NCBI GenBank assembly: GCA_017455685.1
Contig: JAFSZH010000004.1
Coordinates: 1-32,280 of the forward strand
DNA: 32,280 nt
Direction: 5' to 3'
Source: Oscillospiraceae bacterium
Lineage (GTDB): Bacteria > Bacillota > Clostridia > Oscillospirales > Oscillospiraceae
In this document: positions 1 to 32,280 of the stretch, piece by piece
Layout of the letters: each line of letters begins with the position of its first letter
Numbering within the stretch: the first letter of the stretch is position 1
The notes under the pieces: model-generated
Told to the model about the DNA's origin: nothing
What the model saw: only the letters and a program-made list of their open reading frames with translations
Databases searched by the model: none
Translations under genes and position numbers: made by a program

Positions 1-1114
1 AGCTCTCGCCCACCACGGTGATCTTGTCCGCAGAACCCACCTGGGCTCCGGCGGGGATGGATGCTCTCTCGTTGAGGATGGTGCGCTCCACCTTCGCGCC
101 CGCGCCGATCACCGACTCGGGCAGCAGGATGGAATCTTTTACCACCGCGCCCGGCTCCACGATGACGCCGGGGGACAGGATGGAGCGGATCACCGTGCCG
201 TTGATCTCGCAGCCGTTGCAGACCATGCTGTCCTCCACCTTGGCATCCTGGTCGATGAAGCTGGGGGAATGGTCGTTCAGGTTGGAGAGGATGTGCATCC
301 GGGTGTCATAGATCTTGAAGGCGGCGTTGCGGTTGAGCAGCTCCATCTGGGTGGAGTAGTAGCTGGGGATGGTCCCCACGTCCTCCCAGTAGCCGGAGAA
401 GACATAGGCGAACAGGCTCTTGCCCTGGGCCAGCAGGGTGGGGATGATGTTCTTGCCGTAGTCGTGCTCGCTGTCGGGATCCGCGTGGTCGGCCAGCAGC
501 GCGGCGCGCAGCACCTTCCAGGTGAAGATGTAAATGCCCATGGAGGCCAGGTTGCTGTCGGGGTTCTTGGGCTTCTCGGAGAAGCGGGTGATGCGCATCT
601 CGTCGTCCACACTCATGATGCCGAAGCGGCTGGCCTCGTCCCAGGGGACGGTCTTCACCGCCACGGTCAGATCGGAGCCCATGGCCTTGTGATAGTCCAG
701 CATCAGATTGAAGTTCATCTGGTACAGGTGGTCGCCGGAGAGGATGAGCACGTACTCGGGATCGTATTCATCGATGAAGTCGATGTTGTGGTAGATAGCG
801 TCGGCGGTGCCCTCGTACCACTCGCCGCCGGTCTGAGTGGCGAAGGGGGGCAGGATATGTACGCCGCCCCAGGCAGAGTCAAGGTCCCAGGCGGCCCCGG
901 TGCCCAGATAACGGTTGAGCAGCGTGGGCTTGTACTGCACCAGTACGCCCACCGTGTCGATACCGGAGTTGACGCAGTTGGACAGGGAAAAGTCGATCAT
1001 GCGGTATTTGCCGCCGAAGGATACGGCAGGCTTGGCGATCTTCTCCGTGAGAACGCCCAGCCGGCTGCCCTGGCCTCCGGCCAGAAGCATGGCAACGCAC
1101 TCTTTTTTAGGCAT
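1..1114 (-). CDS. glgC: Glucose-1-phosphate adenylyltransferase (ADP-glucose pyrophosphorylase), 3' end cut by window edge
   Basis: This enzyme makes ADP-glucose from ATP and glucose-1-phosphate, the committed step of bacterial glycogen synthesis. About 371 residues are visible. The N-terminus reads [20 protein letters not shown], the nucleotide-binding loop of the family. It is followed by [20 protein letters not shown], the GTADA region and [10 protein letters not shown], all typical of GlgC. The visible C-terminal part has hexapeptide-like left-handed beta-helix sequence with recurring Gly, Val and Ile. Family members are about 380-430 residues, so only the tail is missing. A GGAGGT site at 1123-1128 lies 8 nt from the ATG at 1114; another in-frame ATG at 1120 is too close to it. 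The gene follows glgB by 61 bp on the same strand, so the two are probably co-transcribed. No inactivating change is visible. Confidence 0.95.
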
Positions 1115-1175
1115 GGACATGTACCTCCAGTTGGTTGAGTATGTAAAGCATGAGATGCGGTTTGCGACAAAGTGA

Positions 1176-3017
1176 TCAGCCCAGGTATTTCATCAGCGTT
1201 CCGCCCAGAGGCGGCACGGTGATGCGGATGGAGAGGGGATGGCCCTGGCTGGCGATGTGGGTGGTATGGATCCTCCGGGGGTTGCGCTTGCCGGTGCCGC
1301 CGAAGCGCTCCTCGTCGGAGGAGAAGATCTCCTTCCACGCTCCCGCCGCCGGCACGCCGGCCCGCCAGTTTTCCCGGCTCTCGGGCCGGAAGTTCAGCAC
1401 GCACAGGATCATCTCCCCGTCCCGGCTTTTCCGGACGAAGGAGAGGATGCCCTGCTCGGCGTTGTCCGCGTCCATCCACTGGAAGCCCTCCCAGCTGTGG
1501 TCGTCGTCCCAGAGGGCCTTTTCCCGGCGGTACAGGTGGTTCAGCTCGTTGACGAACCGGAGCATGCCCGCGTGGGTCTCATACTGCAGCAGGAACCACT
1601 GCAGCCCCTCGTAGTCCCGCCACTCGATGAACTGGGCGAACTCGTTGCCCATGAAGTTGAGCATGCCGCCGGGATGGCAGGCGGCGTAGAGCTGCAGCGC
1701 CCGGGCCCCGGCGAACTGCCGCCACCAGTCTCCCGGCATGCGGCCGATGAGAGAGCGTTTGCCGTGGACCACCTCGTCGTGGCTCAGAGGCAGGATATAG
1801 TTCTCGCTGAAGGCGTACATCATGGAGAAGGTCAGCAGGGCGTGCTTGCCCCGCCGCCAGTCGAAATCCTCGGAGAAGTAGCGGAGGGTGTCGTTCATCC
1901 AGCCCATGTCCCATTTATAATGGAAACCCAGGCCGCCCTTTTCCGGGGGATAGGTCACCAGCGGCCAGGCGGAGCTCTCCTCGGCATAGGTGGCCGCCCC
2001 GGGCACCAGCCGGCCCACGGCGGCGTTGACCTCCTGCAGCAGGGAAACGGCGCCCAGGTTTTCCTCTCCGCCGTTGCAGTTGTACCGTTTCCGGGCCGGG
2101 TCCTCCACGCCGAAGTTCAGATACAGCATGCTGCTCACGCCGTCCACCCGCAGGCCGTCCGCGTGGTAGACCTGCAGCCAGAACAGCGCCGAGCTGATGA
2201 GGAAGGAGCGGACCTCGCCCCGGTCATAGTTGAATTTATAGGTGCCCCAGCCGGGCATATCCCCGTCGGAGTAGAGCTCCGTGCCGTCGAACATGCCCAG
2301 ACCGTGGTCGTCCCGGCAGAAGTGGCCGGGGACCCAGTCCAGGATCACGCCCACGTTGGCCCGGTGGCATTCGTCGATGAGCCGCATGAGCCCCTCGGGG
2401 GGACCGAAACGGGCGGTAGCGGCGAAGTAGCCGGTGGACTGATAGCCCCAGGAGCCGTCGTAGGGGTGCTCCATCACCGGCATCAGCTCCAGATGGGTGT
2501 AGCCCATGTCCCGGACGTAGGGCACCAGTGTGCCGCACAGCTCGTCCCAGGAGTAGAAGGAGCCGTCGTCATGGACCCGCCAGGAGCCCAGATGGACCTC
2601 ATAAATGTTCCGGGGTCCCTCCAGAGAGCGGCGGGCGTTCATCCAGTCCCGGTCGCCCCAGGAATAGTTCAGCGAGCGGATCCGGGAGGCCGTGCCGGGC
2701 CGGAATTCCCCGGCCAGGGCGTAGGGATCGGCCTTCCAGCGGAAGATCCCGTCGCAGCCCTCCACGATGTACTTGTAGAGCTGGCCCTCCCGGGCCTCGG
2801 GCACGAAGCCCCGCCAGACCCCGTTTTCCTCCCGCTGCAGGGCGGAGCCCCCGCCGTCCCAGCCGCAAAAATCCCCGGTGACGGACACGCTGCGGGCATT
2901 GGGCGCCCATACGGCGAAATCTGTCCCCGAGGCGGTGGGACGGGATCCCAGGACGGTCCAGGCGTCATAGAGCTTGCCCTCAGAAAAAGCGGCAAACTTA
3001 ACAGAGCGTTCGTCCAT
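1176..3017 (-). CDS. glgB: 1,4-alpha-glucan branching enzyme (GH13)
   Basis: This enzyme adds alpha-1,6 branches to the growing alpha-1,4 glucan chain, completing glycogen with GlgC and a glycogen synthase not seen here. The 613 residues start with a CBM48-like beta-sandwich ([20 protein letters not shown]), followed by the GH13 barrel with [10 protein letters not shown]. The expected nucleophile is Asp292 in GLRVDGVSS, where Gly replaces the more usual Ala after the Asp. The acid/base is Glu346 in TYAEESSAW, and the third-Asp region is [15 protein letters not shown]. The 54-residue spacing of D292 and E346 is close to that in the E. coli enzyme. Length is near the 630-residue Bacillus type, so it lacks the long N-terminal extension of enterobacterial GlgB. 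It is first in an operon with glgC and is driven by the promoter at 3057-3085. Confidence 0.96.
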
Positions 3018-3056
3018 GGAAGGGCCTCCTTTTGTTCAATCATCACATACACAATC

Positions 3057-3085
3057 AGTATAACATATATAATGCCCGCTGAAAA
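3057..3085 (-). promoter_or_regulatory. Probable sigma-A promoter for glgBC
   Basis: On the minus strand, TTTTCA (3085-3080) and TATACT (3062-3057) are separated by 17 bp and lie about 40 bp upstream of the glgB start. The -10 is close to consensus and the -35 matches at four of six positions. Back-to-back placement with the 3112-3140 promoter makes this a divergent control region. Confidence 0.55.
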
Positions 3086-3111
3086 GAGGAAATTTGCTCA
3101 CGGGGAGCGTC

Positions 3112-3140
3112 TTTACAGAAGAGCGTTTTTGTTATACAAT
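3112..3140 (+). promoter_or_regulatory. Strong probable sigma-A promoter for the 3182-7870 gene cluster
   Basis: TTTACA (3112-3117) and TACAAT (3135-3140) are spaced exactly 17 bp and match consensus at five of six positions each. They lie about 40 bp upstream of the lipoprotein ATG at 3182, which also has an AAAGGAGA site at 3167-3174. No other promoter of similar quality was noticed before 7951, so this one could serve all five genes. Confidence 0.65.
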
Positions 3141-3181
3141 TATTTAGTTACAGTCTCCCGGGATCAAAAGGAGATAGAAAA

Positions 3182-3700
3182 ATGAAAAAAATCGCCATCC
3201 TTATGATATGCTTTCTGCTGGCCCTGGCCATGATCGGCTGCGGAGGGAAAAGCCAGAGCGCGGCGGCCCCCACTACAGCCCCCACCGCGGCCCCGACGGC
3301 CGCGCCCACGGCGGAGCCTACCGCCGCGCCCACGGCGATGCCTACCGCCGCGCCCACCGCCGCGCCCACGGCGGAGCCTACCGCCGAGCCAACTCCCGAA
3401 CCTACGCCCGAACCCACGGCCGAGCCGAGCCCGGCGGGGCCCACCCCCACCCCCGTGGCGCCGGGGAACTACACCTACGCCTCCCCCAAGGGCGATTGGA
3501 CGGTGCAGCTCCGGGCCGACGGGCTCTTCACCCTGGTGGACCCGGACGGGGGGCTGCATACCGGCGAGGGCTGGGTCACCGAGGCGGACGGCACGGTGAC
3601 CTGCGGGCCTACGGACATTTATTTTGAAGAATTTGCCTTTAACGGCGGCTGCTCCCGGTGGATCGTCACCGGCACGGAGTGCCGCCCGGTGGAGCGATGA
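3182..3700 (+). CDS. Small lipoprotein with Ala-Pro-Thr repeat stalk, function unknown
   Basis: This is a 172-residue predicted lipoprotein. The signal peptide (MKKIAILMICFLLALAMIGC) ends in a lipobox-like AMIGC, with Cys20 as the likely lipidated residue. Residues about 28-92 are a low-complexity stalk of APT, EPT and PTPEP units, encoded by a GC-rich tandem repeat. The roughly 78-residue C-terminal part has alternating hydrophobic residues with Gly-Asp and Asp-Gly turns (GDWTVQLRADGLFTLVDPDG), suggesting a small beta-barrel or sandwich exposed outside the membrane. I do not recognise the family. The stop codon overlaps the next ATG in an ATGA junction, so translation of the next gene is probably coupled. 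It is the first gene of the cluster that includes the hexokinase. Confidence 0.85.
   Translation: MKKIAILMICFLLALAMIGCGGKSQSAAAPTTAPTAAPTAAPTAEPTAAPTAMPTAAPTAAPTAEPTAEPTPEPTPEPTAEPSPAGPTPTPVAPGNYTYASPKGDWTVQLRADGLFTLVDPDGGLHTGEGWVTEADGTVTCGPTDIYFEEFAFNGGCSRWIVTGTECRPVER
3270..3465 (+). repeat. GC-rich tandem repeat coding for the Ala-Pro-Thr/Glu-Pro-Thr stalk
   Basis: Imperfect tandem units of about 9-12 bases (CCCACGGCGGAGCCTACCGC and similar) encode APT, EPT and PTPEP repeats inside the lipoprotein gene. It resembles a coding minisatellite and is not a CRISPR: there are no spacers, and the frame is kept throughout. Confidence 0.8.
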
Positions 3701-4578
3701 GGACCCGGCGCGGCCTGCGGGCCCTGACCCTGGCGCTGCTGTTCCTGATCCTGGGCGGGTGCCTGCTGCTGGCGGAGCGGCAGATCCGCCTCTCCGGCGG
3801 CGAGACGGCCCTGACGGCGGCGGAACTCCCCGGCGGGAATGCTGCGCTGTATCTGCCCCGGGCGGTCCCGGTCGCCGAAGCGCTCCCCGCCCACGACGAG
3901 GAGGGAGATGACGGCCACCGCCACGAAGCGGTCTATACCGGCGGAAAGATGAACGCGGTGATGATCCTCTCCCGGGGCGCGGACGGCGCCTCCGTCCTGG
4001 CTGCGGAGCTCTCCCGCCGGGGCGTGGCGGCGCTGATCGTCAACGGGGAAAACGGCCGCGAGGCCTGGGACTGGCTCACGGCGCAGGACTTCGTCCGCCT
4101 TTCGGGCACGGCCCTGGCCGCGCCGAAGGGGCGGAGCGCCGAGGCCCTGGACCTGGCGGACAGCCTGCGCGGAACCGGCCGGGAATGCGCCGCGGTGATC
4201 CTGCTGGGAGACGCCGGCACCCTGCGCCGGGCGGGCGGCTCCGACGCCAGGAACGTGCTCATGTTCACCGGCCGGGCAGACCCGGCGGCGGAGGAGGCCT
4301 TCTTCGGCTCTGCCGTGGATGCGGAGCGGGGCTTTTCCGGCTATTTCAGCGACGGCTCCGCCCGGGCCTGCGTCCGGGGCGGGGGAAGCTTTTTCTCCCG
4401 GCGGACGCTGGAAACGGTGATGGACTGGCAGGGCAGCTCCCTGGGCCACACCGTGGAGCTGCCCGACGACGATCTGATCTGCGGGAAGCTGCTGCTGTGC
4501 CGGGCCTGGGCGGGGCTTTGCCTGCTGGCGGCGGCCGGGGTGCTGCTGTGCCGCCGGCGGATCGAAGAGGAACGATGA
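3697..4578 (+). CDS. Membrane-anchored protein resembling a degenerate alpha/beta-hydrolase
   Basis: This 293-residue protein has an N-terminal transmembrane or signal-anchor segment (about residues 8-26) and a second hydrophobic helix near the C-terminus (LLLCRAWAGLCLLAAAGVLL). The middle follows the order of Firmicutes membrane alpha/beta-hydrolases: a VMILSRGADGAS strand-turn, AAELSRRGVAALIVNG, then an LMFTGRADP strand typical of the acidic-residue loop, and a GYFSDGSAR ... TVMDWQ region. The GxSxG nucleophile elbow is not there; the equivalent stretch reads VRLSGTALA. If the resemblance is real, it is probably not a working hydrolase. The start is the ATG at 3697 overlapping the upstream TGA (ATGA). 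An in-frame ATG 39 bases upstream lies inside the lipoprotein gene and has no better ribosome site. Membership of the fold is inference; the two membrane segments are clear. Confidence 0.8.
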   Translation: MRTRRGLRALTLALLFLILGGCLLLAERQIRLSGGETALTAAELPGGNAALYLPRAVPVAEALPAHDEEGDDGHRHEAVYTGGKMNAVMILSRGADGASVLAAELSRRGVAALIVNGENGREAWDWLTAQDFVRLSGTALAAPKGRSAEALDLADSLRGTGRECAAVILLGDAGTLRRAGGSDARNVLMFTGRADPAAEEAFFGSAVDAERGFSGYFSDGSARACVRGGGSFFSRRTLETVMDWQGSSLGHTVELPDDDLICGKLLLCRAWAGLCLLAAAGVLLCRRRIEEER

Positions 4579-4592
4579 AAGGAGAGATCCTT

Positions 4593-5885
4593 ATGAAAAA
4601 AACGGCGGAGAGTTTTCTGCGCGAACACAACATGTACTACGGCCAGATGCCCTTTGAGGATCTGGTAAAGATGTATCTGGAGGAGATGGAGGCCGGACTG
4701 CGGGGAGAGCCCTCCTCGCTGCTGATGCTGCCCTCCTTCATCCGCTCGGACGAGGAACCGGCCCGGGGGGAGAGCGTACTGGTGCTGGACGCCGGAGGCA
4801 CCAACCTCCGGGCCGGACGGATCCACTTTGACGAGACCGGTAAGCCCGTGGTGGAGGTGCTGAAAAAGCGCTGGATGCCCGGGACCGGCGGCGTGGAGGT
4901 GGACGCCGACGAGATGTACCGGGAGATGGCCCGCTTTGCCCTGGACTGCGTGGGCGAATGCAGACGGGCCTGCATCAGCTTTTCCTACGCCTGCGAGAGC
5001 CGTCCCGACGGGGACGGGATCATCCTCAACCTGTGCAAGGAGCTCCGGGTGAGGAATGCTGAGGGCACGGCGGTGTGCGCCTCTCTGGAAAAGGCTCTGA
5101 AGGAGCTGGGCGCCCCCGGCAGGCGGTCCTGGCGGGTGGTGAACGACGCGGTGGGCTCCATGCTGGGCGGCATGGCGGAGGCCGACCGGAGCCGTTATGC
5201 CGACTATATCGGCTTTATCCTGGGCACGGGCACCAACGCCTGCTGCACCGTCCCCTCGGAGCAGATCACCAAGAACCCCCAGGCCGCGGCCATGGGGGGC
5301 GAGATGATCGTGAACATGGAATCCGGCTGCTTCACCCGGATGCTGCGGGGCACCGTGGATCTGGCGCTGGACAGCGAGTCTGCCATCCCCGGCGACCATC
5401 AGGCAGAGAAAATGATCTCCGGCAGCTATTACCGGCAGGTCCTGGGCCGGACGCTGGAGCTGGCGGCCCGGGAGGGCGCGCTGTCTTCGGGTGTGTCGGA
5501 GCGGCTGAAGGTCCTCCGCATCACCAGCGCCCTGGTGGACGCTTTCTGTCTGGAGCCCCACGGGGACAACCCCATCGCCCGGGCCCTGGGCAGCCGGGAG
5601 GACCGGGACTTCGGCGCGGCGGTGAACGACGCCCTGCTGGAGCGGGCCGCCCGGGTGGCCGCCGCCTGCCTGTGCGCAGTGATCGAAAAACGGGGCCTGC
5701 CCCGGGGCAGCCGGGTGGGCGTCTGCGCCGACGGCACCATGCTCCGGCTGAATCCGGTGCTGCGGCCCAAAATGGAAGCGTATCTTGACGGATACGCCCT
5801 GGAAAAGCTGGGCGTGAAGGCGGAGTTCCTCTTCGCCGAGGACGCCACGCTGCTGGGCAGCGCCTGGGCGGGGCTTCTGGCATGA
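4593..5885 (+). CDS. Eukaryotic-type hexokinase/glucokinase
   Basis: This 430-residue sugar kinase is of the eukaryotic-type hexokinase family rather than the short bacterial ROK or Glk types. It would phosphorylate glucose or another hexose with ATP. Phosphate-binding motif 1 is VLDAGGTNLRAG with Asp66, Gly68, Gly69 and Thr70. The sugar-binding stretch is ISFSYACES followed by PDGDG. The likely catalytic base is Asp185 in VVNDAVGSML. The second phosphate loop is GFILGTGTNACC, followed by NMESGCF, and VCADGTM occurs near the C-terminus. The ATG at 4593 has AAAGGAGA 7 nt upstream. The open frame extends back to 4185 but that part lies in the upstream gene. The 3' end overlaps the next gene by ATGA. 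Glucose-6-phosphate made here could feed the neighbouring GlgC/GlgB pathway after isomerisation by a phosphoglucomutase not present here. Confidence 0.92.
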   Translation: MKKTAESFLREHNMYYGQMPFEDLVKMYLEEMEAGLRGEPSSLLMLPSFIRSDEEPARGESVLVLDAGGTNLRAGRIHFDETGKPVVEVLKKRWMPGTGGVEVDADEMYREMARFALDCVGECRRACISFSYACESRPDGDGIILNLCKELRVRNAEGTAVCASLEKALKELGAPGRRSWRVVNDAVGSMLGGMAEADRSRYADYIGFILGTGTNACCTVPSEQITKNPQAAAMGGEMIVNMESGCFTRMLRGTVDLALDSESAIPGDHQAEKMISGSYYRQVLGRTLELAAREGALSSGVSERLKVLRITSALVDAFCLEPHGDNPIARALGSREDRDFGAAVNDALLERAARVAAACLCAVIEKRGLPRGSRVGVCADGTMLRLNPVLRPKMEAYLDGYALEKLGVKAEFLFAEDATLLGSAWAGLLA

Positions 5886-6940
5886 AAGAGGAGAGAAACA
5901 CCCGGGAAAGCCGTCCGGCCCGGCCTGACCGGAACAGGCGGAGCGCAGCCCGGCGGGGCCGGCAGTCCCGGGGCAGAAAGCCCGCCAAAAAAAGCGCCCT
6001 GCTGACCGTGAGCTGGATCTTCCTTGGCGCGGTGCTGGTGCTGGCCGCGGCGGCGGTGATCCTGCTGCTGCCCAAAAAGACGGCCGCCCCGGCCGAGGCG
6101 CCCCTGCCCACGGTCGCCCCCGGTCCGGCTGGCAGCGCCTTCGTCACCGGGCAGACCGCGCCGCCGGTGAATACCGAGGAGGGCCGGGGCGGCAGGAGCG
6201 TGACCGTGCTGGGCATCCGCTGCGAGTACACCGAACCGGAAAACCTGACCATGGGGATCCTCCGCAGCGTGGATCTCTCCGCGCTGGGGGAGGAGCTGGC
6301 CGCCAACGTGGCCGCCGAGGGCTGGGGCCAGACCACCTGGTCCGTCGACGACAGCGGCGCTCTGCTGCTGCGGGCGAAGGACCCCGCTGTCCTCACCGCC
6401 GACGGCTTTGAAAAACAGGCGGCGTTTCTGAAGACCGGTCAGCCGGAAAACCTGTCCCGCACCTTCGTGGAGCACAGCGGGCTGATCCCCATGCTGCGGG
6501 AGTACGGTCTGACCCTGGGCACCCAGGTGGAGAACAACGACGGCGAGATCGTTTTTCGCGGCGCCGGGGACGCCCCGGGCAGCTCCTGCTCGGCCCGGCT
6601 CACCTTTCTGTACAACGGCAGCTTCAACCAGGCGGTGATCCGCGCGGTGTATCTGGACGGAGCCGTCACCACCGATGAGGTGATGCCCCTGTCCCGGGCG
6701 GTGAAGAACGCCCTCACCTGGGACGGCGGCGCCGACGAGGGCGTGTACGTCACCGGCGTGGAGCTGCGCTCCGTCCGGGGCCTGCCCTTTTACGCCATGG
6801 ACTGTGACAGCGGCGCCACGGTCTACGCCCTGGCCGTCAGCGAGACGGCGCTCCCGGCGGTCCCCGGGGCGGAGGAGCTGTACAGCGCCATCCTGGCCGA
6901 AGGGATCAGAGAATACGTGGTCACCTCCGGTGGAGAATGA
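5882..6940 (+). CDS. Single-pass membrane-anchored protein, function unknown
   Basis: The protein has 352 residues. Residues 1-37 are very basic (many Arg and Lys, predicted cytoplasmic). A transmembrane helix spans about 39-63 (LTVSWIFLGAVLVLAAAAVI), followed by a short Ala/Pro linker and a roughly 270-residue domain that should be outside the cell. That domain has mixed alpha/beta character but no motif I can tie to a named family. Cysteines are few and no catalytic signature stands out. Translation begins at the ATG overlapping the hexokinase stop (ATGA) and is probably coupled. It sits between the hexokinase and a serine hydrolase with the same cytoplasm-TM-exterior topology, so a role at the envelope is likely. 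Function is unassigned. Confidence 0.8.
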   Translation: MKEERNTRESRPARPDRNRRSAARRGRQSRGRKPAKKSALLTVSWIFLGAVLVLAAAAVILLLPKKTAAPAEAPLPTVAPGPAGSAFVTGQTAPPVNTEEGRGGRSVTVLGIRCEYTEPENLTMGILRSVDLSALGEELAANVAAEGWGQTTWSVDDSGALLLRAKDPAVLTADGFEKQAAFLKTGQPENLSRTFVEHSGLIPMLREYGLTLGTQVENNDGEIVFRGAGDAPGSSCSARLTFLYNGSFNQAVIRAVYLDGAVTTDEVMPLSRAVKNALTWDGGADEGVYVTGVELRSVRGLPFYAMDCDSGATVYALAVSETALPAVPGAEELYSAILAEGIREYVVTSGGE

Positions 6941-6967
6941 GTTTTTTATTCCATAAGGAGTACGCCT

Positions 6968-7870
6968 ATGGACGGCGAAAAGGAAACGAATAGGTTTTCC
7001 CGCCTCCGCCGGAGGCTGAAGACGCTGTTCGAAGCGAAGCGGACGGCGCTGGCCCGGCGGGGCCGGGAGAGCATGGCCGCCGTGTGCGGCGCGGCGATGA
7101 TCGTCGGCGCGGTGAGCCCCGCCGCTGTCCGGGAGCTGCCCGTCAACGGCGAGGGCGCGTGGGAGATCATCCGGGAAGTCATCGCGGAGTACGATGTGCC
7201 CCGGGACAAGATCGCCGTGGGCTTCCTCAACACCGTCACCGGCGAGGAGTGCTACTATAACGGGGACCGGGCGTTCATCGGCGCCAGTCTCTATAAGGTG
7301 GCGCTGAACATGATCTGGGCCAAAAAGGTGGCCGACGGGGAGCGGGGCATGGACGAAGTGGTGTGGGCCCGCTACTCCCTGCGGGTGCTCCAGGAGGGCT
7401 CGCTGGTCAACTCCAACAACATCTACGCCACGCTGCTGGACAACACCCTGGGCAACTTCCAGAACGCCCGGGTGAAGGCGGCGCCCTACTACGGCATGAC
7501 GGAGGAGCAGGCCATGCGGGACCGGGACTACCGGGAAACCACCCGCATCACGCCCCGGCGAATGATCGCCTGTCTGGAAAAGCTGTACGCCGAGCCGGAG
7601 CTTTACCCCGGCGTACTGGACTGCCTGTTCCTGGCCGAGCCGGGGCGGTATCTGCGCCTGGGGAACGAGCGCTGGCCCATCGCCCAGAAGTACGGCTACA
7701 TCCACGACGGCGGGGAGAATTTCGCGGTGGCGGGCATCGTCTATGCCGAAGAGCCCTTCCTTCTGGTGGTCATGGTCCGCCAGCGCCCGGACGCCGAGGA
7801 GCTGATGAGCCGGCTGTGCGCCCGGCTGGGAGAGTACACGGAGGCCGGCGCGGCCGCCCCCGGGTCGTGA
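6968..7870 (+). CDS. Membrane-anchored beta-lactamase-fold serine hydrolase
   Basis: The protein has 300 residues: a basic N-terminal segment, one hydrophobic helix (about residues 37-54) and an exterior domain of the class A beta-lactamase / penicillin-recognising fold. The SxxK motif is Ser107-Leu-Tyr-Lys110 in GASLYKVAL. The second motif is Ser149-Asn-Asn151 (SNN in place of SDN). The third is Lys241-Tyr-Gly243 (QKYGYIHDG), a KxG variant of KTG. These residues suggest an active serine acylating enzyme. I see no clear Glu166-type ExxLN motif for fast beta-lactam hydrolysis, so a peptidoglycan-related carboxypeptidase or esterase role is as likely as resistance. The ATG at 6968 has AAGGAG 7 nt upstream. 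It is the last gene of the cluster. The split is: motifs seen, fold known, substrate unknown. Confidence 0.87.
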   Translation: MDGEKETNRFSRLRRRLKTLFEAKRTALARRGRESMAAVCGAAMIVGAVSPAAVRELPVNGEGAWEIIREVIAEYDVPRDKIAVGFLNTVTGEECYYNGDRAFIGASLYKVALNMIWAKKVADGERGMDEVVWARYSLRVLQEGSLVNSNNIYATLLDNTLGNFQNARVKAAPYYGMTEEQAMRDRDYRETTRITPRRMIACLEKLYAEPELYPGVLDCLFLAEPGRYLRLGNERWPIAQKYGYIHDGGENFAVAGIVYAEEPFLLVVMVRQRPDAEELMSRLCARLGEYTEAGAAAPGS

Positions 7871-7928
7871 AAGCACTGGAAAATATGCGTTTTCTATGGA
7901 TTATTAACAGGTTTTTTCCCCGAACAAC

Positions 7929-7949
7929 CGAGTTTTTCTCGCTTTTTTT
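7929..7949 (+). terminator. Weak candidate terminator after the serine hydrolase gene
   Basis: A short CGAG/CTCG stem with a T5 loop is followed by a run of seven T. The 4-bp stem is weak, so this is only a candidate. It lies just before the next promoter. Confidence 0.25.
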
Positions 7950-7950
7950 C

Positions 7951-7979
7951 TTGAAATGAAAAAAGACTTATGGTATTGT
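7951..7979 (+). promoter_or_regulatory. Probable promoter for the oligopeptide importer operon
   Basis: TTGAAA (7951-7956) and TATTGT (7974-7979) are separated by 17 bp in an AT-rich stretch unlike the surrounding GC-rich DNA. Transcription from here would give a leader of about 150 nt before the binding-protein ATG at 8137. Confidence 0.55.
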
Positions 7980-8032
7980 AATATACACTTACCACAATAT
8001 CCCCTTGGCATATACATTTGCCCCTGAACAGA

Positions 8033-8122
8033 GGACAAAGGGCCCGAAGGCCGCTTGTCCGGCATGAACGTTTATTAACGCACGATGCGTTTAATAAAGA
8101 AACAAATTGAAATTTATTTCAA
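8033..8122 (+). promoter_or_regulatory. Structured 5' leader of the binding-protein mRNA (three hairpins)
   Basis: Three inverted repeats lie in the leader. GGACAA (8033-8038) pairs with TTGTCC (8055-8060), with an inner GGCC/GGCC stem. TTTATTAACGCA (8071-8082) pairs with TGCGTTTAATAAA (8086-8098) with one bulged base. TTGAAA/TTTCAA (8107-8112 / 8117-8122) abuts the Shine-Dalgarno site AAGGAGG at 8121-8127. They could stabilise the mRNA or modulate ribosome access. No known riboswitch consensus was recognised. Confidence 0.45.
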
Positions 8123-8136
8123 GGAGGAAAACAAAC

Positions 8137-10326
8137 ATGAGCAAGACCCTGATGAAGGTTCTGTCTCTGGTGCTGTGCCTGGCCATGGTCCTGGCGCTGG
8201 TCGGCTGCGGAAGCAAGAAGACTGAAACTGCCCCCGCCGCCACCGCCGCTCCTGCCGCCACGGAAGCCCCGGCTGCTGAGCCCGAACCTGCTGATGAGCC
8301 CGCCGAGTACGACGGCTATGTCAGCGAACTCGTCAATGGCGAGTATGCCCGCGCCGACGATGAGGACGTTTATTACAACGTTCTCGGCAACTACGCCGAT
8401 CTGGCTGCCGAGGCCAAGCTCGTCTCCAACGACAGCGAGCGTTTCGTTCTGTACGCTCAGGCTGAGGCCTACCTGCTGGACAGCGCTGTCATGCAGCCCA
8501 ACACCACCCAGGGCGGCGCCTACACCATCAGCCGCATCGCTCCCCGTACCGTTCCTTACGTGCAGTGGGGCAATGACGACGACCGTTTCTTCGGCATGGT
8601 CATCTCCGATGAGTTCCTGACCCCCGAAGAGCGCGCCGATCTGTTCGAGCTGTGGGGCAAGGCCGTTGCCGGCGAGGGCGAGTATGATCCCGCCGCCTAC
8701 CTGACCGAGAAGGGCCACACCATCCAGAACACCTACACCTACAGCTTCTCCACCGCTCCCGTGACCATCGACTGGCTGAACACCTCTTCCCAGTCCGATA
8801 CCGAGATCACCGTCAACTGCGTGGACGGCCTGGTGCAGTACAACAACCTCAACCAGCTCCAGCCCGCTCTGGCGGAGAGCTGGGAAGTCTCCGAGGACGG
8901 CACTGTTTACACCTTCCACATCCGTCCGGGCGTGTACTGGTACACCTCTGAGGGCACCGAGTACGCCGAAGTGAAGGCGGAAGACTTCGTCTCCGGCTTC
9001 CATCACATGCTTGACACCCAGGCCGGTCTGGAGTGGCTCATCGACGGCGTCGTCGTGGGCGGCACTGCTTACTACGCCGAGGGCGGCAGCTGGGACGACG
9101 TTGGCTACAAGGCCATCGACGACTACACCCTGGAAGTCACCCTGGAGCGCGAGGTCCCCTACTTCATGACCATGCTGACCTACTCCTGCTTCCTGCCCAT
9201 CTGCACCAGCTTCTATGAGGCTCACGGCGGTGTGTTCGGCGTCGAGGAGTTCGCTGCTGCGTCTGCCGACACCAACACCTACACCTTCGGCAAGTCCGAG
9301 GACGTCGCTTCTCAGGTCTACTGCGGACCCTTCCTGCTCCAGAAGCTGGTGAAGGATTCCGAGATCCTGGTCGTGAAGAACCCCAACTACTACAACATCG
9401 ACAACGTGACCCTCGAGTCCATCAAGTGGGTCTTCGACGCCGGTGAAGATCCCGTCGCCACCTACAACGACACCCTCAACGGCGTTTATGCCGGCATCAC
9501 CCTGACCGAGGCTACCGGCCTGCTGGCCCGTGCCAAGGAAGACGGCAACTTCGACAAGTACGCCTACATCTCCGAGACCATTTCCACCACCTACTTCGGC
9601 GGCCTGAACGTGAACCGCGGCACCTTCGCTCTGGAGAGCGGCGCCTGCGCTTCTCCCAAGACCGAGCAGGAGAAGGCCGACACCGTTACCGCGCTGAACA
9701 ACAAGAACTTCCGCAAGGCCCTGCAGCACGCCTGGGACAAGGCCACCCAGAACGCCACCAGCCGTGGCGAGGATCTGGCCGAGACCAACCTGCGCAACAT
9801 GTACACTCACCCCGAGTTCGTCAGCCTGTCCGAGGACGTGACCGACGCTGACGGCCACACCTTCCCCGCCGGCACCTTCTACGGCGAGATCGTGCAGTAC
9901 TACCTGGATCAGATGGGCGCCAAGATCAACGTCGCTGACCAGTGCAACGGCTGGTACAATCCCGAAGCCGCTGTCGAGTACCTCGAGGCCGCCAAGGCTG
10001 AGCTGGGCGATCTCGTGTCCTGGCCCATCCAGATCGACGTGGTCTACTACTCCGCCTCCAGCGCCAACACCGCGCAGGCTCAGGCTTACAAGCAGACCGT
10101 CGAGGCCACTCTGGGCGCTGAGAACGTTCAGGTCAACCTGATCGAGGCCACCACCACCGAGGACTTCTACGCCTGCGGCTACCGCGCTTCCAACGGCGAA
10201 GCCGGCAACTTCGATATGTTCTACGGCTCCGGCTGGGGTCCTGACTACGGCGATCCTTCCACCTACCTGGATACCTTCCTGGGCGAGGGCGCCGGCTACA
10301 TGACCAAGGTCATCGGCCTGTTCTGA
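8137..10326 (+). CDS. oppA: Oligopeptide-binding lipoprotein, Ami/OppA type, apparently circularly permuted
   Basis: This 729-residue lipoprotein is the substrate-binding part of the importer encoded downstream. The signal peptide ends in LVGC (Cys24), followed by an Ala/Pro/Glu stalk. Residues about 197-729 follow the AmiA/OppA core: VDGLVQYN, LAESWEVSEDGTVYTFHIRP, CGPFLLQKL, FRKALQHAWD and GSGWGPDYGDPSTYLDTF. The protein then stops about 25 residues later, at GAGYMTKVIGLF. The segment that normally closes such proteins lies instead at residues about 57-190: ERFVLYAQAEAYLLDSAV, GGAYTISRIAPRT, PYVQWGNDDDRFFGM, then a TPEERADLFELWGKA helix. The order is therefore tail-then-core, a circular permutation. 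No frameshift is visible. The ATG at 8137 has AAGGAGG 9 nt upstream; an earlier in-frame ATG at 8107 lacks one and would spoil the signal peptide. Codons are more biased (many GCT, CGT, AAG) than in neighbours, fitting high expression. Confidence 0.93.
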   Translation: MSKTLMKVLSLVLCLAMVLALVGCGSKKTETAPAATAAPAATEAPAAEPEPADEPAEYDGYVSELVNGEYARADDEDVYYNVLGNYADLAAEAKLVSNDSERFVLYAQAEAYLLDSAVMQPNTTQGGAYTISRIAPRTVPYVQWGNDDDRFFGMVISDEFLTPEERADLFELWGKAVAGEGEYDPAAYLTEKGHTIQNTYTYSFSTAPVTIDWLNTSSQSDTEITVNCVDGLVQYNNLNQLQPALAESWEVSEDGTVYTFHIRPGVYWYTSEGTEYAEVKAEDFVSGFHHMLDTQAGLEWLIDGVVVGGTAYYAEGGSWDDVGYKAIDDYTLEVTLEREVPYFMTMLTYSCFLPICTSFYEAHGGVFGVEEFAAASADTNTYTFGKSEDVASQVYCGPFLLQKLVKDSEILVVKNPNYYNIDNVTLESIKWVFDAGEDPVATYNDTLNGVYAGITLTEATGLLARAKEDGNFDKYAYISETISTTYFGGLNVNRGTFALESGACASPKTEQEKADTVTALNNKNFRKALQHAWDKATQNATSRGEDLAETNLRNMYTHPEFVSLSEDVTDADGHTFPAGTFYGEIVQYYLDQMGAKINVADQCNGWYNPEAAVEYLEAAKAELGDLVSWPIQIDVVYYSASSANTAQAQAYKQTVEATLGAENVQVNLIEATTTEDFYACGYRASNGEAGNFDMFYGSGWGPDYGDPSTYLDTFLGEGAGYMTKVIGLF

Positions 10327-10371
10327 TGCTGAACTGACCGGGCATCCGGTCAAACTTCACACAAGCTTCCG

Positions 10372-10415
10372 ACACATAGGGGGACTTCGTGTCCTCCTAT
10401 GTGTTTCGGGTTTTT
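10372..10415 (+). terminator. Hairpin terminator after the binding-protein gene
   Basis: ACACATAGGGGGAC (10372-10385) pairs with GTCCTCCTATGTGT (10391-10404) over 14 bp with one G-T wobble and a 5-nt loop. It is followed by TTCGGG and a T5 run. The displaced T-run may allow partial read-through into the permease genes, a usual way to make more binding protein than transporter. Confidence 0.7.
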
Positions 10416-10428
10416 AGTCTTTACCAAA

Positions 10429-10527
10429 ATGTGGAAAGTTAAGCTCTTTCTCCAACGAAAAGAGCCGTTGGGCTCCTGTGGGCACAGCCTGGGGGCAGAG
10501 CTTAGCTTTTCACATACGGCATTTTTT
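10429..10527 (+). ncRNA. Unassigned long stem-loop element between binding-protein and permease genes
   Basis: Bases 10429-10447 pair with 10497-10515 over 19 bp, including two G-T wobbles. The 49-nt apical part contains GAGCC/GGCTC (10462-10466 / 10471-10475) and CTGT/ACAG (10476-10479 / 10484-10487) mini-stems. A T6 run follows at 10522-10527. It does not carry SRP or 6S RNA hallmarks that I know. It could be a small RNA, an mRNA processing site or an intergenic repeat. Only the pairing is observed; the RNA type is a guess. Confidence 0.4.
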
Positions 10528-10584
10528 CAGCGATTTAAAGCGCGTTAGCGCGATAAACTCCGAACCGCTCCCAAATACCGAAAA

Positions 10585-10592
10585 AGGAGGGG
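10585..10592 (+). promoter_or_regulatory. Displaced strong Shine-Dalgarno upstream of oppB
   Basis: AGGAGGGG lies 35 nt upstream of the chosen oppB ATG (10628) but only a few bases before an in-frame GTG at 10595. Either the GTG is the true start, adding 11 residues (VRGKPFHDEGS), or the ATG is used with the weaker GAGG at 10619-10622. The ATG was chosen because MRKYMIRRIL is the usual OppB N-terminus. Confidence 0.5.
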
Positions 10593-10627
10593 TCGTGAGG
10601 GGGAAACCCTTTCATGACGAGGGATCT

Positions 10628-12211
10628 ATGAGAAAATATATGATCCGGCGCATCCTGTTCTCGATCTTCTCCCTGCTTGTCGTCATCATGCTGGTCATGC
10701 TGCTGGTATACAGCCTGATCGAGCGCAGCGTCATTTTCCAGACGGACGACACATGGAACAAGAAGAGCAACAACGACCGGGTGTATTACGAATACACCCA
10801 GTACCAGAAGTACGGCTATCTTACCTTCGTGGATTACACCGCGTTCCTGAAGAACAAGTATCAGGCGCTGGTGGGAGACAACTATACCACCGACCACGAT
10901 TACATCGTCGACAAGAACGCCATTCTGGACGCGGAGACCTATATGGACAACCCCACCGTCCGGGAGTTCATGGAAAAGTACTCCGAGGAGGGCTACACCT
11001 TCCGTTTCCTGGAGGCCATGAAGTACCGCTCCGGCAAGGTCAAACCCGGCGGCAACGCCTATCTGCTGGCCATCCACGAGAAGAGCGTGGTGGCGCGGCT
11101 CTTTGACTACGTCAAGGGCTTCATCACCGTGGAGACCAAAAACATGGTCCAGGATCCGGAGCTCACCGAGCGGTATATCCGCATCGAAAAGGACCCGTAT
11201 TCCGGCCTGTTCGCCGTGGTGGGCAGCGGCACGCAGCACAAGTATCTGCTGTATTTCGACAACCGCTTCCCCTTCATCCACCAGAACTGGCTGCATCTGA
11301 ACCTGGGCGTGTCCTACACCACCTACCGGGGCCAGGAGATCTCCTCGGTGATCACCAATCCCCAGGGCAGTCTGGACGTGCGGCGGCAGCAGTACCCGGC
11401 CCTGATCGGCACCGACCAGTACGTGGATACCGCCATCGACTTCCACTCTCTGAGCTACAATTCCGGCACCGTCAGTGAGGTGGAAAAGCAGCAGTTCCCG
11501 GACAAGTACACGGTCTACAACTACAACCGGGACGGCCTTTCCATGATCGGCAACTCCTTCGTCATCGGCCTGATCGCCACGGCCATTGCCTATGCTCTGG
11601 GCCTGCCTCTGGGCATGATCAACGCCCGGAACAAGGACAAGCTGGCGGACAAGCTGGGCAGCGTGTATATCATCTTCATCACCAGCGTGCCCGCGCTGGC
11701 CTATATCTTCATGTTCGCGGCGGTGATGACCCGGCTCTTCCACCTGCCGTATAAATTCGCCAACGCGGAGGTACGGGTCCTGGCGTACATCCTGCCCACC
11801 ATTTCTCTGGCCCTGCCCAGCATCGGCGGCCTGATGAAATGGATGCGCCGGTACATGATCGACCAGATGAACTCCGACTACGTGAAATTCGCCCGGGCCG
11901 AGGGCCTGAGCGAAAAGGAGATCTACAACATCCACATCTCCAAGAACGCCTTCATCTACCTGGTCCACGGCGTCCCCGCCAACATCCTCTCCTGCCTGGT
12001 GGGCGCCATCATCACCGAGCGCGTCTACTCCGTACCCGGCGTCGGCAACCTGCTCACCCGGGCCATCAACTCCCACGACAACGGCGTCATCGTGGCCGTG
12101 GCGGTGTTCTATACCTCTTTGAGCATCATCGCCCTGATCCTGGGCGACCTGCTGCTGGCCCATTATGATCCGCGGATCTCCCTGTCTGCGGAGAAAGGAG
12201 GCGGGCGGTAA
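10628..12211 (+). CDS. oppB: Oligopeptide ABC transporter permease, AmiC/OppB type with large exterior domain
   Basis: This is one of the two membrane subunits of the peptide importer. It has 527 residues, against about 300-330 for ordinary OppB and about 500 for streptococcal AmiC. The N-terminus MRKYMIRRILFSIFSLLVV begins the first transmembrane helix. Residues about 40-295 form a long hydrophilic region that should face outside, where it could dock the binding protein. The standard BPD_transp_1 core follows with several helices, from about NSFVIGLIATAIAYALGLPL. The cytoplasmic coupling (EAA-like) loop reads YVKFARAEGLSEKEIYN. The stop overlaps the oppC start by one base (TAATG). The alternative GTG start at 10595 is possible. 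The long exterior domain is known for AmiC-type permeases and fits the Ami-like binding protein. Confidence 0.92.
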   Translation: MRKYMIRRILFSIFSLLVVIMLVMLLVYSLIERSVIFQTDDTWNKKSNNDRVYYEYTQYQKYGYLTFVDYTAFLKNKYQALVGDNYTTDHDYIVDKNAILDAETYMDNPTVREFMEKYSEEGYTFRFLEAMKYRSGKVKPGGNAYLLAIHEKSVVARLFDYVKGFITVETKNMVQDPELTERYIRIEKDPYSGLFAVVGSGTQHKYLLYFDNRFPFIHQNWLHLNLGVSYTTYRGQEISSVITNPQGSLDVRRQQYPALIGTDQYVDTAIDFHSLSYNSGTVSEVEKQQFPDKYTVYNYNRDGLSMIGNSFVIGLIATAIAYALGLPLGMINARNKDKLADKLGSVYIIFITSVPALAYIFMFAAVMTRLFHLPYKFANAEVRVLAYILPTISLALPSIGGLMKWMRRYMIDQMNSDYVKFARAEGLSEKEIYNIHISKNAFIYLVHGVPANILSCLVGAIITERVYSVPGVGNLLTRAINSHDNGVIVAVAVFYTSLSIIALILGDLLLAHYDPRISLSAEKGGGR

Positions 12212-13173
12212 TGAAAGACCTTTACGCCGACAAATCCCGGGACGAGCTGTTCTACTTCATCGACCGGGACGAGATCGCCTCGGAGAAGATCACCGCGCCC
12301 CGCTACTCCTACTGGAAGAGCGTGTTCCGTGTCTTCTTCCGCAAGAAGATCAACATCGCGCTGATCGCGCTGTTCATCCTGATCTTCGCCGTCAGCTTCA
12401 TCGGGCCCATCTTCTGGCCCTACGACCCCTTTGAGAACGTGACCAACGCGGCCACTTACAACCTGAGCCCCGCCAGGGCCCTGTCGTATTTCGGCAGCGA
12501 CATCAAGTGGGTGCTGGGCACCGGCACCCTGGGCAACTCCATCTTCTACGGCGTCATCTCCTCCGCCCGGACCAGTCTGCTGCTGGCGGTGATCTGCGCG
12601 GCCATCAACATGACCGTGGGCATCCTGATGGGCGCGATCTGGGGTTACTCCAAGCGCTTCGACCAGGGAATGCTGGTGGTCTACAACATCATCGCCAACA
12701 TCCCCTATATCCTGCTGATCAGCGTGCTGGTGTACGTCATCGGCTCGGGCTTCTGGCCCTTCGTGTTCGCTCTGACCGTCACCGGCTGGCTGGGCATCGC
12801 CTACTTCTTCCGCACCCAGGTCATGATCATCCGTGACCGGGAATACTCTCTGGCCTCCCGGTGCCTGGGCACCCCGGTGCACCGGGTCATCGGCAAGAAC
12901 ATCCTGCCCTTCCTCACCAGCGTCATCGTGACCCTGCTGGCCACCGAGCTGCCCAGCTACATCTCCATGGAAGTGTTTTTGAGCTTCATCGGCGTGGGCC
13001 TGAGCGCCTCGGTGCCCTCTCTGGGCCGCATGATCCAGGAAGCCCAGAGCGCGTTCCTTACCTTCCCCTGGGCCTTCTGGCCGCCCGCCATCGTGGCCTC
13101 CGTGATCACCATCATCCTGTACCTGCTGGGTCAGAATCTTGCTGACGCCTCTGACCCGCGGACCCATATGTGA
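12211..13173 (+). CDS. oppC: Oligopeptide ABC transporter permease, OppC type
   Basis: This is the second membrane subunit, 320 residues. An N-terminal cytoplasmic part of about 45 residues leads to a first helix (IALIALFILIFAVSFIGPIF) and a short exterior segment (FGSDIKWVLGTGTLGNSIFY, the LGTD-like motif of OppC). The BPD_transp_1 core then has five further helices. The coupling loop REYSLASRCLGTPVHRVIGK and the following NILPF fit the EAA consensus. The C-terminal PWAFWPPAIV and LADASDPR resemble the family ending, normally LRDALDPR. An AAAGGAGG site lies upstream of the ATG, which overlaps the oppB stop as TAATG, implying coupled translation. Length is normal. Confidence 0.95.
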   Translation: MKDLYADKSRDELFYFIDRDEIASEKITAPRYSYWKSVFRVFFRKKINIALIALFILIFAVSFIGPIFWPYDPFENVTNAATYNLSPARALSYFGSDIKWVLGTGTLGNSIFYGVISSARTSLLLAVICAAINMTVGILMGAIWGYSKRFDQGMLVVYNIIANIPYILLISVLVYVIGSGFWPFVFALTVTGWLGIAYFFRTQVMIIRDREYSLASRCLGTPVHRVIGKNILPFLTSVIVTLLATELPSYISMEVFLSFIGVGLSASVPSLGRMIQEAQSAFLTFPWAFWPPAIVASVITIILYLLGQNLADASDPRTHM

Positions 13174-13191
13174 GGAAGGAGGGACTTGAAC

Positions 13192-14997
13192 ATGAACGAA
13201 GAAAAGAAGGTCCTCCTCTCTCTGAAGAACGTAGAGGTCAAATTCAACGTCCGGGGCCGTATCCTCACGGCCATCCGGAACGTATCCCTGGACATTTACG
13301 AGAACGAGTCCCTGGCCATCGTGGGCGAGTCCGGCTCGGGCAAGAGCGTGCTGACCAAGACCTTTGCCGGCATGCTGGATTCCAACGGCTTCATCCCCCA
13401 GGGCTCCATCATCCTCTCCGACGACGAGCTGGCCAAGACCGACGTGCAGCTCACCGCCAGGAACGAAAAGCTCTTTGAAAAGGCGTGGGACATGCTCAAC
13501 AAGCACTCCGTCAACGAACGGGGCGCCGCAGAGTACATGGCCATCGTCCGCAAAAAGGAGGAGATCGAGCACCGCCAGTCCCTATCCCAGGATGAAGAGG
13601 CGGATTTCGCCGCCCGCATCAAGTCCGCCTCCGACGACGTGGTGGACAAGACCAACTACCTCTGGACCCTGGACAGAAAGGCGGACGCCGCCGAGGTCGC
13701 CAAGGTGGAGGCGGAGATCAAGGAGCTCACCGCCAGACGGGACGCGCTGGAAAAGGAGAAGAACGATCTCGCCAAAAAACGCGCCGCCGCCTACAAGAAC
13801 GACACCGCCCGGGCCAACTTCGACCAGGCGGAGATCCAGCGGCTGGAGGAGACCCGCCGCCGGAAGATCGAGACCCCCCGGGACGCCAATAACCCCTACG
13901 GGGTGGATAACGCCACCCTGGAGCGGAACAAGATCATCGCCTATGAGATCGTGCTGTCCATCGCCCGGTTCCCGGCCCGTGTCCAGGCCAAAAACCTGCG
14001 AAAGCTGGAAAAGGCCTTCAACGTGGCCATGACCACCGGCGAAGACCTGAACGACGAGACCCTCCGCAACCGGCTGTTCGAGGAAGTGGGCTTCCGCGTG
14101 GCCTACCGCTCCTTTGACGAGAGCACCCGGACCATCCACGGCTACGGCATCATCGACTGCGCCAAGATCAAGTACGCCAACGACTGGCAGCAGATCCGCG
14201 GCCGCCGGATCGCCACCGTGTTCCAGGACCCCATGACCTCCCTGAACCCGGTCATCACCATCGGCAAACAGATCATGACCGTCATTCAGAAGCACCAGAA
14301 GTGCTCCAACGCCGAGGCCCGGGAGCGGACCCTGGACATCATGGCGAAAGTGGGTATCCCCGATCCCGAAAAGCGGTTTGACGATTACCCCTTCGAGTAC
14401 TCCGGCGGCATGCGCCAGCGCATCGTCATCGCCATCGCCCTCAGCTGCCAGCCCAAGATCCTCATCTGCGACGAGCCCACCACGGCTCTGGACGTGACCA
14501 TCCAGGCCCAGATCATCCGGCTCATCAAGGATCTGCAGCACAAGCTGGGCTTCACCACCGTGTATATCACACACGACCTGGGCGTGGTGGCCAACGTGGC
14601 CGAGCGGGTGGCGGTGCTCTACGGCGGACAGATCGTGGAGATCGGCACCGTGGAAGAGATCTTCTATGACCCCAGACATCCCTATACCTGGGCGCTGCTG
14701 AGCTCCATGCCCCAGCTGTGCGAAAAGGGCGGAGACCTGTTCTCCATCCCCGGCACGCCCCCGTCACTGTACAACAAGATCGTGGGCGACGCCTTCGCCC
14801 CCCGGAATCAGTACGCCATGGCCATCGACCTGGTGGAGGAGCCGCCCATGTTCCAGGTGAGCCCCACCCACTTCGCCAAGACCTGGCTGTTGGACCCCCG
14901 GGCCCCCAAGACCGAGGCCCCGGCCAATATCCGGAACCTGCATGAGAAGATTTTGAAGACCTACGTCAGTTTCGATGAGGAGGCGGCCAATGGATAA
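13192..14997 (+). CDS. oppD: Oligopeptide ABC transporter ATPase, OppD type, with large insertion after Walker A
   Basis: This is one of two cytoplasmic ATPases that power peptide import. All ABC motifs are present: Walker A GESGSGKS (45-52), Q-loop [10 protein letters not shown] (344-353), signature YSGGMRQR (403-410), Walker B ILICDEP ending near 429, and H-loop ITHDLG with His461. The OppD C-terminal extension follows ([22 protein letters not shown]). Family members are about 330-360 residues; this one has 601. The extra roughly 240 residues lie between Walker A and the Q-loop (about 95-330). They are highly charged, with probable helical coiled-coil stretches such as [20 protein letters not shown]. 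The frame is intact and codon use is uniform, so it is not a frameshift artefact. The ATG at 13192 has AAGGAGGG 8 nt upstream; a TTG two codons earlier is too close. It overlaps oppF by 8 bases. Confidence 0.93.
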
Positions 14998-15943
14998 CAA
15001 CGAAAAACAGGTGCTGCTGTCCATCCAGAATCTGGACGTGGTATTCGGCCGCGGCAAGAAGGCCTTCAAAGCCGTGGACAACGTCAGCTTTGACATCTAC
15101 AAGGGCGAGACCCTCTCTCTGGTGGGCGAGTCCGGCTCCGGCAAGACCACCATCGGCCGGGCCATCGTGCGCATCAATCCCTGCTCCGCCGGCGCCATCT
15201 ACTACGACGGCAAGAAGATCTCCGGCAAGCTGTCCCGGAAGGACGACCGGGAGGTCATCCGCAAGATCCAGATGATTTTCCAGGACCCCGCCGCCTCTCT
15301 GAACGAGCGGGCCACCATCGACTACATCATCTCCGAGGGCCTGTACAACTTCCATCTCTACAAGGATGAAAAGGACCGCGTCGCCAAGATCGAGAAGATC
15401 GTCAAGGACGTGGGCCTGCTGCCCGAGCATCTGACCCGCTACCCCCACGAGTTTTCCGGCGGCCAGCGCCAGCGCGTAGGCCTGGCCCGTTCCATCGTCA
15501 TGGAGCCCGAGTTCATCGTGGCCGACGAGCCCATCTCCGCGCTGGACGTGTCCATTCGCGCCCAGGTGCTGAACCTGCTGAAGAAGTTCCAGAAGGAGCG
15601 GGGCCTGACCTATCTGTTCATCGCCCACGACCTGTCCATCGTGCGCTTCATCAGCGACCGGATCGTGGTCATCTACAAGGGCCGGGTCATGGAGATCGCC
15701 GAGACCGAGGAGCTCTTCGCCTATCCTCTGCACCCCTACACCAAGTCTCTGATCTCCGCCATCCCCATTCCCGATCCCATCATCGAGAAGGAGAAAAAGC
15801 TGTTCGTGTACGATCCCGCCAAAATGCACGACTACTCTCAGGAGCAGCCCCAGCTGGTGGACATCGGCAACGGCCACATGGTCTTCGGCAACACCGCCGA
15901 GATCGAGAAGTACAAGGCCATCCGCTTCGGCGGCGAAAACTGA
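14990..15943 (+). CDS. oppF: Oligopeptide ABC transporter ATPase, OppF type
   Basis: This is the second ATPase of the importer, 317 residues, normal for OppF. Motifs in order: Walker [11 protein letters not shown]-loop [10 protein letters not shown], signature [10 protein letters not shown], Walker B EFIVADEP followed by ISALDVS, and the switch AHDLS. The C-terminal region has the family motif [12 protein letters not shown], then a short tail ending with IRFGGEN. In contrast to its partner, it has no insertion between Walker A and the Q-loop. The ATG at 14990 lies inside the end of oppD, with GAGGAGG 6 nt upstream; an earlier in-frame ATG at 14975 includes that site and is unlikely. It is the last gene of the importer operon, followed at once by a strong hairpin. 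Confidence 0.96.
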
Positions 15944-15947
15944 GCTG

Positions 15948-15980
15948 AAAAAACGGATCGTCCCCGGACGATCCGTTTTT
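15948..15980 (+). terminator. Terminator of the oligopeptide importer operon
   Basis: AAAAACGGATCGTC pairs with GACGATCCGTTTTT, a stem of 14 bp or more with a 4-nt loop, ending in T5. It starts five bases after the oppF stop. The symmetry of its A and T tracts means it could act on both strands. Confidence 0.88.
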
Positions 15981-15994
15981 CACAGGAGACCTCT

Positions 15995-17224
15995 ATGGAA
16001 AGAGAAAAGATCGAAATCAGCCAAAAGCATATCCCCCTGCGGATCGCGGCGTTCGTGCTGGCGTTCGTGGTGGCGGTGGGCAGCATCACCGCCGGCGTGC
16101 TGAAAATCGGCAAAAAGGGCCCCGGCTACCGGACCGTGGAAACGGACCCGGACGAAGCGGCCCCCCTGTACGCGGCCGGCGTGACGCTGACCTACGCCTT
16201 CTCCGGCAGCAGCGGCGAGATCAAGACAGCCTACAACGCGCTCCGCACCGACTACGGCACGGCTCTTTGCGGCGCTTACAAGCTGCTGGACGCGGAGAGC
16301 GAATACGTAGGGCTCGCCAACGCGGCCACCCTGGACCGGAACCGGGGGGAGACCTTCTTCCTGGACCCGCGGCTCTATGCCGCGCTGGAGGACGCGCTGG
16401 AAAAGACGGAACGGCGGCAGGGCTACAACCTCTTCGCCGGGGCCCTCTTCACCGCCTGGGGAGAGATCCTCACCCTGGCCGAGCCGCAGGAATTCGACCC
16501 GCTGCACGACTCCTTCCAAGCGGAGCGGCTGGAGCGGCTGGCCCGGGCCACGGAGGATCTGAGCAACTTTACACTGGCGCTGGACCCTGCGGCGCTCACC
16601 GCCTGCTTTAGCGTGTCGCCGGAGTACGAGGCCCTGCTCCGTGAGCTGGAGATCTCCGGTCCCGTGCTGGACTTCAACCTGCTGCGGGAGGCCTATGAGC
16701 TGACCATGACCGCGGCGGTGCTGGAGGAAAAGGGCTGGACCGCCGGGTATCTGACCACGGAGGGCGGCCTTACCCTGGCCCTGTCCGGGCAGACCTCCGG
16801 GGAGTTCGTGCTCTACGGAAACGCGGGTGAGCCCGCCGCCGCGCTGCAGATCCCTGTCACCGGCGGCGCCGCCGCGTCCGCCCTCCGGGCATTTCCGCTG
16901 ACAGCGGGCGAGCTGGGTTATTACGCTCCCGATCCCGGGAACGGCGAGACGCTGCGCCACGCCGCCACCCCTGCCGCGGGTGAGGGAGAGACCCCGGTGA
17001 TCAGCGTCATCGCCGTGTCCCGGACGGGCGACGCGGCGGAGGCGGCTTTCGCCTGCGTATCGCTGATGACCTGCCACGAGAGCGGCCGGGTCGGCGAGGC
17101 GGCGTCGGCGCTGAAGATGCCCGCGGCCTATATCCTCGCCGCGGACCCCGGCACGGTGGTGCGCAGCCCCGCCGCTCTCGCCGAGGACGGCTGGACGGTG
17201 GCGAGCCCTTACGTTCTAAAATAA
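15995..17224 (+). CDS. Membrane-anchored protein, possibly a degenerate ApbE-like domain
   Basis: The protein has 409 residues, with a short cytoplasmic tail, a transmembrane segment (about 17-38: IAAFVLAFVVAVGSITAGVL) and a large exterior part. The order of features faintly follows ApbE (FAD:protein FMN transferase): a helical region with NAATLDRNRGE, then YNLFAGALFTAWGEI in the place of the FDxTxxPL..LW motif, a helix before GYLTTEGGLTLALSG in place of the GG strand, and GDAAEAAFACVSLMT near the place of the DALSTA motif. The metal- and FAD-contacting residues of working ApbE proteins are not evident, so catalysis is doubtful. The start has AGGAGA 5 nt upstream. It lies just past the importer terminator and may rely on read-through or a promoter I could not find. 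Family assignment is tentative. Confidence 0.8.
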   Translation: MEREKIEISQKHIPLRIAAFVLAFVVAVGSITAGVLKIGKKGPGYRTVETDPDEAAPLYAAGVTLTYAFSGSSGEIKTAYNALRTDYGTALCGAYKLLDAESEYVGLANAATLDRNRGETFFLDPRLYAALEDALEKTERRQGYNLFAGALFTAWGEILTLAEPQEFDPLHDSFQAERLERLARATEDLSNFTLALDPAALTACFSVSPEYEALLRELEISGPVLDFNLLREAYELTMTAAVLEEKGWTAGYLTTEGGLTLALSGQTSGEFVLYGNAGEPAAALQIPVTGGAAASALRAFPLTAGELGYYAPDPGNGETLRHAATPAAGEGETPVISVIAVSRTGDAAEAAFACVSLMTCHESGRVGEAASALKMPAAYILAADPGTVVRSPAALAEDGWTVASPYVLK

Positions 17225-17235
17225 CAGAATACAGA

Positions 17236-17281
17236 AAAACCGCCGCGGAAGTGATTCCGGAATCACTTCCGCGGTGGTTTC
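17236..17281. terminator. Bidirectional terminator between convergent genes
   Basis: A near-perfect palindrome with arms of about 21 bp (AACCGCCGCGGAAGTGATTC and its complement, one G-T wobble) is flanked by A4 on the left and T3 on the right. It lies between genes ending at 17224 (plus) and 17295 (minus), so it can terminate both. Confidence 0.8.
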
Positions 17282-17294
17282 GTATTTTCCGGGA

Positions 17295-20200
17295 TCACCC
17301 GAAGTATTTCTGCATCTGCTCCTCGGAGAGACCGAAGTACGCCCGGGCGCCGTTTCTCATTTCCTCCGCCCGGCCGTCGGCAAAGTCCTTCAGCCGCGCC
17401 AGGCTGTTGGGGAACATGGCGGCGCCCCAGCCCCAGCGGGCCTGGTCCCGGTCGGCCTCCGGCGCCACCTGGGCAGCCAGGGCGTCGATTCGCGAGAGCA
17501 CCGCGGCGTCGGAGAGCTCTCCGTTCAGCAGCTGGCCCAGCCGGGTCAGGAACATATCCTTGAATTCCGCGTTGGCCAGCAGGGCGTTGGGGATGATCCA
17601 GTGGAGCTGGGCGTCGCTGTAGCCGAAGCCCACGGAGAAGGTCTCATGGCTGCTCATGGTCAGATCCATGTCCGCCAGACCGTAGACCACCCGGTTGTTC
17701 TCATACTCGGGACTGGAATAGAAGCGCACGTTCTCGTATACGTCGATGTCGCCGCTCCAGCACTCCAGGATCAGCCAGTCGATCAGCACCGGGATATCCA
17801 GATGCTCCTGCATGTACTTCCATTCCGCCTCGCCGCCCAGATAATGGGTCTCGGCGTAGGTCAGCAGATCGGAGAAGGTGCCGGGGTAGCGGGCAAAGCC
17901 GTTGTAGACCTGCACAGAATCCTCGCTCACCCCGGTGTGGGAGGCGAAGAAGTCGTCGCCGTGCTTTTCCCGAATGGAGTAGATGCCCCAGTATTCGCCG
18001 TTGATATACAGCGACACGAACCGGGTGTTTTGGGCGGGCACGTCCGTAAAGTCGATGGCCATAGCCCCGAAGAGGTCGTCGGCGATGTATGCGCCGCTGG
18101 CGCCCTGGAGCGTGCCCCGGAGCAGCAGGGAGGAGAAGTCGGTGACCACACCGTCCCCGAACACGTCATAGTGGAGGTCGCCGCCGTACCTGCCCCGGAA
18201 TTTCAGCTTCATGGAGCGCTTTTCGCTCTGGCTTCGGCTGGTCCGGCCGTGGATCTGCACGCCGCAGTCGATGGTGAAGCTGCCGTCCTCTTCAAAGAGG
18301 GACAGGGAAGCTTCCCGCTCCCACTCCTGCTGCCAGGCGATGTCGTGGTTGGTGTAGATGCCCTGGGGCCCGAAGAGGTTGGCGCTGTCCGTCACCAGAC
18401 TGACGATGGGCAGAGAGCTGTTCTCCCGCAGGAAGTAGGAGAGGGTCACCACCTCGCTGGGGATCTGCCCGTCGGGATAGCTCCGCAGCCGCAGAACGGT
18501 GGTGTTCGTGATGGTGACGGGCCCTTCGCAGAGCGCCGAATTTTCCGTGGGCGTGCTGCCGTCGGTGGTGTAGCGGACGTTTTCCCCGGTAATGGTGAGC
18601 GTCAGGCTCTCTGCGTCATCGTAGACGCCGGGGGCCACGTCCGCCGCGGGGGCCTGGGCCGTCATCCGCCTGCCGCCGGCGTTCTCCCCGCCGGGCGTGG
18701 GCGCGGTGAAGTAAAAATACCCGTTTTCCCCGTCCATCCGGCCATAGCTGCCCTGCCGGGGCAGGCCCCGGAGCCAGGCCCAGTCCACGGTCCGGCCGTC
18801 TCTGCGGCACAGGTACAGATCGTCCCCCTCGGCGCTGAGCCCGAAGGCGGAGCAGGAGATCGCCGCCAGCTCCCCGGGGCCCAGTTCGCCGGAGAGAACC
18901 TGGTATTTCTCGGTCCTGTTCAGATTATCTGTGAGATAATAGTCCCCCAGGTCGATCTCCGAGTCGGACACGTTCTTCACTTCCACCCAGTCGCCCCGCT
19001 GGCTGTCCCGGACCACCGCTTCCCAGATGAGCAGCAGGGAGTCCCGGCGGTCAGCCTCCGCCAGAGCGAGATAGCCGGCCGTGTCGTTGGGCTGACCCGG
19101 GGTGGGGTACAGGGAAGTGTGATATGTACCGTCCTCCCCCAACGCCAGGGACTGCCCCTCGGGGATGTCGTCGGTGGAGAGCGAGGCGTGGACCGCCCCG
19201 GTGGGCGTGACCAGATACACCGTCTCCCCCGGGGTCAGGGCGAAGGAGGCGTGGAGCTCCGTCCCGCTGCGGTTCTTGCCGGAGGCGTATACCAGCAGCC
19301 GCTCGCCCGGCTGCAGCGTCACGTCCGGGATGACCCAGTCGGTGAGCAGCTCCTCGCTGTCGGATAAGTACCAGCCGCCCAGAGACACGGGCGCATCGGC
19401 CTGGTTGACCAGCTCGATCCAGTCGGAGAAATCCCCGTCGGCGTCCACGCAGAAGGCCCGGTTCTGCACCATGACCTCGGCGATGGCCACCCGGGCGTCC
19501 CGGTAGGCGTCGGTGCCCTGATAGGCGGCGTAGCCGTCCTCGTCGTTGGGATAGCCGGGGGTGGGCCGGTCGCTGACCTCCCAGCCCTCGCCCGTCCGGG
19601 CGTAGGACAGGTTCTTTTCCAGCGGGGGCAGCGTCACGCTGTCAACGGGACTGCCGCCGGGCCCGGTGAGGACCACCGTCTCCCCGCCGGCTTTGGCCAG
19701 GGCGAAGGGGGCGGCCAGTTCTCCGGATGCGTCGGGGGAGCACCAGATCACCAGATATTCGCCGGGACCAAGCATCCGGTCCTCGGGGAAGGAATACTTG
19801 AGCTTGTCCTCCCGGTCGGAGAGCCGGTAGCCCGCCAGAGAGACCCCCTTGTCCGAGGGGTTGCAGACCTCGATCCAGTCGAAGGCCGTGCCGTCGGGAG
19901 AGAAATACAGGGTGTTGGCGGCCATGACCTCGCTGAGGACAAGCGTGCCGCCGGTGCTCTCGGCGAGGGTGGCCTGATAGGCCCGCTGTCCCGCCTCGTC
20001 GTTGGGATAGCCGGGGGTGGGGGTATCGGAGGGGACCAGGGAGCCGTCGTCGGCGCGGACCAGGGACTGGCCCGATCTGCACGGCACGGTGAGGGCGCTG
20101 TCCATCACCACCCGGTTGGAGTTCAGGAGACATACGCTCTCCCCGCCCTCTTTCTTCAGGGCAAAGGGGGCGTAATCCCCTTCCAGCTCCGCCGAGCACC

Positions 20201-20531
20201 ACACCACCAGATACCCTTTGGCGGGCACGGCGGTCCCGGCGGGGAAGGCGTATTTATCCTTGCCCGCCTGGTCGGTGAGAAAGTACCCGCTCAGATCGAA
20301 GGGCCGGGAAGAGGTGTTCTCGATCTCCACCCAGTCGCACACCGCGCCCTCGGCGTTGGGACAGGCGGTGTTCTCCGTCATGACCTCGCTGATATGGACG
20401 GCGTACCCTCCGTCCCACACGGGCTTCTGGCGCTTTTGCAGGGCCGTCACGGCCAGCACCGCGGCCAGGGTCAGGACCAGAAGCAGGGCTGTCCACAGCA
20501 GCAGTTTTGTACATTGTTTCTTTCTGGACAT
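17295..20531 (-). CDS. CotH-kinase family surface protein with four lamin-tail-like domains
   Basis: The protein has 1078 residues. A short cytoplasmic tail and TM helix (about 9-31) are followed by four beta-rich lamin-tail-like domains at about 44-178, 196-330, 347-483 and 500-616. The recurring pattern is ISEVM, DWIEI, L.GY.LSD, PGEYLVIWCS and a closing PTPGYPND. A chitobiase/FN3-like segment (about 630-702, VRYTTDGSTPT) precedes the CotH domain (about 705-1060). CotH has IHGRTSRSQSEKRSMKLKF, the strand LYINGEYWGIYSIREK and a late acidic motif GLADMDLTMS. CotH proteins are atypical protein kinases, first known from spore coats; this one should act outside the cell. GGAGG lies 7 nt from the ATG. 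It follows two repeat-protein genes on the same strand (57-bp gap), suggesting one operon. The kinase target is unknown. Confidence 0.92.
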   Translation of the reverse strand: MSRKKQCTKLLLWTALLLVLTLAAVLAVTALQKRQKPVWDGGYAVHISEVMTENTACPNAEGAVCDWVEIENTSSRPFDLSGYFLTDQAGKDKYAFPAGTAVPAKGYLVVWCSAELEGDYAPFALKKEGGESVCLLNSNRVVMDSALTVPCRSGQSLVRADDGSLVPSDTPTPGYPNDEAGQRAYQATLAESTGGTLVLSEVMAANTLYFSPDGTAFDWIEVCNPSDKGVSLAGYRLSDREDKLKYSFPEDRMLGPGEYLVIWCSPDASGELAAPFALAKAGGETVVLTGPGGSPVDSVTLPPLEKNLSYARTGEGWEVSDRPTPGYPNDEDGYAAYQGTDAYRDARVAIAEVMVQNRAFCVDADGDFSDWIELVNQADAPVSLGGWYLSDSEELLTDWVIPDVTLQPGERLLVYASGKNRSGTELHASFALTPGETVYLVTPTGAVHASLSTDDIPEGQSLALGEDGTYHTSLYPTPGQPNDTAGYLALAEADRRDSLLLIWEAVVRDSQRGDWVEVKNVSDSEIDLGDYYLTDNLNRTEKYQVLSGELGPGELAAISCSAFGLSAEGDDLYLCRRDGRTVDWAWLRGLPRQGSYGRMDGENGYFYFTAPTPGGENAGGRRMTAQAPAADVAPGVYDDAESLTLTITGENVRYTTDGSTPTENSALCEGPVTITNTTVLRLRSYPDGQIPSEVVTLSYFLRENSSLPIVSLVTDSANLFGPQGIYTNHDIAWQQEWEREASLSLFEEDGSFTIDCGVQIHGRTSRSQSEKRSMKLKFRGRYGGDLHYDVFGDGVVTDFSSLLLRGTLQGASGAYIADDLFGAMAIDFTDVPAQNTRFVSLYINGEYWGIYSIREKHGDDFFASHTGVSEDSVQVYNGFARYPGTFSDLLTYAETHYLGGEAEWKYMQEHLDIPVLIDWLILECWSGDIDVYENVRFYSSPEYENNRVVYGLADMDLTMSSHETFSVGFGYSDAQLHWIIPNALLANAEFKDMFLTRLGQLLNGELSDAAVLSRIDALAAQVAPEADRDQARWGWGAAMFPNSLARLKDFADGRAEEMRNGARAYFGLSEEQMQKYFG

Positions 20532-20587
20532 GCGCTTTCCTCCGAAAAACGGTCATTGTTTCCCCCGGAGGGGACGGCGCCGAAAGG

Positions 20588-22414
20588 CTACGCCGTTACG
20601 CCGATGATATACGGATGGAGATCCGACCACTGCGGCTGGGTCCACCAGTAGGTGCTGCCGTCGTAGTTTTCCAGATGGAATTCCGTGCCGTGATCGTCGA
20701 TGATGATCTGGTTGCCGTCCTCGTCCACGCCGTTGGTGCCGCTGGCCATATAAGGCGCGTGGAAGAAGTCGCGCATCTCATAGTAATACTGGTGATACCG
20801 CCAGCTGCCGCCGGAGGACTCGCCGCCGTGGAGGAAGAAGAAGGTGCAGTCGGGCCGCTCCGCGATCAGCTGGTTGCGCTGCTGGGGGGAGAAGGGGTCG
20901 TTGCACCACCAGAGCCGTTCCAGCCAGGTCATTTTGTTGATGGTGTCCCAGGCGTTGTCCTGCCGGACGCTGGTGTAGCACAGGTTCAGGCTTTTCAGAC
21001 TGGGGCACTGCGCCAGCGGGGAGATGTCCTGGATGGGGGTGGAGAAAGCCTCCAGATACCGGAGCTCCTTCAGCGTGGACAGGGGAGAGAGGTCCTGCAC
21101 CGGACACTCCGCGATGATCAGATAGGTCATGTGGGGCATGAACTCCAGGAAGTGCAGATCGGAGAAATACTGGTGTCCCACGTCCAGACCCTGCAGGTCG
21201 GTGAGGTATTTCATGATCTCCGTGTCCTTGTCCACGATGCCGGGAGGATTCTTTCCGTACTCGGAGGTGCGGAAATAGGTCGCGTCGGTGCGCAGGTTAT
21301 AGCGGCTGAAATAGACCCGCCAGACGAACTTGATCGCGTCATACTTCTTGTTGAGAGCGTCCATTTCTTCATTGGAAAGGCCGCAGTCGCACATATCCAC
21401 TTTTTTGAGCTCCGGGAAGTAGGGCAGAGCGTCTTCCAGGATCGCCTGCTCCTCCGGGCCGAACTTCATGCCGCTGAAATCCAGCAGCTCCGTGTCGCAG
21501 GGGTATTCGCTCTCCCACAGCGTCACCCGCCAGGAGACGTCCAGCTCGGGATGGGCCTCCCGGAAGGCGACCCGGTCCTCCGCGCCGGCGCCGCTGTCGG
21601 TGAAGTCCACGGCTTTCAGCTCCGGCAGCAGGCCGACGACGGTTTCCAGCTCGGTCATATCCACCGCCTCGTCCTCGGAAAAGAGGATCTCCCCGGTCTC
21701 CACCTGGAGGACCTGCTCTCCCAGCCGGATGGGCCAGACGAAGCTCAATTCGGGATAGGCCTCCTGCAGGGCGGTCTGCTCCGCGGGGGTGAGCAGGGCG
21801 TCCCGGAGCGTCACTGTCTCCAGTGCGTCGAACCACCGGAGCTGGGCGTTCAGCTCATCGTAGCCCACGGCGCTGCCGGTCAGGTCCAGCTCCTTGGCGT
21901 GCACGTCGTACCACTGTCCCCCCAGTCCCAGGGTCCACTGCATCGCGCAGTCGGGCAGGGCCGTCTGCAGCGCTGCCATGGCGGCGGGGTTGGTGCAGCG
22001 CTCCACGGTCAGAGAGGTCAGATACGTCAGTTCCCGCATGTGTTCCCAGTCGGCGGGCAGGTCTTCCAGCTCCAGCTCGGTGATGAGCACGTCGTGCTTT
22101 TCCTCGCCCACCTCCACGTCGTAGAGGACCGTGCATTCGGGCAGCAGCTCCTTCAGCGCCAGCACCGACTCGGTGGACACGTCGTTGCCCCGGAGATCCA
22201 GCTCCCGCAGGTCCTTCAGCTTGGCGAAAACGGAGGGATCGGTGATCCCCTTGTCGCGGAAATCCAGGGAAACGGTGTCCCGGCGGATCTGTTCTCCGGC
22301 GATGACCGTGTACTGGGAGAAATAGACTCCCGCCACGATCCCCACCGCGAAAACCAGCACCAGCAGCACCGCCACAGGCACGGGGAGCTTTCTTTTTTTC
22401 TTTTCACTGCTCAT
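20588..22414 (-). CDS. TM-anchored leucine-rich-repeat-type surface protein
   Basis: The protein has 608 residues. A basic N-terminus (MSSEKKKRKL) and one TM helix (about 11-33) are followed by an exterior repeat domain. The first two-thirds holds units of about 67-70 residues, each with a P(D/E).x.W strand (LPDCAMQWTL, YPELSFVWPI, HPELDVSWRV, YDAIKFVWRV) and an LP.L..VD strand. A more typical leucine-rich stretch follows with repeated DLSPL/DISPL turns (VQDLSPLSTLKELRYL, IQDISPLAQCPSLKSLNL). The C-terminal module contains SWRYHQYYYEMRDFF and GTNGVDEDGNQIIIDDHGT and ends in a Trp-rich tail. The protein downstream of it in the genome order (22576-23979) is a paralog sharing this whole architecture. 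GGAGG lies 7 nt upstream of the ATG. The role is probably binding of an extracellular partner; the ligand is unknown. Confidence 0.88.
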   Translation of the reverse strand: MSSEKKKRKLPVPVAVLLVLVFAVGIVAGVYFSQYTVIAGEQIRRDTVSLDFRDKGITDPSVFAKLKDLRELDLRGNDVSTESVLALKELLPECTVLYDVEVGEEKHDVLITELELEDLPADWEHMRELTYLTSLTVERCTNPAAMAALQTALPDCAMQWTLGLGGQWYDVHAKELDLTGSAVGYDELNAQLRWFDALETVTLRDALLTPAEQTALQEAYPELSFVWPIRLGEQVLQVETGEILFSEDEAVDMTELETVVGLLPELKAVDFTDSGAGAEDRVAFREAHPELDVSWRVTLWESEYPCDTELLDFSGMKFGPEEQAILEDALPYFPELKKVDMCDCGLSNEEMDALNKKYDAIKFVWRVYFSRYNLRTDATYFRTSEYGKNPPGIVDKDTEIMKYLTDLQGLDVGHQYFSDLHFLEFMPHMTYLIIAECPVQDLSPLSTLKELRYLEAFSTPIQDISPLAQCPSLKSLNLCYTSVRQDNAWDTINKMTWLERLWWCNDPFSPQQRNQLIAERPDCTFFFLHGGESSGGSWRYHQYYYEMRDFFHAPYMASGTNGVDEDGNQIIIDDHGTEFHLENYDGSTYWWTQPQWSDLHPYIIGVTA

Positions 22415-22421
22415 CGGATTT

Positions 22422-22490
22422 CCTCCCTGCTGTCTCCCCGCCGGAGCGGGAGACGGATATAGCGTCGGGCCGGAGCGGCCCGCATGGATT
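22422..22490 (-). repeat. Two GC-rich inverted repeats between the paralogous repeat-protein genes
   Basis: GTCTCCCCGC/GCGGGAGAC (one bulge) and CGGGCCG/CGGCCCG lie in the 161-bp gap. Neither is followed by a T-run on the minus strand, so attenuation or mRNA stabilisation is more likely than full termination. The upstream gene may still be co-transcribed with the downstream one. Confidence 0.4.
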
Positions 22491-22575
22491 CGTGTTTCAC
22501 GCCCCCGGAGGGGGTCAAAAGTATGACGCGCGGGGCGGGGGCTGGGTTCACGCCAAAGCGCCCGACGTCTGCGGA

Positions 22576-23979
22576 TCAGTACGTCCCGTCGGGAATGATG
22601 ATCTGGGACCCGTCCGGGGCCACGCCGTTGGTGCCGCCGGGCATATAATACATCTCAAAGGCGTCCCGCATCTCAAAGTAATGGGGATGGTCCCGCCAGC
22701 CGCCGCCGGTGGCCTCGCCCCGCCAGACCACGTAGAATTCACATTGGGGCATCTGTTCCCGGAGAGAGGCGACCTGCTCCTGGCTCATGCCGTTGCCGCA
22801 GGCCCACACCCGCTCCAGCCAGGGCATCTGCGTCAGCACGGCGTAGGTCTCATCCCCGTGACAGTAGATATAGCTGATGTTCAGATCTGTCAGCCTGGTG
22901 CAGTTGATCAGCGGGGAGATATCCTCCACTTTGGTCCAGAACAGCTCCAGATACTTCAGCTCCGACAGAGAGCCGATGGGAGTGATGTCCTGAATGTCAT
23001 TTTCCACCAGCACAAGATACTGCAGCTTGGGGAGATAATAGAGGAAGTCCAGCGAAACGAGCTTCCTGTGGCCCAGATCCAGGGCGATCAGATCCGGGCA
23101 GTATTTCAGCACCTCCAGCTGGTCGGACCAGATCTCCGCCTTGTTGTAAAACCGGGAGGCGATGAAATTGGTGGCGTCGGTGCGCAGGGAGAAGATGGAA
23201 AAGCGCACCTCCCAGACGAAGCGCACGTCCTCGTGCCGTTTGTCCAGCGCGTCCATGGCCTCGTCGCTGAGGCCGCAGCGGCACATGACCACCTTTTCCA
23301 GATGGGAAAACCAGGGCAGGACCGCCTCGATCTCCGCGCCGCCGTCCCGGACGGGACAGTCGGAAAAATCCACCTCGCGGTCCGTGGAACACACGCTCAC
23401 GCCGTAGACCGGAAAGGTCCACACCGCGTCCACGTCCCCGATGGCCTCGTCAAAGGCGTGCAGCGTCTCCCCGTCCAGCCCGCAGTCGGTCAGGTCCACC
23501 CGCTCCAGCTTCGGGAAACGGGAAACCGCGGCGGCGATCTCCGCCAGATCCTCTTCCGTCATCGGCTGCCCCGCGAAGGAGAGCTCCGCGGCCTCATTGG
23601 GAAAGATCTTTCCCAGCAGCTCCAGATCCCAGCGGAATCGCACCCCGGGGAACCGCTCGGTCAGCTCGTCCCGGAGCGCCTCGTCCGGCACTCCGCCGAG
23701 GAAGCGCACGGACCGGAGCCGGGGCAGCAGGGCCAGCTTGTCCGGCAGGTCCTCGTCCACGCCGTCCACCGACAGCGTCAGGTATTCCCGGTCGAAGCCC
23801 ACGGGCTTCCCGCCGATCCTTACGGAGGCCGGCGCCCGGGTAGGCGCGGGGGTGGGAGCCGGCGCCTCCGGAGCGGCGTTCGTCCCGGCGCAGCCGGCGA
23901 AAAGCACGCAGCAGAGCAGGAGCGCCGGCAGGGCCCTGATCAGGCCGCGACGAATTTCCCCGCATCTCCGTTCTGTCAT
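22576..23979 (-). CDS. Leucine-rich-repeat-type surface lipoprotein, paralog of the neighbouring TM-anchored protein
   Basis: This lipoprotein has 467 residues. The signal peptide ends in LFAGC, followed by a Pro/Ala/Thr stalk (APAPTPAPTRAPA). The exterior region has the same W-strand repeats as the downstream protein (FPGVRFRWDL, then FPKLERVDLTDCGL and CGLSDEAMDALDKR), the shared FVWEVRFS...LRTDAT segment, the DITPI/DISPL leucine-rich turns and a C-terminal GTNGVAPDGSQIIIPDGT. It is shorter by about two repeat units and lacks the Trp-rich tail. The ATG at 23979 with GGAGG 5 nt upstream gives the cleanest signal peptide; the frame stays open 13 codons further upstream but without a ribosome site. 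It is the first gene of the minus-strand surface operon. Function is not known. Confidence 0.87.
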   Translation of the reverse strand: MTERRCGEIRRGLIRALPALLLCCVLFAGCAGTNAAPEAPAPTPAPTRAPASVRIGGKPVGFDREYLTLSVDGVDEDLPDKLALLPRLRSVRFLGGVPDEALRDELTERFPGVRFRWDLELLGKIFPNEAAELSFAGQPMTEEDLAEIAAAVSRFPKLERVDLTDCGLDGETLHAFDEAIGDVDAVWTFPVYGVSVCSTDREVDFSDCPVRDGGAEIEAVLPWFSHLEKVVMCRCGLSDEAMDALDKRHEDVRFVWEVRFSIFSLRTDATNFIASRFYNKAEIWSDQLEVLKYCPDLIALDLGHRKLVSLDFLYYLPKLQYLVLVENDIQDITPIGSLSELKYLELFWTKVEDISPLINCTRLTDLNISYIYCHGDETYAVLTQMPWLERVWACGNGMSQEQVASLREQMPQCEFYVVWRGEATGGGWRDHPHYFEMRDAFEMYYMPGGTNGVAPDGSQIIIPDGTY

Positions 23980-24098
23980 ACGAACCTCCGCCCCTCTTGC
24001 CCTTGCGAAAAGGCGCAAAAGGGAGTAAAATAACGTTGTGGATCGCGATCGCCCTCCGCCGCGTCCCCGCAGGAACGCTCCGGCGGCGTCAACATAGT

Positions 24099-24127
24099 AT
24101 TATACCATATTATTTCCGGAAACGGAA
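24099..24127 (-). promoter_or_regulatory. Possible promoter for the repeat-protein/CotH operon
   Basis: A perfect TATAAT (24104-24099, minus strand) has a poor TTCCGT at -35 spacing of 17 bp. It lies in the AT-rich divergent region and would give a leader of about 110 nt. The weak -35 suggests activator dependence or a different sigma factor. Confidence 0.4.
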
Positions 24128-24132
24128 TAATA
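24108..24132. promoter_or_regulatory. Inverted repeat in the divergent promoter region, candidate operator
   Basis: TATTATTTCCG (24108-24118) and CGGAATAATA (24123-24132) are inverted copies with one extra T and a 4-base spacer. The site overlaps the -35 position of the minus-strand promoter and lies just upstream of the PIG-L gene start. A regulator bound here could control both directions; alternatively it is an mRNA hairpin. Confidence 0.35.
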
Positions 24133-24145
24133 CCGGGAGAATTCC

Positions 24146-25519
24146 ATGAAAAAATTCAACGAATCTGTCTGGCGATTTCTGCTCCCGCTGCTGATCGTGT
24201 TCGTGTGGGTACTGATCTCCTCTCTGACCAGCGGCTGCGGCCGTGCCCCGGAGCCCAAGGCCCCCGAGCCCACCGCCGCCCCGGCGGTGACGGCCACCCC
24301 GGCCCCAACGGCCACGCCGGAGCCCACCCCCGAGCCCACGCCGACTCCGGAGCCGACGCCCGAGCCCACCCCCGAGCCCACGGCCACCCCCGTCCCCGAA
24401 CCGGCGGCGGAGGAGCTGACGGCCCGGCTGGAGCTCCGCGACAACGTGGGCGCGCCCTTCGACCTCCTTTTTGACGGTCAGCGGGACGCCAGCATCACCT
24501 ATAACGAGTACACCACCCTCCGGGTCTCCTGCCCGGAGCCCATGGCGGGGCTGTATTTCTGCTGGTACCGGGTCCCGGCGGCCTACACCCTCGCCACGGA
24601 AGCCGGCAGCGTCACCTCCGGGGAAAACGAGTTCCTCTACGACTACGTGGAGCTGCCAGAACCCGCTGGCCAGGTGGAGATCACCTTCGCGGGCAGGGCT
24701 CCGCTGTGCGAGCTGCGGGCCTTCGGCCCCGGGGCTCTGCCGGAGGACGTGCAGCGATGGGAGCCTCCCTGCGAAAAGGCGGACGTGCTGGTGTTCCCCA
24801 CCCACGCGGACGACGACATCATCTTCTTCGGCGCGGCCATGGCCGACTGCATCGCCCGGGGCCTGGACGTGCAGGTGTGCTACATGGTGCAGCACAACGA
24901 CGAATGGTACGACTGGGTCAACCGGCCTCAGGAGCTGCTGGACGCGCTGTGGGCCCTGGGCATCCGGCACTACCCGGTGATCGGGCCCTTTGGGGATTAC
25001 TACGTGCTGGATCTGTGGAGCGCAAAGCAGAAATTCAGCGAGTCGGCGGTGATCGAGTACGACGTGACCCAGATCCGCCGCTTCCAGCCGCTGGTGATCC
25101 TGGGCCATGACCGGGAGGGCGAGTACGGCCACGGCGCCCATCAGCTCTGCGCTCTGGCACTGGAGCAGGCGGTGCCCCTGGCGGCCAGTGAGAACGCCTT
25201 TCCCGAGTCCCTGGCGCGCTGGGGCGTCTGGGACACCCCCAAGCTGTATCTCCACTTCGCACCGGAGAACCCCATTTTCCTGAACGTGGAGACCCCGCTG
25301 GACTATTACGGCGGCCGCTCCGCTTTCCGGGTGGCCCAGGACGCCATGCTCTTTCACCTGAGCCAGCTCCAGTACGCCCACCGGCCCACCACCGACACGG
25401 ACAACGAGGACTTCGCCCGCTACGACTGCCGCCGCTTTGGGCTGGTGCGCACTCTGGTGGGACTGGATACCGGCAACGACATCATGGAGAACGTTCCCCC
25501 TCGGGAAGAGGCGGGCTGA
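24146..25519 (+). CDS. Extracytoplasmic PIG-L/LmbE-family deacetylase lipoprotein
   Basis: The protein has 457 residues with an N-terminal hydrophobic signal ending in LTSGC (Cys31, lipobox-like). A long TPEP-type stalk spans about 40-88. A beta-rich segment of about 100 residues precedes the PIG-L catalytic domain, which begins near residue 213. The zinc motif is FPTHADDDIIFFG (His220, Asp222, Asp223), a variant of the usual HPDDE. The second metal motif is LGHDREGEYGHGAHQ (His320, His329, His332). Family members remove acetyl groups from N-acetylglucosamine-type substrates using zinc, and an outside location suggests action on a cell-wall or environmental glycan. GGGAGA lies 5 nt from the ATG. 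plsY follows 51 bp downstream on the same strand. Motifs are clear; the substrate is unknown. Confidence 0.88.
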   Translation: MKKFNESVWRFLLPLLIVFVWVLISSLTSGCGRAPEPKAPEPTAAPAVTATPAPTATPEPTPEPTPTPEPTPEPTPEPTATPVPEPAAEELTARLELRDNVGAPFDLLFDGQRDASITYNEYTTLRVSCPEPMAGLYFCWYRVPAAYTLATEAGSVTSGENEFLYDYVELPEPAGQVEITFAGRAPLCELRAFGPGALPEDVQRWEPPCEKADVLVFPTHADDDIIFFGAAMADCIARGLDVQVCYMVQHNDEWYDWVNRPQELLDALWALGIRHYPVIGPFGDYYVLDLWSAKQKFSESAVIEYDVTQIRRFQPLVILGHDREGEYGHGAHQLCALALEQAVPLAASENAFPESLARWGVWDTPKLYLHFAPENPIFLNVETPLDYYGGRSAFRVAQDAMLFHLSQLQYAHRPTTDTDNEDFARYDCRRFGLVRTLVGLDTGNDIMENVPPREEAG

Positions 25520-25570
25520 CGGTTCTCCGTCCGATCTGCAGCGAGCGCTGAAGCGCGAAAGGGTATTTTT

Positions 25571-26191
25571 ATGAGAGCTGTACTTCCTTATCTGTGTGCG
25601 GTCCTGCTGGGCTACCTGCTGGGCTGCTCCAACATGGCCCTGTATCTGGGCAAACTCCGGAAGGTGGATTTCCGCTCCGGCGGCTCGGGCAACCTGGGGG
25701 CGTCCAACGCCATGGTCCTCATGGGCTGGGGCGCCGGGGTGCTGGTGGCGGTCCACGACGTGGGCAAGAGCGTGCTGGCGGTGTATCTGGTCTGGCGGCT
25801 GTTCCCCGGCGTGCCTTACGTCCGCGTCCTGGCGGGAGCAGCTGCCGTGGTGGGCCACGTTTACCCGTTCTATCTGAAATTCAAGGGCGGCAAGGGCTTC
25901 GCTGCCTACTACGGCATGGTCCTGGCGCTGAACTGGAAATACGCCCTGGGCCTGGCGATCGCGGTGCTGATCCTGACGCTGGTGACGGATTTTATCGTCA
26001 TCGGCACCATGACCACGGTGGCGTCCTTCCCCCTCTTCGCCTGGTACACCCGGGGGTGGATCGTGCTGCTGATCGTGCTGACGGCCTCCGCCGTGGTGAT
26101 CTGGAAGCACCGGGAGAATTTCGACCGGCTCCGGAACGGCACGGAGGTAGGCCTGCGCAGGGCCAACAAAGGCGAGCTGCGGGTCAAATAG
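25571..26191 (+). CDS. plsY: Acyl-phosphate:glycerol-3-phosphate acyltransferase
   Basis: PlsY transfers an acyl chain from acyl-phosphate to glycerol-3-phosphate, the first step of phospholipid synthesis in most Gram-positive bacteria, at the cytoplasmic membrane. The 206 residues have several transmembrane segments. The three conserved loops are present: FRSGGSGNLGASN (motif 1), GHVYPFYLKFKGGKGFA (motif 2) and KHRENFDRLRNGTE (motif 3). In the DVGKS stretch the usual DxxKG has Ser at the last place. Length is normal for the family. AAAGGG lies 7 nt upstream of the ATG. It may share a transcript with the PIG-L gene. It ends in a shared terminator before a convergent gene. Confidence 0.94.
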   Translation: MRAVLPYLCAVLLGYLLGCSNMALYLGKLRKVDFRSGGSGNLGASNAMVLMGWGAGVLVAVHDVGKSVLAVYLVWRLFPGVPYVRVLAGAAAVVGHVYPFYLKFKGGKGFAAYYGMVLALNWKYALGLAIAVLILTLVTDFIVIGTMTTVASFPLFAWYTRGWIVLLIVLTASAVVIWKHRENFDRLRNGTEVGLRRANKGELRVK

Positions 26192-26204
26192 AACCGCAAA
26201 ACAA

Positions 26205-26242
26205 AGCTGCGGCACGGAGAGCATCCGTGCCGCAGCTCTTTT
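26205..26242. terminator. Bidirectional terminator between plsY and the nucleotidyltransferase gene
   Basis: AGCTGCGGCACGGA (26205-26218) pairs perfectly with TCCGTGCCGCAGCT (26224-26237), with loop GAGCA and then CTTTTA. The reverse reading has TTTGTTTTG after the stem. The genes on each side converge. Confidence 0.85.
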
Positions 26243-26251
26243 ATACGGTTT

Positions 26252-27154
26252 TCAGAACAGCACCCGGGGGTACTTGCCCTCGTCGGTGAGCTGGCGGAGC
26301 ATGGCCGCCGTGGTGGCCCGGTCCTCCTTGTAGGTCATTCCGAACCACACCTCATCGGTGGTACGGGCTTCCACCCGCAGAAGGCCGGCGTTGATCATGT
26401 CCCCCACCATGGTGGGCAGCAGGCACTCGCTTTTCAGCTCCCCGCCGTCCGGGCCCCGGAGGAAAGCGTCAAAATACTTTGCCATCTCCTCCAGCGCCCA
26501 GGGCGTGAAGCCCCAGAAGTTCATGGACACGGCGGACTCGCCGGACAGCGGCGTGCCCTCCTCGGAGGTATAGAAGGAGCGGATGGAGCCGTCGGCAGCC
26601 TTGCCGATCTTGAAGGTCTCCTCCACGGCGGTCATCTGCCCGTCTTCTAGGGAGCATACGCCCCGGGTCACGGTGCCGAAGTCGCTGACGGTGTTCTTCA
26701 GCTTGTAGGCCACCATGCAGGCCTTGCCCTCCTCGGGCAGCTTCTCCAGCGCGTCGTACATCAGCTCGTAGGCGCCGGGGCCGTAGTAGTCGTCGGCGTT
26801 GACCACGGCAAAGCGCTCATGGATCTTGTCTCTTGCGCTGAGCACCGCGGGCACGGTGCCGTAGGGCTTGGAGCGCCCCTCGGGGACGGTATACCAGCCG
26901 GGGAGGGAGTCGTAGCTCTGGAACGCGTACGCCACGTCCACCTCTTTTTCCAGCCGGCTGCCGCAGACCTCCCGGAAATCGGAGAGCATATCCGGGGGAA
27001 GAATGATAACGAACCGGTCAAAGCCCGCCTTCCGGGCGTCGTAGATGGTGTACTCCATCAGGATCTCTTCCGCGGGGCCAACCTTTTCGATCTGCTTGGC
27101 GCCGCCGTAGCGGGAGGCCAGTCCCGCCGCCATGATCACCAGTGTCGCTGCCAT
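26252..27154 (-). CDS. Sugar-phosphate nucleotidyltransferase family protein
   Basis: The protein has 300 residues of the NTP_transferase (Rossmann-like) fold. The nucleotide-binding N-terminus is VIMAAGLASRYGGAKQIEKV, with the GxxSRxG..KQ pattern. VVNADDYYG provides the metal-binding Asp pair, and PYGTVPAVLSARD fits the region that contacts the base. These enzymes join a sugar-1-phosphate to a nucleoside triphosphate to give an NDP-sugar. The divergent C-terminal half does not let me name the sugar or nucleotide, and it lacks a beta-helix like GlgC. GAAAGGA lies about 7 nt upstream of the ATG. It starts 21 bp after the greA stop and is likely on the same transcript. A choline- or sugar-phosphate cytidylyltransferase is an alternative reading. 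Confidence 0.85.
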   Translation of the reverse strand: MAATLVIMAAGLASRYGGAKQIEKVGPAEEILMEYTIYDARKAGFDRFVIILPPDMLSDFREVCGSRLEKEVDVAYAFQSYDSLPGWYTVPEGRSKPYGTVPAVLSARDKIHERFAVVNADDYYGPGAYELMYDALEKLPEEGKACMVAYKLKNTVSDFGTVTRGVCSLEDGQMTAVEETFKIGKAADGSIRSFYTSEEGTPLSGESAVSMNFWGFTPWALEEMAKYFDAFLRGPDGGELKSECLLPTMVGDMINAGLLRVEARTTDEVWFGMTYKEDRATTAAMLRQLTDEGKYPRVLF

Positions 27155-27174
27155 AATCTGTTCCTTTCTGTTGT

Positions 27175-27678
27175 TTAGTAAGCGCTTATTTCCAGACTTT
27201 CGTCGTCTGTTCCCTTTTCGATGGACCGGATCACCGCCCAGTAGCCGTACTCATTGCTGACCTGGACGTAGACCCGTTCCCCCACCTTGTGGCCCAGCAC
27301 CGCCTGGCCCAGGGGGGATTCCTTGCTGATCAGGCCCTCCAGGGCGTTCTGCCGGAGTGTGGTGACGAAGCGGACCGTGATCTCCTCCTCGTCGTCCTCC
27401 AGAAACAGCCCTACCGTGTCGAACAGTCCGGCCACGTCCCCGGCGGAATCGGCGTCGATGACCACCGCAGAGGCGAGCATCTGCTTGAGATAGCGGATGC
27501 GGCTCATGTTTTTGCGCTGCTCGGCCTTGGCGGCCTTGTACTCGAAGTTTTCGCTGAGATCGCCGAAGCTCCGGGCGGTCTTCACTTCCTCCAGGATCTG
27601 GGGCATCAGTTCTTTTTCCCGGTATTCCAGTTCCCGGCGCAGCTTGTCCATATCCACCCGGGTCAGTTCATCGTGCAT
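27175..27678 (-). CDS. greA: Transcription elongation factor GreA family
   Basis: GreA-type factors enter the RNA polymerase secondary channel and trigger cleavage of backtracked RNA. The 167 residues have the N-terminal coiled coil (LTRVDMDKLRRELEYREKEL) with the tip motif ARSFGDLSENFEYKAAKAEQ, containing the conserved DLSEN acidic tip. The C-terminal FKBP-like domain has SPLGQAVLGHKVGERV. The central part is somewhat divergent from housekeeping GreA, so it could be a second, specialised Gre-family member. The ATG has GGAG at an unusually long 13-nt spacing, but family alignment begins at residue 5, so an internal start is unlikely. It is followed by the nucleotidyltransferase gene and preceded by the promoter at 27723-27750. 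Confidence 0.9.
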   Translation of the reverse strand: MHDELTRVDMDKLRRELEYREKELMPQILEEVKTARSFGDLSENFEYKAAKAEQRKNMSRIRYLKQMLASAVVIDADSAGDVAGLFDTVGLFLEDDEEEITVRFVTTLRQNALEGLISKESPLGQAVLGHKVGERVYVQVSNEYGYWAVIRSIEKGTDDESLEISAY

Positions 27679-27722
27679 GAGGGATGCGTCGCTCCTTTTT
27701 CCGTCAAGAGGTCAGTGGGGAT

Positions 27723-27750
27723 ATCATATCACATTCGGCGGGGAAATCAA
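27723..27750 (-). promoter_or_regulatory. Probable promoter for greA and the nucleotidyltransferase gene
   Basis: On the minus strand, TTGATT (27750-27745) and TATGAT (27728-27723) have a 16-bp spacer. The -35 overlaps the stop of the upstream CYTH gene, giving a leader of about 40 nt. Confidence 0.5.
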
Positions 27751-28265
27751 GCCTCATCCTCCGGCGGGATATGCAGCGCCAGAGAGCTGTTGGTGTAGTT
27801 GTCGTTCTCGGTCACTTCCCGGAGCACTTCGATCCAGTCGGGGAGCAGCAGCTCCTCGTTTTCCTCCTGCAGCTCCGCCTCGCAGAAGGCCTGGTGTTCC
27901 CAGAAGGGGAAAACGTCGATCTCCAGGGTGTGCCCGGCGTAGGGCACGAACCAGCGGGTCTTCTGGATGGGCCGCCTGTGGGAGTCCTGCTCCCGGAGAT
28001 ATGCCGCGAACTGGTCGGAGGTGATGACCTGCTCCCGCTCGATCCGGGAACGGCCGGAGATCCGCTCCTTTTCCGTGTAGGTCCAGACCGGCCCATCCTC
28101 CCAGTCGCAGAGCCGGATGCGGCGGCTGCTCATCTCCGGACCGGAGAGCAGATAGATCTGTGTGATGTCGACGTGACGGTCGCTGTGCTGCTTCAGCACC
28201 TCTTCCGCCGGCTTCCGGATCAGAAATTTCCGTTCGATCTCCAGCGGTCCTTTCTTTTCTGCCAT
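27747..28265 (-). CDS. CYTH-domain protein (triphosphate tunnel fold)
   Basis: The protein has 172 residues, all one CYTH domain. It starts with LEIERKFLI, which contains the ExExK signature that binds metal and triphosphate. Further conserved basic and acidic residues lie on alternating strands (SSRRIRLCDW, WTYTEKERISGRSRIEREQV, HTLEIDVFPFWEH and AELQEENEEL). Family members act on triphosphates such as inorganic triphosphate, thiamine triphosphate or as adenylate cyclase; the reaction here is not predictable. The ATG at 28265 has AAAGGA 8 nt upstream. A longer open frame upstream overlaps the SLH gene and is a shadow. It is an isolated gene between two minus-strand units; greA follows but has its own likely promoter. 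Confidence 0.9.
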   Translation of the reverse strand: MAEKKGPLEIERKFLIRKPAEEVLKQHSDRHVDITQIYLLSGPEMSSRRIRLCDWEDGPVWTYTEKERISGRSRIEREQVITSDQFAAYLREQDSHRRPIQKTRWFVPYAGHTLEIDVFPFWEHQAFCEAELQEENEELLLPDWIEVLREVTENDNYTNSSLALHIPPEDEA

Positions 28266-28301
28266 GGGTATCATCCTTTCCGCAGTGTTATAATAAATGC
28301 A

Positions 28302-28338
28302 GAGCCTGCACTTATCATAAGCGCAGGCTCCGTTTTTT
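28302..28338 (-). terminator. Hairpin downstream of the SLH-protein gene
   Basis: GAGCCTGCACTTA pairs with TAAGCGCAGGCTC around a short loop, with one A-C mismatch in 13 positions. It lies 22 bp beyond the stop of the minus-strand SLH gene. The best T-run (T7) faces the plus strand; on the minus strand the hairpin is followed by TGCATTTATTATAA, so termination there may be partial. Confidence 0.55.
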
Positions 28339-28351
28339 TCAAGTCGGTGTT

Positions 28352-30199
28352 TTACAGCATCTGCTGCAGGGTCCGGATCATCACGATGGCGTCGCCGCAC
28401 AGGAGGGAATCGTGGGGCGCCAGCCGTCCGTCCGCCAGCGGGTGGAGAAGGTCGCGGTCCAGGGCCCAGGCTACGGCGTTCCGGGCGGAGGGCATCACGC
28501 TCTCTTCGTCCGGCGCCTCTGCCAGCTTTGCGCCGTCCGAGCCCAGGGCAACGCCCCGCAGGGCGGCGTACCGGCTCATGATCACCGCGCCCTGTTCCCG
28601 GGTGACGATGTAATCCGGGTGGAAGGTGCCGTCGCTGTAGCCCTCGATCACGTTGGTCCGCACCGCCCAGGAGATGGCCCGGGCCGCCGTGGGATCGGCG
28701 GGCAGATCCAGGAAGAGCCGGGCGGTGTCGCCGCTGGGCTGGCCGCTGAGGATCCACAGGGTCATGGCCAGGGTCCCCCGGGTCAGGGGAGCGCCGTCCG
28801 GGGCGTTGAACAGCTGCGAGAGCGTGGCGGTGGGTGTGGTGAGGGGAGGCACCGGCGTGCTTGTCACGAAAGGTGTGGCCGCCGGCGTCTGGACCGCGGG
28901 GGCGGGGGTGGCCGTGGGGGCCTGGGCGGCAGCGGCAGGGGCCGCCGTGGGCTCCGGCGCCGCCGGGAGCTCGGCGGAGACGGTCTCCACGTTGGCGTAA
29001 AAGACCGCCGCCTTCAGCGAGGACTCGCTGCCCACCAGATTCACCGGGGCAAGAGTGCAGATGCCCTGACCTTCGGTGGAGGGGGTATAAGTGAATTCCA
29101 CGACGTGGGGGTTGTATTTATCGCTGGTGAAATACTTGTTGCTGCCGTACCAGACAAAGTCCTCCACGGCATAACTGCCGCCGGTGACCTGGGAGCGGAC
29201 GGTGAAGCCCGCATCGTTCCGGCCGACGCCGGGAGCCAGCGTCAGCGCCTCATCGTACACGACGCGGAAGCGGTAGCTGATGTCCTCCCGCAGAGGATCC
29301 CCGTCGGGGATCCGGCGCATGGTGCCCAGCTCATAGCATTCCCGGGAGAAGACCAGCGGCCCGGTCTGGAAGGTGGTGTCGCCCTGGACGTAATCGCTGA
29401 GCGCCACCAGGCTGGAGGAACGGCCGCCCTCCGTCCGGAGCTTGGACATGTCCCGGGTCAGGCCGAACACGTTGGCCGTGCCCTGGCCCGCCACCAGCGT
29501 ACCGCCGTCCAGATGGACCACGCCGCCGCCGTCCTCGGCGTCGGACAGGCTCGTCCAGCCGGTGATGTTCTCCGTGCCGCCGGAGGCCTTGGCCTGGGCC
29601 ATCACCAGTCCGGTGCCGCCCAGCTGTGTGGCGCTGCGGCCGTTATAGCTGACTTTGTAATAAGGGCTGTCGTCCTTGACGGCGTACCAGCGTCCGCCGT
29701 CCTGCCAGACGTAGTGGAGCACGGGCGACACGCCGCTGGCCGCGTTGGTGTAGCCCGCGAGATAGACGCGGATGGCGGTAGTTTTCCCCAGAGGAAGGGC
29801 CAGCGCGGACCCGTGATAGGGGGCGATCTCCACCTCGTAAGTGCCCAGCAGCCCGCCGTCAGTATAGGACTCTGCGCCCATTTTGTCGGTGATGTCCTTG
29901 CCGTAATAGTGGGCGTTGAGCCCCTGACCGGTATAGTTCAGGCCCACGGTGTAGCCGAACAGCTCTGCCAGACGCTTGGCGCCGTTGGATATGCCGTAGG
30001 CGTCGGTGGCCATGGCGTCGGCGCCGAAGGAGCTCTTATTCATGGTATAGAGCCGCAGAACGTCACGGAAAGTCAGCTTCTCCACGATAAAGCCGCTGCC
30101 GTTCAGCGCGCCGGCGGGCACGGCCGCCAGAGCGGCCAGCAGCACCAGCACGATCAACAGCGACGCGATTCTCTTCAGAAAGCCGAAACGCCGTTTCAT
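28352..30199 (-). CDS. Secreted S-layer-homology (SLH) domain protein
   Basis: The protein has 615 residues. A signal peptide (KRIASLLIVLVLLAALAAVPAGALN) leads to a roughly 370-residue region of unknown fold, rich in Gly, Ser and Thr with beta-like strands. An Ala/Pro/Thr linker (about 410-455) and C-terminal SLH repeats follow. The SLH parts are LTRGTLAMTLWILSGQ followed by FLDLPAD, AISWAVRTNVIEGYSDGTFH with ITRE-like VTREQGAVIMSRYA, and a last degenerate copy with AVAWALDRDLLHP. SLH domains bind pyruvylated or other secondary cell-wall polymers, so the protein should be held on the surface. The ATG at 30199 has no good Shine-Dalgarno; a GTG two codons earlier is possible and an in-frame stop lies just upstream of both. 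The N-terminal domain is not recognised. Confidence 0.88.
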   Translation of the reverse strand: MKRRFGFLKRIASLLIVLVLLAALAAVPAGALNGSGFIVEKLTFRDVLRLYTMNKSSFGADAMATDAYGISNGAKRLAELFGYTVGLNYTGQGLNAHYYGKDITDKMGAESYTDGGLLGTYEVEIAPYHGSALALPLGKTTAIRVYLAGYTNAASGVSPVLHYVWQDGGRWYAVKDDSPYYKVSYNGRSATQLGGTGLVMAQAKASGGTENITGWTSLSDAEDGGGVVHLDGGTLVAGQGTANVFGLTRDMSKLRTEGGRSSSLVALSDYVQGDTTFQTGPLVFSRECYELGTMRRIPDGDPLREDISYRFRVVYDEALTLAPGVGRNDAGFTVRSQVTGGSYAVEDFVWYGSNKYFTSDKYNPHVVEFTYTPSTEGQGICTLAPVNLVGSESSLKAAVFYANVETVSAELPAAPEPTAAPAAAAQAPTATPAPAVQTPAATPFVTSTPVPPLTTPTATLSQLFNAPDGAPLTRGTLAMTLWILSGQPSGDTARLFLDLPADPTAARAISWAVRTNVIEGYSDGTFHPDYIVTREQGAVIMSRYAALRGVALGSDGAKLAEAPDEESVMPSARNAVAWALDRDLLHPLADGRLAPHDSLLCGDAIVMIRTLQQML

Positions 30200-30420
30200 T
30201 TTCACCGATCACCACGATTCTCTCATCATTAGGGTAACATAAATGACTGTATTATGTTTACAATAACACAGCCTCAAATTAACATAATACGGGAACAAAA
30301 TCGTTAAAAATCGGCAACATTTTCTGTTAATTTTTGAAACTATTTAGAAAAAACGCAGGAAAATGGGAAAAAATTGCCCATTGGATTCAATCAGATCGGA
30401 CCGCAATATGGTTGCAATAA
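30200..30420 (-). promoter_or_regulatory. AT-rich upstream region of the SLH gene with inverted repeat
   Basis: This stretch is much more AT-rich than its surroundings and contains no gene. GTATTATGTT (30249-30258) and AACATAATAC (30281-30290) are perfect inverted 10-mers 22 bp apart, with a further AACATAA near 30236. The arms resemble -10 elements (CATAAT), so the promoter may lie here, possibly under control of a dimeric regulator. No single -35/-10 pair is convincing. Confidence 0.45.
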
Positions 30421-30466
30421 TAAAAACCGGGGAAGCGCTTATGTCAACGAAGCGCTTCCCCGGTTT
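30417..30466 (-). terminator. Terminator of trxB
   Basis: A perfect 17-bp stem (AAACCGGGGAAGCGCTT, 30424-30440, with 30450-30466) and a 9-nt loop is followed on the minus strand by TTTTTATTATT. It begins 26 bp after the trxB stop. Confidence 0.92.
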
Positions 30467-30491
30467 CGGGATGGTATCCGATTTTGAAGAA

Positions 30492-31412
30492 TCAGTCCAG
30501 CGTGTCCAGATAATCGCAGGCGGCCAGGGCGGCGGCGGCGCCGTCGGCCACGGCGGTGGTGAGCTGCCGGACGGTTTTTTTCCGGCAGTCCCCGGCGGCA
30601 AAGATACCGGGGATCGCCGCGGCGCAGCCCTCATCCAGATCGGCGTAGCCCGCCGGGGTCAGGGGCAGCACGTTTTCAAAGCAGCCCAGCTCCGGCTTCA
30701 GGCCGATGGACACGAACAGCACGTCCGTTTCCAGCTCCCGGGTCCGGCCCGTTTCCGTGTCCCGGAGCCGGAGAGCGGCCAGAGAGCCGTCCTTTTCGAT
30801 CAGTCCGTCGATCACCGCCGGGGCGATCACGGTCACGTTTTTCCGGGAAAACAGCCGCTGCTGCTTGATGGCGTCCCCCCGGAAGGCGGCGCGCCGGTGG
30901 ATCACGTACACCTTTTCACAGATATCGGACAGCAGCAGCGCCTCCTGCAGGGCGCTGTCCCCGCCGCCCACCACCGCGGCGGTGCGCCCGGCGTAAAAGC
31001 CGCCGTCGCACACCGCGCAGTAGGAAACGCCGCTGCCCAGCAGGGTGTCCTCCCCGGGCAGACCCAGCCGCCGGTGGGCGGCCCCCGCCGCCAGGATCAC
31101 GGCCCGGCCCTGGAAAACGTCCCCCTCCTCGGTGGCCACCTGCCAGCAGCCGTTTTCCTGCCGGACGGAGCAGACGGTGCCGATGTCGGTGTCCGTATCC
31201 AGCACCATCACCTGGGTGAGCATGTTCTCCGCCAGCTCCGCCCCGGACACGGGGCCCACGCCGGGGTAGTTCTCCACCCGGGGCGCGTAGGCGATCTGGC
31301 CGCCGAAGCCCTCTTTTTCCAGCAGCAGCACGTTCCGGCCGTTCCGCCGGGCGTAAATGGCGGCGGTGAGGCCCGCGGGCCCGCCGCCCACGATGATGAT
31401 ATCGTACAGCAT
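30492..31412 (-). CDS. trxB: Thioredoxin reductase (NADPH-dependent flavoprotein)
   Basis: TrxB reduces thioredoxin- or glutaredoxin-like proteins with NADPH through FAD and a redox-active disulfide. The 306 residues include the FAD site IIIVGGGPAGLTAAIYARR, the redox pair Cys132/Cys135 in YCAVCDGGFY, the NADPH site VVGGGDSALQEALLL and the C-terminal FAD motif IFAAGDCR. Length is normal. The start at 31412 has GAGGAG 7 nt upstream; the frame is open for nine more codons without a better site. It lies downstream of the nrdD-glutaredoxin fusion gene on the same strand, separated by a hairpin-rich 240-bp gap. This suggests that it supplies electrons to the fused redoxin, though general thioredoxin reduction is also expected. 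Confidence 0.95.
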   Translation of the reverse strand: MLYDIIIVGGGPAGLTAAIYARRNGRNVLLLEKEGFGGQIAYAPRVENYPGVGPVSGAELAENMLTQVMVLDTDTDIGTVCSVRQENGCWQVATEEGDVFQGRAVILAAGAAHRRLGLPGEDTLLGSGVSYCAVCDGGFYAGRTAAVVGGGDSALQEALLLSDICEKVYVIHRRAAFRGDAIKQQRLFSRKNVTVIAPAVIDGLIEKDGSLAALRLRDTETGRTRELETDVLFVSIGLKPELGCFENVLPLTPAGYADLDEGCAAAIPGIFAAGDCRKKTVRQLTTAVADGAAAALAACDYLDTLD

Positions 31413-31440
31413 AATCGTTCTCCTCTTCTTCCGGCACATC

Positions 31441-31655
31441 CGGGGTCAGGGAACGCCGGGATTTCTCCCGGCGTCCGATGAATAGTTACAGCCTCGCAGA
31501 GTTCGCCGTTGCAACGGCGAAGAAATTGGGATCATTTTCGCCGGCGGCGTGTACGTCGGTGAAAATACTTCTCGGCCCGCCAGTGTGCGAAGTGCATGCA
31601 GCGGGCCGAAGCCCCTTCAAATGAGAGCCCAGCGAAGCGGGTCTCATTTGAGGTT
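31441..31655 (-). repeat. Run of hairpins between nrdD and trxB, possible intergenic repeat element
   Basis: Four or more inverted repeats follow one another. CAAATGAGA/TCTCATTTG closes a stem near 31618-31651. TCGGCCCGC/GCGGGCCGA lies near 31573-31610. ATTTTCGCCG/CGGTGAAAAT (one wobble) lies near 31534-31566. A perfect 20-bp palindrome (TTCGCCGTTG and its complement) occupies 31502-31521. CGCCGGGA/TCCCGGCG lies near 31455-31478. The first on the minus strand may be the nrdD terminator. The rest exceed what a terminator needs, so a mobile intergenic repeat or structured RNA is possible. Confidence 0.55.
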
Positions 31656-32280
31656 TTATCCGACCTGGCGAATGCTCTGCAGGTATTTTTTGATCTCAGC
31701 CACGCCGTAGTACTTCTCGAAGTGGACGCCGTCGCTGATGACCAGGGTGGGGGCGCCGGTGATGCCCAGCTCCCGGCACAGGTCCGCGTGTTCCTCGGCG
31801 GTCAGGTTCTCGTAAGCGAAGTTCTCCTTCTCCAGCAGCTTCTCGGCCACCCGGCAGTTGGGGCAGGTGACGCGGGTGAAGAGCTGAGCTCTGGGCTCGC
31901 CGGCAACGCCCAGCTCCTCGGGCTGGAGCCCGGCGTGGGTATCGTCGCAGGCGCAGCCGGCCTCGTGACGGTGGATGCCGCCGGTGAAGGTGGACCTGCC
32001 GATGTTGTAGACCTTCCGGTCCTTGAACTCCTGCACCTTGCCGTCGTTCCAGTTCTGCACCGGGCGGTAGTAGCCGGTGATGCGGCTCCAGACCTCGGTG
32101 GCGTGGCCGCAGGTGGGGCACACGGGCTGTTCACCGGTGAGGTAGCCGTGGTCGCTGCACACGGAGTAGGTGGGGCTCATGGTGTAGTAGGGCAGCTTGT
32201 AGTTCTCGGCGATCTTCCGCACCAGATCGGCGGCCGCTTTCCAGTCGGGCAGCTTCTCGCCCAGGAAGGCGTGGAACACG
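31656..32280 (-). CDS. nrdD: Anaerobic (class III) ribonucleotide reductase, C-terminal part with fused glutaredoxin-like domain; 5' end outside window
   Basis: NrdD reduces ribonucleoside triphosphates to deoxyribonucleotides under anaerobic conditions with a glycyl radical. The last 207 or so residues are visible. They include the zinc-site region CSDHGYLTGEQPVCPTCG and the radical-bearing loop WSRITGYYRPVQNWNDGK, where the Gly after Thr is the expected radical site. EFKDRKVYNIG follows. Ordinary NrdD ends soon after this. Here a linker (HRHEAGCACDDTHAG...) leads into a redoxin domain of about 75 residues with LFTRVTCPNCRVAEKLL (CPNC redox motif), GITGAPTLVI (cis-Pro loop) and a final helix ending SIRQVG. 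The fusion could deliver electrons directly, with trxB downstream recycling it. The N-terminal catalytic domain lies beyond the right edge. Confidence 0.93.
   Translation of the reverse strand, partial: VFHAFLGEKLPDWKAAADLVRKIAENYKLPYYTMSPTYSVCSDHGYLTGEQPVCPTCGHATEVWSRITGYYRPVQNWNDGKVQEFKDRKVYNIGRSTFTGGIHRHEAGCACDDTHAGLQPEELGVAGEPRAQLFTRVTCPNCRVAEKLLEKENFAYENLTAEEHADLCRELGITGAPTLVISDGVHFEKYYGVAEIKKYLQSIRQVG

Follow-up and report, generated by a model that had tools for sequence, protein, structure and literature searches.

A very probable circularly permuted substrate-binding lipoprotein of an Opp/Ami-type oligopeptide importer in Oscillospiraceae and other bacteria

The window, i.e., the whole stretch of 32,280 nucleotides from an Oscillospiraceae bacterium that was analysed, carries at positions 8137-10326 of the forward (+) strand a gene for a binding lipoprotein of 729 amino acids, whose ATG at 8137 is preceded by AAGGAGG. 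All parts of this gene and its operon lie on the same (+) strand. The product starts with a signal peptide (residues 1-24; 8137-8208), modelled by AlphaFold2 (AF2) as a helix at residues 3-22, which ends in the lipobox LVGC (residues 21-24); the sequence therefore has the signal peptide and lipobox cysteine of a bacterial lipoprotein, and lipid attachment is predicted. An Ala/Pro/Glu-rich stalk (residues 25 to approx. 70; 8209-8346), recognised by sequence and AF2 pLDDT, is followed by a segment that in AmiA-type proteins forms the tail. In particular, phmmer alignment and the domain limits available from PMC11192437 divide this moved tail into a lobe-2 part (residues 71-125, equal to AliD 527-582 and aligned with AliD chain 502-557; 8347-8511) and a Domain I (lobe 1) part (residues 126 to approx. 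160; 8512-8616). An AF2 helix at residues 163-177 (8623-8667) is the equivalent of helix a19 of the Ami/Ali proteins (AliD 622, chain 597, corresponds to residue 163) and is now internal. According to alignments and AF2, a new linker with a short helix at residues 185-191 (residues 178-197; 8668-8727) leads from the old C-terminus to the old N-terminus. The core (residues 198-729; 8728-10323) then runs from the normal N-terminus up to the break point, corresponding to AliD chain 6-500 and AmiA 14-497, with AmiA also matched by Foldseek. It includes W700-G-P-D703 (10234-10245), aligned by phmmer with the AliD W498/D501 clamp for the peptide amino terminus (PMC11192437, as far as available), and a new C-terminus delimited by alignment of relatives (residues 715-729; 10279-10323), the last letters of which are KVIGLF.

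The first-pass annotation had read this gene as a peptide-binding lipoprotein with its tail moved to the front, and its reading frame, coordinates and motifs (RFVLYAQAEAYLLDSAV at residues 102-118, GGAYTISRIAPRT at 126-138, PYVQWG at 140-145 and WGPDYGDPSTYLDTF at 700-714) were confirmed. The core, which it started near residue 197, begins at approx. 198 by phmmer. The tail does lie in front, but its homology starts at residues 68-71 (AliD) or 83-85 (the other proteins) rather than at 57, as had been proposed for a segment of residues 57-190; similarly, the chain ends 15 and not about 25 residues past WGPDYGDPSTYLDTF.

Downstream of the binding-protein gene, a strong terminator-like hairpin of 15 pairs followed by a T-rich tail (10371-10405; -29.5 kcal/mol, z -7.1) separates it from oppB and could yield more binding protein than permease. 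The genes that follow encode an OppB-type permease of 527 aa with a long N-terminal part (10628-12211; Pfam BPD_transp_1 at residues 325-518), an OppC-type permease (12211-13173; BPD_transp_1 and OppC_N), an OppD-type ATPase (13186-14997) and an OppF-type ATPase (14975-15943; ABC_tran and oligo_HPY). OppD matches ABC_tran in two stretches and has an insertion of approx. 235 residues (roughly 13471-14180) between Walker A (at 46) and the Q-loop (at 345); this insertion had no match among PDB sequences at E<=10.

Several other genes in the window were noted as well. An anaerobic ribonucleotide reductase (NRDD), represented by its C-terminal end, is fused to a glutaredoxin-like domain (31656-32279, - strand) and adjoins a thioredoxin-reductase-like flavoprotein (30492-31439, -). 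A large protein (17295-20531, -) combines four lamin-tail domain stretches with two further domains, one chitobiase-like and the other a CotH kinase domain. The product of 4575-5885 (+) matches Pfam Hexokinase_1 and Hexokinase_2, in a bacterial genome; proteins of this kind are best known in eukaryotes.

Pfam SBP_bac_5 matches residues 241-719 of the binding protein at 160.6 bits (curated cut-off 32.4); the only other Pfam row, BsuPI, stays below its cut-off (13.6 bits). When the whole protein was compared by phmmer with all PDB sequences, core residues 198-714 aligned with AmiA 14-497 (269.7 bits), and a second stretch, residues 85-180, aligned with AmiA 526-625 (20.5 bits). AliB and AliC gave the same two-stretch pattern, and the normal order, i.e., core first and tail last, was not found in the permuted protein, where the tail is ahead of the core. 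Searched on its own, as the first-pass annotation had advised, the front segment (137 aa, residues 57-193) had four PDB matches at E<=10, every one of them an Ami/Ali C-terminus (AliC, 2.5e-8; AliB, 2e-6; AmiA, 2.2e-5; AliD, 1.2e-3).

The break is most precise in AliD (PDB 8qlc), where the core stops at chain residue 500 and the tail, in a weak stretch of 14.7 bits, resumes at 502. Residues 71-163 align with AliD chain 502-597, and the C-terminal segment bearing a19 is therefore present. In a search with the tail alone, the AliD match begins at chain residue 499, overlapping the core by two residues; hence, in AliD the two pieces join within one or two residues. The earlier claim that the chain ends exactly where the missing tail would begin holds in AliD to this precision, but in AmiA, AliC and AliB 18 to 28 chain residues are unaligned between the pieces. 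That the pieces complement each other was borne out, as they do not overlap in the whole-protein searches against AmiA, AliB, AliC and AliD, the two residues of the tail-only AliD search apart. Moreover, alignment with canonical relatives shows that both new ends, the C-terminal one (GYMTKVIGLF) and the N-terminal one, continue into the canonical chain.

A profile of 589 positions built from 27 canonical relatives served as a continuity control. In its native order, the protein matches positions 483-579 (residues 80-175) and then 5-472 (residues 194-722), at 426.7 bits jointly. With the tail put back behind the core, a single unbroken match from 6 to 579 is obtained at 435.6 bits. The core without the tail scores 377.7 bits against the same profile; with a shuffled tail it averages 376.9 bits and reaches 378.8 bits at most (n=20). 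The real tail thus contributes 58 bits over the core alone, whereas shuffled tails contribute nothing.

The AF2 model, calculated from 68 permuted sequences only and with no templates, has a mean pLDDT of 89.6 and a pTM of 0.84. Averaged over blocks of ten residues, pLDDT lies between 90 and 97 from residue 61 to residue 200, apart from a value of 62 at 141-150; across the stalk region it rises from below 50 (residues 21-44) to 91 (61-70). The top four PDB matches in Foldseek by E-value are AliC, AliD, AliB and AmiA, and the best 50 of 407 matches are Ami/Ali, OppA and related binding proteins, which together with the pTM indicates a two-lobed cluster C fold. AmiA is matched with a TM of 0.74 (by target length) and an rmsd of 2.3 angstrom over 542 columns, AliB with a TM of 0.74 (by target length) and an rmsd of 2.4, and AliD, crystallised open, with a TM of 0.68 and an rmsd of 3.9. 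AliC, the crystal of which is a domain-swapped dimer according to the available text of PMC11192437, superposes poorly (TM 0.40, rmsd 29.2). As regards the structural check suggested by the first-pass annotation, the core superposes on AmiA at 2.3 angstrom, and the model is confident, the moved segment included. Foldseek aligns residues sequentially and so leaves the moved tail unplaced; judging from AF2 confidence and homology, this tail probably packs in its expected place.

The domain limits of AliD, as given in the part of PMC11192437 consulted, show where the old and new ends lie. Domain I comprises residues 29-63, 191-296 and 583-617, Domain II residues 64-190 and Domain III (lobe 2) residues 297-582; helix a19 (622-652) packs against lobe 1, and W498 and D501 clamp the amino end of the peptide. 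Published AliD numbers equal 8qlc chain numbers plus 25 (W473 is W498 and D476 is D501). The break at AliD 525/527 falls within Domain III and is therefore in lobe 2. The old termini, which the first-pass annotation had assigned to one lobe, fit Domain I together with a19 on lobe 1. Since these old termini are joined by residues 178-197 and the new ends are in lobe 2, the lipid anchor would move from lobe 1 to lobe 2.

The same order had been proposed for a search in related genomes, and it is widespread. A contig scan matched 143 stretches, 127 of which encode a relative; among the best 80 of these 127, which were retained (L039-L118), the tail precedes the core in 80 of 80. The record titles of these 80 loci name Oscillospiraceae, Lachnospiraceae, Erysipelotrichaceae, other Clostridia or Bacillota, and Spirochaetales or Sphaerochaetaceae, and many loci are of rumen or gut origin. 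Among 300 genomes from the family to which the window belongs, 41 have a match to the tail; 30 loci from that family comprise 25 permuted (from 25 genomes, the window's own counted) and 5 canonical ones, so that at least 25 of the 300 genomes have the permuted form. Three further family genomes with a tail match (G003, G076 and G022, the last represented by L016) have the canonical order. In a phylum set of 398 genomes, 32 match at 1e-30, and two of 30 loci are permuted (the window and G466); in a class set of 341 genomes, 16 match at 1e-40, five of them permuted. Profile matches in the permuted order also occur in 12 of 139 genomes (one match being split across two contig ends) in the order of the genome that contains L093, titled Spirochaetales. 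One genus holds both permuted (G000, G001) and normal (G004) importers. Plasmid carriage was considered and dropped: 2029 records match, but none of them aligns with more than 80% of the query at a single site, and the ten listed cover residues 189-725 only. In L106 (108-2691), the permuted protein has a different N-terminal extension of approx. 200 residues, and no opp genes occur in the approx. 6 kb downstream. Taken together, these occurrences suggest that the permuted order is a functional variant rather than a sequencing error.

The new ends are conserved as well. KVIGLF is the exact end of 45 of 82 proteins, cut ones counted too, and Y183 and G193 of the linker as well as W700 and D703 of the clamp are invariant in the 68-row permuted alignment (A1). 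Loss of basic charge on helix a19 was considered as a mark of the permuted form and dropped, because the net charge of a stretch of 30 residues ranges from -6 to +2 among permuted proteins (n=17) and from -7 to +2 among canonical ones (n=27).

Two main trees were built from core columns only. In the first, comprising 86 of 140 available rows (with the L039-L118 set thinned), all permuted proteins fall on one side of a branch with an SH-aLRT of 99, and their canonical AmiA-type neighbours are L166, L167, L171 and L202. A 72-row tree, from which 12 rows with weak tails, a single tail-less row and the long branch L190 were excluded, gives a permuted clade at 100/99 and a single change in 200 of 200 bootstrap trees. 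The permutation seems to have arisen once. The Spirochaetota members are nested within those of Bacillota, and therefore the gene crossed from one phylum to another at least once. A spirochete origin was considered but not upheld: in both thinned trees, the nine rows of Spirochaetota group as one clade, but in an 80-row tree four rows titled only "Bacillota bacterium" fall among them at a weak fork. The permutation is old enough for its tails to be only approx. 35-45% identical to one another and for its presence in two phyla. Tails at both ends were found in none of 143 distinct ORFs (100 permuted, 30 canonical and 13 without a clear tail), which leaves the origin by tandem duplication put forward in the first-pass annotation unproven.

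The operon is shared by most relatives. oppB lies directly downstream in 74 of the 80 permuted loci (the best 80 of 127); in five of the other six (L046, L073, L097, L110 and L114), the locus ends within the gene or within 425 bases. oppB also follows in all 16 further permuted operons (L149-L164), in L228-L230, and behind the canonical genes of L165-L168, L225, L232 and L233; it was not found beside canonical L226, L227 and L231. Walker A and the Q-loop of OppD are 170-411 residues apart (median 293) in 84 permuted operons and 49 apart in canonical L166, L167 and L225, the three measured, in which the insertion is absent. The OppD ORF is 342-770 aa long (median 605) in 86 permuted operons, all those below 560 aa (L056, L061, L078, L101 and L104) being truncated where the locus ends; canonical OppD proteins have 361, 361 and 372 aa, and that of L165 is in two pieces of 285 and 245. 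The insertion and the permutation changed on about the same branch, which amounts to one coincidence and not to a statistical association. It is a tentative suggestion, with the odds against it, that the permuted protein and the enlarged OppD mark a distinct, horizontally spread importer subtype, whose binding protein is both tethered and handled via lobe 2 and whose ATPase underwent a coupled change.

The view of the first-pass annotation that an AmiA-type protein was circularly permuted is supported by the sequence, the continuity of the profile match, the predicted structure, the conservation in many genomes and the single clade, and the product of 8137-10326 is very probably a circularly permuted substrate-binding lipoprotein of an Opp/Ami-type oligopeptide importer. 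Signal and stalk apart, both ends of its chain align with the same position of a normal chain (AliD 525/527), whereas the old N- and C-termini are linked via the a19 segment and the conserved linker. Homology and gene neighbourhood lend good support to the predicted function in oligopeptide import. The protein would adopt the ordinary two-lobed Venus flytrap fold, bind oligopeptides via the retained amino-terminus clamp W700 and D703, and pass them to the downstream permease, with the lipid tether, where retained, on lobe 2 rather than lobe 1. The permutation may have started as a tandem gene fusion that then lost its outer parts, and may have been retained as neutral or favoured by the altered tether or transporter.

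As a cause acting on top of circular permutation, selection could have favoured the shift of the anchor from lobe 1 to lobe 2, altering contact with the permease. The break point lies in lobe 2 by the AliD domain limits, as stated above, and the authors of the study on TpMglB-2, a permuted lipoprotein of another family, suggested tethering as a reason for its permutation (PMC4990184, as far as available). Judged by eye from the N-termini, the 80 loci (the best 80 of 127) comprise 55 with a lipobox, 19 in which the signal peptide lacks a fitting cysteine, and 6 that are unclear or cut (an initial pattern count gave 55, 21 and 4). Among others, L054, L059, L060, L062 and L065 (titled Clostridia) have a signal peptide, no fitting lipid cysteine and hardly any stalk. 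The 55 lipoboxes favour such selection, whereas the 19 relatives that are still permuted without a lipid cysteine, and the at least three changes in lipid-cysteine state required by the 80-row tree, speak against it. As the order is retained where the anchor seems gone, relocation of the anchor alone cannot explain its upkeep; selection for the shift is thus rather doubtful. Of the earlier idea of an anchor shift, the location of the new ends in lobe 2 stands, but its role as the purpose of the permutation is limited by the relatives without a lipid cysteine.

It is improbable that the protein is both permuted and domain-swapped, the moved tail completing the core of a second molecule in an obligate dimer. 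AliC, which belongs to the same branch, was crystallised in such a swapped form (PMC11192437, available part), but AF2 yields a confident monomer (pTM 0.84), although a monomer run is compatible with a swap too. The probability is lower still that the front piece was added as an independent domain that merely resembles an AmiA tail, with the core having lost its own. Identity to the nearest canonical proteins, those of the AmiA branch, is indeed 19-28% for the tail versus 34-35% for the core, and for TpMglB-2 the possibility that the permuted part came from another gene was considered by its authors (PMC4990184, available part). However, the tail alone matches only AmiA/Ali C-termini in the PDB, occupies the missing profile positions without overlap and joins the core within one or two residues in AliD. 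Furthermore, tail and core diverge together (identities correlate with an r of 0.86 over 136 pairs of 17 permuted proteins), and these 17 tails form one clade in a tree of tails alone. An assembly or binning artefact joining pieces of two adjacent binding-protein genes, conceivable for a source assembly of 85 contigs with a completeness of 72%, has a negligible probability and is refuted by the conserved permuted relatives, because all 80 loci from other records (the best 80 of 127) share the order, at least 25 of 300 same-family genomes (the window's own counted) are permuted, and the new C-terminus and linker are conserved.

The circularly permuted binding protein resembles AmiA, AliB, AliC and AliD (PDB 8a42, 8qlj, 8qlh and 8qlc; PMC11192437, available part) in its fold, branch, W/D clamp, a19 segment and adjoining opp-type genes. 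It differs from them in that the part from AliD 527 onward comes first, the termini lie in lobe 2, a19 is internal and joined to the first strand, and OppD is enlarged. According to the part of PMC4990184 consulted, TpMglB-2 (Tp0684) is a circularly permuted glucose-binding lipoprotein, and this type of permutation has been reported in treponemes and in Gram-positive, many of them gut, bacteria. Both proteins are natural circular permutations of a binding lipoprotein of an ABC importer, but TpMglB-2 belongs to another family with a Type I (cluster B) sugar-binding fold and has its first strands moved to the end. Homology to type Ic (Bc, TpMglB-2-like) sugar-binding proteins was not found in the present protein, for which only SBP_bac_5 passes the Pfam cut-off, and the two permutations are separate events. 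Canonical AmiA-type operons of the same genus or family (L166, L167) share the binding protein-B-C-D-F order, the long OppB and 34% core identity; they differ in having the tail at the end and an OppD of 361 aa without the insertion. Another altered domain order, the "domain dislocation", is that of the glycine-betaine/choline-binding proteins OpuAC and ChoX. No mention of this reordering was found in the available part of PMC2861598. In the literature searched, which did not extend to most subscription journals, no permuted peptide-binding protein was found, and TpMglB-2 was the sole binding protein of an importer for which a natural circular permutation was found to be published.

The finding also exposes a gap in annotation, as Pfam covers residues 241-719 alone. 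It places a permutation in the large class of peptide-binding proteins, precise to a residue or two and found in one clade across two phyla. As permuted and normal importers occur within one genus, they constitute a natural experiment on the tether point of a Venus flytrap protein, and the existence of both lipobox-bearing and cysteine-less permuted forms adds to this comparison.
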